The notes under the pieces are model-generated. The model saw nothing but the letters and a program-made list of their open reading frames with translations, was not told the origin of the DNA and did no database searches. Position numbers and translations under genes: made by a program. Below, piece by piece: positions 1 to 64,000 of a DNA stretch of 64,000 nucleotides. How positions within the stretch are numbered: the first letter of the stretch is position 1; the number at the start of each line of letters is the position of its first letter. Source of the stretch: Rhodopirellula sp. (GTDB taxonomy: Bacteria > Planctomycetota > Planctomycetia > Pirellulales > Pirellulaceae). Location: the NCBI GenBank assembly GCA_002689655.1, contig NZHC01000076.1:124001-188000 (forward strand). Direction: 5' to 3'.

Positions 1-2538
1 ACGTTCATCTTTCTGCCCACATGCCAAGGTTTGGCTGAAGAGTCCGGAAAGTATCTTGAACGTCCCAACATTGTCTTCATCCTGCTCGACAATATGGGAA
101 AAGACTGGTTAAGAAGCTACGGCAGCCAGGAAAATCAGACACCCAATATCGATCGACTATGCAATACAGGAATGAAATTCCGGAATTTCTATGTCACGCC
201 GGTGTGTAGCACCACACGAACCATGCTGCTGACGGGTCGATATCCCTTTCGTACTGGCTGGCACACACATCACGATTCTGCGATTTACGGCGGTGGATTT
301 CTCGACTGGGATCGTGAAATCTGTGTCGCGAGACTGCTACGGGATTCAGGCTACAAAACCTGCATTTCAGGTAAATGGCAGATCAATGATCTATTTGATC
401 CAGATCAACAGGACGCGTTAACAAAACATGGCTTCGAGCAACACTGCATCTGGCCGGAAGCGAAGCCAGGGCTACCTGGACACAAACAACGTTACTGGGA
501 CCCTTATGTCATTCGCGACGGGAAAAAACTCGACGCCACTGGAATGTTCGGACCCGATGTCTTTACCGAATACTCGATCGACTTCATGAAGCGTCACCGG
601 GACAAACCATTTCTTCTTTATCAATCTGCAATCCTGACGCACATACCTGTCACCACCACCCCGCACACTCCCAATGTAAATGCAACGGCAAGGGAAAAAT
701 TCGCTGGCATGGTGCATTACGCGGATCATTTGATAGGACAGATAACGCAGGCAATCACCGACCTGGAACTCCGTAATAACACGCTGATTTTCATTACCAC
801 GGACAACGGCACCGACAATGGCTCTGATCAGGGGATGATAGAAAGTCTAGGTGGCATGCGAAATGGACGAATCTCGGACGAAGGGATTTATTCGCTGACC
901 GAACGAGGCATCAACATGCCATTGATCGTTAATTGTCCAGGATGGATTACTGAAGCTCGCGAAAGCGATGCTTTACTCAATGCAGCCGACATCCTTCCCA
1001 CTCTCGTCGATCTTGCCAATGCGTCTACACCCGCAAAGTTAAAGATTGATGGAGTCAGCTTTGCAGAGATTCTTCGAGAACAATCCGATAGCTCGTGGGC
1101 CCGTCCTTGGACTTTCTCACAATACGCTGAGGATCGTGTCATACGTGATCAGCGTTACAAATTATATTCCAGCGGTCGTTTCTTCGACCTTGCCGTCGAT
1201 CCTTCAGAACAACGATTCATCTCACCTACTACCCAAACCCAATCTGAATCTGAGCGAAGATTGGCGTTACAACAGGTGCTTGATGCGTTTCCCGGGAATA
1301 ACCAATGGCCTTGGAAGTTCCGAAGCATCTCTGCACGCAAAGCACGCGCTGCAGCAGATGCTCCACGAAGAGCCGAATGGATAAGTAACGATGTCGCACC
1401 GCCCGAGTCTTTGGAAAAGTTTTTTCAATGCCCACCTGACTATGAATTACAGCTCGGCGATCACCGTTCACCATTGGATTCTGGAAATGGGGTACTGGTC
1501 ACAACACCTCAACAGTGGCAGCAACGGCGTTCAGAAATCTTGGACACCTGGCACCAAATCATGGGCCCATGGCCAGCCTTGGATGCGAACCCCAAGTTTG
1601 AGCAGATTGCTGTCACACGCCGCAAAAACATTACCCAACGACAACTGAAACTGGGCATTGGCATCGGTCGTGAAATGGTTGATGCCTTCATGTTAATCCC
1701 GGATGGCGATGGTCCATTCCCTGCAGTGGTCGTGCCGTACTACGATGCCCAGACCGGCATTGGTAAGGGTGTTGAGTTGCGGGATTTTGGCTGGCAATTG
1801 GCAAAACGCGGTTTTGTCACGCTATCCATTGGCAAACCAAACTCCGGGATCAACTTTGACAATCCGCGTGAAGCAGGACACCGTGGCCAATACTTTGGCA
1901 GCGAAGGTAAAGTTGTCAAAACCCAACCCCTGTCGGCTCTCGCCTTTGCCGCTGCTAACGCACACACGTTTCTTGCGTCCCGTCCTGAGGTATATCCGGA
2001 TCGGATCGGCATCGTGGGCCATTCATTCGGAGGTAAGTGGTCCTTATTTGCCTCATGCCTCTACGAAAAATTTGCGTGTGCAGCCTGGTCCGATGCCGGA
2101 ATTGTTTTCGATGAACGTGACCGCAGAAAAGAGAACCCCGGGGGCTCAGTGAATTACTGGGACGCTTGGTACTTGGGCTTTGAACTTGGTAAAGAGAACA
2201 CGTCAACGCAATCACAACGCTTCCGCAAATTGCCCAGTGAGGGAGAACCACGTACAGGATCCTACAAAACACTGATTGAAGGTGGGCACGATCTCACCGA
2301 ACTCCACGCATTGATGGCTCCACGGCCCATTCTCGTTTCGGGAGGTACTGCTGATCGCCCGGAACGCTGGCCTGCCCTGAATCACCTGATATCTATCAAC
2401 AAGTTACTTGGCTACGAGAATCGTGTTGCCATGACCAACCGAGATACGCACGGCCCCAACCCTGAGTCGAATCAGCAGATCTACGAATTCTTCGATTGGT
2501 GGCTAAAAGAATCCCAAAGCCAGCCCAGCGAGCAATAA
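1..2538 (+). CDS. Sulfatase (N-terminal) fused to alpha/beta-hydrolase/acetyl-xylan-esterase-like domain (C-terminal); 5' end cut by window edge
   Basis: NIVFILLDNMG and TDNGTDNG sulfatase metal-site-type motifs, CSTTRTMLLTGRYPFRTG active-site region; C-terminal GHSFGG nucleophile elbow and terminal THGPNPES His. The frame is open upstream of the TTG at 31 (TFIFLPTCQG-LAEES, signal-peptide-like), so the real start lies outside the window. Confidence 0.9.
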   Translation, partial: TFIFLPTCQGLAEESGKYLERPNIVFILLDNMGKDWLRSYGSQENQTPNIDRLCNTGMKFRNFYVTPVCSTTRTMLLTGRYPFRTGWHTHHDSAIYGGGFLDWDREICVARLLRDSGYKTCISGKWQINDLFDPDQQDALTKHGFEQHCIWPEAKPGLPGHKQRYWDPYVIRDGKKLDATGMFGPDVFTEYSIDFMKRHRDKPFLLYQSAILTHIPVTTTPHTPNVNATAREKFAGMVHYADHLIGQITQAITDLELRNNTLIFITTDNGTDNGSDQGMIESLGGMRNGRISDEGIYSLTERGINMPLIVNCPGWITEARESDALLNAADILPTLVDLANASTPAKLKIDGVSFAEILREQSDSSWARPWTFSQYAEDRVIRDQRYKLYSSGRFFDLAVDPSEQRFISPTTQTQSESERRLALQQVLDAFPGNNQWPWKFRSISARKARAAADAPRRAEWISNDVAPPESLEKFFQCPPDYELQLGDHRSPLDSGNGVLVTTPQQWQQRRSEILDTWHQIMGPWPALDANPKFEQIAVTRRKNITQRQLKLGIGIGREMVDAFMLIPDGDGPFPAVVVPYYDAQTGIGKGVELRDFGWQLAKRGFVTLSIGKPNSGINFDNPREAGHRGQYFGSEGKVVKTQPLSALAFAAANAHTFLASRPEVYPDRIGIVGHSFGGKWSLFASCLYEKFACAAWSDAGIVFDERDRRKENPGGSVNYWDAWYLGFELGKENTSTQSQRFRKLPSEGEPRTGSYKTLIEGGHDLTELHALMAPRPILVSGGTADRPERWPALNHLISINKLLGYENRVAMTNRDTHGPNPESNQQIYEFFDWWLKESQSQPSEQ

Positions 2539-2684
2539 TATTCGCAGCCCACCCCAACGGAAAAATCCTCCCACTGATCTGACTGTACGATCTTATCGGG
2601 GCTGACTATGATTCTGCAAAATCGAGTGCACGATTACCGGATCCATTTGATTGATTTCCGGAATACTCAGAAACACCAACAGCA

Positions 2685-3662
2685 ATGCCACAGAACTCCA
2701 ACGACGGCCAGGCATCTATCTCTTACAAGCCGCTGGTGCAGGATGCGATTGTTCTGACTGGCCCAACGGCATCAGGCAAGAGTGCAACAGCCATTGCTTT
2801 GGCACAGATCATCAATGGCGAAATCATTTCACTTGATTCGATTGCTGTTTACCGTGGAATGGATATTGGGTCAGCCAAGCCCACGATCGAAGATCAGCGT
2901 GCTGTGCCCCACCATCTCATTGATTTGGTGGAACCGACCGAAGATTTCAGTGTCGCATGTTATCTCTCCGCAGCACACGCGACCGTCGAACAAATCCGCC
3001 AAAGAGGTCGCCACCCAATTTTTGTCGGTGGCACTCCAATGTTTTTAAAAGGAGTTCTGCGCGGCTTCGACCCCGGACCACCTGCCGACTGGAGTTTCCG
3101 CAAAGCAGTGGAATCAGATTTGGAGAGTCATGGAATAGAAGCTCTAAGACAGCGACTACAGCAGGTTGATCCATTAGCCGCGCACCGCATCGGACCAAAT
3201 GATGCCCGTAGAATGATCCGTGCCTTGGAAGTTTCTCATCAAACTGGTGTCCCCATCAGCCATCGCCAAATTCAGTTTGATCATTATCAAGATCCGAATG
3301 AATGCAACGTATTCACTCTGAATTGGCAGCGATCACACCTACATGAACGAATCAACAAGCGTGTCGAACAAATGTTCGAAGATGGATTCATTGCTGAAGT
3401 ACGAAGCCTACTCGAAGCACACGGAACGCTGTCACGCACTGCCGCACAGGCGGTGGGCTACCGAGAGATCATGGAGTGGATTTCAAAAGACGGGGAAAAC
3501 ACGAACGTGCTGACCGAAGAAGTGTCCGCCCACACTCGCCAATTAGCTCGCCGCCAAGAAACCTGGTTACGCTCGTTCGCAGAACGGCGAATCATTGATG
3601 TAGGTAAAACAGATGAGCCTGAAGCAATCGCTCAAAGAATCGCTCAAAATTTGTTCAATTGA
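2685..3662 (+). CDS. miaA: tRNA dimethylallyltransferase
   Basis: GPTASGKS P-loop, LDSIAVYRGMDIGSAKP, VPHHLIDLVEP, AQAVGYREIMEW motifs; about 325 aa. Confidence 0.95.
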   Translation: MPQNSNDGQASISYKPLVQDAIVLTGPTASGKSATAIALAQIINGEIISLDSIAVYRGMDIGSAKPTIEDQRAVPHHLIDLVEPTEDFSVACYLSAAHATVEQIRQRGRHPIFVGGTPMFLKGVLRGFDPGPPADWSFRKAVESDLESHGIEALRQRLQQVDPLAAHRIGPNDARRMIRALEVSHQTGVPISHRQIQFDHYQDPNECNVFTLNWQRSHLHERINKRVEQMFEDGFIAEVRSLLEAHGTLSRTAAQAVGYREIMEWISKDGENTNVLTEEVSAHTRQLARRQETWLRSFAERRIIDVGKTDEPEAIAQRIAQNLFN

Positions 3663-3760
3663 GCATGGCAATGCTCATCATTCGCTTTGTGGTTGAAATT
3701 CTTCCAGGCCATGTAATTACAACGCGTTCCGGAATCACACATCGTTTAACGCAGTAGTAT

Positions 3761-4687
3761 TCAAGTAACCAGACCCTTGGTCACTGTCATAAAGACATCT
3801 TCCAAGGTGGGGTCACGATCATTGAACGATTTCATGCGCACGCCTGCGTTTATCATTTCCTCCATCAAAGTTGCCAAGCCCTCATCGTCTGTTTGCAGTT
3901 CCGCAATCACGGCTGTCGGCGCCATTTCGATCGATCTCAAATCCGGACTGCTACGCAAAATAGACATCCCTGCCTCTTCACCCGTGACAAATTGGATCTC
4001 AACAATTCGATTACGGCGAATCTGCCGATAGACACTTTCAATCGGTCCATGCATCAGCAACTGGCCGCGTTCGATGATCCCAATGGAAGTGCAGCAATCA
4101 GCCAACTCCGTCAGAATATGACTACTGATCAAGATAGTTTTTCCCATCTTCCTTAATTCTTTTAGAAGTGCTTTCACTTCAACTCGTGCACGTGGATCAA
4201 GACCGCTTGCTGGCTCATCGAGAATGAGAACGGGTGGATCGTGCACCAAAGTTTTCGCTAGACACAGCCTCTGTTTCATTCCGCGTGACAAACCATTGAC
4301 AAAGTCATCACGTTTATGAGTCAGATCCAGTAGTTCAAGCACGTTGTCAATGATATTTTTTCGTTCTACACGGCCAATCCGATAAGCAACGGCAAAGAAG
4401 TCGAGAAACTCCCAAACTCTCATTCCATCGTAAACACCAAAGTTGTCAGGCATATAACCGACTGACTGACGCACACCTACAGGATCACCCATAACATCGC
4501 ACCCTGCCACCTCGCCGCGACCACGACTTGCCCGAAGTAGCGTTGCGAGAAAACGAATTGTGGTGCTTTTCCCCGCACCATTGGGTCCGATGAACCCGAA
4601 AGTCTCACCAGCGGCGATATGCAAGTCAATCGATTCGACTGCGGTGAAATCACCATAATCCTTGCCAAAACCCTTGAGTGTGATCAT
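3761..4687 (-). CDS. ABC transporter ATP-binding protein
   Basis: Walker A GPNGAGKST, signature LSRGMKQRL, Walker B VLILDEPASGLDP. ORF opens at a TTG at 4750 but ATG at 4687 (MITLKGFGKDYG) is the likely start. Confidence 0.93.
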   Translation of the reverse strand: MITLKGFGKDYGDFTAVESIDLHIAAGETFGFIGPNGAGKSTTIRFLATLLRASRGRGEVAGCDVMGDPVGVRQSVGYMPDNFGVYDGMRVWEFLDFFAVAYRIGRVERKNIIDNVLELLDLTHKRDDFVNGLSRGMKQRLCLAKTLVHDPPVLILDEPASGLDPRARVEVKALLKELRKMGKTILISSHILTELADCCTSIGIIERGQLLMHGPIESVYRQIRRNRIVEIQFVTGEEAGMSILRSSPDLRSIEMAPTAVIAELQTDDEGLATLMEEMINAGVRMKSFNDRDPTLEDVFMTVTKGLVT

Positions 4688-4746
4688 GCGTCGTTTCTGA
4701 TTTTTCGGAAGGTAAGTTCGGAAACAGATATCGTCAAAAAAAGAAC

Positions 4747-7158
4747 TCAAGGTGTTTTGAGATCCGAGTCTTTCAAGACTCTTATGTCCGCTTTCGGAAG
4801 ATTTACATCAGGCACTGGAGAAGGCCATGGACTGTAATCTAAATGGGCCAAAACTGTTGTCGTGGACGACACTTGGGTCGCCGAAGGCGTGATTGTCATG
4901 CCAGGCAACGAACCACCAACCCGTGCAACCAATCTGGCTGATCCGGGGGCGATCGCATCACCTCTCACCAACGCCCGTTCCAGTAAGTTCATTTCCTCGG
5001 ACAAACTCTCCCCGATTTCTTCATCGGTAGCTGGACGAAAACGCAGCTTGGTGCTGGATTGCCCAGGGCAGGGTCCAACATTCGCGATCTCCATTTCCCC
5101 AAGCGGGTCTTTTCGAATCACAACGGCATCAAATAACTCTCGATCTGTTCCGTTAACGAGATTTCCATTGGCTTCCAATGAAAGTGCTCCACCCAACGAA
5201 AACATTTGCTCAGCATGCACCATACGAATTTGATTACTACCAACAATCATTCCGGACAGGATAGGTCCTTCGGCGTAACCAGTTTTGAACACGGCAGAAA
5301 TAGGTGCCGCGTCAGTTCCCTGCCGAATCGGTAGAGCAGCCGCCCCTGGCGTGTCAAACGCAATGTCATAGGTGCTGGATAGAGAGTTGTAGATCGCTGT
5401 GACGCGTGTCAGATGGGCACGATCACAGCCTGCCTGCGTTTCCAACAAGCCAAGCTCAGTTTGTGATCGCGCAAAACCAATATCCAAGCGTGCCTCACGA
5501 GCAACCCAAATCGCGCCGCCGATCGCAATGACCGGGACCGCAAGCCACGCATATTCAAGCTTTCCCAACATCCTGAAGATGAGGTAATTGACAGGAATCA
5601 GGAGGCACAAATAGTAGCCAAGCGATCGGAACACGAGCGAGGAATCTGGGATTTCGATCCCTGCTTTGGACCGCAACGTTTCTCTGCAAAGACGCATTAC
5701 ATCGCTACTGTCCGACCAGCCACCAATACCTGAAAGCGTATCAACTTGCGTGTAGGCGTCTTGCCCGCTTAGAAATGCGGTTGACGGTCGCTTGACCACC
5801 TCAGCCACAATCGGCAATACGGCATCTCGCGCCGCGATTCGAAAACGCGTATTCATCGTCGGATCGGCGAATACCTTTTCACTACCATTCGGTAATACGT
5901 AGGTCCGTAGATTCATTCTTCCCGAGCCATCAACTTTCTGGACTGGGTCACACCGACGTGCAGGTCGCAACAATAACACTGAGTTAACGAAACTGTCGTA
6001 AGATTTCCAGGAGGTCAACCAATCGCTCAAGAGATCGCAACGCGACTGTACCACTCGACCACTTCCTGCGCGGCGCGACACAATCAGATTGCCACTTCCA
6101 TCGATTACATCAGTACCTGCAATTGCAACACCATCGATTGCAACTCGACTTTCACGACCTTTCAATAGAGCCACTTGCTGGTCTGTCGAAGAGTCCTCTG
6201 GAACCTGCCAATTGAGAAGTAATTCTGTTGCCGCATCTACGTCCAACTCGATATTTCCAGTAGGCCTCAGCGGTAACAAATCAGCAAGACCAGACTTATT
6301 GATTGAGTCGGCTGCTGCGGCGCCATTGACGATCAATTGCCCACCATAATGCACCCAATCTGCGAGAGCCGTTTGCTGGCGTGGTGTGAGAGCTTCCGGG
6401 GGCAGATCGTCCCAGAAGACAACAGCAGTATTGGTCCAATCCAACATTGTCTCCGCCAATGGCAAAGGCAGAGGGTAATAATCTTCGGGAGAAGGCGCCA
6501 CAACCCTGTAATTGATCACCGGTTCGCCCATATCGAAACTGGTCTCGTCACGAATTGCCCGGGTCCAATCAGAGACCTGAAACCGCGTGAATCGCTCGGG
6601 CCGTTGCGTCAAAACCACGAAGAAATACTCCGCTGCCGCCATTCTCGTAAACGGATAGGCGCCAGTTGAGAAAGACTCCGCACGTTCCGATGACACAAAA
6701 CGGTTACTTAAATAACACTTCGCTTTTCCCTCAAAAAACCGCTTCGGTGTATACGTACGATAATCGATTTCTTTATTCTGCCCCCTGGGCATCACCACCG
6801 GTCGACGGGAAATCATGCTGCCACGACGCAAGGCCTGGGTATCACTCCAACTCGCCTGTTTTCCACTTTGCAAAGATGGTCCCTCGACCATCCCGGAAAG
6901 ACTATTCAAGTCACCCCGTGAATCAGAATTATTGCTTTTCAAAGACTGAACAGCAGTGAACCAATGTCCGGGCTTGATCCCTGACGTGGTGATTTTCTCA
7001 TCGGTCGGATAGGGCATGGGTCGCCCTGCCACAAAATCTTCCGCATTCAACTCAGAATCCACATCAGGATTCACGGTTGACTCTGTCCGACAGCCGTCAC
7101 AGCCCACGATCAAAGGAAAGGATAAAACCGCAAAGAGGAGAGGAAAACGCGGCATCAA
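4747..7158 (-). CDS. Large predicted lipoprotein/membrane protein, probably working with the adjacent ABC ATPase
   Basis: 803-aa ORF, lipobox-like LSFPLIVGCDGC near N-terminus, TM helices around residues 520-560, directly upstream of and co-directional with the ABC ATPase gene. Confidence 0.65.
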   Translation of the reverse strand: MMPRFPLLFAVLSFPLIVGCDGCRTESTVNPDVDSELNAEDFVAGRPMPYPTDEKITTSGIKPGHWFTAVQSLKSNNSDSRGDLNSLSGMVEGPSLQSGKQASWSDTQALRRGSMISRRPVVMPRGQNKEIDYRTYTPKRFFEGKAKCYLSNRFVSSERAESFSTGAYPFTRMAAAEYFFVVLTQRPERFTRFQVSDWTRAIRDETSFDMGEPVINYRVVAPSPEDYYPLPLPLAETMLDWTNTAVVFWDDLPPEALTPRQQTALADWVHYGGQLIVNGAAAADSINKSGLADLLPLRPTGNIELDVDAATELLLNWQVPEDSSTDQQVALLKGRESRVAIDGVAIAGTDVIDGSGNLIVSRRAGSGRVVQSRCDLLSDWLTSWKSYDSFVNSVLLLRPARRCDPVQKVDGSGRMNLRTYVLPNGSEKVFADPTMNTRFRIAARDAVLPIVAEVVKRPSTAFLSGQDAYTQVDTLSGIGGWSDSSDVMRLCRETLRSKAGIEIPDSSLVFRSLGYYLCLLIPVNYLIFRMLGKLEYAWLAVPVIAIGGAIWVAREARLDIGFARSQTELGLLETQAGCDRAHLTRVTAIYNSLSSTYDIAFDTPGAAALPIRQGTDAAPISAVFKTGYAEGPILSGMIVGSNQIRMVHAEQMFSLGGALSLEANGNLVNGTDRELFDAVVIRKDPLGEMEIANVGPCPGQSSTKLRFRPATDEEIGESLSEEMNLLERALVRGDAIAPGSARLVARVGGSLPGMTITPSATQVSSTTTVLAHLDYSPWPSPVPDVNLPKADIRVLKDSDLKTP

Positions 7159-7230
7159 TTAATGCGACTCGGAATAAAGGAAGAGCAAGCGTCTGGTGTA
7201 TGCATTCTAGCCGAAATCGGTGTAAGCCGG

Positions 7231-7557
7231 TTACCAACCCATGACCATGTTTGACTCAATCGCTTTTCTTGCATGCTCCAGATCACTGCCAGTTTCCATG
7301 CGATACAAACGAATCGCATTCACTTTGTCACCTGCGGAGCGACTCAGACACTCACGAGCCACCGCACACGGGTCCAGTTTAGGAGTGGTCAACCCGAGAG
7401 CACCTTTGCTGATAACCCAAGTATCTCGTGGCCGCTTTGTTAAACGAACCACGTCATCCGTTGGATAAGCATCTGCCACAACACCTCGGGCAGCAGACTC
7501 ATCATCGGCCCAAGTGATGATGATATGAGACTCTGTCTCGATTTCAAAAAGCGGCAT
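7231..7557 (-). CDS. Small protein with ribosomal L7/L12 C-terminal-like segment
   Basis: C-terminal GDKVNAIRLYRMETGSDLEHARKAIE resembles the L7/L12 CTD helix pattern; ATG start. Confidence 0.45.
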   Translation of the reverse strand: MPLFEIETESHIIITWADDESAARGVVADAYPTDDVVRLTKRPRDTWVISKGALGLTTPKLDPCAVARECLSRSAGDKVNAIRLYRMETGSDLEHARKAIESNMVMGW

Positions 7558-8496
7558 CGTCCGTCTCCCGCAGCCTATTTAGTCACTAAAAACATGCGGA
7601 AAATATTACCGCAAGACCATGATACCGAGGCCTGTCCTTGATGCAAAACCTATTCGCATTGCAGCCACCATACAAATGGCCCATATCAACGAATTCTGGC
7701 CTGCTAGTCCGGGTGGACTGCCAAACGTTGAACACATCGTATCGACGCCCCTGGGATCAATCACAAAAGCCTGAACCGATCCTGCTTCCTAGACCACAGT
7801 TGGGTAGTTTCAGCAAGCTTTGCTTATGAATCAAATCCCACAAGGTATTAAGTAGACTGCCGGAATAGAGAAACAGTAGGTGGCTCTGCCCCGTCTTTCC
7901 GCAGCGACTGACAGGTGAGCTCTGTGTGCCAAAAAGTTCGCCTGCACCTGCAATAACGTGAAATTGCTTGGCGTGATTCCGAATAAATCCCCCTTCGGAC
8001 GATGCAGTCGCCCTGGACGACTCTCCCCAAACTCGGCACTACTACCATCGATGATGCCGAATCCCATTTCCGCGAAGGCACAGGAAGCCAAAAGCTACGA
8101 CGCTGGCCGAGACCACCCCCCATTGCGTGACACCCATGCTGCGCAAGTAACACGATAACTCAGTCCATGCTTCAAAGAACCAAGCGTTCGGCAATTCATT
8201 GGTAATGATCAGTTCGAACATGGTAAGCCCACTTTGAGCAACAGCCAGCTGCCTCACCCAGCATCGATCTAAAGTGAATTTGCTTTTTACGAGGTGAACA
8301 TATGCTGCACTACTGGAAGGCTAGTACAGTTCGCACGAGATTTTTTTGATTAAAACCCGTTATTTAACGCAAATCTTGCCTCTGAAACCGTTCCAATCGT
8401 CAAACTCCAACTTTCGGCCAAGTTGGTCAGAAAAACCGGTTCCAGAAAGGCCTTGCGAGTATCGGGTGTGTCGATATACTTTTCCCTCCAGCCATT

Positions 8497-8570
8497 GGCG
8501 CGGTAGCTCAATTGGTTAGAGCCCCGGACTGTCGATCCGGAGGTTGCGGGTTCGAGTCCCGTCCGCGTCG
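8497..8570 (+). tRNA. tRNA-Asp (anticodon GTC)
   Basis: Acceptor GGCGCGG/CCGCGTC with one G-U, D arm GCTC..GAGC, anticodon arm CCGGA-CTGTCGA-TCCGG, T arm GCGGG-TTCGAGT-CCCGT, discriminator G; CCA not encoded. Confidence 0.95.
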
Positions 8571-8617
8571 CTTCTTTAAACCCAGCCGATTCCGCCACTT
8601 ACGCGGAAACCGAGCAA

Positions 8618-9160
8618 GTGCTCGTGCCACGTCGCAAAAAGGGCGCCCCGCCCAGCTACCGCCTTCATAAGGCCACCGGGCAAGCCGTCGTCACCATCAA
8701 CCGCAAGGATATCTACTTAGGGCCACACGAGTCGGCCGACAGCCGATCTCATTACGCACAGTTGATCGCGGAGTCGGTCAGCAACACTGACAGCTCGGCT
8801 GATGTCCAGATCGCTCGCGACGGTGGGTTCACCATCGTCGAACTCTGCGAACGCTTTCTCACTCAGCACGCCCTCTTGTGGTATGTCAAGAACGGACGCC
8901 CGACCAACGAGATCGACGCGATCAAGAACATCATCCGTGACCTGCGGGCCCTCTATGGTCATTTGCCCGTTGATCAGTTCGGCCCACTCTCGCTGAACAC
9001 AATCCGCCAGCAGTGGATTGATGGCGGCCATGCTCGCACGACCGTCAATAAGAATACCGGTCGGCTGAAGCGGATCTTCAAGTGGGGTGTTGCCGAAAAG
9101 TTGGTTCAGCCCGGAACTTATCAAGCACTCCAAGCCGCCGAGGGCTTCCGCCTTGAGGCG
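8618..9160 (+). pseudogene. Truncated tyrosine recombinase (integrase) N-terminal fragment, catalytic domain missing
   Basis: SYRLHKATGQAVVTINRKDIYLGPHES arm-type N-terminus and a core-binding-like segment (FTIVELCERFLTQH...VNKNTGRLKRIFKWGVAEKLV); the recombinase-like sequence ends near 9145-9160 with no R..HxxR..Y catalytic region. GTG start 48 nt after the tRNA. Confidence 0.75.
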
Positions 9161-10346
9161 TCTCCGGGCACAAGACGAAAATTCTCCCAGCAGCCCGCGA
9201 GCGAAGCGGTTGTGAAGCGACGGAGGTTACGCGATTGCCGATGGCTTCCAACGCATCACGATAGCGATCCGTCGCCTTCGCATTTCCCAGCGGGCCGTAT
9301 CGAGAGTGGAGAGTGCTCAGTCGTTTCAGAGTGTCGGCCAACAACTCGTCGTTGTACTTGGAGCTTATCAGCGACTCCGATACGTCGGTCAGTCTATCGG
9401 CCTGCACGGTCAAGCGGCCCAGGATCGACTCCAACTCGTTGGCGGCCGTTTCGATGACTCCGCCCAGCTGGTCATAGTCCCGTTGATTATTTACCGAATA
9501 AGATGTACCCCAGACTCGGTAGCGGATCATCTTGATTTCGTGGGCAAGACGCTCGGAAGCGGATTGAGGCGCGGGAATCGGTCGCCAGGCCGTTTCCAAC
9601 GTCGATCCGATTTGCTCCGCGGCGGAGAGCAGCAAGTAGAGCGATTTTTGCAACTTCACATTGTTCAGTTTGCTGTTTCCCATAAGTCGTTTGGCCGCAT
9701 CAATGACCTGCTGCGCTGGCGCAGTCACCTCGCTCTTTATACGATCCTTCAGCGATGAAAACTGCTCTTCTGATAGCGGTCCAATCGTGATGGCGCGTGT
9801 CGCTAACGATTGGCAACCTGTCCTGAAGCCGTTCAGTCGCGGTATCGAATTATCCCTCGATCTTTCGTCGCTGATCGATTCCATTTGAGCGAGCACCGCA
9901 TCGACAGCAGGCTGGAAATTGTCCAGCACCTTGTCGGGCGAGTCCTCGTTTTTCAAGTAAGTCTTGACGGCCTCGAGCGGTATCTTTTCGCGGCTCAAGT
10001 AAAGCCCGACACCGATGCTGGCCATCGCCAAAATCCCCAACAACGCGATCGCTGCACGAATCAGACTCTTGCGTTGACGATCCAGTGTGCCGGAAACTTG
10101 ACTGGCGATTTTTTGCCACAGACGACGTTTCGGCCGACGCACAGGCTCGGTAATAACCACGGCGGGCGGAAGTTCGTCAAATACGGACGTGCTGACCGCT
10201 GACAACGATTGTCCTTTGGCGGGCAACTGGATCGTTCGACGGCATCCCGGGCAGACCGCCCGCGAAGCGACATCAAGCCTGCGAATCTTCATCGACAACC
10301 CGCACGCGGGGCACTCGATTAAATCAGAATCAGCGGAAGTGGACAT
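9078..10346 (-). CDS. Zinc-ribbon single-TM hypothetical protein; C-terminus reads into the antisense of the integrase remnant
   Basis: CPACG...CPGCRR zinc ribbon, TM helix AAIALLGILAMASIGVGLYL; last ~30 aa are antisense to the integrase fragment. Confidence 0.65.
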   Translation of the reverse strand: MSTSADSDLIECPACGLSMKIRRLDVASRAVCPGCRRTIQLPAKGQSLSAVSTSVFDELPPAVVITEPVRRPKRRLWQKIASQVSGTLDRQRKSLIRAAIALLGILAMASIGVGLYLSREKIPLEAVKTYLKNEDSPDKVLDNFQPAVDAVLAQMESISDERSRDNSIPRLNGFRTGCQSLATRAITIGPLSEEQFSSLKDRIKSEVTAPAQQVIDAAKRLMGNSKLNNVKLQKSLYLLLSAAEQIGSTLETAWRPIPAPQSASERLAHEIKMIRYRVWGTSYSVNNQRDYDQLGGVIETAANELESILGRLTVQADRLTDVSESLISSKYNDELLADTLKRLSTLHSRYGPLGNAKATDRYRDALEAIGNRVTSVASQPLRSRAAGRIFVLCPETPQGGSPRRLGVLDKFRAEPTFRQHPT

Positions 10347-10507
10347 TGCAGATCCTATTCGATGTGGTCGCGGAAGCGTCCACCGATCGACGTGAAAGAA
10401 TCAGAATTTTTCGCCTCTCCGAATATTAGCAGAACACACTTCGGATCGCCGACAGTACCTTCCAGGATTTTCATTCCCCTTCGGAATTAAAATTAACCAG
10501 TTCTGTG

Positions 10508-11026
10508 TCAGCGAACAAAAATGCCCTCGGCGTCAACTTGCACCGTATTGACTGGCTCAAGAAAGGTGGCTGATCCCCGAACGACCACAACGTCCCCCTT
10601 AGCTATGCCAAGCAGTTTCCGGGCGTCCACGGTCATGACCTCACCAGAATCGTCCAAAATACGCACCACCGCTTTGGGGGCATTTTTTAACTTGCGTTTG
10701 CAAAATGGGCAGTTGTCTGCATGGTCAGGATCACCCTCCGCATGGTCACCTTCGGGTAGTTGTGAAATCAAAAAGGATGCGACACCGTCCTGAAATGGCT
10801 CAACGTCCCCTGCGTCGATGCGTCCAGTGATGGCAACCAATGTAGGTTCAGTGACCGATTCCTTGACTTCTGTGGGTGTCTGCGGGTCCGAAGGCTCCGT
10901 TGCCAAGATGTACTTTCCACCCCCCGCAGGTAGCTTCCCGGAGCTTGTGACCAATTCTTTAGTACCACAGCCTGCGGCAAAGATACCAGCGAATACGATC
11001 AGCCAAATAAACTTGGTAATGGACAT
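10508..11026 (-). CDS. Lipoprotein with CPFCKRK motif, hypothetical
   Basis: Lipobox-like FAGIFAAGCG; internal HADNCPFCKRKLKNAPKAVVRILDDSGEV; adjacent to the His-rich lipoprotein. Confidence 0.7.
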   Translation of the reverse strand: MSITKFIWLIVFAGIFAAGCGTKELVTSSGKLPAGGGKYILATEPSDPQTPTEVKESVTEPTLVAITGRIDAGDVEPFQDGVASFLISQLPEGDHAEGDPDHADNCPFCKRKLKNAPKAVVRILDDSGEVMTVDARKLLGIAKGDVVVVRGSATFLEPVNTVQVDAEGIFVR

Positions 11027-11032
11027 GTCTCG

Positions 11033-11668
11033 CTATTCCTTCGAGATATTTGCCTGTGCCTTCAGTGTGCTGATCGCATTTTCGATCTGCTCGGAGACAT
11101 CAGAGTAATCTTTTCCTTTTTCTGCGTTGTGCATTTTGTCGTCAACAGCACCATAAGATGCAAAGAGTTGCTCGATCGCCTCACGCAGCTTCTTTTTGGT
11201 ATCGTCGTCCATGTCGGATTTCTCAACCAGCGTTTCCGTATTTCCCAACAGATGGCCAACGTCATGGAGTGGTCCATGTGCATCGTCCGGCTTACCAGCA
11301 GCGAAGGCCTCGGCGATCGCTTTTTTTGTGGCAAGCAACTCAGTTACCGCCTCGTCATAGGTTTCCGGATCGTTATGCTCCTCATGATCGCTACCGGTCG
11401 GGGGCAATGATGGATCCGAACTCGCACCGTGATCATGGCCGCTATGGTCACCGTGATCATGGCCGCTATGGTCACCGTGATCATGGCCGCTATGGTCACC
11501 GTGATCGTGGTCACCGTGATCGTGGTCACCGTGATCGTGGTCACCCTCGTCTTGGTGCGATGCGTCAGCTTGGCCGACGGTGGAACTCCCCGAATCTTCA
11601 CAGCCGATTGTGGCAATCAGAAGCACGAGAAGCACAGCGAGTAATGGGAACTCAATAAAACGACGCAT
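11033..11668 (-). CDS. Histidine/aspartate-rich repeat lipoprotein, putative metal-binding
   Basis: Lipobox-like LLIATIGCED; repeats DHDHGDHDHGDHSGHDHGDHSGHDHGDHSGHDHG; helical C-terminus. Confidence 0.8.
   Translation of the reverse strand: MRRFIEFPLLAVLLVLLIATIGCEDSGSSTVGQADASHQDEGDHDHGDHDHGDHDHGDHSGHDHGDHSGHDHGDHSGHDHGASSDPSLPPTGSDHEEHNDPETYDEAVTELLATKKAIAEAFAAGKPDDAHGPLHDVGHLLGNTETLVEKSDMDDDTKKKLREAIEQLFASYGAVDDKMHNAEKGKDYSDVSEQIENAISTLKAQANISKE
11425..11541. repeat. In-frame tandem repeats: 3 x 24 bp (CACCGTGATCATGGCCGCTATGGT) then 3 x 15 bp (CACCGTGATCGTGGT)
   Basis: Read directly; units at 11425, 11449, 11473 (24 bp) and 11497, 11512, 11527 (15 bp). Confidence 0.95.
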
Positions 11669-11736
11669 ACCGGTACCATCAAATGTAGGAGAATAAGGTC
11701 AAAACACAGGTGGATCGTATACGACGATACCCCAAA

Positions 11737-11751
11737 TGCATATGAGTTGCA
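11737..11751. promoter_or_regulatory. Palindromic box 1, TGCAT-ATGAG-TTGCA
   Basis: TGCAN-N5-TTGCA geometry, 69 bp upstream of the His-rich lipoprotein start. Confidence 0.6.
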
Positions 11752-11907
11752 ATTACGGTTTTCGCGCAAACGTCTGGCCTGTCACAGTGCTCATATCGTT
11801 CTTGATAAACCCAAGTGGGCATACTTTTTGAACGTGAATTCTATCGAGCCGCCTCCCAATCGTGCAGCTAACAGACGTCTACTCATGAAATAATTATTGA
11901 TTTCACA

Positions 11908-11922
11908 TGCAACTGCATTGCA
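11908..11922. promoter_or_regulatory. Palindromic box 2, TGCAA-CTGCA-TTGCA
   Basis: Perfect 5-bp inverted-repeat arms with N5 spacer. Confidence 0.6.
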
Positions 11923-11957
11923 CTAAGCCTTGACGACTCGCTGCCGCCACGCTTAAA

Positions 11958-11972
11958 TGCACAAGAGTTGCA
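11958..11972. promoter_or_regulatory. Palindromic box 3, TGCAC-AAGAG-TTGCA
   Basis: Same geometry, exactly 50 bp from box 2. Confidence 0.6.
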
Positions 11973-12027
11973 TGTGCGCACAACAGACATCGGAGATTGG
12001 TCTTGCAATTACCTCACTGTTTTCAAG

Positions 12028-12635
12028 TTATGTACAATCACAATCAGCAGAGATTTCTGGTTGTCTTGCTTGCTCTTTTAGCACCGACAGCGGTAGTTGC
12101 TGAGGAACCGCATTCAGCCACCGTGGTCGCACTGGATCACCACACCGGCGACCTGTTGCGAGCCTGCTTCCCAGCTGTTGAATTTCAGGTTCTTGTGCGA
12201 CGTGAAGATGAACCAAATTCAGTTGTAAACAGACGCGCCTGGTCGACGCGAGACGCAGATGTTCTAGTGTACAGATCCGATCAAATTTCGATCCGGTCCC
12301 AACTGTTCCGAGAACGACTGATGACGCAAGGTATTCGAGTCGTTGACCTCAACGCACACATTTCGGTCAACCGCGCTCTTCAGTTTCGGCTCGATACTGT
12401 TGGTCCTAATCTCTGGCGGTTGGATTCAGAACAATTGATAGCAATGCATCCCCCAGCAACATCTCAGCGAGTCGACAAGTCTGCTACATGTCAGACAATT
12501 TCTGTACTCCAAAACCACGATCCATGCTTTCAGGATGATGAGCTGCAAAGCGTTCGTTGCCAGCCATTAGGTGTCGGAACCGAATCCCAACAAGGAGTAG
12601 TGGCAAACGTGTGCAGGGGTCAAGGCAATGAATAA
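12028..12635 (+). CDS. Secreted hypothetical protein, possibly a divergent metal-binding protein
   Basis: Signal peptide FLVVLLALLAPTAVVAEEPH; ALDHHTGDLLRACFPAVEF; stop overlaps the MerC-like start (aATGAATAA). ORF track start is a TTG at 11997. Confidence 0.5.
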
Positions 12636-13188
12636 ATCAAGTGTTTGGACCGACTCGATAGGGGTGGTTGCATCGATTGCCTGCGCGATTCACTGCGCGG
12701 CGATGCCTTTTGTCGTCGGTTTCCTGCCATCGATGGGCTTAAGTTTTTTGGCTGACGAGTCGTTCCACAAAATCATGGTTGGAGTCTGCTCATTGATAGC
12801 CGCTAGCGCTTTCATTCCCGGACTCCGACTCCATGGCCGACTGCTACCCTTTATCGTGGCGACTGCTGGCTTGGGGATGATTTCAATCGCAGCATTTGGG
12901 TTGGAAGGTGAATGCTGCACGAGTTGCGAATTGACAACACCACTTGCTTCCACCGAGGTGCAAGTTGGTGCAGAAGCATGTTGCGAACATTGTGTCGCAG
13001 AATCCGGACAGCCAATCACTGCGAATGAACAATCCGAAACTGCGAATGAACAACCCAAACTCGCTGCCACGCCAATTCTAAGCTCATTCTTTCCATGGAT
13101 TACACCATTGGGCGGCCTGTTACTCGTAACAGCACACCTGACCAACCGACGGCTTTCCTGCATTTGCGGATGCTGCACGAGCGAATGA
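12628..13188 (+). CDS. MerC-domain-like membrane protein
   Basis: DSIGVVASIACAIHCAAMPFVVGFLP (CxxHC in first helix), several TM segments, Cys-rich tail CICGCC. Confidence 0.75.
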   Translation: MNKSSVWTDSIGVVASIACAIHCAAMPFVVGFLPSMGLSFLADESFHKIMVGVCSLIAASAFIPGLRLHGRLLPFIVATAGLGMISIAAFGLEGECCTSCELTTPLASTEVQVGAEACCEHCVAESGQPITANEQSETANEQPKLAATPILSSFFPWITPLGGLLLVTAHLTNRRLSCICGCCTSE

Positions 13189-14064
13189 CTTACCGGATCT
13201 CTGAGCTAAGTTCAAATGGAAATACGGGCACTATTCTGGTTGGACAGATAGCTCTGAATTTGAGTGGCAAGCACACTGCCTGCAAGGCAATGGGCGGGGT
13301 AACAGCAACACGTGCCGACGGATCAGGACGATGAAGACTGTAGTCCTATGCCGGAAACGTGGCAGGCCTGGGCGGAAACATGGAACACAGACGACTTGCG
13401 GAAACGACGTCCCGTTCGTAAGCCGCGATTCCTCATCTAGGGGGCGTGATATTCTGCGTCCAACAAAATCATTTGCTTGAGCTCCGTTTCGAAGAGATCA
13501 AAGCACTTTCATTTAAAAATTCAGCGATGCTCAATCCTGAATCACCTATCATCAATCGATGGCAGACAAGCTGGCTAAGGATCGCCCCACAATTCCGTAT
13601 CTCAACCAGTTTGTATTTCCAAGTCTTAATGGTCTAGATTCGACTGCTTCGTGCGAAATGAGCGTCATCTAACATCGTACTGCGGAAGATCGATGTCAGA
13701 TCGCATATCGATGGAATCACGAACAAAGCCGTTTTGTTCGTGAAGAATTTTATCGCAACTCGGCATCTGAGCGCGGTTTGTGTTCCTGTTCTTGCAAGCA
13801 TTCTGACTCGATGTAGAACATCGGTAATACGCGGATCATTGTGTGTTACACGACTTGAAATGCAGAGCATGCGGTTCGCATTACACAAGCATTCTTCAGC
13901 GTATTGGTCGCTGATTCTCCCCACACGATTGCAGCAACACTGTTTGGACGGGCCCGTTACATCGGTTACAGGACGAGTGGGGCTTTTTGCCCCGCTGGGG
14001 CAAACGGCGGCGCGGTGCGTATGGCTGATCGTTGAAAACATCCGTGTTTCGGCAATTTGTTTCA

Positions 14065-14080
14065 TTGGCACGCGTTGTGC
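14065..14080 (+). promoter_or_regulatory. Sigma-54 (-24/-12) promoter-like element TTGGCACGCGTTGTGC
   Basis: TTGGCACG at -24 and TGC at -12 with exact GG-to-GC spacing; one mismatch to TTGGCACG-N4-TTGC. Confidence 0.45.
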
Positions 14081-14152
14081 GTTAACCACCGAGCACGTGA
14101 GTAACGCAATGTGCGTCACTCTCTTTTCAATGTCTTCAGTCGGGAGAAGCTC

Positions 14153-14353
14153 GTGTCCAGAAAATCTAAATCTTTTGAACGTGAGTCATCAGATCCGACC
14201 CCGGACGAGATTCGCGAGCGATCCGCTGAGGTTCGCAGAGGCTGGAGCAAGCGCGTTGCAGCGAGACGGCAAGCCTGGGCGGAGCCAACTTGGTCTCCGC
14301 CCCTGGTGATGACTGTCGAGTTAATACGCGAGATGAATGCTCGACAGGACTGA
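14153..14353 (+). CDS. Small charged hypothetical protein
   Basis: GTG start preceded by GGGAGAAG; SRKSKSFERESSDPTPDEIRERSAEVRRGWSKRVAARRQAWAEP. Confidence 0.4.
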   Translation: MSRKSKSFERESSDPTPDEIRERSAEVRRGWSKRVAARRQAWAEPTWSPPLVMTVELIREMNARQD

Positions 14354-14444
14354 GTGCCGGCACACTCGTAAAAGTTTTGTAGAGCAAGCGTCCAACCATC
14401 GCAATCTCCCCGAAGACAAGAAGTGAACTTGGAGGATAACCATC

Positions 14445-15995
14445 ATGAAATTCAGAAAACCAGAAGCATGGGCTTCCACGGGCCTAGCGGCATTGGCTGC
14501 TGCTGGTCTGCTTTCCGGAGCGGCGTGGGTCAATGCTGATCAATCTCAAAAAACTCCTTTGGCGAGTTTAACTCCCCAGCAGCAAGCGGCCATCGACTCG
14601 GCCCACCATCTATCGAGTGCGTTTCGCACGGTTGCAGAGGAGTTATTACCTTCGGTCGTTTCGATTGAGAATCGACCTGCGTTGGCGTCAAAGTGGAATT
14701 CTCAAGCAAAACCCCAACCATCTCAAGATGGCATGAGGGGCGAGAATCCATTTCGCGGCACACCGTTCGAGGACATGTTCCGTGGAATGGAACGTGGAGG
14801 CCCCAACATGAATCCGGGACGTTCGGCTCCTGCTCCGCAGGGTGGGATTGGATCAGGTGTCATCATCGACGCATCGGGTGTAATTCTTACCAACAACCAT
14901 GTTGTAGCTGGCGGTGGCGAGGTGACGGTGCGGACTCATGATGGTCGTGAATTCGTAGCGACCAATGTGTGGACTGACCCCAAGACCGACCTAGCCGTCG
15001 TCAAGGTCGATGCGAAGGATCTGTCCGCTGCCACCCTTGGTGACAGTGACCGCGTCTCCATCGGAGACTGGGTGATGGCACTGGGTCAGCCTTTTGGTTT
15101 GGAAAGCACAGTGACCGCTGGCATCATCAGTGCCAAGCATCGAGGCATTGGTATCACTGCACGGGAAAACTTTTTGCAGACAGATGCCGCGATCAATCCC
15201 GGTAACAGTGGCGGTCCCTTGGTGAACCTTCGTGGCGAAGTGGTTGGTATCAACACAGCGATCCATTCACGAAGCGGCGGCAATGAAGGAATCGGTTTTG
15301 CTGTTCCTTCAAACCTCGCCCGTTGGGTTGGTGATCAGTTGGTTGAAAGTGGCACGGTGAAGCGTGCTTATTTGGGTGTGGGCATTCAGCCTGTAACCCC
15401 GGAATTGGCGAAAGAGCTGAAGGTCAAACCGCGAGGTGGTGTTATCGTGACGGATGTTTATCCCGACACACCTGCCGCCAAAGCAGGGCTCCAATCTGGC
15501 GACGTTATTGTCCGTTTCGGCAAGAAATTAGTTTCAACGCCTCAAGCATTGCAACTCGCTGTTGAGCGTTCAACCTTCGGTGAAGAGTTGGCGATCGAGA
15601 TTGTTCGTCGTGGTAAGAACATGAAGCTTGGTTACGAAGCTGCCATGCAGCCCACTGATTTTGGTACAGGTACTACCGAGGAGCAGGAGCAACCAGGAAA
15701 GCGTATGGAAGGTCTCGGGCTGGAAATCGCACCACTGGATGCCGCCGTTGCCAAACAATTGGGTATGGAAGGTACCGAGGGTGTTGTCATCACTTCTGTG
15801 CGGGAAAAAAGTCCTGCTGCAGAGGTAGGATTGGCTCCTGGAATCGTAATCCGGGAAGTCAACCGACAAAAAGTAACGTCGGTCGCAGATTTTCAGCGGC
15901 TGATGACTGAGCATCGCAAAGATGAATCAGCAGAAGGTATCCTCCTGTTGGTCCGTAGCGAGAAGGGATCACGATTCGTTGTTGTGAATTCGTGA
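14445..15995 (+). CDS. degP: Do/DegP (HtrA) family serine protease with two PDZ domains
   Basis: TNNHVV, DLAVVKVD, GNSGGPLVN catalytic motifs; PDZ-like repeats; AAGGAGG-like SD (ggaggataaccATC ATG context). Confidence 0.93.
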   Translation: MKFRKPEAWASTGLAALAAAGLLSGAAWVNADQSQKTPLASLTPQQQAAIDSAHHLSSAFRTVAEELLPSVVSIENRPALASKWNSQAKPQPSQDGMRGENPFRGTPFEDMFRGMERGGPNMNPGRSAPAPQGGIGSGVIIDASGVILTNNHVVAGGGEVTVRTHDGREFVATNVWTDPKTDLAVVKVDAKDLSAATLGDSDRVSIGDWVMALGQPFGLESTVTAGIISAKHRGIGITARENFLQTDAAINPGNSGGPLVNLRGEVVGINTAIHSRSGGNEGIGFAVPSNLARWVGDQLVESGTVKRAYLGVGIQPVTPELAKELKVKPRGGVIVTDVYPDTPAAKAGLQSGDVIVRFGKKLVSTPQALQLAVERSTFGEELAIEIVRRGKNMKLGYEAAMQPTDFGTGTTEEQEQPGKRMEGLGLEIAPLDAAVAKQLGMEGTEGVVITSVREKSPAAEVGLAPGIVIREVNRQKVTSVADFQRLMTEHRKDESAEGILLLVRSEKGSRFVVVNS

Positions 15996-16038
15996 TAACG
16001 CTCCCGCCTCTGCCGCAAGGAGGCGACGGACCCACAAT

Positions 16039-16075
16039 GCGGTCAGCGTCGGCATTTGCAACCGACGCTGACCGC
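16039..16075. terminator. Perfect 14-bp stem hairpin downstream of degP
   Basis: GCGGTCAGCGTCGG-catttgcaa-CCGACGCTGACCGC; a second hairpin CGCCTC...GAGGCG at 16005-16025. No long U-tract. Confidence 0.5.
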
Positions 16076-16177
16076 TCTTCATAGAGGGCGGCTACAATAA
16101 CTAGGCTTAATGCCAATGTTCAGCACTCTGAATCCACAAAAGCCTGCCTTGCCCTCAGAATCTTGGAACACCTGTCG

Positions 16178-17674
16178 ATGCGACTTGCTGCCAAACTTGT
16201 TCTACTATTTTTAACAGGCCTGCTACTTGTCGTTGGACTGTTCGCTTACCTCACCGTTCGACAGGAACAACGAGCTCAAGCAGAACACCAACAATTTGCA
16301 TCGGAGTTGGTGCAATCGCTGCAACCAACAATCGATCAGGCAATTCAAGAAAATCGTGTTCTTGAAATCCCCACCCCTATGCTACGCTCGTCTCGTTTGC
16401 AGCAAGTCACCATGCGATGGGTCGAAGTAGCCGCAATCAATGATAGCGGCCAACAACCATCTCCCCTGAACCTGATCATTGCGGAGCAGAAGACCACTGT
16501 TCTCAGCATGCCAGATCAATCAGGTAACCAAGTCGTTTACACCTATGTCCCCTTCACCAGCAGGGGACCAGATGGAATTAAAGCAGGCAAGATTGAAGTT
16601 GCGGTTCCTGATGACGGCATGAACCCCAAATTCCAGCACTCACTGCTGGCTTCGCTGATTGCGCTCACCGGAGTTGCTTCACTGTCAGGCTTTGTGATTC
16701 TGGTGGGTGGTATCCGCATGGTGGGTAAACCTCTCAACCAACTCATTGACAAGGTAAGGCGTGTTGGTGAGGGTGATTTTACCGGCCCCGTCCAAATTGA
16801 ATCAGCTGACGAACTTGGACGCCTGGGCACCGCCTTGAATGATATGTGTGGACAACTCACGAAACAACATGACGAACTTGAGATGGCCACCCATGAAAAA
16901 ATCAAAACCGTTGAACAACTGCGGCATGCAGAACGATTAACAACGGTTGGCAGAATGGCCGCTGGCCTTGCACACGAAATCGGTACTCCGCTGAATGTGG
17001 TCACCGGTAGAGCTGAATTACTGGCGAGTGGCAAATTGGATCTGGAAGCGACACGCGTGAGCGCACAGGCAATTCAATCGGAGGCACAAAGAATTACAAG
17101 AATTGTCCGTGAGCTACTGGACTTCGCGCGACAAAACACGCCCCAAAGATCCTGCCAAAATCTCAACGAACTGATCACCACCACCCGTGAACTGATGGAG
17201 ACCGTCGCAACGAAACATCACACAAATCTCCACTTATCGTTACCTGAAGCCCAATCCACTGCCAACATCGATGCAGGTCAAATCCAACAAGTGCTCACTA
17301 ATTTGATCATCAATGCCATCCAATCAGCTGGAAATGACGGGAATGTGACGATTACCCTGACTGACACCGAGCGAAAACATCCCGGAAACAAGGCCGACAC
17401 AAACAACATCTACCGTACAGTCATCATTGCCGATGATGGCGTTGGGATATCAGCGGAAGATCGAGAACACATCTTTGAACCTTTTTTCACGACCAAGGAT
17501 GTGGGGGAAGGAACAGGCCTTGGATTATCGATTTCACATGGCATCATTCAAGAACATGGTGGCTGGATTGAAGTGAAAAGCTCTGAGGGGCAGGGCAGTG
17601 AATTCTCGATCTATCTGCCCACCACACCCAACGCCAGTTCAAAAGACAGCAATGATTACGCGGAGACAACCTGA
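16178..17674 (+). CDS. HAMP-domain sensor histidine kinase
   Basis: Two TM segments, [17 protein letters not shown]-box, N-box [11 protein letters not shown]-box [19 protein letters not shown] at 16163 is the ORF-track start; ATG at 16178 is likely. Confidence 0.92.
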
Positions 17675-19074
17675 TGAAAGGTAAGGTACTGCAAGGTAAG
17701 GTACTGCAGGGAAAGGTACTGGTCGTTGACGACGACAAAGCCATGTGCGAGCTAATCGATACCACGCTCACCATGAAGGGATACACCACCATTTGGTGTC
17801 AGAGTGCCAACAAAGCAAATGAACTGATCCGGGATGATGATTTTGATGTCGTACTGACTGACATCAGAATGCCAGGGACAACAGGTTTGCAACTCTGCCA
17901 ACAAATCACTTCAAAGCGTCCTGATATCCCTGTCATTGTGATGACAGCTTTCGGGACTCTCGATACAGCAGTGGCAACAATTCGCAGTGGTGCGTATGAC
18001 TTTCTGACCAAACCAGTTGAACTGGAACTCCTGACGCTCACGATTGCTCGTGCAGTTGAACACCGGCAGTTAAAACGGCAGATTCATCTACTTGAACAAC
18101 AAGCAAAGACAGAAAATCATTTTGGGGAAATGCTGGGTGAGAGTCTGCCCATGCAACATTTGTACGATCAAATGAAACGAGTCAGCACCTCAGATGCCTC
18201 TGTGCTCATCACAGGAGAAAGTGGCACTGGAAAAGAATTGGTTGCAAGATCCATTCACAAACTCAGTAATCGTGCTGCAAGCCCGTTCGTCGCTGTGAAC
18301 TGCGCCGCTCTCTCGGAAACACTTTTAGAGAGTGAACTATTCGGCCATGTGCGTGGTGCTTTCACCGACGCCCGCAATGAGCGAAAAGGCTTGTTCATGG
18401 AAGCAGAGGGTGGCACTTTGTTACTAGATGAAATGGGCGATATGCCGATGTCAATGCAAGTTAAGTTGCTGCGAGCACTGGAAGAAAACCGCATCAGAGC
18501 TGTGGGGAGTGACCAAGAGAGTCAATTCGATGTACGCGTTCTGGCAGCCACACACCGTGACCTTGAAACAGCTGTCGACGAAGGGCGATTCCGACAAGAT
18601 CTATACTACCGCATCAATGTTATTCAACTGCATCTTCCACCACTTCGCTCGCGCGGTGTTGATATCCTCGCCATCGCTTCGCATTACATCGATCAATTCG
18701 CAACGAGTTCCGGTAAGAAGGTAAGCGGCATGAGCGAAACTGCCGCAGAGAAACTTTTGGGTTACTCATGGCCGGGTAATGTCCGCGAATTGAGGAATGT
18801 CATGGAAAGGGCATTAGCACTTACTCGGTATAACTCAGTAACTATCGAAGACCTTCCAGACAAAATCCGTGATTATCGAGGAGGCACTGTTTTCATCGGT
18901 GGCGATGATCCGACTGAACTAGTGCCGCTTGAAGAGATTGAAAAGCGATATATCGAACACGTATTGCAGGCCGTCGATCAAAACCGAACGCAGGCAGCAC
19001 GAATCCTTGGGCTCGACCGTAAGACGCTGTATCGTAAACTCAAGCCCAAGCCGAATGCTGGAGAAGATACATGA
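17674..19074 (+). CDS. Sigma-54-dependent response regulator, NtrC/AtoC family
   Basis: VLVVDDDKAM receiver, GESGTGKE Walker A, ESELFGHVRGAFTDA GAFTGA-like loop, C-terminal Fis-type HTH TQAARILGLDRKTLYRKL; TGATGA overlap with the kinase gene. Confidence 0.95.
   Translation: MKGKVLQGKVLQGKVLVVDDDKAMCELIDTTLTMKGYTTIWCQSANKANELIRDDDFDVVLTDIRMPGTTGLQLCQQITSKRPDIPVIVMTAFGTLDTAVATIRSGAYDFLTKPVELELLTLTIARAVEHRQLKRQIHLLEQQAKTENHFGEMLGESLPMQHLYDQMKRVSTSDASVLITGESGTGKELVARSIHKLSNRAASPFVAVNCAALSETLLESELFGHVRGAFTDARNERKGLFMEAEGGTLLLDEMGDMPMSMQVKLLRALEENRIRAVGSDQESQFDVRVLAATHRDLETAVDEGRFRQDLYYRINVIQLHLPPLRSRGVDILAIASHYIDQFATSSGKKVSGMSETAAEKLLGYSWPGNVRELRNVMERALALTRYNSVTIEDLPDKIRDYRGGTVFIGGDDPTELVPLEEIEKRYIEHVLQAVDQNRTQAARILGLDRKTLYRKLKPKPNAGEDT
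17680..17724 (+). repeat. 3 x 15-bp in-frame tandem repeat (GGTAAGGTACTGCAA) at the 5' end of the response regulator
   Basis: Encodes [17 protein letters not shown]; units start at 17680, 17695, 17710. Confidence 0.9.
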
Positions 19075-19236
19075 TTTTCCCCGATCGTATAATTGGTCAT
19101 TTCAACGCATTTTGGGCAACGACTGTCGAAAATCACCGTTGAAAACGGCCTAAATGAAAAAAAAGCGGTTCCCACTGGACGGTATCCTAAACTTTCAAAG
19201 TTAAGGACAGCTGATCTGATCTCCGGGATACCTAAT

Positions 19237-20208
19237 ATGCCATCGACATTGCTCTCCCCTCTGGGGCAAAAAACTCTCTCCAAAACGACCATGCAATTTC
19301 GAGATGATGTGCTGAGGGGTTTGAATTCGCCGACGAAGGCCATCCCGTCCAAATACTTTTATGACCAGCGGGGATCTCTCCTGTTTGATCAGATTTGTGA
19401 ATTGGAGGAATATTATCCGACGCGGACGGAGACCAGCATCATGAAGCATTCGGCAAGGATGATCGCTGCATGCATTGGCACCCATTCCCGACTGGTCGAA
19501 TATGGTAGTGGAAGCAGTCTGAAAACACGTATCCTGCTCGACCAACTCACCGAGCTTGACTCGTACCTGCCGATCGATATTTCGCGAGAACATCTCCATG
19601 CAACAGCCAACGACTTATCAGTCGAGTACCCAAATCACGTGATCCAACCCATCGTTGGTGATTTCACAAAACCGATCAACCTGCCAAAAACTTCTTCACC
19701 GCAAACCAAAACATGTATCTACTTCCCAGGGTCTACGATTGGCAATTTCACGCATGATGAGGCGAGCGAACTACTGCACTCGATGAGAACCACCGCCGGT
19801 GAACGAGGAAGCTTGCTAATTGGTTTCGACCTGCACAAAGACAAATGCATTCTGGAAGCAGCCTACAACGATCGTGAGGGAGTCACGGCAAGGTTCAATC
19901 TAAATGTGCTTTCTCGAATTAACAGAGAGTTGGATGCCGATATCGTAGTAGAAAATTTTGAGCACAACGCTATCTTCAATGAACAGGCAGGACGAATTGA
20001 GATGAGATTACGCAGCCTCTGCAACCAATCCATCCGAATCGATGACCACTTCTTTCACATCAATGAAGGCGATGAGGTTCTGACCGAATACTCGCACAAG
20101 TACACCGTCGAAGGTTTCACCACGATGGCAGATCAAGCCGGCTGGTCTTGCCGAGGTGTTTGGTACGATCCACAGCGGTACTTTGCTGTCATGTACCTCG
20201 AAGCATGA
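19237..20208 (+). CDS. egtD: L-histidine N(alpha)-methyltransferase, EgtD family
   Basis: PSKYFYDQRGSLLFDQICELEEYYPTRTE, VEYGSGSSLKTRILLD, YFPGSTIGNF motifs; ATG at 19237 preferred over 19093. Confidence 0.92.
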   Translation: MPSTLLSPLGQKTLSKTTMQFRDDVLRGLNSPTKAIPSKYFYDQRGSLLFDQICELEEYYPTRTETSIMKHSARMIAACIGTHSRLVEYGSGSSLKTRILLDQLTELDSYLPIDISREHLHATANDLSVEYPNHVIQPIVGDFTKPINLPKTSSPQTKTCIYFPGSTIGNFTHDEASELLHSMRTTAGERGSLLIGFDLHKDKCILEAAYNDREGVTARFNLNVLSRINRELDADIVVENFEHNAIFNEQAGRIEMRLRSLCNQSIRIDDHFFHINEGDEVLTEYSHKYTVEGFTTMADQAGWSCRGVWYDPQRYFAVMYLEA

Positions 20209-20266
20209 ACCTGTTAGACCTCAGTTGAGTGCTTCATGACCCTTAATCAAAAGTTGCTCGCCTAAT

Positions 20267-20551
20267 ATGCCCAAAGCTCTTTGGAATGGTGTAGTCATTG
20301 CGGAAAGCGATGCTACTGAGATCATTGAAGGAAACCATTATTTTCCTCCAACTTCGATCAACCAGCAGTACTTTCGCGAAAGCGCCCACCACACTGTTTG
20401 CGGATGGAAGGGTACAGCCAGTTATTATGACGTGGTGGTGGAAGAAAATGCAAATGCGAATGCCGCGTGGTATTACCCAGCTCCCAAAGATGCTGTTACT
20501 CACATTCGCGACTACATTGCCTTCTGGAAAGGCGTTGAGGTTCGACCGTGA
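20267..20551 (+). CDS. DUF427 domain protein
   Basis: ALWNGVVIAESDATEIIEGNHYFPP...CGWKGTASYYDV...AAWYYPAP...IRDYIAFWKGVEV. Confidence 0.85.
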   Translation: MPKALWNGVVIAESDATEIIEGNHYFPPTSINQQYFRESAHHTVCGWKGTASYYDVVVEENANANAAWYYPAPKDAVTHIRDYIAFWKGVEVRP

Positions 20552-21852
20552 ACACGCCAATGACTGCCTTGTGCTTGGAGACGCAACTTGAATCAAGACG
20601 GGACCAGTTACTGAGACGCTATCGGGCAGTTCGGGCATTTTCTGAGCGACTCTGCGAAACACTATGCACTGAGGATTACGTTGTTCAGTCCATGCCTGAC
20701 GCGAGTCCCGTGCGGTGGCATCTCGCGCACACCACTTGGTTTTATGAGACATTTATTTTAGCGCACAGCCCAGATTACCAGCGTTTCAATGACTCGTTTG
20801 AATACCTTTTCAATTCCTATTACGACTCAGTAGGCGAGCAGTATCCTCGCGAGAAACGCGGTCTGCTTACACGCCCGACGGTGGAGGAGATCATCCATTA
20901 CCGGAATAGCATCGATGAACGGATGGCCGACACGCTGCGGGATGTGAACGAAGAAAAGATTCATCTGTTGGACATTTTGGAACTGGGGTTGAATCACGAG
21001 CAGCAACATCAAGAACTGATGCAAACTGACATCAAGCACCTGTTAGCGCAGAACCCACTCTTTCCATCTCTTTCACCCTTCAAGACTGGGAATCATGATT
21101 GTGTGGCGGAAAAAAAATGGATCAGTTTCGAAGGAGGTATCCATCACATGGGGCATCGAGGAGACGGGTTTTTCTTCGATAACGAGTCACCCCGGCATCG
21201 AGTTTTTTTAGAGCCCTACGCCCTTTGTGATCAGCTTGTCACCAATGGCGAGTTCCTTGAGTTCGTTCGTGACCTTGGCTATCAGCGATCTGAACTGTGG
21301 CTTTCCATGGGTTGGAACCACATCAATCACCATCAGTGGAACTCTCCTCTGTATTGGGTGTATCACAAGGAGGAACCATGCGAGTTCACACTGGGTGGCC
21401 TGCAACCACTTGACCTGACCGCCCCGGTTACGCACATCAGCTACTTCGAGGCAGATGCGTACGCCAGATGGGCCAAGGCCAGGCTCCCAACGGAGGGCGA
21501 GTGGGAAGCTGCGGCCGATGAATATCCGGTCGAAGGATGTTTCGCCGAGGACCATTACGATTTGAATCAGGCGGTTCATCCATTTCACGGACACAAAAAC
21601 GGCTTGTTTCGCGGGCTATTTGGCGATTGCTGGCAATGGACCTCCAGCTCTTATGCGGCGTATCCGGGATACCATCCAGCCGATGGAGCATTAGGCGAAT
21701 ACAACGGCAAATTCATGTGTAACCAATACGTACTTCGTGGTGGTTCCTGCGCAACGCCCCGAGGGCACGTGCGGGCAAGCTACCGAAACTTTTTCCCGGC
21801 TGATGCTCGATGGCAATTTACTGGTCTGCGGCTAGCCAAATCCACCCTCTGA
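20548..21852 (+). CDS. egtB: Ergothioneine biosynthesis iron-dependent sulfoxide synthase, EgtB family
   Basis: HLAHTTWFYETFIL, LGLNHEQQHQELMQTD DinB-like iron ligands; formylglycine-generating-enzyme-like C-terminus RLPTEGEWEAAA...VLRGGSCATPRGHVRASYRNFF. GTG start overlapping the upstream stop (GTGA). Confidence 0.92.
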   Translation: MNTPMTALCLETQLESRRDQLLRRYRAVRAFSERLCETLCTEDYVVQSMPDASPVRWHLAHTTWFYETFILAHSPDYQRFNDSFEYLFNSYYDSVGEQYPREKRGLLTRPTVEEIIHYRNSIDERMADTLRDVNEEKIHLLDILELGLNHEQQHQELMQTDIKHLLAQNPLFPSLSPFKTGNHDCVAEKKWISFEGGIHHMGHRGDGFFFDNESPRHRVFLEPYALCDQLVTNGEFLEFVRDLGYQRSELWLSMGWNHINHHQWNSPLYWVYHKEEPCEFTLGGLQPLDLTAPVTHISYFEADAYARWAKARLPTEGEWEAAADEYPVEGCFAEDHYDLNQAVHPFHGHKNGLFRGLFGDCWQWTSSSYAAYPGYHPADGALGEYNGKFMCNQYVLRGGSCATPRGHVRASYRNFFPADARWQFTGLRLAKSTL

Positions 21853-21868
21853 ATAAATCCCCAGTGAA

Positions 21869-22360
21869 ATGACGCAGCGTATCGATCCCGGTCCTGATCG
21901 TGAATCCGTTTGGGATTACCCTCGACCACCAGCCGTGGAAGCCTGTCCTCGGCACATCCAGATCATTATCGACGGGCAAATTTTGGCAGATACGACCAGT
22001 TCGTACAGGGTTCTAGAAACAAGTCATCCGCCTGTTTATTACTTGCCAGCGAACGATATCGCAATGGAGCGTCTGAAAAAGATGCGTAGCGGTTCATTTT
22101 GCGAATGGAAAGGTTACGCCACCTACTTTTCCTACTTATCAAGCAGCATTGAGATCACCGATCTAGCATGGTGCTATTCACGACCAACACAGCGGTTTGA
22201 ACCCATCAAAGACCACTTGGCTTTCTATCCCCACAAGGCCGAGTGCTGCTATGTTGACGGTGAAAAGGTAAAGCCGCAAGAAGGCAACTTCTATGGTGGT
22301 TGGATTACTGATGACATCGTGGGTCCATTCAAGGGCGGCCCCGGAACCCTAGGATGGTAG
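21869..22360 (+). CDS. Second DUF427 domain protein
   Basis: HIQIIIDGQILADTTSSYRVLETSHPPVYYLP...FCEWKGYATYFSY...WCYSRPT. Confidence 0.85.
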   Translation: MTQRIDPGPDRESVWDYPRPPAVEACPRHIQIIIDGQILADTTSSYRVLETSHPPVYYLPANDIAMERLKKMRSGSFCEWKGYATYFSYLSSSIEITDLAWCYSRPTQRFEPIKDHLAFYPHKAECCYVDGEKVKPQEGNFYGGWITDDIVGPFKGGPGTLGW

Positions 22361-22478
22361 TGCACATGAAGCTGAGAGTACTGGAGCAGGTGACTTGTAT
22401 TTACTGACACCCCTGACGGTGAATTGGCTTCGACACACCTCCTGCTGCTTGCTCGTTTCTGTGATGATGCCTCGGTTG

Positions 22479-25400
22479 CTAGTCAGTCAACCAGCTTTTC
22501 ACCTGATCCGCATCGGGTAAATCACACTGTCTGAACTTGGTGATGCTACCGACTGCATCGTCATAAACAAGCATCGTGGCTGCGGAGAGTTCTGCTGCAA
22601 CAGGAGAGTCAATCAGCAGGGCCGAGTCTGACTGGTTCATCTGCCCGAGAACGCGAATTTCAAGATCATGCTGTGATGCTCGAGGCAACCACCGCGAGAC
22701 GGTCTCTGCAGATCCAGCAATCAGCACGACAAAAACATTTGCCGCTGGCCCATCTCTCAAGACCGCCTGCAAAGCCGCACCACCGGACACCGTGCCTGAC
22801 CCCGAATCGAGCGAAAAATTGAATGAGTCATCCTGTCTCAAATCTCGAAATCTCTCCAAAGGATCGATAACCACCACGACAGGTGAAGGATCATCCGCCT
22901 CCGCGCCTCGTTTCTGGATCAGCTCATTGAGACGACTCATTTCGCCATCAGCATCCCGTGTTTTCACTCTTCGGGTGCAGATACCAGCATCCTCGAGCCA
23001 CGCTGCTCCCGACTCGACATCCCCTGAACGTGCCCCATCAAAATAGACAACCTCCAGACGCGAGTCAGATTTTGCCAGCCCAGAAAGACTTGAGGCCAAA
23101 AGTGCCCTGCGTGAATCTGATCCAGCGATGATCAAAACATTCCGGCCCGGGTCACGCTCTAATTTGAGCCGCTGTGGAGGTCCTATTTCGACCGATTCGC
23201 CGAGCAGGCCGGACAGGATGTTCTTACCCTCCATATTCAGTACAGAACCTGCTATTGCTGTCGACCACCGGCAAGGCCGGTTTCCTTCAAACACGACCAT
23301 TGGCAGCAAATCGTCGTGATAGGATTCGTCACGAACAGCAACTGACATAAGCATGTCGCGATGTTCCGCAGACGACAACCACGCCACTTGGAACGGTTGA
23401 TTTCCCTCGACTAATCCACCCGCATCATTGTAAATAGCTTCACCGGGACGGCTGATCAAACGTGCCGCAGTATTGTCATCAGCAAGAATCATTGCCGCAT
23501 CAGACTCGCTGCACTGCATTGCGATTCGGACCGCCATCTGACCCAATGTTGCTCTGGGAAGAGAATATGCACCCGCGAGTGATTGACTGCTGAGCACGAC
23601 GTGCATGCCGAAAGATCGTCCCTGCCTGACTAGACGATCAAGCAACATCGTACAATCACCAGCAATACGATCATCTCGGACAAACAGCTCCTGAAATTCA
23701 TCAACAACCAACATGATCCGAGGCATCACTTCTTCAGTCGCCGTTAAGTATTCAGCAAGGTCTTGGACCCCGGCGGCTCTAAATTTCTCACCTCGCTGCT
23801 GCAACTCTTCATCAAGCCGTTGTAAAACACTGCGGCCGAACTCACGTTCACTTTCGATCCCGACTATCCGCGCATGCGGTAATTGGTGTTCAGCATACGG
23901 TTTGAACTCGACACCTTTTTTGAAATCCAGAAGGTAAAAATGCAACTGGTCGGGCCGGTACCGGTAAGCACCTGACATGATGATCGAATGCAGCAGTGTG
24001 CTTTTTCCAGATCCAGTCTTACCAGCAATCAGGACATGCTGTTGAACACCTGTTCCAAGATCAATGCACAAAGAACGATTTGCACCCTGGCTTCCGATCG
24101 GGATTTGGATGCCTTTGCCAGTCAAGCCAGTAGCAGGCTCACAACCGGAAAGCACGTGTTCCAGTGGTATTTCAACATTGGATGCTGCAACGGCAGCTTT
24201 TCCTACCTGTTCCACCAATTCCTCACGCGTTTGCGCCGAGGGTGCAGCACTCGGTTCAAAGGGTAGATTTTCCATACCCTTGGACTTCAAATGCCACTCA
24301 CCCTGATCATCGATACTAAGCGAAAGAATCTTGTCAGTATCAGGGAGTGGAGTTTCCGGCGGCCAAGGCTTTTGGCGATCGCAAATCAGGATCGTAAATA
24401 CGCCGCATCGTAAGCCACTTTCCAGAAGAGCTAACAAATGTCGATAACTTTCCCGCGAGAGTGACTCTGGGAAACCAACAGCAGCAACCGCCCTATAGGG
24501 TTCTGCCATGGAACCGGCAACTCGATTGTAATCTTCGATTCTTTCAAAACGATCGCGCAAACTGGACTGCAGAACATCTTCAATGTGATCAGCCAACTCA
24601 CTCAGGCGGCTTTCAATCTTCGCATCCGTCGTCCACACTCGATGCCCAACCAGTGCAGGATCATGGTCAGCCAAAGCCATGAAACCTGTGAAGTGCTGTC
24701 CTCTACCCATGGGATCTATCATGGTCAATTTCGCACGTCCCGCAGGAGCAGCGGTTAACAGTCGCCACAATAGTTGGTGTGCCAAGTCGATGGCCTTCTC
24801 CATGTGAGCCTCGGAACACTCGATCATGAGCCCGCTATGAAGTCGCCGATGCAACACAACCGGCAGGTTTGGCGGGATCTGAATCTCTTCCAACAGCCTC
24901 GAGGGCTCTTCAGCTGCAAGATCAACATCTGTGACCTTGACTGTTCCATTGCTTCCAACGTTAGCTGAGTTTGATTTTTCCGATGTTTCCAAAATCCGAC
25001 GCAAACTGTCTTCAACCTTTAAACAGCCAAGCGGTAAATAATCAATTCCGTCACTTTGACTTTCATGATCATCAGCTAACGCACTCCAAGCCGGAAACCT
25101 GTCTCCAACCTCTTCATCAGCTGACTTGATTCTTTTCAGTCCACAATTCACACCCTCGTTCAACCGATGCACAAGATAATCCAACTCCTCTTTGCGTTTG
25201 GCCAATTGCTCATCACGCTGCTCCTGAATTTCCTGATCGGCTTCCATGAGTTGTTGGGAAATGGCATTGGCAACCACATCAGCCTTCCCAAGCATTTCAT
25301 TCCCAACACGATTTTCGTTTTCTTCGTATTCCAAATCGACTCTTTTTAAGGACTCGGACAACATCACTCGCTGTTTCTCTTCTTCGACTGCAAGTCGTTG

Positions 25401-26429
25401 CTGCATCTCAGCCAACTGCTCCTCTTTCCAACGTTCAGCGGCAGCCAGGTGTGCATCTCGTCGTTCCACGAGTTCAGTGGAGGCGATTTCTGCACTTTTC
25501 TTCGAGATTCCCCGAGCATTTTTTGCGAACTCATCTGCCAAACGCCCAAGCAACACTACTCTTGGATAGATGCGGCGGGTCATGCGTTTGAGGGGCCACA
25601 GCAACACAAGATACGTGCCAAAGCCAAGTACAGACGCAGGAATGAGTCCTCCCGCAGCCCAAAGCCATTGCTCTAGCGTATCGGAAACCACCAGCAGTGC
25701 AGCGATCGCCCAAATCACAAGGAACACGGCGACACCAGCGGGCAGATAGAATGAGTCCACAATTTTCGATGCTGCACCAGACTGAAGTTCGATTACCAAC
25801 TTCTCGCACTTGTTCGTCAACCGACTCAGTGATTCAACTGTCGCCTTGACACTGTCGGGCTTAACCTCACTGAGGTTCTTTAATTGTTCCTCATCGGGCT
25901 CGATCTCAGGGAGCATGTCGAGCCGACGGATGGTGAGATAATTCGCTTCTTCAATTTGCTGCGCAAGCGGCAGCAGCGCATCATCAATCTGCTTGACTTC
26001 TGTACGCTGTTGCTGGCCGGGTTGATTTTTCCGGTTCTCATATTGTTCTCGAACCGCCTGGCACCGTGACTGAACCTTTCGTTCGATCACCAGTTGTTCC
26101 TCGACTCCTTTTTGTGTGAACAATTGAGCGAGTCGACTGAGGTCAATCCGATTTCGAATGGCCGTCTCTTCATAAGTGCGAGCCAATGTCTCATCTGCTT
26201 CATCCCACATGGACAACATTTCACGACGCTTGGCGCGACACTGTTCCATAGTGGCAGCGTGGCTGATGGCGTAATCTTGTTCCTCCTCTGCCTCCTGCTG
26301 CAAATGAGAATTTTCCAGATCCGTTTGCTTCGCCGAACAGCTTTGAAAGCGCTTTGATAGCCCATCCAAAAGCTGGCGTTGGCGGTAGGTTCCAAGAAGC
26401 CCAGTCGGACTGACAGAATTGTCTTTCAT
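22479..26429 (-). CDS. FtsK/SpoIIIE-type (EccC/EssC-like) membrane ATPase with long coiled-coil N-terminus
   Basis: HVLIAGKTGSGKSTLLHSIIMSG Walker A, IMLVVDEFQELF Walker B, two central TM helices, coiled coils, and two flanking ATPase-like domains without a Walker lysine. Confidence 0.88.
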   Translation of the reverse strand: MKDNSVSPTGLLGTYRQRQLLDGLSKRFQSCSAKQTDLENSHLQQEAEEEQDYAISHAATMEQCRAKRREMLSMWDEADETLARTYEETAIRNRIDLSRLAQLFTQKGVEEQLVIERKVQSRCQAVREQYENRKNQPGQQQRTEVKQIDDALLPLAQQIEEANYLTIRRLDMLPEIEPDEEQLKNLSEVKPDSVKATVESLSRLTNKCEKLVIELQSGAASKIVDSFYLPAGVAVFLVIWAIAALLVVSDTLEQWLWAAGGLIPASVLGFGTYLVLLWPLKRMTRRIYPRVVLLGRLADEFAKNARGISKKSAEIASTELVERRDAHLAAAERWKEEQLAEMQQRLAVEEEKQRVMLSESLKRVDLEYEENENRVGNEMLGKADVVANAISQQLMEADQEIQEQRDEQLAKRKEELDYLVHRLNEGVNCGLKRIKSADEEVGDRFPAWSALADDHESQSDGIDYLPLGCLKVEDSLRRILETSEKSNSANVGSNGTVKVTDVDLAAEEPSRLLEEIQIPPNLPVVLHRRLHSGLMIECSEAHMEKAIDLAHQLLWRLLTAAPAGRAKLTMIDPMGRGQHFTGFMALADHDPALVGHRVWTTDAKIESRLSELADHIEDVLQSSLRDRFERIEDYNRVAGSMAEPYRAVAAVGFPESLSRESYRHLLALLESGLRCGVFTILICDRQKPWPPETPLPDTDKILSLSIDDQGEWHLKSKGMENLPFEPSAAPSAQTREELVEQVGKAAVAASNVEIPLEHVLSGCEPATGLTGKGIQIPIGSQGANRSLCIDLGTGVQQHVLIAGKTGSGKSTLLHSIIMSGAYRYRPDQLHFYLLDFKKGVEFKPYAEHQLPHARIVGIESEREFGRSVLQRLDEELQQRGEKFRAAGVQDLAEYLTATEEVMPRIMLVVDEFQELFVRDDRIAGDCTMLLDRLVRQGRSFGMHVVLSSQSLAGAYSLPRATLGQMAVRIAMQCSESDAAMILADDNTAARLISRPGEAIYNDAGGLVEGNQPFQVAWLSSAEHRDMLMSVAVRDESYHDDLLPMVVFEGNRPCRWSTAIAGSVLNMEGKNILSGLLGESVEIGPPQRLKLERDPGRNVLIIAGSDSRRALLASSLSGLAKSDSRLEVVYFDGARSGDVESGAAWLEDAGICTRRVKTRDADGEMSRLNELIQKRGAEADDPSPVVVVIDPLERFRDLRQDDSFNFSLDSGSGTVSGGAALQAVLRDGPAANVFVVLIAGSAETVSRWLPRASQHDLEIRVLGQMNQSDSALLIDSPVAAELSAATMLVYDDAVGSITKFRQCDLPDADQVKSWLTD

Positions 26430-26467
26430 GATCGCGATAGGGGGAGAGAGGAGAGAAGCAGCCTCCT

Positions 26468-26725
26468 CTAGTCTAACCCGTCTGGCAGCACATCATTGTC
26501 TTTCAATTCAATATCTGCTTTCCTAACTGCATCACAAAATTCGTGCAGTGTCCCCGAGAATCGATTCAAACTGGGCCCCAACGAAGAAAGATGCTCCTGC
26601 TCAAACTTGCGACAGCGATCATCCAGCCAATCCTCACGAACCTTTACCCAAAGTCTGGCAAACTCGGTAAAATCCCGCTGAATTCGACCTTCACAGTCGG
26701 TAACGCGTCCCATTTGAAATGCCAT
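26468..26725 (-). CDS. Small (85 aa) predicted helical-hairpin protein
   Basis: Between the FtsK-like and HEAT-like genes with short spacing; heptad-rich DFTEFARLWVKVREDWLDDRCRKFEQEHLSSL-GPSLNRF. Confidence 0.6.
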   Translation of the reverse strand: MAFQMGRVTDCEGRIQRDFTEFARLWVKVREDWLDDRCRKFEQEHLSSLGPSLNRFSGTLHEFCDAVRKADIELKDNDVLPDGLD

Positions 26726-26749
26726 TGAAGCCCTCCCTTTTGGGGGATA

Positions 26750-28336
26750 TCAGGATTGCGAATTAAACGTCCGCAACATTTTCTTGCCCTTATACAGGTT
26801 AAACAAATCGTCAGCGGAGAGCGGTCTTAAACGCCCAGAAATGGGACGATCAATTGTTTCAAGATTATCCGTGATCACGACACATTCCGTGGTTTCCCGC
26901 ACAGCGGTAAAGAGCCCTGCTTGCTCATCCAGAAAAATTCCCAGCATAAGGGGCTTCATGGAACGGTAACCAAGATGCTCCAGATGTTTGGAGAATGTAT
27001 CCATCGCTCTTTGCTGAGCATCATTAAATTGATCCGCAGCCACCGTAAAGATCTCATCGTGCTCGGCATGCCAGCCTGCGTAAATTGCGTAGATATCATC
27101 GACAGGAAGATTTGCCACATCAGTCGACATTGCAAAACAAACTGGACCTGTCATCCCAACATTGCTGTAAGTACGCTCCCCCATGCTGTATTCAAATCGC
27201 ACAAGGTAAACATCAACTGGATCGGTGTAGCTCGGCCATAGCAGTCGCCGCTGATCAATGACTTCCACAGAAGTGGGGGGCACTCCCATCTGCTGTGGCT
27301 GAGTCAACCACAATGCCATCTCTGCCTCGGCAGTTGCTTTCTCACCACGATCATCATCCTTAACCTGTTCTCCGATCCCAATTTCGTCTGCGTAATGAAT
27401 CGCCCGCAGGCGAGCCGCAGGTTCCTCGGTCAATGCCAGCAGTCGTTTCTTACCATCATCATCTCCTAGCTTGGCAAGTGCGCCTGCTGCTTCACATTGA
27501 ACCCTACGATGTCGCAAACCAATGGTCTGATTCAATTTTCCAATGGATGTCTCATCGCCAATGAGACCTACAGTGTCACAAAGCGACACAGCCAAGGCGA
27601 CAGCTTCACCTAATGTTGCTTGAACTGTCTCCACGTCGTCACCAAACGCTCGTGGATTTTCTTCGAATAAACTTAGTCGCCCACTTACCTCGCCCAGCAG
27701 ATGATTCAACATTGGCAAACGATCACTGGCTGGATGAACTTCAGCACGTCCTGTTCGATACAGATAATTTGCAAGATCCAACACCGGTGATGCCAAAGAC
27801 GCATGCTGCAATGAATCCAATAACGCCGGATACACAACGCCAATTGACCAGTCAGAATGCTGCATCAGCGGACTTAATACCTGTGCTGCTTCCATCCACT
27901 GCTTGGGTGGCATCTCTTCCAGCAGGAAAACCAATTTTCCCAAAGCTTCATCACCACGATTCATCGCCAATAGTTGCAGCAACAAAAAACGATTCGTCGT
28001 TTTGGATGGTAGCACTTCCAGGATTTTTTGCAGATGATCAGGATCCACCTTGGAGACCACTTCAGGACCAGCCTGCAAGACAACGGTGTGTACCACGCGG
28101 AGGATACCGCCAAGAATGGCTGGATCCGATGCTGAAACGAGATCTGATTGACCAGCAATCTCCTCGACCAGAACAGCACCTTGACCCTCAACCGATTCAG
28201 CCAACTGTCGCAATTGCCATCCAGCAGCAACGGGATCGGCTGAAGATCCAAGAAGTGGATCGAGTTTTTCTTCAAACACGGAATCTTCTGTTCTGTTCGA
28301 GACTTGGTAATACCACAAGTGTGCTTTGTGATTCAT
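26750..28336 (-). CDS. HEAT-repeat-like protein with unique C-terminal domain
   Basis: Repetitive helical hairpins, e.g. HRRVQCEAAGALAKLGDDDGKKRLLAL; co-directional cluster. Confidence 0.6.
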   Translation of the reverse strand: MNHKAHLWYYQVSNRTEDSVFEEKLDPLLGSSADPVAAGWQLRQLAESVEGQGAVLVEEIAGQSDLVSASDPAILGGILRVVHTVVLQAGPEVVSKVDPDHLQKILEVLPSKTTNRFLLLQLLAMNRGDEALGKLVFLLEEMPPKQWMEAAQVLSPLMQHSDWSIGVVYPALLDSLQHASLASPVLDLANYLYRTGRAEVHPASDRLPMLNHLLGEVSGRLSLFEENPRAFGDDVETVQATLGEAVALAVSLCDTVGLIGDETSIGKLNQTIGLRHRRVQCEAAGALAKLGDDDGKKRLLALTEEPAARLRAIHYADEIGIGEQVKDDDRGEKATAEAEMALWLTQPQQMGVPPTSVEVIDQRRLLWPSYTDPVDVYLVRFEYSMGERTYSNVGMTGPVCFAMSTDVANLPVDDIYAIYAGWHAEHDEIFTVAADQFNDAQQRAMDTFSKHLEHLGYRSMKPLMLGIFLDEQAGLFTAVRETTECVVITDNLETIDRPISGRLRPLSADDLFNLYKGKKMLRTFNSQS

Positions 28337-28357
28337 TTCATAACGACATAGGATCCC

Positions 28358-28975
28358 TCAGGATTTCATTGCCTGTTGGTCCATCATCGCCTGTTGGTCC
28401 ATCATCGCCTGTTGGTCCATCATCGCCTGTGCAGCAGTCCGAGCCACCGCGACCCCGCAACGCTGCTCGACAATACCGAGGTGATGATGCAGGTGTCCTG
28501 CCGTCAGCCATGCAATCGCACGCACCGTGATGCTAAAGCCATCAACGTCTGCACTGGAATCCCACGATGAGGGGACAATTCGACGTAGCAACAACAAGTT
28601 AGCCTGTCTTAGATAGCCAAATTCTGCAACCAGACCACTGAAATTGCCTAAACCAAATCTTCGATCAGCATAGGCATTTTCATCCCAGCCCGGCAAAGGT
28701 GTACTGTCACCCGCCGCTATCCTCAACATGCGGTAGCCAAAAACCCGCTCTGCATCGACGCAGTGCTCAAAAACTTGCCGAATCGACCATCCATACGATG
28801 CATGCACTTTGTCAATTTGCTCCGTACATAAATGGCTCGCCAATTCACAGATCCAATACAATTGGTCGTCCAGAGCCTTGAGAACGCACTCTCCCTCCAA
28901 TTGATCTATCAGACCCTGCTGATACTCAGTACCCACTTCGGTACTTTTGGGGCGTCGGCTGGCAATTCGAGTCAT
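28358..28975 (-). CDS. DinB-superfamily-like protein with repetitive C-terminal tail
   Basis: SIRQVFEHCVDAERVFGYRMLRIA...WLTAGHLHHHLGIVEQR His pattern; tail QAMMDQQAMMDQQAMMDQQAMKS. ATG at 28975 preferred over 29119. Confidence 0.65.
   Translation of the reverse strand: MTRIASRRPKSTEVGTEYQQGLIDQLEGECVLKALDDQLYWICELASHLCTEQIDKVHASYGWSIRQVFEHCVDAERVFGYRMLRIAAGDSTPLPGWDENAYADRRFGLGNFSGLVAEFGYLRQANLLLLRRIVPSSWDSSADVDGFSITVRAIAWLTAGHLHHHLGIVEQRCGVAVARTAAQAMMDQQAMMDQQAMMDQQAMKS
28371..28424 (-). repeat. 3 x 18-bp tandem repeat (GCCTGTTGGTCCATCATC) coding the DinB-like tail
   Basis: Identical units at 28371, 28389, 28407, plus a partial fourth. Confidence 0.95.
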
Positions 28976-29369
28976 CAATGGTCGCTGCTGGTAAGTGACG
29001 GATTCATAAACGGCGGTAACTTGAAAGCAGTAAATCTCGCTCCACAGCCCGCAGGATAGACGTTGAAAATCGCCTGACAAGGCATAAGCCCCCACTGTGA
29101 GATCCCACAAGCCCCTCAACAGCTCTCAAGCCACAGCTTTATCTTCTTTCACAGTGCCTGAAATGACAAAAAAATCAGGCCAGCGACCCACCCACCTGAC
29201 GACAGGTAACTCGAAATCCTAACAACCATCTTCGAGAGGGGCTTGCCATGGTGTGATACTGACGAATATTTGATTAGAGGCGATCCCCGGCAACGTATCC
29301 CAATTCCAACGACTCGGAAGGTCAGCTGACTGGGTATTTGGCTTACCCACTTTCGGTCATGGTGAAACC

Positions 29370-29915
29370 ATGCAGTACCTTTGCATTTTGTTTGCGCTCG
29401 TCGCCCTTTGGCTACTGGGTATCAGGTATCACCGAGCTCAACGGCTCAGGGAACTCTCGCACCGTAGCATTGCCGAATTTGGGGAATTAAAGCAGCAACT
29501 GACGAATCGGCACGTCATTGTTACCCATCTCGCTGACTCCATCCCCAAGTCATTTGACCCCAAGTTCGAACGACAAAAGTTGAGAGAAATCAGTCAAACC
29601 GCCGAAGATTCGCTCTCCTCCATCGACCCTCGCAAGCCGTCTCCTGACCAGATCCGCGAATTCGTATGCAGAGAACGTGAATTGCTTGGCGTGACCCGTG
29701 AGTTAGTCAAAAGTATCAAAACGGAAAACGATCTCAACCGAGCTCATTTGGTGACCAGTTGTCTTGAAGGTCTCGACAGAGCCAACGCACAGGTCGGCGA
29801 TCACACCTCGATCTACAACACGTCTGCACTCGCCTACCAGAACATCAAGCGTGCATCACTCTTGGGGCAACGCAAGCACAAGGACGAATTTACAATCGTT
29901 GACATTGAAGCCTAA
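29370..29915 (+). CDS. LemA-like membrane-anchored protein
   Basis: N-terminal TM; RHVIVTHLADSIP...; C-terminal SIYNTSALAYQNIKRASLLG resembling LemA. Confidence 0.5.
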   Translation: MQYLCILFALVALWLLGIRYHRAQRLRELSHRSIAEFGELKQQLTNRHVIVTHLADSIPKSFDPKFERQKLREISQTAEDSLSSIDPRKPSPDQIREFVCRERELLGVTRELVKSIKTENDLNRAHLVTSCLEGLDRANAQVGDHTSIYNTSALAYQNIKRASLLGQRKHKDEFTIVDIEA

Positions 29916-29936
29916 CTTGCAACGAACGAAGGTGAC

Positions 29937-30671
29937 TCATGAGGCTGCAATCTTTCGCAGCAATTCCGCAGTCACGGTCACTGATTCCAAGTCGATTGTG
30001 TGCGGCCCCTGAAATGAATGAAAGTGATTTTCCACACCGGCGTTTAATAGCATCTGGTTGAGGGTTTCCGCACTGGCATACGGCAAAATCGGATCGATTG
30101 TTCCATGCGATTGAAAGACTGCGGTCTCCGACAACCGTTTCATTGCTTGCTGCCAATGGGGCCGACAGATCACAGTACCTGAAAATTGAATGAGCAACTG
30201 TGGAACTGCAATGCTACCCCTCAATGCCGTATCCATGGCCAACATCGCTCCCTGCGAAAAGCCTCCTAGCACCAAGGGAATTTCAGCTCCACCCAATTGT
30301 TCTTTGACAGCCTCAATGGTTTCGCATAGTGCTAAGCGTGCTTCTGTAACGCCCGGTGGTTCATGCTCATGCAATTCCTCAAAGTCAGCTGCCTGCACGG
30401 CCTCTGCCAAGCGAGCCATATTGATAGGCCACCAAGCACGTCCTTGAGGCATTCCCAACTCTGCAAGTGAATTAGGCGCGTCCGGAAATACAAAACGAAA
30501 CTTACCGCCCTGATCACCCAATAAACTGATCCACTCATTGGACAGCCCAGCCAAGTCGTCGTACGAAGCACCATATCCATGGCATATTACGACTCCAATG
30601 CTTGGGTCAGCACCACCGTCAACAACAATGCAATCAAGTGAGGCTATTCGGGTGCGAAGTGCTTCGGGCAT
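29937..30671 (-). CDS. Phospholipase/carboxylesterase-type alpha/beta hydrolase
   Basis: GVVICHGYGASYDDL, VLGGFSQGAMLAMDTAL (GFSQG nucleophile), FQSHGTIDPILPY, GPHTI His. Confidence 0.88.
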   Translation of the reverse strand: MPEALRTRIASLDCIVVDGGADPSIGVVICHGYGASYDDLAGLSNEWISLLGDQGGKFRFVFPDAPNSLAELGMPQGRAWWPINMARLAEAVQAADFEELHEHEPPGVTEARLALCETIEAVKEQLGGAEIPLVLGGFSQGAMLAMDTALRGSIAVPQLLIQFSGTVICRPHWQQAMKRLSETAVFQSHGTIDPILPYASAETLNQMLLNAGVENHFHSFQGPHTIDLESVTVTAELLRKIAAS

Positions 30672-30834
30672 TGATCATTCTCAAACGGGGAATAGGTAAA
30701 AAGCAAATCTGAACGTTTTTCAGCCAACCAAAACGATGCTGCCCCCCGCGCTTCGATTGTGCGATAACGATATCTAATGCGAGCGAACCTGACCACGCAA
30801 CCCACGAAACCACACAACCCCGAACAAAATCTTC

Positions 30835-31505
30835 TCATGGTTGCCTTGCTTTGTCACCCCAAAGAGCATCCAACCGAGAATCCCTGCCACATCTCCAGCG
30901 ATAGAAGTTGTACTTGCTGGGATTATTCTTGTGGTAATCTTGATGATATTCTTCTGCAAGATAAAACTTGCCTGCTTTCATGATTTGAGTTTCTATTCGT
31001 TTGCCAAATTCTTCACCCACTCGAGCACGGGCAGTCTTTGCGACCTTCTTTTGCATTTCATTGTGTGTAAAGATCATCGTACGATACTGGTTCCGCTGGT
31101 CACAAACTTGACCATTCGCCTGTGTTGGATCAACGTTGTGCCAGAATAGTGAGAACAACTAATCATAGGACACACGTTCAGGATCAAAAAGGATCTGAAT
31201 CAAGTCGATATGCCCCGTCTTTACCTGTTCATAGGTCGAATTTCCTATGCGTCCACCCGAGTAACCCGAAGTAGCTGAAATCACCCCGTCCTGCTTGTCA
31301 AACGTTGGCTCCATGCACCAGAAACATCCTCCCACAAAAGTTGCCAATTGGTGCTTACTGTGGGCGCCTGAGTACTGCCTGCAGCGTGAATGATTGTCTT
31401 GGTTGCTTTTTCAGCAGGTGATTCGTTGGGCCTACCAGCGAGCAGCCAAAGAGCCAACAGGACAACCATCAAAGGAGTTCCTAATCGGAAGATTGACTGC
31501 ATCAT
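30835..31505 (-). pseudogene. msrA: Peptide-methionine (S)-S-oxide reductase (MsrA), disrupted by a frameshift and an in-frame TAG
   Basis: GGCFWCMEPTFDKQDGVISATSGYSGG catalytic region; stop in VSYD-TAG-LFSLFWHNVDPTQ at 31159-31161; upstream signal region in another frame, joining near 31348. Confidence 0.88.
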
Positions 31506-31641
31506 CGACTAATCTCCTGCGACATGGTTGCGGGCTATTAAACAACAACACTGCCCAACTAACCCAACAGCTGTCTTAACTCATCTTCAAAAGACTTTAC
31601 TTGACATTCTCTCAGACATCATGCCTGCGTCAGTTCAAGAG

Positions 31642-33402
31642 TCATACAGCAGCGAGTGTGGTCGTTGGACGCCAATCAACAAGGTGTATTTCGACTTTCC
31701 TGAATCCACGGAAGTCATTCACAACTGGGCGGTAGGCAATTTCAATGGGACCGTCAACTGCATTGATTTCATCACACCAATCACCAGCACCAAAAGCAAC
31801 GCCGCGGATCACCTTTTTTCCCTGACGGAGGTTAACCGTAAGATGTCGATCACCCCCACCCATCTTGCGTGCGGGTTCATCGAGTTCCACATTCCTGCAA
31901 TAGAGGACAGGTCTTGGATTAGCTGCTCCAAATGGGGCAAGCATATCCATCTGCTTGAGTACCTCAAGATTCAATTGCCCCAGTGTTGCCTCAGCATCGA
32001 TCACGATCTCAGGCACAATTTCTTTTTCGTTCCATTGTTTACCAACTGCTTCATTGAAGTCACCGCGAAAAGACTCGATCTCGCGTTCACTGATCGTCAA
32101 ACCGGCTGCAGCCTTGTGTCCACCAAAACGAACTAAACGGTGATCACATTCGCAGAGCGCTTCATAAAGATTGATATTCGTTCCGCCCACGCGACCTGAA
32201 CCAACAGCCTCCGCTTTGCCTGCAGCGTCCAACGAAATCACGAAGACGGGCTTGGCATATTTATCAGCCAAGCGTCCTGCAACGACACCGATGACGCCTT
32301 GATGCCAGCCAACACCCGCGAGAACCAGAGCAGGATCACTTTCCGGCTCGAACTCTAACTTGGCCTGCTTGTCAGCCGCTAAATAAACACTGCGTTGCAA
32401 ACTGTCCCGCGTCGTGTTGAGTTGATGTATATACTCAGCTAATTGCGTCGCTCGCTCGCCCGGCGAAATGGTCATCAATTCAACGGCCAATTGGGCTTGC
32501 CCAAGCCGTCCGGCTGCATTCAACCTCGGAGCAATGTTGAAACCAATGCTCTCTGTATTGAGACTCTCAACCTGATCCAGTTTGGTAACCTTCATCAATT
32601 CTGTCAGACCGGGTAATGGCTCCGCTCTCAACATGCGAATGCCATGCTCAACCAAAATTCGATTTTCATCCAACAACGGCACAACGTCGGCGACCGTTCC
32701 GATTGCAGTCAAGGACAACGATTGCATCAGATAACGACGCATTCGTTCCGTTACTTTCTTCGCTCCGCAGATCGACTGGCACAGCGACCACGCGAGTTTA
32801 AACGCGACCCCCGCACCGCAAAGCTCACCAAACGGATAAGCGGTACCTGGTAGACGCGGATGCACAATGGCATCTGCATCAGGTAATTGTTCGCCAATGG
32901 TGTGGTGATCCGTGATCACCAACTTGACACCTAACTCCTTGCACAACTCAGCATGGGAAATACTGGTGATACCGCAATCGACCGAAACAATCAATTTCTT
33001 GCCACGATCGGCCAGTTTACGAATCGCATCCTCATTCAAGCCGTAACCGTCTTCAAGACGATTCGGAACATGGTAGCTAACGTCAGCATTAAATAACCGC
33101 AGACCATTGACCAGAATGGCGGTCCCCGTCATCCCATCACAGTCATAGTCACCATAGATGACAATGGGCGTTTTATTTTCAATCGCTTCAACAAGAATCG
33201 ATGTCGCCTCAGGAATTCCAGGTAACTCCTGAGGATCTCTCAAGCCCATCAGCTTCGTAGCAAGAAAACGGGAAGCATCCTCCGCAGTGTAGATACCTCG
33301 ACTTACCAGAAGTTGCGCAACCACCGCAGGCAGTTTTCCCGACTTCATCAGGCTTTCCACACGATCAGCATCGTGTGGAATGATTCGCCACTGTCGTTTC
33401 AT
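31642..33402 (-). CDS. recJ: Single-stranded-DNA-specific exonuclease RecJ
   Basis: VIYGDYDCDGMTGTAIL, DHHTIGEQLPDADAIVHPR, LCGAGVAFKLAW, APRLNAAGRLGQA, RFGGHKAAAGLT motifs. Confidence 0.95.
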   Translation of the reverse strand: MKRQWRIIPHDADRVESLMKSGKLPAVVAQLLVSRGIYTAEDASRFLATKLMGLRDPQELPGIPEATSILVEAIENKTPIVIYGDYDCDGMTGTAILVNGLRLFNADVSYHVPNRLEDGYGLNEDAIRKLADRGKKLIVSVDCGITSISHAELCKELGVKLVITDHHTIGEQLPDADAIVHPRLPGTAYPFGELCGAGVAFKLAWSLCQSICGAKKVTERMRRYLMQSLSLTAIGTVADVVPLLDENRILVEHGIRMLRAEPLPGLTELMKVTKLDQVESLNTESIGFNIAPRLNAAGRLGQAQLAVELMTISPGERATQLAEYIHQLNTTRDSLQRSVYLAADKQAKLEFEPESDPALVLAGVGWHQGVIGVVAGRLADKYAKPVFVISLDAAGKAEAVGSGRVGGTNINLYEALCECDHRLVRFGGHKAAAGLTISEREIESFRGDFNEAVGKQWNEKEIVPEIVIDAEATLGQLNLEVLKQMDMLAPFGAANPRPVLYCRNVELDEPARKMGGGDRHLTVNLRQGKKVIRGVAFGAGDWCDEINAVDGPIEIAYRPVVNDFRGFRKVEIHLVDWRPTTTLAAV

Positions 33403-33440
33403 CCTTGAATCCTGTGGACCTGAACCGCTTGGACTCGACC

Positions 33441-33489
33441 TCTGTCACTGAAAATTCTGTCACTGGGAATTCTGTCGCTGGGAATTCTG
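33441..33489. repeat. 3.3 x 15-bp tandem repeat (TCTGTCACTGGGAAT) upstream of recJ
   Basis: Units TCTGTCACTGAAAAT / TCTGTCACTGGGAAT / TCTGTCGCTGGGAAT / TCTG. Confidence 0.9.
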
Positions 33490-33560
33490 CGGCCATCAAA
33501 TACCAGCAACAAAACGCCAAACCCCGGCAACGCTGCTACTGAAGATCCTACCAGAACGGT

Positions 33561-33591
33561 ATCTCCGACCGACCGAAAGAAAGTCGGAGAT
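33561..33591. terminator. 9-bp stem hairpin downstream of rpmG (intergenic rpmG-recJ)
   Basis: ATCTCCGAC...GTCGGAGAT; no clear U-tract, so terminator function is uncertain. Confidence 0.35.
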
Positions 33592-33698
33592 CAATTCCAT
33601 CAACGGCCCAGCCACGTGTCACACTTAATGTGGGACTTTATTCGGATGACATGTGGGCTGCTCACGAAGAACAGCACCGACAACATGCTTTGATTGAA

Positions 33699-33863
33699 TT
33701 ACTTCTTCTTTTCGCCGTGAAAAGTGTGCTTCCGCAGTCGCGGGCAATACTTCTTGACACGAAGCTTCTCTCCGCCAGGCTTTCTCCTGACCGAATAGTT
33801 GTAGTCGCCGCACTCCTCACACACGAGGAAAATCGTTTCAGCTTTCTTCTTACTTCTGGCCAT
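33699..33863 (-). CDS. rpmG: 50S ribosomal protein bL33 (54 aa), absent from the supplied ORF track
   Basis: Reverse-complement translation [54 protein letters not shown]. Confidence 0.95.
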
Positions 33864-34061
33864 CGGGAGGGCTCGGTTTGTCGGCTAAGTTGGGCAATAT
33901 GGAAATTTCGAGTGGCGATTATTGCAGTACAAGGGCTATTTCGGCAAGTAGAAATGGCCGTGTTAGCGACGTTTCTTGGGTCAGCATTGTCGAAAACCCT
34001 GCAGGATGACCTTCGAAAAGGACTGCAGATCGTACAAAAATTGATTTTCACCACTGCCCGG

Positions 34062-36521
34062 CTACTGCTGAAGAGCAAAAAGCACCAGATTAGCGACGAT
34101 TTTTGCCGCATCCTCGGTGCTGTACCCGGGGCATTGGATTGAATTCGGGCTTTCCAAGGCACAACTCAAGTCCAACGGAGAAAAAAAGACGGCTGCCAAG
34201 TCGTCCACCATAGCAAATTCCAGATCAGGCTGACCCGTTCGACGGGAGCCTTCTTTACCTCCACCCGCAGGTGTCCGAATTGTCACATTGCGAAGGTCAA
34301 ACCCACCAGTTGCACGCATTGCGGCGTGATTTATCGGCATCCTCTGCAGCTCTGCATGAGGGAGCATTTTCGCCATCTCACGTCGAAATGCGTCGCTGAA
34401 GGCTATGCTGCCACAAACAGCAGATCCAAGAATGACCCCACCACTCTGGACGTAGTCGCGAAGTAGTTTCCGTTGATTTTCGTCCCAACTGAAGTCTGTA
34501 CGCCCATGAATCCATAAAAACGGCACATCTTTCAATTGCTCAGAATCGAGGCTAACCGGCTGTGCGGGGGAGGCGAGCGAGATTGGTACGCGGGCCGCTA
34601 TCAACGCCATCGCATTGGGAAGTGCACGACGGGCTTCTTGCCCACCCGCATCGAGCGCTAGCATTGCAACTTGAACCACGTCTCGCGGCGCATCACCGGC
34701 GGGTCCCGCCGGCAGAATGGTCCTTTGCTCAAGTTTGTCTTTCAATTCACGGCCGGTGGCATACGCAATCAGGTTTTCCCCTATACGAATTCCAGCTTGC
34801 ACCTGTACTCGCAGTTGCTCGCCACCGCGATCTCGGTGGAACAGAAGATCACCGTATTCCCAGCGACACGACAAACTTTGGGGCACATAAAAAACAGCCG
34901 TACGACAACACGCTTGAACGCCATACACCCAAAAGTCAGGACCAATCACAGTTGGGTCTACTTTATGCTGAGCAGACCAGATGGGATGCCCCAGAGGCAA
35001 GCGTTCCAAACCCGCTCCCTCAAACCAACTCTGGCATAGCTGATTCACACTGCGTTCGAAACCAGTGGCATCGCCACATCCATCACCACCTTCAGCTTCA
35101 AAAAGGATGCAGCCTCCCTGGTCCACATACTGCTTGAGTCGCTCCGATAACTCGTCGGTCATAGGTATCGTTCCCATTCCACTCATCACGAGGACAGGAG
35201 CTTGCAGGAAGTCTTCCAAACTGGCATTGTTGGCATCAATGGTCTGCCATGTAAGATCGCGCCCCCAGTCACTTTCGACATGCCGAACCAGTTGACGTAA
35301 TCCATCAGGATGTTGGTTCCACTGAGCTTGAACCTCAGGGCTTCCATACTGGAGCCGGCCCGCGACGACTTGTCGCTTTCCTTTGCTGAGAAACAGCAAC
35401 GCAAACGAGGTGGCAACGTTACTGCTTTCCATCGCTCCAACATTGGACCAGTATCCTTGAAATTCATCTTGAATACCGATCAGGTATTCCGCACCTTCAC
35501 GATACCAGTCATGGTCACCAATGAATCGGCGTCCAGACAATCGACCAACACGCTCGAGCGCATACAGATAGTAAAACTTGGTCATGGAATCACCGCCGGG
35601 ATTAACTTGCAGTGTGAAATTTCTGCCGAGCCATTGGATTCCGTTCTCAATCGCCTGCTCGTCCGTCGTGCTACCCCCACAACACTGGATTCGATTTCCA
35701 GCAGCCTCAGAATCGAGACGACTACCTGCGATGATGACCGATGCAATGCCTGCACAGGTCATGCTTCCCGAAGTCCGCCGACCGCTGCCATATGCCCATC
35801 CACCGTTGGATTGCTGACGATCGGTCCAATAGCGGTGCGCACGTTGAAAAACCGAGGAATCAATCTTGATCCCTCGATCCTGAGCTGCGCCAAGTGCCAA
35901 CAAGGCAAACTGCGAATTTGATGGATCCCCTGCGCCACGCTGACTTCCATAATCCCAGCTTCCAATCCGATTTTCGACCCCAGTGGACTTCTGCCCTTTG
36001 ACAAGCCATTCGACGTTTCGACGAATTCGGGGCAGATCCCCAGCGGCACCCAGCTGGCAATAAACGAGTGTTTGTAGTGCGACCGAGTAGGTTTGCTTGG
36101 GCTCAAATGTACGTAGGTACCTCATTGCCCGCACAATATCAGGGTCTTCCCGCGAAACCGCCGCATTCAACATGGCCAAAGTACAGAGCGCTGAGAGGCC
36201 ACAAGACTGGCCACCATATTCCTCCCAACCACCTCGATCATTTTGCGATTTGCGAAGATAGGCAATTCCGCGGGTAATCGATCGCTGAACTGCCTTGGTA
36301 TCGATGTCTGCATGGGCTTGTTGGCGAGGGATCAGCAACATTCCGAGACAAATCACGATAATCCAGAACTGGCCCCCCTTTCCCGCAATCTGCCCCAGCG
36401 GTCTAAGATAGCGGTAGCAGCCAGCGACGCAGGTGTCTGCCATTGCATTACCCAGCGGCCTCAGTGCAACCCTGAAACGCATTGGTCGTGTTTCCGCAAA
36501 GGATTGTTTCTTTTCCATCAT
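34062..36521 (-). CDS. Prenyltransferase-like alpha-toroid repeat plus DUF4159-like protein
   Basis: Signal/TM FWIIVICLGMLLIPRQQAHA; ITRGIAYLRKSQNDRGGWEEYGGQSCGLSALC repeats; DUF4159-type C-terminus (FLWIHGRTDFSWDENQRKLLRDYVQSGGVILGSAVCG). True start probably internal. Confidence 0.8.
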   Translation of the reverse strand: MMEKKQSFAETRPMRFRVALRPLGNAMADTCVAGCYRYLRPLGQIAGKGGQFWIIVICLGMLLIPRQQAHADIDTKAVQRSITRGIAYLRKSQNDRGGWEEYGGQSCGLSALCTLAMLNAAVSREDPDIVRAMRYLRTFEPKQTYSVALQTLVYCQLGAAGDLPRIRRNVEWLVKGQKSTGVENRIGSWDYGSQRGAGDPSNSQFALLALGAAQDRGIKIDSSVFQRAHRYWTDRQQSNGGWAYGSGRRTSGSMTCAGIASVIIAGSRLDSEAAGNRIQCCGGSTTDEQAIENGIQWLGRNFTLQVNPGGDSMTKFYYLYALERVGRLSGRRFIGDHDWYREGAEYLIGIQDEFQGYWSNVGAMESSNVATSFALLFLSKGKRQVVAGRLQYGSPEVQAQWNQHPDGLRQLVRHVESDWGRDLTWQTIDANNASLEDFLQAPVLVMSGMGTIPMTDELSERLKQYVDQGGCILFEAEGGDGCGDATGFERSVNQLCQSWFEGAGLERLPLGHPIWSAQHKVDPTVIGPDFWVYGVQACCRTAVFYVPQSLSCRWEYGDLLFHRDRGGEQLRVQVQAGIRIGENLIAYATGRELKDKLEQRTILPAGPAGDAPRDVVQVAMLALDAGGQEARRALPNAMALIAARVPISLASPAQPVSLDSEQLKDVPFLWIHGRTDFSWDENQRKLLRDYVQSGGVILGSAVCGSIAFSDAFRREMAKMLPHAELQRMPINHAAMRATGGFDLRNVTIRTPAGGGKEGSRRTGQPDLEFAMVDDLAAVFFSPLDLSCALESPNSIQCPGYSTEDAAKIVANLVLFALQQ

Positions 36522-37605
36522 GAGCGGTTCTCCTCCACCACCTCCACCAAATCAATCATCTCCCAAACAAACTTCCCCGGGCCCCTCAGCCTCGCGGAAT
36601 CTTGGGGATGTGTTGCGTGAATTTTCTGATCACCAGCAAACGATGCGATCAGAATTAGCCAAGGTCATTGTTGGCCAAAGCGACACCATCGAACAATTAC
36701 TCGCTGCCATCTTCACTCGAGGCCATTGCCTGCTCGAGGGAGTCCCCGGGCTTGCAAAAACACTCATGGTCAGCACGCTTGCCGACATTCTCGACGTTTC
36801 CTTCAAGCGTGTCCAGTTTACACCTGACCTGATGCCTTCGGATATCACTGGAACGCAAGTTTTGGAAGAAGATGAACAGGGAAAACGAAGCTTTCGGTTC
36901 GTTGAAGGTCCAATCTTTACCAATATTCTACTTGCCGACGAGATCAACCGAACACCTCCCAAGACACAAGCCGCACTTCTGGAGGCAATGCAGGAACGCC
37001 AGGTCACGGTTGGTCGTGACACTTACAAGCTGCCTGCACCCTTCTTCACGATCGCAACTCAAAACCCAATCGAACAGGAAGGAACTTATCCTCTTCCAGA
37101 GGCACAACTCGACCGTTTCATGTTCAACATCAAAGTTGGTTATCCCACCGCTGACGAAGAAGAGCAGATCCTGACGGCTACGACACGTGGCGAGTCAGTG
37201 AAAGTCAACAAGGTGCTTTCTTCGCGGGCGATCCTCAACATTCAAAAACTGGTTTCCAGCATCGCAGTCAATCCCTATGTGATTAGCTATGCCGCAAAAC
37301 TGGTGCGTGCAACCCGCCCGAAAGATCCCACCGCGCCAGAATACGTTCAGGAACTGGTTGATTGGGGTGCAGGCCCACGCGCCGGACAGAATCTGATCGC
37401 AGGTGCGAAGGCCATCGCAGCAATGGATGGTCGTTTCAGCATCGATCCCGATGACATCAAACGAATCGCACTGCCAGTTTTGCGACATCGTGTTGCTACC
37501 AACTTTCAAGCACAAGCTGAAGGAATGGATACCGATGCCATCGTGATGCGATTACTGGAAGATATCAGACCACCTGAACCAGAAAAGCTTGCGCCGAAAA
37601 AATAA
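36520..37605 (+). CDS. MoxR-family AAA+ ATPase
   Basis: HCLLEGVPGLAKTLMV Walker A, ILLADEINRTPPKTQAALLEAMQERQVTV. ATG at 36520 preferred over 36433. Confidence 0.93.
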   Translation: MSGSPPPPPPNQSSPKQTSPGPSASRNLGDVLREFSDHQQTMRSELAKVIVGQSDTIEQLLAAIFTRGHCLLEGVPGLAKTLMVSTLADILDVSFKRVQFTPDLMPSDITGTQVLEEDEQGKRSFRFVEGPIFTNILLADEINRTPPKTQAALLEAMQERQVTVGRDTYKLPAPFFTIATQNPIEQEGTYPLPEAQLDRFMFNIKVGYPTADEEEQILTATTRGESVKVNKVLSSRAILNIQKLVSSIAVNPYVISYAAKLVRATRPKDPTAPEYVQELVDWGAGPRAGQNLIAGAKAIAAMDGRFSIDPDDIKRIALPVLRHRVATNFQAQAEGMDTDAIVMRLLEDIRPPEPEKLAPKK

Positions 37606-37631
37606 AAACGATTTCGTGGACCCATATCCGA

Positions 37632-38537
37632 ATGACAGCACTGCTTTCCCCCGAATCGCTGCAACAGATCAAACGTCTGGATCTGCGCGCACGCATGGTG
37701 GTGAGAGGCTTTTTACAGGGTCTGCACTCCAGTCCTTTTCACGGATTCTCAGTTCAGTTCAGTGAACATCGCCGGTACAATCGAGGCGATGATCCAAAGT
37801 TGATCGACTGGCTGGCATACGCAAAGACTGACAAGTATTTTGTCAAACGCTTCGAGGCAGAAACCAACCTGACCGCCTATTTGGTAATCGACTTATCAAA
37901 GTCGATGGGATTCACCGAACAGCAGACGATGAACAAGTTTGAGTACTGCACCTGCCTTGCTGCATCGCTCACTTACCTGATGACCATGCAGCAGGACCCA
38001 GTGGGTTTGATCACGTTCGATGAGAAGATGCAGGCTCGACTGCCTGCCCGTAGTCGACGGGGTCACATCGGTGACGTCATGGGGCAGTTATCCAAGTTGC
38101 GACCGACAGGGAAAACTGACTTGGCTGCTTGCATTATCCAGTTGGCAGCAATGCTGAAGCAACACTCTTTAGTCATTCTCTTCTCTGACCTGTTACCCAC
38201 CACCGACGATGAGGGTGCACCCGAACAGATCATCTCAGCTTTGGCAAGGCTGAAGCACGGGGGACATGATGTCATTGTGTTCCATGTCATGGATGAAGCC
38301 GAAGTCCATTTTCCGTATGAGGGTCCTGTGCAATTCGAAGACTCAGAGAGTGGCGAAACAGTTTCCGTGGATGCGACGGGGTTCCGGGACGACTACCTGC
38401 AACAAATCGAAGCTTTTCGAGATGCGTATCGCGAAGGTTGCAACAACCTGCGGGTCGACTATGTTCCTCTCGACACGAGTATGCCCTTCGACAAAGCCCT
38501 TACCGAATACCTGACCCAGCGTCAGAGTCGTTTTTAG
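37632..38537 (+). CDS. DUF58 domain protein
   Basis: HRRYNRGDDPKLIDWLAYAKTDKYFVKRFEAETNLTAYLVIDLSKSMGF. Confidence 0.92.
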   Translation: MTALLSPESLQQIKRLDLRARMVVRGFLQGLHSSPFHGFSVQFSEHRRYNRGDDPKLIDWLAYAKTDKYFVKRFEAETNLTAYLVIDLSKSMGFTEQQTMNKFEYCTCLAASLTYLMTMQQDPVGLITFDEKMQARLPARSRRGHIGDVMGQLSKLRPTGKTDLAACIIQLAAMLKQHSLVILFSDLLPTTDDEGAPEQIISALARLKHGGHDVIVFHVMDEAEVHFPYEGPVQFEDSESGETVSVDATGFRDDYLQQIEAFRDAYREGCNNLRVDYVPLDTSMPFDKALTEYLTQRQSRF

Positions 38538-38675
38538 AAGGCATCAATACTGCCATCGGATGCAATCCGCGGTGTGCTGATTGCTGCATCCCGCATCCGT
38601 GACGATCCGGCATTAAAACAACGCCTCAAACTATTCAATTTCACTTCCTCAAACCGCCTTTAACTACGACGCATC

Positions 38676-41081
38676 GTGACGTTTCTGAATGCAACCCTAC
38701 TGTTCGGCTTAGCGACGATAACCGTCCCTGTCGTACTGCATTTAATCGCACGTCGAGAACCCCGAAAAGTAGTTTTTCCTTCGATACGTTTTCTGACCAA
38801 ACGCGTCGACTCCAATCGCAGCCGATTACGTGTTCGTCGCTGGTGGCTGCTGGCGTTACGTATTCTCGCTGTGGCGATGCTCGCGATTGCGTTGGCACGA
38901 CCTGCGATTCACCAATCTCTTTCAGTCACGTGGCTCACAATCGGCATCTGTTCGCTTGTAAGCGTCGCATTATTGGTATTGGCAACGATCGCACTTTCGC
39001 GAAGGCAGGCCAAAACCACAACTTATGGACTGGGAGTTGCAGGGATACTGCTGTTAGTCATTACCCTGATTTGGGGAGGCTATACCTATGCCTCGGGCCC
39101 TGCACCGACGATCGACTCGATCGAGCCAGTGGCCATCGCAATCATCTTGGACAACTCGCCCTCGTCGTATTGGAAAACTCCCGATGACGACCGCATCACC
39201 AGAATGAAGGATGTTGCGACTTGGATGGTAACGCGTTTACCGCGCACCAGTCGCGTTGCTATTCTCGATCGCTCCTCGCAAATGGCTTCCTTTTCCATGG
39301 ACACCGCCAATGCGATTTCCAAAATCGAACAGTTGCAACCTGTGGAAACAACCCCATCCCTCGCCTCGCGGCTTGATGCTGCCGCACGACTGGTGCGTGA
39401 AAGTGAAATACCCAATCGCCAAATCCTACTGTTGAGCGACCTGGTAGAGTCAACGTGGAACGACGCTATTGATGACAGCAGCATGTTGAACTTACTGGAT
39501 GCCAGTCCTTCCATTTCATTGACCATTTTTGACACAGGAAACTTTGAAGGATTCAATCGTTCACTTTCTATTCCAAAGCTCTCGGATCGAACGCCACCAC
39601 GTGGCGCACCCATTTCGGTCTCCACAACATTGACATTCGAATCGTTCAGTGACATGAACGCCGATTCAGTCACAGCAGACCTGCAACTTTACCAAGCTGA
39701 TGCCGCCCTACCGGTAATTCGCAATGGAGATGTCGTTCTGCCAAAGCTCGAGAGTGTCGATCGCACGAGCGTGCAGGTTACCAAGGGCGGGTCAAGCGAA
39801 CTGCTACTGACAATACCTGGGCTCGAAACGGGTATACACCACGGACAAATCACATTGGTAGGTGACGATGGAATCTCGATCGATGATCGTCGTTACTTCA
39901 CACTCGAAGTCCTGCCACCATCCAAAGTATTACTTGTCTGTGATGATCCGGATGAATCTCTGATCATCAGTCAAATCATGACTGCATCTGCCGGTTTGTC
40001 AGACGAAGAAAATTCAGAATTTCGAGTAGAACGCATCGGATTTACTGATCTCCCAGCAGTACGGCTGACCGACTTCGAATCCATCCTACTTCTCGATCCG
40101 CCCAAGGATGTTCTTGAGGATGCGAGCATTGCAGACTACGTGACCGACGGCGGTGGTGTATTTGTCGCCTTGGGACCAGCAGTTGCCGGTTCGAATATCG
40201 AATCAAGAATCACTCCCAATTTAGTACGACGCTGGCGAGTGCCTGACCCTGGCACCTTTTTCCAGATGAAAGCAGGTGGCAACCCAATTACTTCAGTGCT
40301 CGCTGAAAACACACCATGGAGCGATTTTCGTGTGCAGCAATACTGGCAGCTCAAAACAACGAAGCAGGACACCGTTCTGATCCAGTATGCAGGTACCGAA
40401 CATGCCGCGATGACGTCCCAAATCGTGCCCGGCGAATCAGGCAGTACTTCAGGCCGTATCCTTGTCCTCAGCACACCACTTCCCGGGCTGTCGAGCACAA
40501 CGCGAAACTGGAATGCACTGTTCGGTACTGATCCTTGGCCAACTTGGTTACTGACCAGACAAAGTATCGAATACCTGACACAGCGTGGAAGTAATGAATC
40601 CATGTTGCTTGTCGGTCAACCCAAAGTAATCGAAACCGACCAAGCCAACCAAAACGGAAACCCGAGTAGGATCTTGGATGCTTCTGGCCTGACACAGAAA
40701 GTCCAGATTTTTCCGCCGGCGAACCAACCTCCTATCCCATTCAATGTCACTCCAGCCAACGAACGGATCACGTTCACAGATACCCCGCGATCTGGCATCT
40801 ATTGGATTCGCGGGCTGGAACCGGGTTCAGGTTTTTCAACAAATTTGCCCGAAAGTTCGCTGTCACTCCAACGAGTCGGTAAGGACCAACTCGATCAAGT
40901 TTTTGGGCCGGAACGATACAATCTCGTCACGAACCGGGCAGGAATTGAGTTTGCTGAAAACGAGGCAACCCAGCGAGTCTCATTGCACTCGCCGGCGATT
41001 CTATTTGCCTTGGCCATTTTCCTGCTGGAACAAATTTTGGGAAATCGCTTCTACCGCCATCGAGCTACACCAGCAGGTTGA
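38676..41081 (+). CDS. BatA-like/vWA-domain membrane protein
   Basis: N-terminal LLFGLATITVPVVLHLIARREPRKVVFPSIRFLTK (BatA N-terminal type), AIILDNSPSSYWK; GTG start; downstream of MoxR-DUF58. Confidence 0.85.
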   Translation: MTFLNATLLFGLATITVPVVLHLIARREPRKVVFPSIRFLTKRVDSNRSRLRVRRWWLLALRILAVAMLAIALARPAIHQSLSVTWLTIGICSLVSVALLVLATIALSRRQAKTTTYGLGVAGILLLVITLIWGGYTYASGPAPTIDSIEPVAIAIILDNSPSSYWKTPDDDRITRMKDVATWMVTRLPRTSRVAILDRSSQMASFSMDTANAISKIEQLQPVETTPSLASRLDAAARLVRESEIPNRQILLLSDLVESTWNDAIDDSSMLNLLDASPSISLTIFDTGNFEGFNRSLSIPKLSDRTPPRGAPISVSTTLTFESFSDMNADSVTADLQLYQADAALPVIRNGDVVLPKLESVDRTSVQVTKGGSSELLLTIPGLETGIHHGQITLVGDDGISIDDRRYFTLEVLPPSKVLLVCDDPDESLIISQIMTASAGLSDEENSEFRVERIGFTDLPAVRLTDFESILLLDPPKDVLEDASIADYVTDGGGVFVALGPAVAGSNIESRITPNLVRRWRVPDPGTFFQMKAGGNPITSVLAENTPWSDFRVQQYWQLKTTKQDTVLIQYAGTEHAAMTSQIVPGESGSTSGRILVLSTPLPGLSSTTRNWNALFGTDPWPTWLLTRQSIEYLTQRGSNESMLLVGQPKVIETDQANQNGNPSRILDASGLTQKVQIFPPANQPPIPFNVTPANERITFTDTPRSGIYWIRGLEPGSGFSTNLPESSLSLQRVGKDQLDQVFGPERYNLVTNRAGIEFAENEATQRVSLHSPAILFALAIFLLEQILGNRFYRHRATPAG

Positions 41082-41542
41082 GCTTTACCGCCATTGTCCA
41101 ACCAACCAGATCGTAGCTCAGGCTAATGAAGTTCGTGGATGAAATGCTTGCAAAACACCACACTGTAGTTCAGGTCCCGAGCCTACCAATAGAAAAAAAA
41201 GGGGCATCGTTGTGCGTCTCTCTGGCACTTGACGTCAATCCACCAGCACAAAACAGACAGCCGGTAGCAGGATTTCGGGCTGCAAGGTGCCAATTCAGGC
41301 AGTATATAGCGGCTAAGTCGGCTTCTCAGTCGCATCTCGAGCCTCTTTTTCCGTTGCCAACAACTCTGACATGCCTGTAAACTGGGCGTGACCGGAATAT
41401 CCGACAAATCGAAGGCCTTTGTGCGATGCGGTAAGCCCGTTTGAAGTAGACCACCTGAGATATCAGCGGTAACTTACGGACCGACAAACCCCTGATCGAA
41501 ACCGAGCCTTGTCCGTCGGCTCATCCAACTTAGCGCTCCTCT

Positions 41543-44500
41543 ATGAATCAACGTCCACTGCTTGAGCGACGTAGCCCATTGGGGATCAGTTATGCGCTGC
41601 TAATTCTGGTTGCTTTTTTCTTTTTGCTGCCATCGGGGTTTCGAGCAGCCAGACTGAGTCTGAATCAGAAAGAGAACGACGTCAAAGACTGGCTTCCCAG
41701 TGACTTTCCTGAAACCGCTGAGTTGGAATGGTTCGCTGATCACTTCGCGGGTGAGAGCTTCGTACTGGCAACATGGCCTGGTTGCGTCAGTGGTGACCAG
41801 CGTTTGAGTTTGCTTGAGCAAAAGCTACTTCACGAAAGTGAAACATTTGATCCTTCAGCTAATTTTCCTCCGGAACTTGCTGACAGTTACCGACGTGCCA
41901 AGGAAGTAGGCAATGAACTCCAATTGTTGTTGGCTGGCGGCGACTTTTACAACTGGGGAGGAGAACAGGAAAAATGGCTCAGTACTCCTACGGGGCAGTG
42001 GTATTACATCACTCCCAAGGGTCATCTTTATAGGTGGGATGAACCCAGCAATGGTCCCGCTGCCCTGGTTCGTGAAATCAAAAAATCACTTGGTAGCTAC
42101 AAACTTGAAGGCACCTTTGTTACCGGCTTCGGTGAATCACCCAGCGAAGAACAATTTCAGAACCCGTTTTACAGTGATCCCTCGATCATTTGCGCGAACC
42201 TTTTTCACTCGGTTCAGACAGGCGACACAATTCTGGGAGAATTGGCGCGCGAAGGTGGGCCGCTTTGGCCCATCGATCTGACTGACGAAAACCGCCGGTC
42301 AACCGTGGCCCGGCGTCGCGCGATGGAACGATTAACCGGCACGCTCTTTGCTCCTGCAATTGCAGACAACTTTAATTGGACAGCTGCAGAGTTTCGCGAT
42401 GCGCTTCCAGAAAACCAACGCGACCAGCTGCCCGAAGATTTCGATGCCCAAATTCCGTTGCATCTCAATGAAATTCTAGCTGACAAGTATCACGCTTCGC
42501 TTGATGAACTGAAGCAAGCACCTCTGAACGACCGCACCAATGCGTGGTATGCGGTTTACGACGCGATGGAAGTCGAACCACCACCAAGACTGACCTGCGT
42601 TCTCATCACTCTGACTGACTTGGCAAAGGACAATCTTGCCTTTGCTTTAGGCCGGGGGATCATGGGCCAACCTCGGGGACGTCTACTGACATTGGCCGCT
42701 GAGTCGGGTGTTCAACCCGCTGCCCCTCCGTCCATGGCGCCACCACCCTTCAATCGTCCATCCGCCGAATCTGTAGACGGTTTACCGCCGCTACGCATCG
42801 GTGGTCCTCCAGTCGATAATACAGCAATTGATGAGGAGGGAACCATCACGCTGGCGAGGCTGGTCGGTTACAGCATCGTGCTGGGGATTGTGCTGTCGTA
42901 CATTTGCTTTGGCAGTATCAAAATCACGGTGATGGTGTTCGTCGTGGGTGGTTGCTCGGCCATGCTCAGCATGGCGATGGTTTGGTGGACGTCCGGCAAG
43001 GTGGATGCGATCCTTCTTAGCATGCCATCGCTGGTCTATGTCCTGGGAATCTCCGGAGCAATTCACGTCGTCAATTATTATCGTGACGAGGTACGGATTC
43101 GCGGCAAAACAGGTGCGCCCGGGCGTGCTCTGCGGCATGCCATTTTGCCTTGTTCGCTGGCATCACTGACAACTGCCATTGGCCTCGCCTCGCTGTTCAC
43201 CAGCAACTTGGCACCAATCAGCAATTTTGGCTTCTATTCAGCGATTGGCGTCCTGATGACGGTCGCTATTTTATTTTCATACCTACCAGCTGCCTTGCAG
43301 GTGTTTGCACCGAAAATTGCAGCCTCGGATGATGACGCCACCAGCCAACAGCCTGCTCCAGAAAGTCGACTGTCGGATTGGTGGGCTGCCGTAGGCCGCT
43401 GGATCACCGGACACCACGCATTTGTCAGCACGGCCTGCCTTTTAGTGCTGGCTGTCTGCTCTCTTGGGCTTCTAAACATCAGAACCTCTGTTCAATTATT
43501 GAAGCTATTCGATCCACAGTCGCGGATCATTCATGACTATGGCTGGCTAGAAGATAACTTCGGCAAATTGGTTCCCATGGAACTGATTGTCCGTGTACCC
43601 CCTGAGATGCAAGCAGAGTATCTAGCAGACGCCAAAAACAACCCTGAGCAGAATGCCGAACAACAAGAAAATCAAACTTCAATCCAAGCACTGACAATAC
43701 TTGAACGGGTCGAGGCCATTTCGCGAATCCGTACCGTCGTCAATCGTACGCTCGGTGAGACTGGTCGTGGAGTGGTTGGTCAAGTCATGAGCGCTGATAC
43801 CGTTCTTCCGCCATTGCCAGCCCCCAGTAACGGCTACAGCCCGGTCCGGGCAAAGTTCAATCGCGAAATCCTGGCAGGTCGAAGTGACTTGCAGGAGAAT
43901 GACTACCTGCGAGTAGAAAACTCTGCAGGAGCTCTCGATAACGAACTGTGGAGAATCAGCCTTCGGGTCGCCGCTTTGTCAGATGTTGATTACGGCCGAT
44001 TCATATCGACACTCAGAGAATCTGTGGAACCCGTTCTGCGGGCCTATGACACACGCGATGAAATCCTTCAACATCTGACCACCGACAAAAACGGTGATCG
44101 AAAAAAACTTGATAACAAATCAAAAGTTCTGGTAATCAGCCCCGACAGACCAAGAACCCTGGAATCAGCTGAATTGATTCTGCCGGACGGTGAAATCAAT
44201 CAAGAAGCTACCTTTGCCGCGACCCTTGCGGAATTGCTAAGTGGTGAACGGATTGAGTCCCCGAAATGGATCGACGTTTCACCTGAAAAAGCAGAGGAAA
44301 TGAGATCCAATCCTAAGTGGGACGCATTCCTGAAACGGTTTGATGCGATTGTTTGGCTAGGAAGCGATGTGTTCGCTTTGGACGACTTCAAATCATCTTC
44401 GAATTTCATTGATGCAACAGTTATCCGTGATAAACAAATTACGCCAAAACTAACGACAGATCGTGTGCCTGATGTGGATGGCAGTGGCCCGATACAAGTG

Positions 44501-45307
44501 ATCTATACGGGTGTGGTTCCTGTTGTTTACAAGGCACAGCGAACGCTGTTAACAAGTCTGACGCACTCCATTGCGATGGCATTTGTACTGATTGCATTGG
44601 TCATGGTCTGGCTACTGAACCCCGGGCGAATGCCTATGGGATGGATGAAGCCGAGTAACATTGCTAATGGAGTGGCAGCCGGTCTGGTTTCGATGATCCC
44701 AAATGTCTTTCCAGTGCTGGTTGTCTTCGGCGTCATGTGCCATCTGAATATCGAAATTGACATCGGGACGATGATGACCGCATCCGTCGCAATGGGCGTG
44801 GCCGTTGACGACACCATTCACTTTCTTTCGTGGTTCCGTGCCCATCTGGACGAAGGAATGAACCGAGCAGAAGCGGTGATACAATCGTATCGCAGGGTTG
44901 GGCCAGCAATGACTCAAACCACCATCGTCGGAGGTCTTGGACTCTTCGTTTTTGCCTTGTCAACCTTCACACCAACCCAGCGGTTCGGCACATTGATGCT
45001 GGTCATGCTTGCAACCGCACTCGCTGGTGACCTGATTCTGTTGCCAGCGTTGTTGGCTGGTCCTGCGGGTCGTTTTTTCAAGCCCCGCGACAGCCGACCG
45101 AATAAGTCTGACCATTCAAATCGTGTCGCGGCCTCACCATCAGCCCAGTTGGAAGAGACGGGGGTTGTGGTTTCTGTTTCCGTAGACGCACCCCCGAGTA
45201 GTGCACCTGCCGCACTCAGTGATGGAACAGAGCAAGAAGATTCTCCGCATCTGCGTCTGCATTTTCCTCGCAAAGATCTTGCTCGCCAAATCAAGCGGAG
45301 CCAATAA
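41543..45307 (+). CDS. RND/MMPL-family transporter, 1254 aa
   Basis: Two TM bundles; IGTMMTASVAMGVAVDDTIHFLSWFR; tandem RND-like halves. Confidence 0.87.
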   Translation: MNQRPLLERRSPLGISYALLILVAFFFLLPSGFRAARLSLNQKENDVKDWLPSDFPETAELEWFADHFAGESFVLATWPGCVSGDQRLSLLEQKLLHESETFDPSANFPPELADSYRRAKEVGNELQLLLAGGDFYNWGGEQEKWLSTPTGQWYYITPKGHLYRWDEPSNGPAALVREIKKSLGSYKLEGTFVTGFGESPSEEQFQNPFYSDPSIICANLFHSVQTGDTILGELAREGGPLWPIDLTDENRRSTVARRRAMERLTGTLFAPAIADNFNWTAAEFRDALPENQRDQLPEDFDAQIPLHLNEILADKYHASLDELKQAPLNDRTNAWYAVYDAMEVEPPPRLTCVLITLTDLAKDNLAFALGRGIMGQPRGRLLTLAAESGVQPAAPPSMAPPPFNRPSAESVDGLPPLRIGGPPVDNTAIDEEGTITLARLVGYSIVLGIVLSYICFGSIKITVMVFVVGGCSAMLSMAMVWWTSGKVDAILLSMPSLVYVLGISGAIHVVNYYRDEVRIRGKTGAPGRALRHAILPCSLASLTTAIGLASLFTSNLAPISNFGFYSAIGVLMTVAILFSYLPAALQVFAPKIAASDDDATSQQPAPESRLSDWWAAVGRWITGHHAFVSTACLLVLAVCSLGLLNIRTSVQLLKLFDPQSRIIHDYGWLEDNFGKLVPMELIVRVPPEMQAEYLADAKNNPEQNAEQQENQTSIQALTILERVEAISRIRTVVNRTLGETGRGVVGQVMSADTVLPPLPAPSNGYSPVRAKFNREILAGRSDLQENDYLRVENSAGALDNELWRISLRVAALSDVDYGRFISTLRESVEPVLRAYDTRDEILQHLTTDKNGDRKKLDNKSKVLVISPDRPRTLESAELILPDGEINQEATFAATLAELLSGERIESPKWIDVSPEKAEEMRSNPKWDAFLKRFDAIVWLGSDVFALDDFKSSSNFIDATVIRDKQITPKLTTDRVPDVDGSGPIQVIYTGVVPVVYKAQRTLLTSLTHSIAMAFVLIALVMVWLLNPGRMPMGWMKPSNIANGVAAGLVSMIPNVFPVLVVFGVMCHLNIEIDIGTMMTASVAMGVAVDDTIHFLSWFRAHLDEGMNRAEAVIQSYRRVGPAMTQTTIVGGLGLFVFALSTFTPTQRFGTLMLVMLATALAGDLILLPALLAGPAGRFFKPRDSRPNKSDHSNRVAASPSAQLEETGVVVSVSVDAPPSSAPAALSDGTEQEDSPHLRLHFPRKDLARQIKRSQ

Positions 45308-45312
45308 AAAAA

Positions 45313-45348
45313 CGTCTCTGGATTCGGCACAAGCCAAGTCCAGAGACG
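45313..45348. terminator. Bidirectional terminator between convergent genes
   Basis: CGTCTCTGGATTCGGC-acaa-GCCAAGTCCAGAGACG stem with flanking A-tract and T-tract. Confidence 0.85.
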
Positions 45349-45373
45349 CTATCTTTTCAAGCTGCTAAATCAA

Positions 45374-46684
45374 TCAAGCTTGGAAGGGGTCGTACTCACC
45401 GGGCACTGGCACAGGATACAATCCGTTCTCACCTGGCAATACAGGTGGCGGAGTATCCAAGGTGTAGTTGTCGATACCTGGTGCCAATTCGCGACCACGT
45501 GCCAACAAGTCATCCCATTTCAGAACCTTGCCGCTGTAGCAGGCTTCACGACCAAGAATCGCCGTGAATGTGGACTTGGCACCATATTCACCTTCGTTAT
45601 AGATCTCCCCACGCATCAGTGCTTCGATGAGATCATGCTGTTCTTGCTGATGGCCATTTGGGCTGTTCCCAGTGAACTTCCAACTGGTCTCACCGGAGAT
45701 TGAGCCAGACGGATCAGCAGTACCTTTGGTACCGTGAACTGCCTCGCCAACCTTGTTCCAAGCGCCACGCAGATGCCGCCCTTGGCTGAACATTTTGGTT
45801 CCATCAGAGAACGTATACTCACAGAAAGTATGATCGAAAATCTGTGACTTCGACGCATCACCGTCCATTCGCATCTCGCGACCACCCATGCCATTGCACT
45901 CAACAGGGTATTCGCCCTTGACCCAGCAACCTACGTCCAGATTGTGGATATGCTGCTCGCAGATTTGGTCTCCTGACAGCCAGTTGAAGTGATACCAGTT
46001 ATTGGTTTGAAACTGCATCTCGCTCATTTCTGGAGTCCGGTTGCGATACCAGATTCCACCACCATTCCAGTAAACTCGTTGGGCGATGACATCACCAATG
46101 GCGCCGTCATGAATACGATCAATCGTTTCCATGTAACGAGGCTCATGTCGGCGTTGAAGACCAATACCCACCATCAACTTTTTCTTCTTGGACTCTTCCA
46201 CAGCATCCAAGACGCGGCGAACGCCCACGGCATCTGCAGCAACAGGCTTTTCCATGAAAACATGGCGCCCCTTACTGACTGCATACTCGAACTGCTGAGG
46301 CTTGTAACCTGGAGGTGTCGCGATGATGACCAAGTCACAATCAGTATCGATTGCTTTCTTGTACCCATCCAACCCGCCAAAAATGCGCTCATCAGGCACA
46401 TCGACCTTGTCTTTGTTATCACCTTTGCCAAGTCGCTTGAGGGCGCTTTTTGCTTTTTCCTCGAATGGATCTGCTGCTGCAACCAGCTTGACATTTCCTT
46501 TGGTATTCATGATTTGAGCAGCAGCACCGCTGCCACGGCCACCACAACCAATCAGTACGAAGCGAATCGTATCGCTACCAGCAGCATGGGCAGTTTTGGC
46601 AATGGTACTGGTCAATGCTGCACCGGCTGCTGCAGCCGTTGAAGTCTTAAGAAAGGTTCGACGGTCAGAATCGTTTTGCGTCAT
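45374..46684 (-). CDS. Gfo/Idh/MocA-family oxidoreductase with Tat-like signal
   Basis: DRRTFLKTSTAAAAGAAL; IRFVLIGCGGRGSGAA Rossmann; GRHVFMEKPVAADAVG. Confidence 0.92.
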   Translation of the reverse strand: MTQNDSDRRTFLKTSTAAAAGAALTSTIAKTAHAAGSDTIRFVLIGCGGRGSGAAAQIMNTKGNVKLVAAADPFEEKAKSALKRLGKGDNKDKVDVPDERIFGGLDGYKKAIDTDCDLVIIATPPGYKPQQFEYAVSKGRHVFMEKPVAADAVGVRRVLDAVEESKKKKLMVGIGLQRRHEPRYMETIDRIHDGAIGDVIAQRVYWNGGGIWYRNRTPEMSEMQFQTNNWYHFNWLSGDQICEQHIHNLDVGCWVKGEYPVECNGMGGREMRMDGDASKSQIFDHTFCEYTFSDGTKMFSQGRHLRGAWNKVGEAVHGTKGTADPSGSISGETSWKFTGNSPNGHQQEQHDLIEALMRGEIYNEGEYGAKSTFTAILGREACYSGKVLKWDDLLARGRELAPGIDNYTLDTPPPVLPGENGLYPVPVPGEYDPFQA

Positions 46685-46857
46685 TTATGTCCTCGAATAG
46701 GTAGGTTAAAGACAGAGGGATGGAAGGGGAAATCAGTTTGCGGTACCCAAATTGTAGACAGGAAGCGTCAAAAATTGGGCCAACGCGGCTCTGTTTTCGG
46801 CAAATAGCCATGGATGTTACCGGTATACAGACTGTTAAAAAACACCCCGACACGGAA

Positions 46858-48024
46858 TCACAGAGACAAAATTGTAGTGCAAATGTGCTGCATCCTCGGC
46901 AAATGGAAGGGTCCTTTCCATAAGTTTCCTTTCAGTGTGGAAGTCACGCGTCCAGTCCGATCCAGATAACCAAACCACTCACCGTGGTCGGAATCAGGAA
47001 AATGCTGATAAGCCCATTGATGTACTTTTTGGTGCCAATCGGCATATTTCTGCCTTCCTGTCAGCTGAAATGCCAACAGTGTGGCGATGATCGCCTCGCA
47101 TTGAGGCCACCAAAATTTCATATCGTGCCAATACTCTTGAACCGGGTAGCCATGAACATCAGTGAAATACAGAATTCCGCCGTACTCTGAATCCCAACCT
47201 CGCTGCCACATCCAATCCAACATCTGGCAACCACTCTCAATCAAGGCAGAATCATTTCGATGTGCCCCCTCCCACATCAGAAACCAGGCGCCTTCAATCG
47301 CATGCCCGGGATTGAGAGTCCGTCCATCAAAGTGGTCAATCAGTTCACCCTTCATGCCAACCGTTTCCATGACACAATTCAGCTCAGGCTTATGATGAAA
47401 CCGCTGAATCGTTTCTATGCTCCTGTCGATCCATAAGTTGGCATCCGCAAAGCAAATGGATTCCCGCAATTCCTGAGCAGTAGCGATGGTGATCATCGGA
47501 AAACCGATGGATCGCATCTGCCTATGATCCGTGAATTTGGGGGGTGTATCAATTGGTTCAAGATTGTGCTGAACGAAACTATGAAAGGCCTTGACCGCAT
47601 GCTCTGCGTAATGCTTTTCTCCGGTAGCCTTGGCCAGCTCACCAAACGCGATTGCCGCGAAGCTCTCACTGAAGGCATACCGACGTTTACGTATTGGCTT
47701 GCCATCTCGGGTGACATGAAACCACATACGGCCATCACTGGCATCAAAACAGTGCTGCAATAGAAAATCGGCTCCATGGCGTGCCAAGTCTAACCATACA
47801 TCACGGGCTTCCACGTTGTTATACAGTTCACCAAGAAGCCACGTGAATCTACCTTGCTGCCAAACACCTTTATCGGTGTCGACTACTTTCCCTGTTTGGT
47901 CAACCGCCATCATGAATCCACCATGTTGGTGATCCACGCAGTGCTTTTCCCAGAACGGCATGGTGTCTTCCATCAAACCGTTGCGATAAATCGCTGCCAG
48001 TTCTTGTGAATTCAAGTGGCTCAT
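46858..48024 (-). CDS. AGE-family (N-acylglucosamine 2-epimerase-like) epimerase
   Basis: [64 protein letters not shown] motifs. Confidence 0.9.
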
Positions 48025-50651
48025 GCTGATGAACGACTCACCGCATCAGATGTTTTCTTACCATTCATCGTATAAATGGTCAGGCCTGCCAATTCATCCT
48101 CGTTGCGGGCTGGACCCAGCAAACTCACCACATAGCCGACGACAAAACAGACCCCGATACCAATGGCCGTGTAAAGGTAGCCGTTGATTGGAGTTTCTTT
48201 CCAAACCCAATACATCGTCAAAGCACCAACGATCGCTCCCGTCAACGCTCCCATGCCGTTGGCCCGCCTCGTCATCGCGCCCAGAACAAAAAGTCCCCCC
48301 AGCACGCCCATGAAAAGCCCGATGATTTTGAGGAACTCGTCAAACAATGACTTGATATCAGGATTCACAAACAACAATCCAATCAACGTGCCCAAGACAC
48401 CAATCACAAGTGTCAAGATTCTGGCCGATCGCAGGTAACCAAGATCGGTACGACAGACGTCGAGCGGCCGAAGAAAATCAGTGACAAGCGTCGTCGCCGT
48501 AGAATTCATACTGGTCGACACAGTTGATTGCGCCGCAGCGAAGATTCCCGCCACAATCAACCCCGCGAGACCAATCGGCATTTCATGTGCGATGAACAAC
48601 GGGAATATCTGATCCGTCGTGATGGTTGGATCAAGTTTTTGCGGATTCGATTGGTAGAAGGCATGCAAAGCTGTTCCGAGGCCGAAGAACAGAAAAGTCG
48701 CAACAATTGCCAAGCCAGCATTCAGCCAAATGGATCTTGCTGCCAAGTGACGATTTTTGGTCGTCATGTAGCGTTGCACGACCGCCTGATCAGCTGTGTA
48801 GGAAGAGACATTCTGTGCGACACCACCCACCACAATCACCCACAAAGCGATCTGCGCGCTAGTCGCATCCAGATTCAGATTGGTTATTTTAAATTTCTCC
48901 GAAGCCTCAGAATGATCAATGAAGCCCTGCCAACCACCGTCAATTCCTGAAAACAGAACAAACAATGCGATCAATGCTCCACCAAGTAATATGACTGTCT
49001 GAACGGTATCCGTCCAAATCACTGCCTCAATACCACCCATCGTGCAATACAGGATGCTCATGAACCCCATCAACAACACCGACTGCGTCGGTGTCAGCGG
49101 GGTAGCAACCGCCAATGCCATTCCAGTCAACGACATAACGACTGCCATTCGGAATACATGAAATAAAGTGAAGCTCGCGCTGCCAAATAAGCGTGTACCG
49201 CGATTGAAACGCTTCTCCAGGTATTCGTAAGCACTAGTCGCATCGATGCCACGATAAAAAGGCAAAGCCACATACACCGCAATTAAGGCAACGAGCGGAA
49301 TCATGAAATTTCCGACCGAATACACCCAGTCCTGAGCATACGATTTCGAAGGCACACCAGTGTAAGTCAGGGAACTAAGCATCGTGGCAAAAATACTGCA
49401 TCCCGCAGCCCACCAGGCAACACTCTTTCCCCCTCGAAAGAAATCATCTGTATTTTTTGTACGACGAGCAAAGTGAAAACCAATTGCCACCATTCCAAGC
49501 AAATACCCAATCAACACCACGTTATTGATGAATCCAAATTGATCTGCCTTCGGATTCACTGTCACCTTCCATACGTTTGGAGTCCGAACACGTGGCCTTA
49601 TTTCACCACTGGGTATGACAATGGCGTTATCCCATTCGACGGCAATGGTGGTCACCTGATTCTGAGGTGTTTTTCCTGCAGACACCCAGGTGTCCGTGAT
49701 CGTGTGGTATGCCCAAGCCTCCTGAGGAAAACCTGGATGATCATCACGCAGTTCATCAGCCTTAAAAAAGTTTGATTCATCTGCACCTCCCAGGATCAAC
49801 AGATGACTCTGACCCCAACCAATTCCGGTACCAGCCATCACACATGTGGGCACATCGGCTCGTGGACGCCATGCCTTGGAACTGGGTTTGTACTGCCACA
49901 CATCAGTGAGGAATTGGACGCCTTCTCCGTTCTGTCGTCGACCGCTGATAACATAGAGCGATTCCTCATAACCATCATGCTGGGCCAGTGTCAGATTAAA
50001 AGCGCGCGTCGGGCCTGGAAATTCAGCTTCCTTCTTCCAAGTAAACGCCCCTGAATTGGCACGTTTAGAAAGATCGAGTGACCACATCTGACTCGTTGCT
50101 GTATCGAGCGATAATCCGGACTGCCCGCAAGCGATGTATACCACCCCGTTATCCAAATCACCCAGCAAAGCTGCGGCACCAAAAGCACAAGGGTTAGGAA
50201 GAGAAGGGTAGTCGATGATCGTTACGTCACCAGTCCCTGCATCCACTTGCAACAAGAACACATCACTGAATGTGTTATCGCTATCGTTCCCTCCAATGCA
50301 CAAAACTCCTGCTTTGGTGGAAACTGCAGCACCATAGGCGAGTGGTCTCGGCAACTGCCCGGATTTCTGCCACGTGTATTTCCCATTTCTCTTGCGAAGG
50401 ACATGGATTTCGTCATGCCAAACTTTTCCACTCTCCCAAACTGGTCGCGGAAAGTTGGCTCCACCAGCCACGACAATCGCATCACCGTGCACGCCCACAA
50501 ATGGCCCTGCCACGCCAATCGAATCTGGCAATGGCGGTATCTCATCGCTCCATGTCAATAAATTCTCTTCGGCACCTTGACCACGCACCGGAACACTCGC
50601 GAACAAAACGCTTATTAACCACAAACCGAAACAGCAAACCAATACACGCAT
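48021..50651 (-). CDS. Kelch (NanM-type) propeller fused to sodium:solute symporter (SSS)
   Basis: N-terminal signal plus kelch repeats ([15 protein letters not shown]...[18 protein letters not shown]), then a 13-14-TM SSS domain ([39 protein letters not shown]); stop/start overlap with the AGE gene. Confidence 0.92.
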
Positions 50652-50653
50652 GC

Positions 50654-51586
50654 CTAGCTCCCGACCTGAACTTCATGACCACACCAGTCAAAGAAACCAA
50701 TCTCATTGAGTCCACTACGCAAACCCACTGTTTGGTTTTCCGTAAGGTCGTTCAACGGCAATCGACAACTGCCCACTGGCATTCCTAGCATCGTCATGAT
50801 CGCCTTCAGCGCACCGTGAAAGGGAAAAGACTTCATGACATTAACCATGGCCACTGAATGATATTGCAACTGACGCGCGGTGTGCCAATCTCCGGCCTCA
50901 ATTGCTTTCATGACCCGGCAATACAAAGGTGCGGCAATATTGTAGGTGCTTCCGATGGCAGCAGTAGCCCCGCTGGCAACGGCCGCCAACAACATTTCAT
51001 CACACCCCCAAACCACATCAAAATTTCGCGATGCTGTATTCTGACAGGCCTGAAACTCATGAATCAAAGTATTGGTGTACTTCAGTCCCGCAAGGTTGGG
51101 AATACGCTCTCCACCCCGTTCCAGAAAGTCAACAACATCAATCTGCGAACCTGTCAAAGCGGGGATGTGGTAATAGTAAAACGGAATTTCTGGAGCAGCG
51201 TTGGCAATCTGCCCCATGCATTTCAGTAACGTTTCGGTATCTCCTACTTTGAAATAGGACGGACACGTAGCAGACACGACATTCGCTCCAACATCGACTG
51301 CATGCTTTGCCAGATCACAGGCATCCGTGATACTGTTGTGGCCAACCTGTACGATGACAGGAACCCTTCCGTTGGTTGCAGTTACGCTTGCCTCAACGAC
51401 ACTTTTTCGTTCCTGACAAGTCAAGGACATTCCTTCACCTGTGCTGCCACAAACGTAAATACCGGTCACGCCTGATTCAATCAGGCGATCAATCATGGGT
51501 TTGATCACCGTTAAATCAACTGCTCCTTCGATATCAAGTGGCGTCACGGTCGCGGCAATCAGACCATTCAATGGCGTCTCAGACAT
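50654..51586 (-). CDS. nanA: Dihydrodipicolinate synthase/N-acetylneuraminate lyase family protein
   Basis: [35 protein letters not shown] Schiff-base Lys region; next to the NanM-SSS gene. Confidence 0.85.
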
Positions 51587-51634
51587 TTGTTCTCTGTAGT
51601 GTAAAAGTCAGACGGAGCACTCCTGAATACAAAA

Positions 51635-53332
51635 TTAGCTCTGCAGCAGATATTCGGAGTTGAGTAGTGGTGTGTCTTGGTTGATCAGGAAAGACCTTAG
51701 ACCAAATTGCTGTTGCTCACTATCGAGGTGCCACACACGCACTGCGGTCGGTGCAAAATTCGTCCATGCTTCGGTGCTGAGGAGTCTTTCCACGCGGTCA
51801 CGGATGCTCCGAGTCTCACCAACATAAAGCACTGAATCCTCGAACAAGACAACATAAACTCCAGGACAGTCGTATTTGGCTGAAAGGCATTTCTCGATCG
51901 CAAGACGATTCGGTTTACGTTGTTGGCTCCAATATTCTTGTTGGTCAGATGCAATCGTTCGATAACGTCTGGTACCTGCCCGCTTTCGCAATGCCAGCGC
52001 TGCCCACCGATATTCAAAGGATGAATAACCCGGAGAGAACATTCCCGCCAATTGATCAAACTCGCTGGCTGCCTGCGGGCTACACAACATCTCATCAAGG
52101 GTCATGCCATAGTCAATCCCAACCAGTCGCATGGCTGCTTCACTGCCGTCACTGTACGGATCCATGTCAGCGTAAGACAACCGTAGGCCAGAATTCGTTG
52201 ACTTCGGCAACTTTCCAGACTTTCGTATCCGTAACAGAAATGAATTCCACATTCGAGCATCGCCCGGTAGTGACCGCTCTCGGCAAGCGGACAAAAACCG
52301 TTTTGACAATTTGGGATCACACAGCAGATAATCTGTCGAATGCCCCTCAGAAGCTTCACCAAATGCCTCAATGACAGAGGACTCCGTTGCCGCATCGAGT
52401 GAAATTACTGGCCTGCCATTCTTGAATTTTGTGCGCTTTTTCCCTTTGGACGTTTTCGGGGCGCTCTTCTGTGGATCTGCTGGACCATCCAATTCCTGTC
52501 CAATTTCGCAGCCACTAATCCGTTCCTCTATCCGCGAAACGTACTCTTTTGAAAGCTCAAAACCATTCCACCGGCGACCCAGTTTCTTTGCCACGGCCAA
52601 AGTGGTACCGCTACCGCCAAAAGGATCGACAACCAGATCACCAGGGTTACTGGAAACACGAATGATCCGTCCCAGGAGTTGTTCGGGCATCTGGCAACCA
52701 TGAAATCCTTCGCGTTCCTTGAACGTCCCCGCAACACGCGAAAAAAACCAAGTGTCGTGCGACGGTGAAAAGCCCGGTGCAGGTGCATCTTGCGGACGCA
52801 AAATCCAAGTGTTATCCGGTAATCTTCCTTTCGTACTTGCTCGGCTGTCGGCATAGACAAGTTGCCTTGCAGAAGCGACTCGAACTGCCGGATTCTCACC
52901 ATTGAAAGTGAAGTCGTTAGCGTCTTTGACGAAATGGAACAGATGTGTATGCGAACGACTGAATCCACGCACGCAATTGACCCCGAAGGTGTAGTACCAG
53001 ATCACCCAACTACGTGTATGAAATCCAAGTTGCTGCGCAAGAACCTTCAGCTCGGCCGCATATTCGTCACCAATCGCGAGCCAAAACGTTCCACTGGGTT
53101 TGAGCGCGGTATGTACTTCACGAATCCAAGCTTCACAAAATTCCAGATAATCGGTCGTTGTCCGTTGATCATCGTAAACATCATACGAATAACCAATGTT
53201 AAAAGGTGGATCGGCGAAAACCAGATCCACTGAGCCTGCTTCCAGTTGCCGGAGCTTTTCGATGCAATTGCCCTGATAAATACGGTTCGGCTGGAGGGTC
53301 AAGACGGGACTCCCGTGATGAAAATGCACCAC
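51635..53332 (-). CDS. Beta-class DNA (N4/N6) methyltransferase with C-terminal GIY-YIG-like domain
   Basis: FADPPFNIGYSYD (motif IV) N-terminal to DPFGGSGTTLAVAKKLGRRWNGFELSKEY (motif I); C-terminal PGVYVVLFEDSVLYVGETRSIRDRVERLL...SEQQQFGLRSFLINQDTPLLNSE. Confidence 0.9.
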   Translation of the reverse strand: MVHFHHGSPVLTLQPNRIYQGNCIEKLRQLEAGSVDLVFADPPFNIGYSYDVYDDQRTTTDYLEFCEAWIREVHTALKPSGTFWLAIGDEYAAELKVLAQQLGFHTRSWVIWYYTFGVNCVRGFSRSHTHLFHFVKDANDFTFNGENPAVRVASARQLVYADSRASTKGRLPDNTWILRPQDAPAPGFSPSHDTWFFSRVAGTFKEREGFHGCQMPEQLLGRIIRVSSNPGDLVVDPFGGSGTTLAVAKKLGRRWNGFELSKEYVSRIEERISGCEIGQELDGPADPQKSAPKTSKGKKRTKFKNGRPVISLDAATESSVIEAFGEASEGHSTDYLLCDPKLSKRFLSACRERSLPGDARMWNSFLLRIRKSGKLPKSTNSGLRLSYADMDPYSDGSEAAMRLVGIDYGMTLDEMLCSPQAASEFDQLAGMFSPGYSSFEYRWAALALRKRAGTRRYRTIASDQQEYWSQQRKPNRLAIEKCLSAKYDCPGVYVVLFEDSVLYVGETRSIRDRVERLLSTEAWTNFAPTAVRVWHLDSEQQQFGLRSFLINQDTPLLNSEYLLQS

Positions 53333-53514
53333 TCGTAAAAACTATGGCGGCATCGCAAATTGACAAGAAAATGATTAAAGGCTAGATCTTACCAACTCTA
53401 GGATCACTCGCGCAAGCCACAGCTGGAATACGATGACCTTGGCTGCGTGAGAGCAATGGCAGGTATTCTTTTCGGGTACCAAACGGGCCCATCCACCGCC
53501 AACCACAAGCCGTT

Positions 53515-56500
53515 TTACTCGACCACCAACACTCCATTCATCACCATCCAGTGCCCCGGGAATGTACACACGTAAGGGTACCGACCTGCTTCACTTGGCG
53601 TCAGAAAGTAAATGGTATGTTCCGCATAAGGCTCCACTACATTGGTGTGTGCCAAAATATCACTAGATACAGGGATGTAGTGTTGTGCCGCTGCCTGAGG
53701 GTCCGAAATCAGACGATTGCACTGCTCACCTACTTTCTGCAGCGTCTCAGGTTTTAGCAACGCCCAATTGTGGGGAACAGAATCAGGATTTTTAAATGTG
53801 AGTTTAACTGCCTGACCCGCGGGTAAATGAATCTCCGTTTGATCAAACATTAGGTTCTTTGCTGCCTTGAGCGTTAATGGCTTCGCCCCAGCAATTGCTT
53901 TATTGAATGGATTGCGTGTCGATACAACCGGTCTGGAAAGGTCAGCTAACATCGGATGTGGCAAGACAATCTTATCCGTTGGTTCATAAAACGGAAAATC
54001 CTCAAACGCGTTATCAAGATGATTAACAGACATGAACAAGTCATGTTCTTGGCCTTCACCTGTAGTGACTAACAAATGCAACTGGTTGACCCTTTGCAAA
54101 TTCCTGATTTCCAAAAAAAGACTTTTACCATTTGGTAAGACACTGACCGACTGCACATCAAGAACATCATGTCCACGCAGCCCCAACTGCCGTGCGGAGT
54201 ATTCTGGCGAACCATAGGCACCACTGTATCGATAGTTCCAAGCCTGGGCGAAATGGGAATCAGGATCTGCAACCTGTGTCTGATCGATAGGCTGCAGAAA
54301 ATCGACCCGAATACCATTTTCATGAACGTGAAATCCCACCGGCAACTGTGGCTTGTCACCGTTGTACCGCACGCGTTGGAAACAACCGTCATCGGTCGTG
54401 TAAGTTCCCCATCCAGCCATACCAGATACGTATAGCTGGCCATCCAGTGGATTGAATTTGCCGCGGTGAGCACCGGAAGCAAATTCACCAGCAATTGGAA
54501 TCACTGCACCTTGAATCCATCCATCGAACTCATCTCGAAGCAACAAAAATGCGCGACCTGCACCAAATGACAGGTGCACCATCTGACCTTTGACTGGTCC
54601 CCAGCGATCACTGTCGACGTAAATCTGTCCTCCACTGGAGTTATCCAAGCCACGAGGAAGATAAAGCATGGGAATCTCAGGTGGCTGTTTCAGATCACCT
54701 CCAGGGCGACCAAAAAACGGAATATTGCGACCATCGGGGGATTGTCCTCGCAAGCGATTCAGAATCGGACCTTCGGGACGAACAGCTGCAATCATCGATG
54801 CAGGCATCCAGTCGCCTTCACTGCTTGGAATTGTCACCAGGCCATCCGGTGCCAATCCCAAGCCATCTGAATTCCTCAGGCCATTGGCGACGATCTCGGC
54901 AGACTCGCCATCAGCAGCGATTCGCATCACACCCTGCTTACCCGAGGCGGTATAAAAACGACCTTCGGTATCACGCCACAAATCACATGTAAAGTCATGA
55001 CCTGACGCGGAGGTTTCCAAAGCCTGACTGAAACACTCGTAATAGTCGATTTCCCCATCATCGTTCAAATCATGAAGACGAGTCAGCTGATCTCGCCCGA
55101 TGACGAAAATCTGATCCTCGTGGACGACCATGCCGAGTGGTTGAAACAGCCCCGACGCGATCCGCCGCCAGACAATTTTTTGAAGACCATCATCCAACCC
55201 AGCGGCTTGCCAAACATCACCTTGCATCGTGCATAGAACTGCGGATCCATCCGAAAGGAAATCATGGCCGCCTCCGTACAACAACGCTTTCCACGGATTA
55301 TCACGAGGCAGCGGAATCTGATCTACAGCGTATGGCGTAGTCGTCCCAAGTTCACCCTTAACAATCACTGTCTGCGGCCATTGCTTTTCACCACCCAGTA
55401 GATGCTCGCGATCAGGATGATCCGAACGAGGTGCAACGACGCTGACGAACTTACCATTCAACATCTGCGGGGCATCGAGGTATTCCACCCCATCTACCAG
55501 ATAAGAAAAAATAATCCGATCACCGTAACGATAGAGACCCAGATACTTTTTCGTTTTCGCATTTGCCAAGAATTCACGGTCGGCAAACTTGACTTCCAGC
55601 GTTTTTCCAACTTGCTTTAAACCTTGCATGAACCCATGTCGGACCGTCGAAAATTCGATAAAGCCACCTGACCAGACCCGTGGATAAGTCAAGGTATCAG
55701 GATCGAAACATGCCGACAGTCGCTGCTCTCCTCGACCAACCTGTAAGCACATGCCACGCGTCACTCGAATCTTGTCTCCTGTGAATACGCCGCACAAAAG
55801 ATTTCCAAGATCAGTTTCATTCCAACGTCCATCGGCCCAAGTTGGTTCGGATTGGTTTCCCCAATGCCCATCTTTACCCCCATCGAGCCCCGGAAACTGG
55901 GCTAATAGCTCGGGACGTGGCGTAACATCACGGAAGTACCGGGCCTGTTTTCGATAAAAATCATAAAGGCGATCACGGTTCACGTTTGCTTGCCAATTTG
56001 GCCAACGCTCCGGTTCAAGCGGTTCACGCGCCATCGCGAATGATTCGGGATGATGACCGTGCGAATGTGACAGCAGAGCATCAACCCCAGCAACGCTGAC
56101 TTTCTCGTGTTGGCCAAGATCGGCCAGGAAAGAAATCAAATCATGCTTGTCCTGCAAGGCCATCGTGGCCAACAAACCAACCGGCATCAGAGACCCAACC
56201 GAACTTATCGCTTCGATGTCGTCTTGCCTAATCGAGATGGTCTCGCCGGTTGCGCTATCGCGAAGCACCAAAGCAGAATCATTTTCACTGACCCGATAAC
56301 CGCGAACTACATGACCATCAATATTTAAAACAGCGATCGCTTTGTACTCATCAACTACCACGCGTTGAGGCCAGAACAACGACTCAACAATGTGAGCAAG
56401 CTTCTGCTTCTTCCCGACTTCGCTCAAATCGGGACCAATTGCGCCACCATGATCACCTACCTTGTGACACGACAAACATGCGCTCGTCGGCGCCGAATAA

Positions 56501-56664
56501 ATCACTGCTCCGCGGCCGGGATTGCCCTTCTGCAGTGACTCTGTCACCAAACTTTTTACGAGCTCCGCATCGTATGGCAGTTCGTCAGCAACTATCGAAT
56601 TAGCACCGTAAAATCCGTCGATGAGCAGAAAGATGGCCACTGAAAAAAACGGTAGAGATCGCAT
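53515..56664 (-). CDS. Multidomain secreted protein: cytochrome c-type haem motif, beta-propeller, azurin/plastocyanin-like copper domain
   Basis: CLSCHKVGDHGG near the N-terminus; propeller middle; C-terminal HNWALLKPETLQKVGEQ...YVCTFPGHWMVMNGVLVVE. ATG at 56664 precedes the signal peptide. Confidence 0.85.
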   Translation of the reverse strand: MRSLPFFSVAIFLLIDGFYGANSIVADELPYDAELVKSLVTESLQKGNPGRGAVIYSAPTSACLSCHKVGDHGGAIGPDLSEVGKKQKLAHIVESLFWPQRVVVDEYKAIAVLNIDGHVVRGYRVSENDSALVLRDSATGETISIRQDDIEAISSVGSLMPVGLLATMALQDKHDLISFLADLGQHEKVSVAGVDALLSHSHGHHPESFAMAREPLEPERWPNWQANVNRDRLYDFYRKQARYFRDVTPRPELLAQFPGLDGGKDGHWGNQSEPTWADGRWNETDLGNLLCGVFTGDKIRVTRGMCLQVGRGEQRLSACFDPDTLTYPRVWSGGFIEFSTVRHGFMQGLKQVGKTLEVKFADREFLANAKTKKYLGLYRYGDRIIFSYLVDGVEYLDAPQMLNGKFVSVVAPRSDHPDREHLLGGEKQWPQTVIVKGELGTTTPYAVDQIPLPRDNPWKALLYGGGHDFLSDGSAVLCTMQGDVWQAAGLDDGLQKIVWRRIASGLFQPLGMVVHEDQIFVIGRDQLTRLHDLNDDGEIDYYECFSQALETSASGHDFTCDLWRDTEGRFYTASGKQGVMRIAADGESAEIVANGLRNSDGLGLAPDGLVTIPSSEGDWMPASMIAAVRPEGPILNRLRGQSPDGRNIPFFGRPGGDLKQPPEIPMLYLPRGLDNSSGGQIYVDSDRWGPVKGQMVHLSFGAGRAFLLLRDEFDGWIQGAVIPIAGEFASGAHRGKFNPLDGQLYVSGMAGWGTYTTDDGCFQRVRYNGDKPQLPVGFHVHENGIRVDFLQPIDQTQVADPDSHFAQAWNYRYSGAYGSPEYSARQLGLRGHDVLDVQSVSVLPNGKSLFLEIRNLQRVNQLHLLVTTGEGQEHDLFMSVNHLDNAFEDFPFYEPTDKIVLPHPMLADLSRPVVSTRNPFNKAIAGAKPLTLKAAKNLMFDQTEIHLPAGQAVKLTFKNPDSVPHNWALLKPETLQKVGEQCNRLISDPQAAAQHYIPVSSDILAHTNVVEPYAEHTIYFLTPSEAGRYPYVCTFPGHWMVMNGVLVVE

Positions 56665-56799
56665 GAGCTGCACCTGGTGAGCGATTGGTGTATCTGCAAT
56701 GGACCAACGGCTGGAGTTGCTCGTTGGTAATGTTTTAACTGACTTGCCTGGCCACACGGAGCAACCCGCCGAAGATCTCCCCGACGAATCCGTGCAACC

Positions 56800-57783
56800 C
56801 TACTTCTTACCCGTTGGAATGTCGATCAAGATGGGACCTTTGCTTGGCGTCTCGGCTGGTTCACTGATTGCGGCGCCTCCGAGTTTCTCATCCCAGTCAA
56901 CTGCAAGCAATAAATCAAAACCGGGATTCTGTTCCTTCACTTGGCAGGAGCAAGGCCCAACCACAAATCGAGACGCCATGGCGACGGTGTCACGGAAGAT
57001 CCCTTTTCCAACCAGAGCATAAAGGACACGACCGCGCCCAATCACAGGGAACGCCATAGGCTCATCAAGCGACTCAAGATCAGGTTCACTTCCCAGCAAC
57101 ATTTCGAGAAAGAAAACCTCTTTTGGATCTTCTCGATCCACCGTTATGATCGAAAAACCGAGCCTTAGTTCAATCGGATTCTCGGGCTGAAACAAATCGT
57201 CTTCCTCTAGTTCATCCTGTGGAGGCAATTCAAGGGACTGCTGATTTTTTTTAACCTCAACAGTCAAACGTTCGAAAGCAGCTTCATCTTGTGCCTTATC
57301 ACCGCAGGGTACAAAAACCCACACCGCTGAATCACCAGACAACAACCGTTTTGCCAATTGTTGACGCACCGGGGAATCGACTGATCGCTGCGTGATTTGG
57401 CTACCCAACGGATGCACACTCACAACCCGATCCGGAACCTCCTGCGCGTTCCTCGGATACAGCGTGACTAGCAACGGTCCATTTCCACTCTCTCGCTTTT
57501 TCCAGATATCCTGCAGCAAACTATCTTCTGCCGCGCTGATTTCGATCGTCCGGACATGGAAATTGGCCGGTGTATCCGATCGCACATCAGCCTGACGTAG
57601 CGTGTCGACTGCTGCGAAATCTTCAGCACTTAATTTTCCTTCATGCAACACTACCAGCTCGTACGGATCTGCCGGCCACCGCTCGAGTGCGTACCTGAAC
57701 ACTGGCACGTTGCAGGCAAGAGCAACTGAAGTCACCAGGGTAGAGAGTGTCCAAATGAGCGCGGTTGATTTTGGGTTTTTCAT
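56800..57783 (-). CDS. Secreted hypothetical protein
   Basis: Signal peptide ALIWTLSTLVTSVALACNVPVFRYALERWPADPYELVV; co-directional with neighbouring large secreted-protein genes. Confidence 0.65.
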   Translation of the reverse strand: MKNPKSTALIWTLSTLVTSVALACNVPVFRYALERWPADPYELVVLHEGKLSAEDFAAVDTLRQADVRSDTPANFHVRTIEISAAEDSLLQDIWKKRESGNGPLLVTLYPRNAQEVPDRVVSVHPLGSQITQRSVDSPVRQQLAKRLLSGDSAVWVFVPCGDKAQDEAAFERLTVEVKKNQQSLELPPQDELEEDDLFQPENPIELRLGFSIITVDREDPKEVFFLEMLLGSEPDLESLDEPMAFPVIGRGRVLYALVGKGIFRDTVAMASRFVVGPCSCQVKEQNPGFDLLLAVDWDEKLGGAAISEPAETPSKGPILIDIPTGKK

Positions 57784-57824
57784 GAGAAACTTAAGGTAGG
57801 ATAATCGCCAGGAAGGGCACCACT

Positions 57825-60800
57825 TTATTTTTCTTCTTCCGGGTGCTGTCGAATCAACTCCACCCCCGAAAGCAAAGGCTTTCCGTGTTTTGCCTGAAAG
57901 CGGATATCTAATTCTTCCCCAATCATGACATCTTCGAGGACACGAACGCTGCCTCGAGAACTATCGATGGAGGCATCAATTGTAACATCCGTGAGCATAA
58001 GCTTGTCCTGCACAAAAACGTCAAATACCCGCCGGTCATCAACTTCGAGTTTGGGAGCACCGAAGAATAGCCGCAAACGGTATCTTTCCTTCGGCTTTGT
58101 CTCATCTACTTTGGCCGCTGCATCAATGATTAATCTGGCATGATTCTGCCCCGATTTGGAATAGGCAGCCAACTTCCGATCGCCATCGACCGACAGCAGA
58201 AAAGCGATCGAATTACCGGGTTTCCAATCTTTTCGTTGGATTATCGCTCGAATCAACGGGGCGAGATTCGGGGTGCGGTGAGTCTTCCACCTTTGGGCCT
58301 GAGCCGCACCAAATTCCGGATTCCAAGAAACCGACTTGCTTGCGACATTTCGAGATGACAAATTCTTCTCGGCGTTAGCAAAGCTCTTGGCATTTCCGCT
58401 GTCTTCTACCGAAATGGTTAATTCAGCTGCGTCCTCACCTGCTTCCGCACTTGCAAACTCTATGTAAGCCTCTCGAATCATACTGTCATGGTGCATGCTT
58501 AGGTCGTTGAATCGGAGCCCCATGAGTTGACTGCCCGATGCCTTGCTGAATTCAAAATCCTCACTGACCAAATCAACGACCCCACCGGCATTCTCAATGG
58601 CATCATCATTCACATGTGCCACCGGGATTCCCTTCTGAAGGGAATACTCATCTCGAAGTTGCATCGCCATTGTCAATCTTGTGATTCCATCCAACCCCGA
58701 TGACATGACCCATGGATAATCAGAGGAAGCAGCAACCGACGCATGATGAGTGACCACTTCTGTTGTTTCATTCCATCGCAACTTCAGGGGCGGCGAAGGT
58801 CCAGCATTAGCGGGATATTCAAGCCACAGTAGTCCGTTGGTGTCACGTCGATCACCTGCCGCACCGAAGTTGAGTCCAACCCGATCAATTCGCTGACCAT
58901 GAGTTTTCACCGAAGCCGCTGTATTCACACTCCACAGCTCGACTTCGGGCATATGCACCAAAGCAAGCGAGGTCTGATTTTGATAAGCACAACTGCACGT
59001 TCGGGTGTAATCGGGTGCATTGAGCACACCATTGGCAACTACCAGGTTTGACGTGCACCCCGACTTGAAACCGCCAAGATTGCCCGTTCCCGCATCGGTT
59101 TGCAAATCGTAATACCCAGCTGCCCCTGACCGAAACGTCAACATATTTTCACTCGCAACAATATTGTTGCAGCCGTAAGCACGTGTAATCTTCCACGGTT
59201 GCATCTGACCCGTTATTGGGTTGGGAACCAACTTTTGGCTACCATCAAGCAGATAAAAAGCTCCCGCAGATTCAGCATAGGAATTTGTATTAGTAATGAT
59301 TAAATCATTGTGCAATATACAAGGTCCGGTGTATCTGAGAGATGCCTTCTTCCAACGGGTCGAACCATCTGCAGCCGAATGGACAGCCATTCCCTGACCC
59401 ACTTCACTTGACAGTCGATCACTTGCTGCAGCACCAGCTTGCAGCAACAAGTCATGCTGCTCTGAATATCCCAGCCACGAACCAAATACATCCTCATCAA
59501 CCTGCCACTTGATTTTCCCAGTCAAGTAGTCAACTGCAATGATTCGATTGCCGCTTGCCGGTGATTTACCGCGTCGCTTCAACGCTTCTTCGATGGGGGC
59601 AGGATTTCGATCAAGGCAATAGATCTGATCACCACCAGCAACAATGCCGTTGTGCCAAAAGCTGTTGATCGCATCGATTTTCCAAAGCACATCGCCACTG
59701 CGTCGATCGAAGGCGACTAGCCCCATGCTGGCGGCGCGATCCAAACTCTTAGAGCCAAACCCGGCGCGATTCTTTTTTAGCTTTCCATCGGACTCAAACG
59801 AAAGATCGAGCCGATTCCGATAAGAAGCAAAATCCAAACCGGCAAGTAGTACATCTTTGTAAATTCCAATGTAGCCCCACTGAGGGTCAGCAGACTTGCG
59901 GGACGAAGGCAACTTGATATCTGTGATTTTTTTGCCAGTCACACTATCCAACATATGACAAACAGATCCCTCAACAATATAGACCCGATCTTCAGTCACA
60001 ACGTAATTTGTACCTCGCCCATTCGCACCTGGGATGTGAACCTGATTGTATTTAGTATCGAGTGGGGTGTTGTCGTACGTCTCATCGTAGTAGACGTCAT
60101 CGGTTCCCAGATCCTTGAACTCGCGTTTCCACAAGACGCGTCCCGTGTAGACATCGCGAGCACTCAAGCTGTTCATCCCCTGAATGTACAAGCGGCCTCC
60201 AATTACCTGCTCGGGTGGCCCATGTCCATGCCGAGGCAGAACATCCATGTTGCTGCTGCCACCAAACCACAATACTCCCAGTGGCAGTTTCACACGGCGA
60301 TCATCTGACTTGATCGAATTGGCAACATCGCCATGTTGATGGGTCCAGTCCGCTGATCCCGGCAACGCGCCGAACCGTGTGACTGATACACCGTGAGAGT
60401 TGATCTGCACTTTCGCTTGCTCAAGTTCCAATGCATTGATCTGTGCTGCAATCCTATCGCGGTCAGTCGTTGCCAATACATGCAACACGCCACCATAGGG
60501 ACGCACCGCGTGATACAGGCGCTGTACCGCCAAAGAATCGAACCCAAGTAGATCATTTGGCCGAAGAAAAATCATATTTCCGACGTAACTCGGCAACATC
60601 GATTCACTCGCAGTGCCTACATGCACCGTGACTTTTCCATACTTCTGCTTTTGATCCAAGTCACGTCGCAACCGATCCACTGACTCTGAATCTGGATCCA
60701 TGATTGCAAGTTGCTCAAATGGTGACCTGACAATCAGGGCTCTCAATTGTTCGTCGTCACATTTACCAAACCAAAATGCGTAACCAGACGGATCCCCAAG

Positions 60801-62162
60801 TGCCAACAAATCACTGATCACCTTCTCCCCATGCACCGATTTTTTCTGGTGGTCCGCGGGAATCACCCCGGGTTTGTTGGCCACTGGTTTCAAACTGTTC
60901 TTTGTTTGTCCATAAGCCGCAACGTTTCCTCCGACTGTGACTGTAAAAAGCTTATCATCCGCAGCCACTAATCGCTGCACCGGTTCGTCCGTGGCAATCT
61001 GGCTGATAATTCTGGCAGCTTCTGATTGACTGGGTAATGCAACAACTGAAATCGTTTGCTGTCCCGCTGCGACCAGATGGTCACCCACAAGAATCAGATC
61101 GCCAGAACCGTCCGCCTCGATTTCCCATATTTTCTTTTGCGTCTTGCTGTAAGCACGGACGAAAGACTTCCCACCATCTGTCTCAGCTGAATAAATCTTC
61201 CCATTGTGCAACACGGGCTCGGTAGGAGTGAATGATGTTTTCGCGCCGGTCGATAGACGAAAGGCACGAGTGCCTTTCTGTCGCGTATGCACGTAAAAAT
61301 GCTCGTCATCAGCTGACACAAACGAGCCACCAATTCCTTTGCCTGCAGCATTGATTTCAAAATAGCGAAAACTGCCATCATTTCGATTGAACACAGCGGG
61401 AACCGAACGTCCGCCTGGGACCAACAGCAATTTCTCTGTTGCTACCAAGGCACCCTGTGGCGCCACTCCAGCGAAAGACGGCGCGCTATGAGGCTGCTTG
61501 ATGTACTGCGAACCCGTACTGTCGTTCAACCACTTCACCTCTCCGGTGTCTGCATCCAGTCCGTAAAGGAAGGTGCCCATGAAAGGCCAAATACTGGCAG
61601 CAAAATAAATGGTTCCATCACGGATGACAGGCCCTCCACGCGCTGGCCAAGCCGATGTCAAACGGCGATTGCCTATCGCCTGCTGTCGATTGGGGGCGCC
61701 GTCAAATTTCCAACGGAGCTTTCCGGTATCCGGTTCAACACAGTAAAGAAAACCGTCATCACTAGTAAAGAAAATGCCTTTGGGAGTCCCCACCGGCGGT
61801 AAACGCACGGGCGCGTCAGCAAAGGTCGACCACAACTCTTGACCAGTATCAGTGTCAAAAGCAGACACCTTGTCGCGATCATTGAAACTTAAAAACAGCC
61901 TTTTCCCAACGACAATCGGTTCGAAAACACGATCGTAGGTCATCAGATCAAGATTCAGCGGGTCATCCCAAACCTGAGTCCTAGGTTGCAGATTCTTTTG
62001 CCAGAGTAACTTGAGTTCTGGTGGCAAAGCACCCATGGAAACTGCCGTCCGTTGAGCATTACCGCGCCACATCGGCCAATCTTCTGCTACCGCAACAGAT
62101 CTCAGCAGCAGTGACAGACACAACATGACAAAAGCCGTCAGGAATCGGTTTGCAGCCATCAA
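57825..62162 (-). CDS. PQQ-binding-like beta-propeller protein (1445 aa) with inserted Rossmann-like domain
   Basis: Signal peptide; PMWRGNAQRTAVSMGALPPELKLLWQ; repeated W-type propeller blades; Rossmann/MTase-like insert around DNA 60460-60810. Confidence 0.85.
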   Translation of the reverse strand: MMAANRFLTAFVMLCLSLLLRSVAVAEDWPMWRGNAQRTAVSMGALPPELKLLWQKNLQPRTQVWDDPLNLDLMTYDRVFEPIVVGKRLFLSFNDRDKVSAFDTDTGQELWSTFADAPVRLPPVGTPKGIFFTSDDGFLYCVEPDTGKLRWKFDGAPNRQQAIGNRRLTSAWPARGGPVIRDGTIYFAASIWPFMGTFLYGLDADTGEVKWLNDSTGSQYIKQPHSAPSFAGVAPQGALVATEKLLLVPGGRSVPAVFNRNDGSFRYFEINAAGKGIGGSFVSADDEHFYVHTRQKGTRAFRLSTGAKTSFTPTEPVLHNGKIYSAETDGGKSFVRAYSKTQKKIWEIEADGSGDLILVGDHLVAAGQQTISVVALPSQSEAARIISQIATDEPVQRLVAADDKLFTVTVGGNVAAYGQTKNSLKPVANKPGVIPADHQKKSVHGEKVISDLLALGDPSGYAFWFGKCDDEQLRALIVRSPFEQLAIMDPDSESVDRLRRDLDQKQKYGKVTVHVGTASESMLPSYVGNMIFLRPNDLLGFDSLAVQRLYHAVRPYGGVLHVLATTDRDRIAAQINALELEQAKVQINSHGVSVTRFGALPGSADWTHQHGDVANSIKSDDRRVKLPLGVLWFGGSSNMDVLPRHGHGPPEQVIGGRLYIQGMNSLSARDVYTGRVLWKREFKDLGTDDVYYDETYDNTPLDTKYNQVHIPGANGRGTNYVVTEDRVYIVEGSVCHMLDSVTGKKITDIKLPSSRKSADPQWGYIGIYKDVLLAGLDFASYRNRLDLSFESDGKLKKNRAGFGSKSLDRAASMGLVAFDRRSGDVLWKIDAINSFWHNGIVAGGDQIYCLDRNPAPIEEALKRRGKSPASGNRIIAVDYLTGKIKWQVDEDVFGSWLGYSEQHDLLLQAGAAASDRLSSEVGQGMAVHSAADGSTRWKKASLRYTGPCILHNDLIITNTNSYAESAGAFYLLDGSQKLVPNPITGQMQPWKITRAYGCNNIVASENMLTFRSGAAGYYDLQTDAGTGNLGGFKSGCTSNLVVANGVLNAPDYTRTCSCAYQNQTSLALVHMPEVELWSVNTAASVKTHGQRIDRVGLNFGAAGDRRDTNGLLWLEYPANAGPSPPLKLRWNETTEVVTHHASVAASSDYPWVMSSGLDGITRLTMAMQLRDEYSLQKGIPVAHVNDDAIENAGGVVDLVSEDFEFSKASGSQLMGLRFNDLSMHHDSMIREAYIEFASAEAGEDAAELTISVEDSGNAKSFANAEKNLSSRNVASKSVSWNPEFGAAQAQRWKTHRTPNLAPLIRAIIQRKDWKPGNSIAFLLSVDGDRKLAAYSKSGQNHARLIIDAAAKVDETKPKERYRLRLFFGAPKLEVDDRRVFDVFVQDKLMLTDVTIDASIDSSRGSVRVLEDVMIGEELDIRFQAKHGKPLLSGVELIRQHPEEEK

Positions 62163-62640
62163 TGGAGATCCTCTTTTGATCCTACGAAAGACATACTCAG
62201 AACTGGCCTGAACGAATGAGCGCGAACGACACCATTGTAATCAAACAAACTACACACAAACCGCCATCAATTGTTTTCAACTTTCCTGACATCACCACGG
62301 CAGATTGCTCTCGTATCACTCCCAACCGAATACATTTTGAACGCTGTCATCAGTATTGCACAGCCTGCCTACAACTATCAGCACAGACAACTATCAGCAC
62401 GGGGAGTAGACACGTTTCTAAACTAAAGCGACACGAGTTACACACAATCGAAGGCCTCCTGTCAACTGCCACGAGCCCGCCGGAACATTGCTATGGCTCT
62501 GTTGTGCAAAGGTTGTGCAAAGGCAGAGCAGCCCGGGCCGTTGAAGATCTGAAGCCAGAGCGGTTTAAGGCAGAGTACCATCGCCACAACGCCGCGGTTA
62601 GTCAGTTCCCTCATCGGAAATATTAAAAAGATCTCTTTCC

Positions 62641-63894
62641 ATGGATGTCCAAGACAAGCTCGCTATTTTAGCCGACGCGGCGAAGTACGATGCTTCCTGC
62701 GCAAGCAGTGGATCCAAGACGACCCGAGCCGGCAGCGACATCGGTAGTACAGAGGGGATGGGCATTTGTCACAGTTACACCCCCGATGGACGCTGCATCT
62801 CGCTTCTGAAGATTCTGTTGACTAACTTTTGCGTCTACGACTGTCAGTATTGTGTCAACCGAATCTCGAGCGACACACCTCGCGCTAGATTCACGGTCTC
62901 TGAAGTGGTCTCCTTAACCCTTGATTTCTACAAGCGTAACTACATTGAGGGTTTATTTTTGAGCTCCGGGATCATACAGAACCCGGACTACACAATGGAG
63001 CAACTGACTGAAGTAGCGAAGGTACTACGAGAGGAGCACAGGTACGGAGGTTACATTCACTTGAAAACCATTCCTAATGCAAACAAAGATTTGATTGAAG
63101 AAGCTGGTCGCTGGGCTGATCGCTTGAGCGTCAACATCGAATTGCCAACCGAAAACGATTTGGTGCAGTTGGCCCCCGAAAAAAACAAACCAAGCATTGT
63201 AAATGCAATGCAGGGAATTTCAGAAAAGATCGACGAGACATGCGCCGATCGCAAACGTGGATTCAAGAGCCCACGCTTTGCGCCTGCTGGCCAGAGCACA
63301 CAGATGATTGTCGGAGCAACTCCTACGCCTGACAGCCAAATCTTACAAACTGCATCCGAACTTTATGGGGGGCAGAAACTGCGGCGTGTGTATTACTCGG
63401 CTTACAGTCCCATACCGCACGCTGACGCACGCTTGCCGGGGCAATCGCCGCCGCTTGTGCGTGAGCATCGTCTTTATCAAGCTGATTGGCTACTCAGATT
63501 TTATGGATTCAAAGCGACCGAGCTGGTAACCGAAACTGACCAAAATTTATCTCTCGAGGTCGATCCCAAACTAGCATGGGCCCTCGCTAACCGCCACTGC
63601 TTCCCAGTCGATGTGAACACAGCATGTCGAGAACAGTTGCTTCGAATACCAGGTATCGGAGCCAGAAGTGTAGCGCGTTTATTGAAAATTAGACAGCTTC
63701 AGAACATTCGCATTTCTGATCTGAAAAAACTTAAGGTTGCGTGGAATCGGGCAAAATATTTTGTGCTTACCAATGACCACAACCCAGCAGTCAAGAACCT
63801 CGACATGCTGGATCTCGAGCGGAAACTGCGACCAGCAACTCAACAGTTGATGCTATTTGATGCGATGCAATCGGCCACCTCGGGTGAGGTTTAA
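62641..63894 (+). CDS. Putative DNA modification/repair radical SAM protein with C-terminal helix-hairpin-helix
   Basis: LLTNFCVYDCQYCVNR (CxxxCxxC), FLSSGIIQNPDYTMEQ, C-terminal LLRIPGIGARSVARLLKIRQ. Confidence 0.9.
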   Translation: MDVQDKLAILADAAKYDASCASSGSKTTRAGSDIGSTEGMGICHSYTPDGRCISLLKILLTNFCVYDCQYCVNRISSDTPRARFTVSEVVSLTLDFYKRNYIEGLFLSSGIIQNPDYTMEQLTEVAKVLREEHRYGGYIHLKTIPNANKDLIEEAGRWADRLSVNIELPTENDLVQLAPEKNKPSIVNAMQGISEKIDETCADRKRGFKSPRFAPAGQSTQMIVGATPTPDSQILQTASELYGGQKLRRVYYSAYSPIPHADARLPGQSPPLVREHRLYQADWLLRFYGFKATELVTETDQNLSLEVDPKLAWALANRHCFPVDVNTACREQLLRIPGIGARSVARLLKIRQLQNIRISDLKKLKVAWNRAKYFVLTNDHNPAVKNLDMLDLERKLRPATQQLMLFDAMQSATSGEV

Positions 63895-63900
63895 AGCGTC

Positions 63901-64000
63901 ATGCGGTTCATTCACGTGGCTTGTTTTGATGACTGGCGATCAGAAGCGCGAGCGCTGTTGTCTGATGAAGTCGCCCCCAATCAGGTTCACTGGTCACCTG
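63901..64000 (+). CDS. Start of probable partner (TIGR03915/DUF4130, possibly UdgX-type), cut by window edge
   Basis: ATG 6 nt after the previous stop; MRFIHVACFDDWRSEARALLSDEVAPNQVHWSP. Family call rests on 33 residues plus gene context. Confidence 0.5.
   Translation, partial: MRFIHVACFDDWRSEARALLSDEVAPNQVHWSP

Follow-up and report, generated by a model that had tools for sequence, protein, structure and literature searches.

A methyltransferase fusion gene in a metabolic operon

The window, that is, the whole 64,000-nucleotide stretch of Rhodopirellula sp. DNA that was analysed, carries on its minus strand a gene (51635..53332) that fuses a DNA methyltransferase (MTase), a tandem-repeat region and a GIY-YIG domain with the features of a pseudonuclease. 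The frame, at the position given in the earlier note, is open for 565 codons from a GTG. A TTG at 53302, which would give a protein of 555 aa, is an alternative start equal in quality to the GTG, and it is as likely to be used because the alignable part of close relatives begins near this codon. Residues 35-269 (52526..53230, minus strand) form a beta-class N6/N4 DNA MTase domain, which matched the Pfam family PF01555 (N6_N4_Mtase) with E=1.2e-51 and a score of 176 bits, compared to a curated cut-off of 26.7, and whose best solved relative was M.MboIIA (PDB 1g60, E=5e-27). In agreement with the beta-class order, motif IV (DPPF, residues 41-44, 53201..53212, minus strand), which is invariant or nearly so among 16 aligned fusions, lies ahead of motif I (DPFGGSGTT, residues 236-244, 52601..52627, minus strand), placed by the same alignment. 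The MTase of the window protein is probably active. Matches to the NCBIfam models of the YhdJ type (PRK11524, E=3e-42) and of CcrM (E=3e-35) were both below cut-off, and therefore the specificity of these enzymes cannot be transferred to it.

The neighbours of the fused gene are a DHDPS-family gene, a NanM-like/sodium symporter fusion and a GlcNAc 2-epimerase gene, and this gene order is kept in close relatives. The surroundings are a metabolic operon, not a defence island, and no separate restriction gene is adjacent, as had been noted before. The symporter frame (48021-50651, minus strand) encodes 876 aa with an N-terminal NanM-like Kelch domain and a sodium:solute symporter, and sits between the GlcNAc 2-epimerase gene and the DHDPS/NanA-family gene; this region is likely a catabolic operon of the sialic-acid type, in which an epimerase and a transporter are fused. 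Upstream of the fused gene, a 1080-aa protein (53515-56757, minus strand) combines a DUF6797 domain with a C-terminal cupredoxin-like domain.

Fold and active-site residues of the C-terminal module

Between the two recognisable domains the earlier note had seen about 180 aa of unknown sequence. A Pfam search of this region matched no family, in keeping with that description, but most of it turned out to consist of two tandem copies of one helical repeat (residues ~311-383, 52184..52402, and residues ~384-455, 51968..52183, both minus strand), whose homology was supported by hhalign with E=2.7e-8 and a probability of 95. A PDB fold search with the model of the module returned nothing that matched the helical repeats, and these results point to an undescribed helical repeat domain. 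The proposal that the middle region serves the MTase as its own target-recognition domain was rejected: MTases of the same order that are 60-69% identical lack the region, which makes a role in choosing the methylation site unlikely.

The C-terminal domain (residues ~485-560, 51653..51880, minus strand) was analysed by structure prediction and profile search. An AlphaFold model of the C-terminal module, computed from a 57-sequence alignment of it, reached a mean pLDDT of 95.4 and a pTM of 0.91, and the nine top PDB matches found by Foldseek were all UvrC GIY-YIG domains (TM 0.67-0.75 by target length, probability 1.00). The family profile matched the same solved UvrC chains with E of about 1e-8, and a genome-wide profile search with the module also picked up UvrC-like ORFs. 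The Pfam GIY-YIG match of the single window sequence was weak (E=0.055, below cut-off). Because both the fold matches and the family-profile matches lead to UvrC, the predicted GIY-YIG fold can be regarded as secure and not as a chance pattern, and the architecture of a beta-class MTase and a GIY-YIG-fold domain in one chain is borne out.

To place the active-site residues, the window protein was compared in alignments with UvrC and with stand-alone relatives of the module, with UvrC numbers taken from PDB mutant names and spacing. Results showed that Y493 corresponds to UvrC Y19, Y503 to Y29, R513 to R39, L517 to Y43, R546 to E76 and N558 to N88. The GIY...YIG motif, the Arg and the Asn are therefore all kept, which confirms the GVY, YVG, Arg and Asn of the original reading. 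The UvrC N-terminal GIY-YIG domain (PDB 1ycz, 1yd0-1yd6) shares the fold and the positions of the two Tyr, the Arg and the Asn, but it has Glu76 and Tyr43 where the window protein has Arg546 and Leu517, and UvrC carries neither the repeats nor an MTase. Arg546 (51695..51697, minus strand) thus stands where active enzymes have the catalytic Glu that binds the metal (UvrC E76, Eco29kI E142), and at the partner position of the R-x3-H/Y motif the His/Tyr has been lost to Leu517. Glu539 (51716..51718, minus strand), which had been taken for the catalytic residue, was rejected in this role, since its counterpart in UvrC 'TE-KEALILE' is the upstream Glu, which is not catalytic, and since Glu539 itself is unconserved outside the genus.

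We then compared these positions across 119 distinct MTase fusion sequences from Planctomycetota. Glu was found at the metal-binding position in none of them (Q 49, K 31, R 29, W 6, A 2, V 1, I 1). In contrast, it was kept in at least 18 of the 21 stand-alone repeat+GIY-YIG modules that could be scored, a lower bound because one module scored as non-Glu (L031) has, by direct count, a Glu twelve residues before the final Asn, and in all 18 UvrC-like domains. The difference between fusions and stand-alone modules gave a Fisher p of about 6e-20 when relatedness is ignored. The His of the R-x3-H/Y motif showed a similar distribution: 21 of 22 stand-alone modules have it, as against 17 of 119 fusions. 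The Asn was kept in 117 and the Arg in 98 of the 119 fusions, so that among the Arg, Glu and Asn whose conservation the earlier note had made decisive for a nuclease, only the Glu was found to be missing.

Both lost residues are essential in Eco29kI: the E142A mutant shows 0% cleavage and still binds DNA, with a Kd of 45 versus 16 nM (PMC1952068, Table 1), and H108F likewise shows 0% cleavage (PMC1952068). Because the Glu, and in the window protein also the His/Tyr, are gone, we infer that the fused GIY-YIG domain does not cut DNA. An alternative is that the fusion is a one-polypeptide restriction-modification enzyme of a type IIC-like kind, in which the GIY-YIG domain would cut unmethylated sites and the MTase would protect them, as had originally been suggested. 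The architecture and the retained Tyr, Tyr, Arg and Asn would suit such an enzyme, and an artificial Eco29kI restriction-modification fusion is functional (PMC3039593). However, in type IIC enzymes both the nuclease site and the MTase site of the single chain are intact, and here the essential Glu is absent from 119 of 119 fusions and the R-x3-H/Y residue from the window protein and most others; the gene lies among metabolic neighbours, and its MTase is near-universal, single-copy and mostly without the module. We consider this alternative highly improbable.

Distribution, trees and stand-alone relatives

In a search of 60 relatives, about 20 of the 21 genomes from the same genus proved to carry the full fusion. 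Named genomes were also scanned with a sequence pattern; the 80 top-ranking of 578 matches included fusions from Rhodopirellula baltica, Stieleria tagensis, Rhodopirellula sp. JC639, strains TBK1r, Pan216 and K23_9, and many MAGs. The fused protein found no match over its full length in one same-genus genome (G021; best E=9e-15), which carries two stand-alone module genes (L039 and L045), of which L045 is divergent and without the catalytic Glu. Across an even sample of the order Pirellulales, the MTase was detected in 112 of 119 genomes, single-copy in nearly all and mostly without the module. About 35 of this sample have a long MTase frame, and the module was present in 18 of the 20 long frames checked. 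Unfused orthologues, which are about 58-70% identical, mostly stop no more than a few dozen residues beyond the MTase, and their tails are usually rich in K/R. In the phylum as a whole, about 13 of 244 genomes carried full modules; a search of phage and plasmid collections for the module gave no match.

In a quick MTase tree with several poorly filled rows, fused and unfused proteins were interleaved and required 12 changes. In the module tree, calculated with the active-site columns masked and with the root unplaced, fused and stand-alone modules were nearly separate and required two. These topologies fit a single origin of the presumed dead module, with patchy loss or transfer thereafter.

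The patchy presence of the module, together with motifs that are degraded in some relatives (VSET in L017, Trp at the Glu position in L020), would also be expected if it were a decaying remnant with no present function. Median dN/dS values from twelve genus relatives were 0.017 for the MTase, 0.059 and 0.038 for the two repeats and 0.080 for the GIY-YIG part; because dS is near saturation these values are rough, and only their ordering and general level are to be trusted. Judged from this general level, the fused module is under purifying selection and is being maintained. Such low values, and retention of the module in about 20 of 21 genus relatives and in more than 100 species, speak against decay, which we regard as improbable.

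In five loci (L033, L093, L121, L124 and L128) a stand-alone repeat+GIY-YIG gene with the Glu comes directly after the fused gene and overlaps or abuts it. This gene order recurs on a viral contig (L222), where the second gene is readable only as a repeat fragment. These six tandem loci suggest a restriction-modification ancestry. They raise the possibility of a domesticated pair, in which an ancestral MTase was accompanied by a repeat+GIY-YIG nuclease, one nuclease copy became fused to the MTase and died, and the remaining active twin may cooperate with the fusion through shared recognition or as a heterodimer, the window lineage having lost the twin. The two changes needed on the module tree and the carriage of the MTase on viral contigs are in line with this history. 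However, most fused loci lack an adjacent twin, no stand-alone module was found when the window genome was searched, and the module tree has no placed root; we give the domesticated pair about one chance in four. A stand-alone module protein without the catalytic Glu was also seen at L035:4654-5862, where it carries an N-terminal HicB-family domain.

A probable solitary methyltransferase with a putative tethering module

With no cognate restriction gene adjacent and with conservation across the lineage, the MTase has the hallmarks of a solitary enzyme. We consider it moderately likely that the fusion is an active, housekeeping-type solitary MTase with a C-terminal pseudonuclease module for tethering or targeting, and not a one-chain restriction-modification enzyme. 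The module, with its two homologous helical repeats and GIY-YIG domain, would have been borrowed from a GIY-YIG nuclease, and loss of the metal-binding Glu, plus the His/Tyr in the window protein, would have abolished cutting. It would then substitute for the short basic tails of many unfused orthologues and, in what is the weakest step of the proposal, would most likely bind DNA or a partner and hold or steer the MTase. Median net charge was about +1 for the GIY-YIG part and +3 for the repeats; the module is not strongly basic, and DNA binding is therefore not obvious from its composition. A bolder proposal, which we think rather unlikely, is that a lineage-wide epigenetic MTase co-opted a dead restriction nuclease for reading DNA or binding a partner, and that where the active twin gene follows, the two proteins make up a restriction-modification pair of a new kind, in which the MTase bears an inactive version of the nuclease it is paired with.

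Searches of the literature on inactive GIY-YIG domains, on GIY-YIG and methyltransferase proteins of Planctomycetes and on Planctomycetes methylomes found no description of the protein. Eco29kI and Hpy188I share with it the GIY-YIG fold and the link of a GIY-YIG nuclease to DNA methylation, but they have an active nuclease with its catalytic Glu, encode nuclease and MTase in separate genes and lack tandem repeats (in part PMC1952068, PMC2630997). In Lactobacillales, an Slx1-like GIY-YIG domain is fused to a COG4123 N-methyltransferase in the same one-chain order, with the methyltransferase N-terminal (PMC1564403). That MTase is of the NPPY class, unlike the PF01555 beta class found here, and the fusion has no tandem repeats and belongs to another lineage. 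The solitary beta-class MTases CcrM and YhdJ share the MTase family and the lineage-wide single copy, but lack a pseudonuclease module. All in all, the fusions point to an uncharacterised DNA methyltransferase nearly universal in Pirellulales. A natural series leads from active GIY-YIG nucleases by way of gene pairs of nuclease and MTase to fusions of MTase and pseudonuclease, with the key residue lost in every fusion, and the step from restriction to epigenetic housekeeping is therefore testable in laboratory-grown Rhodopirellula and Stieleria.

The MTase was also present, at 45-63% identity, on fifteen viral contigs (L222-L236), fourteen of them without the module, which suggests that viruses of these bacteria copy host methylation. 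Among the unfused MTases, those of L027-L030, L161-L180 and L190-L220 end in basic tails, that of L027 being long, Lys/Ala-rich and histone-H1-like. A pattern picked post hoc, Q..[LM][PFLT], which resembles a sliding-clamp-binding motif, occurred within the last 20 residues of 13 of 45 unfused MTases, compared to 0.9 expected from shuffles.
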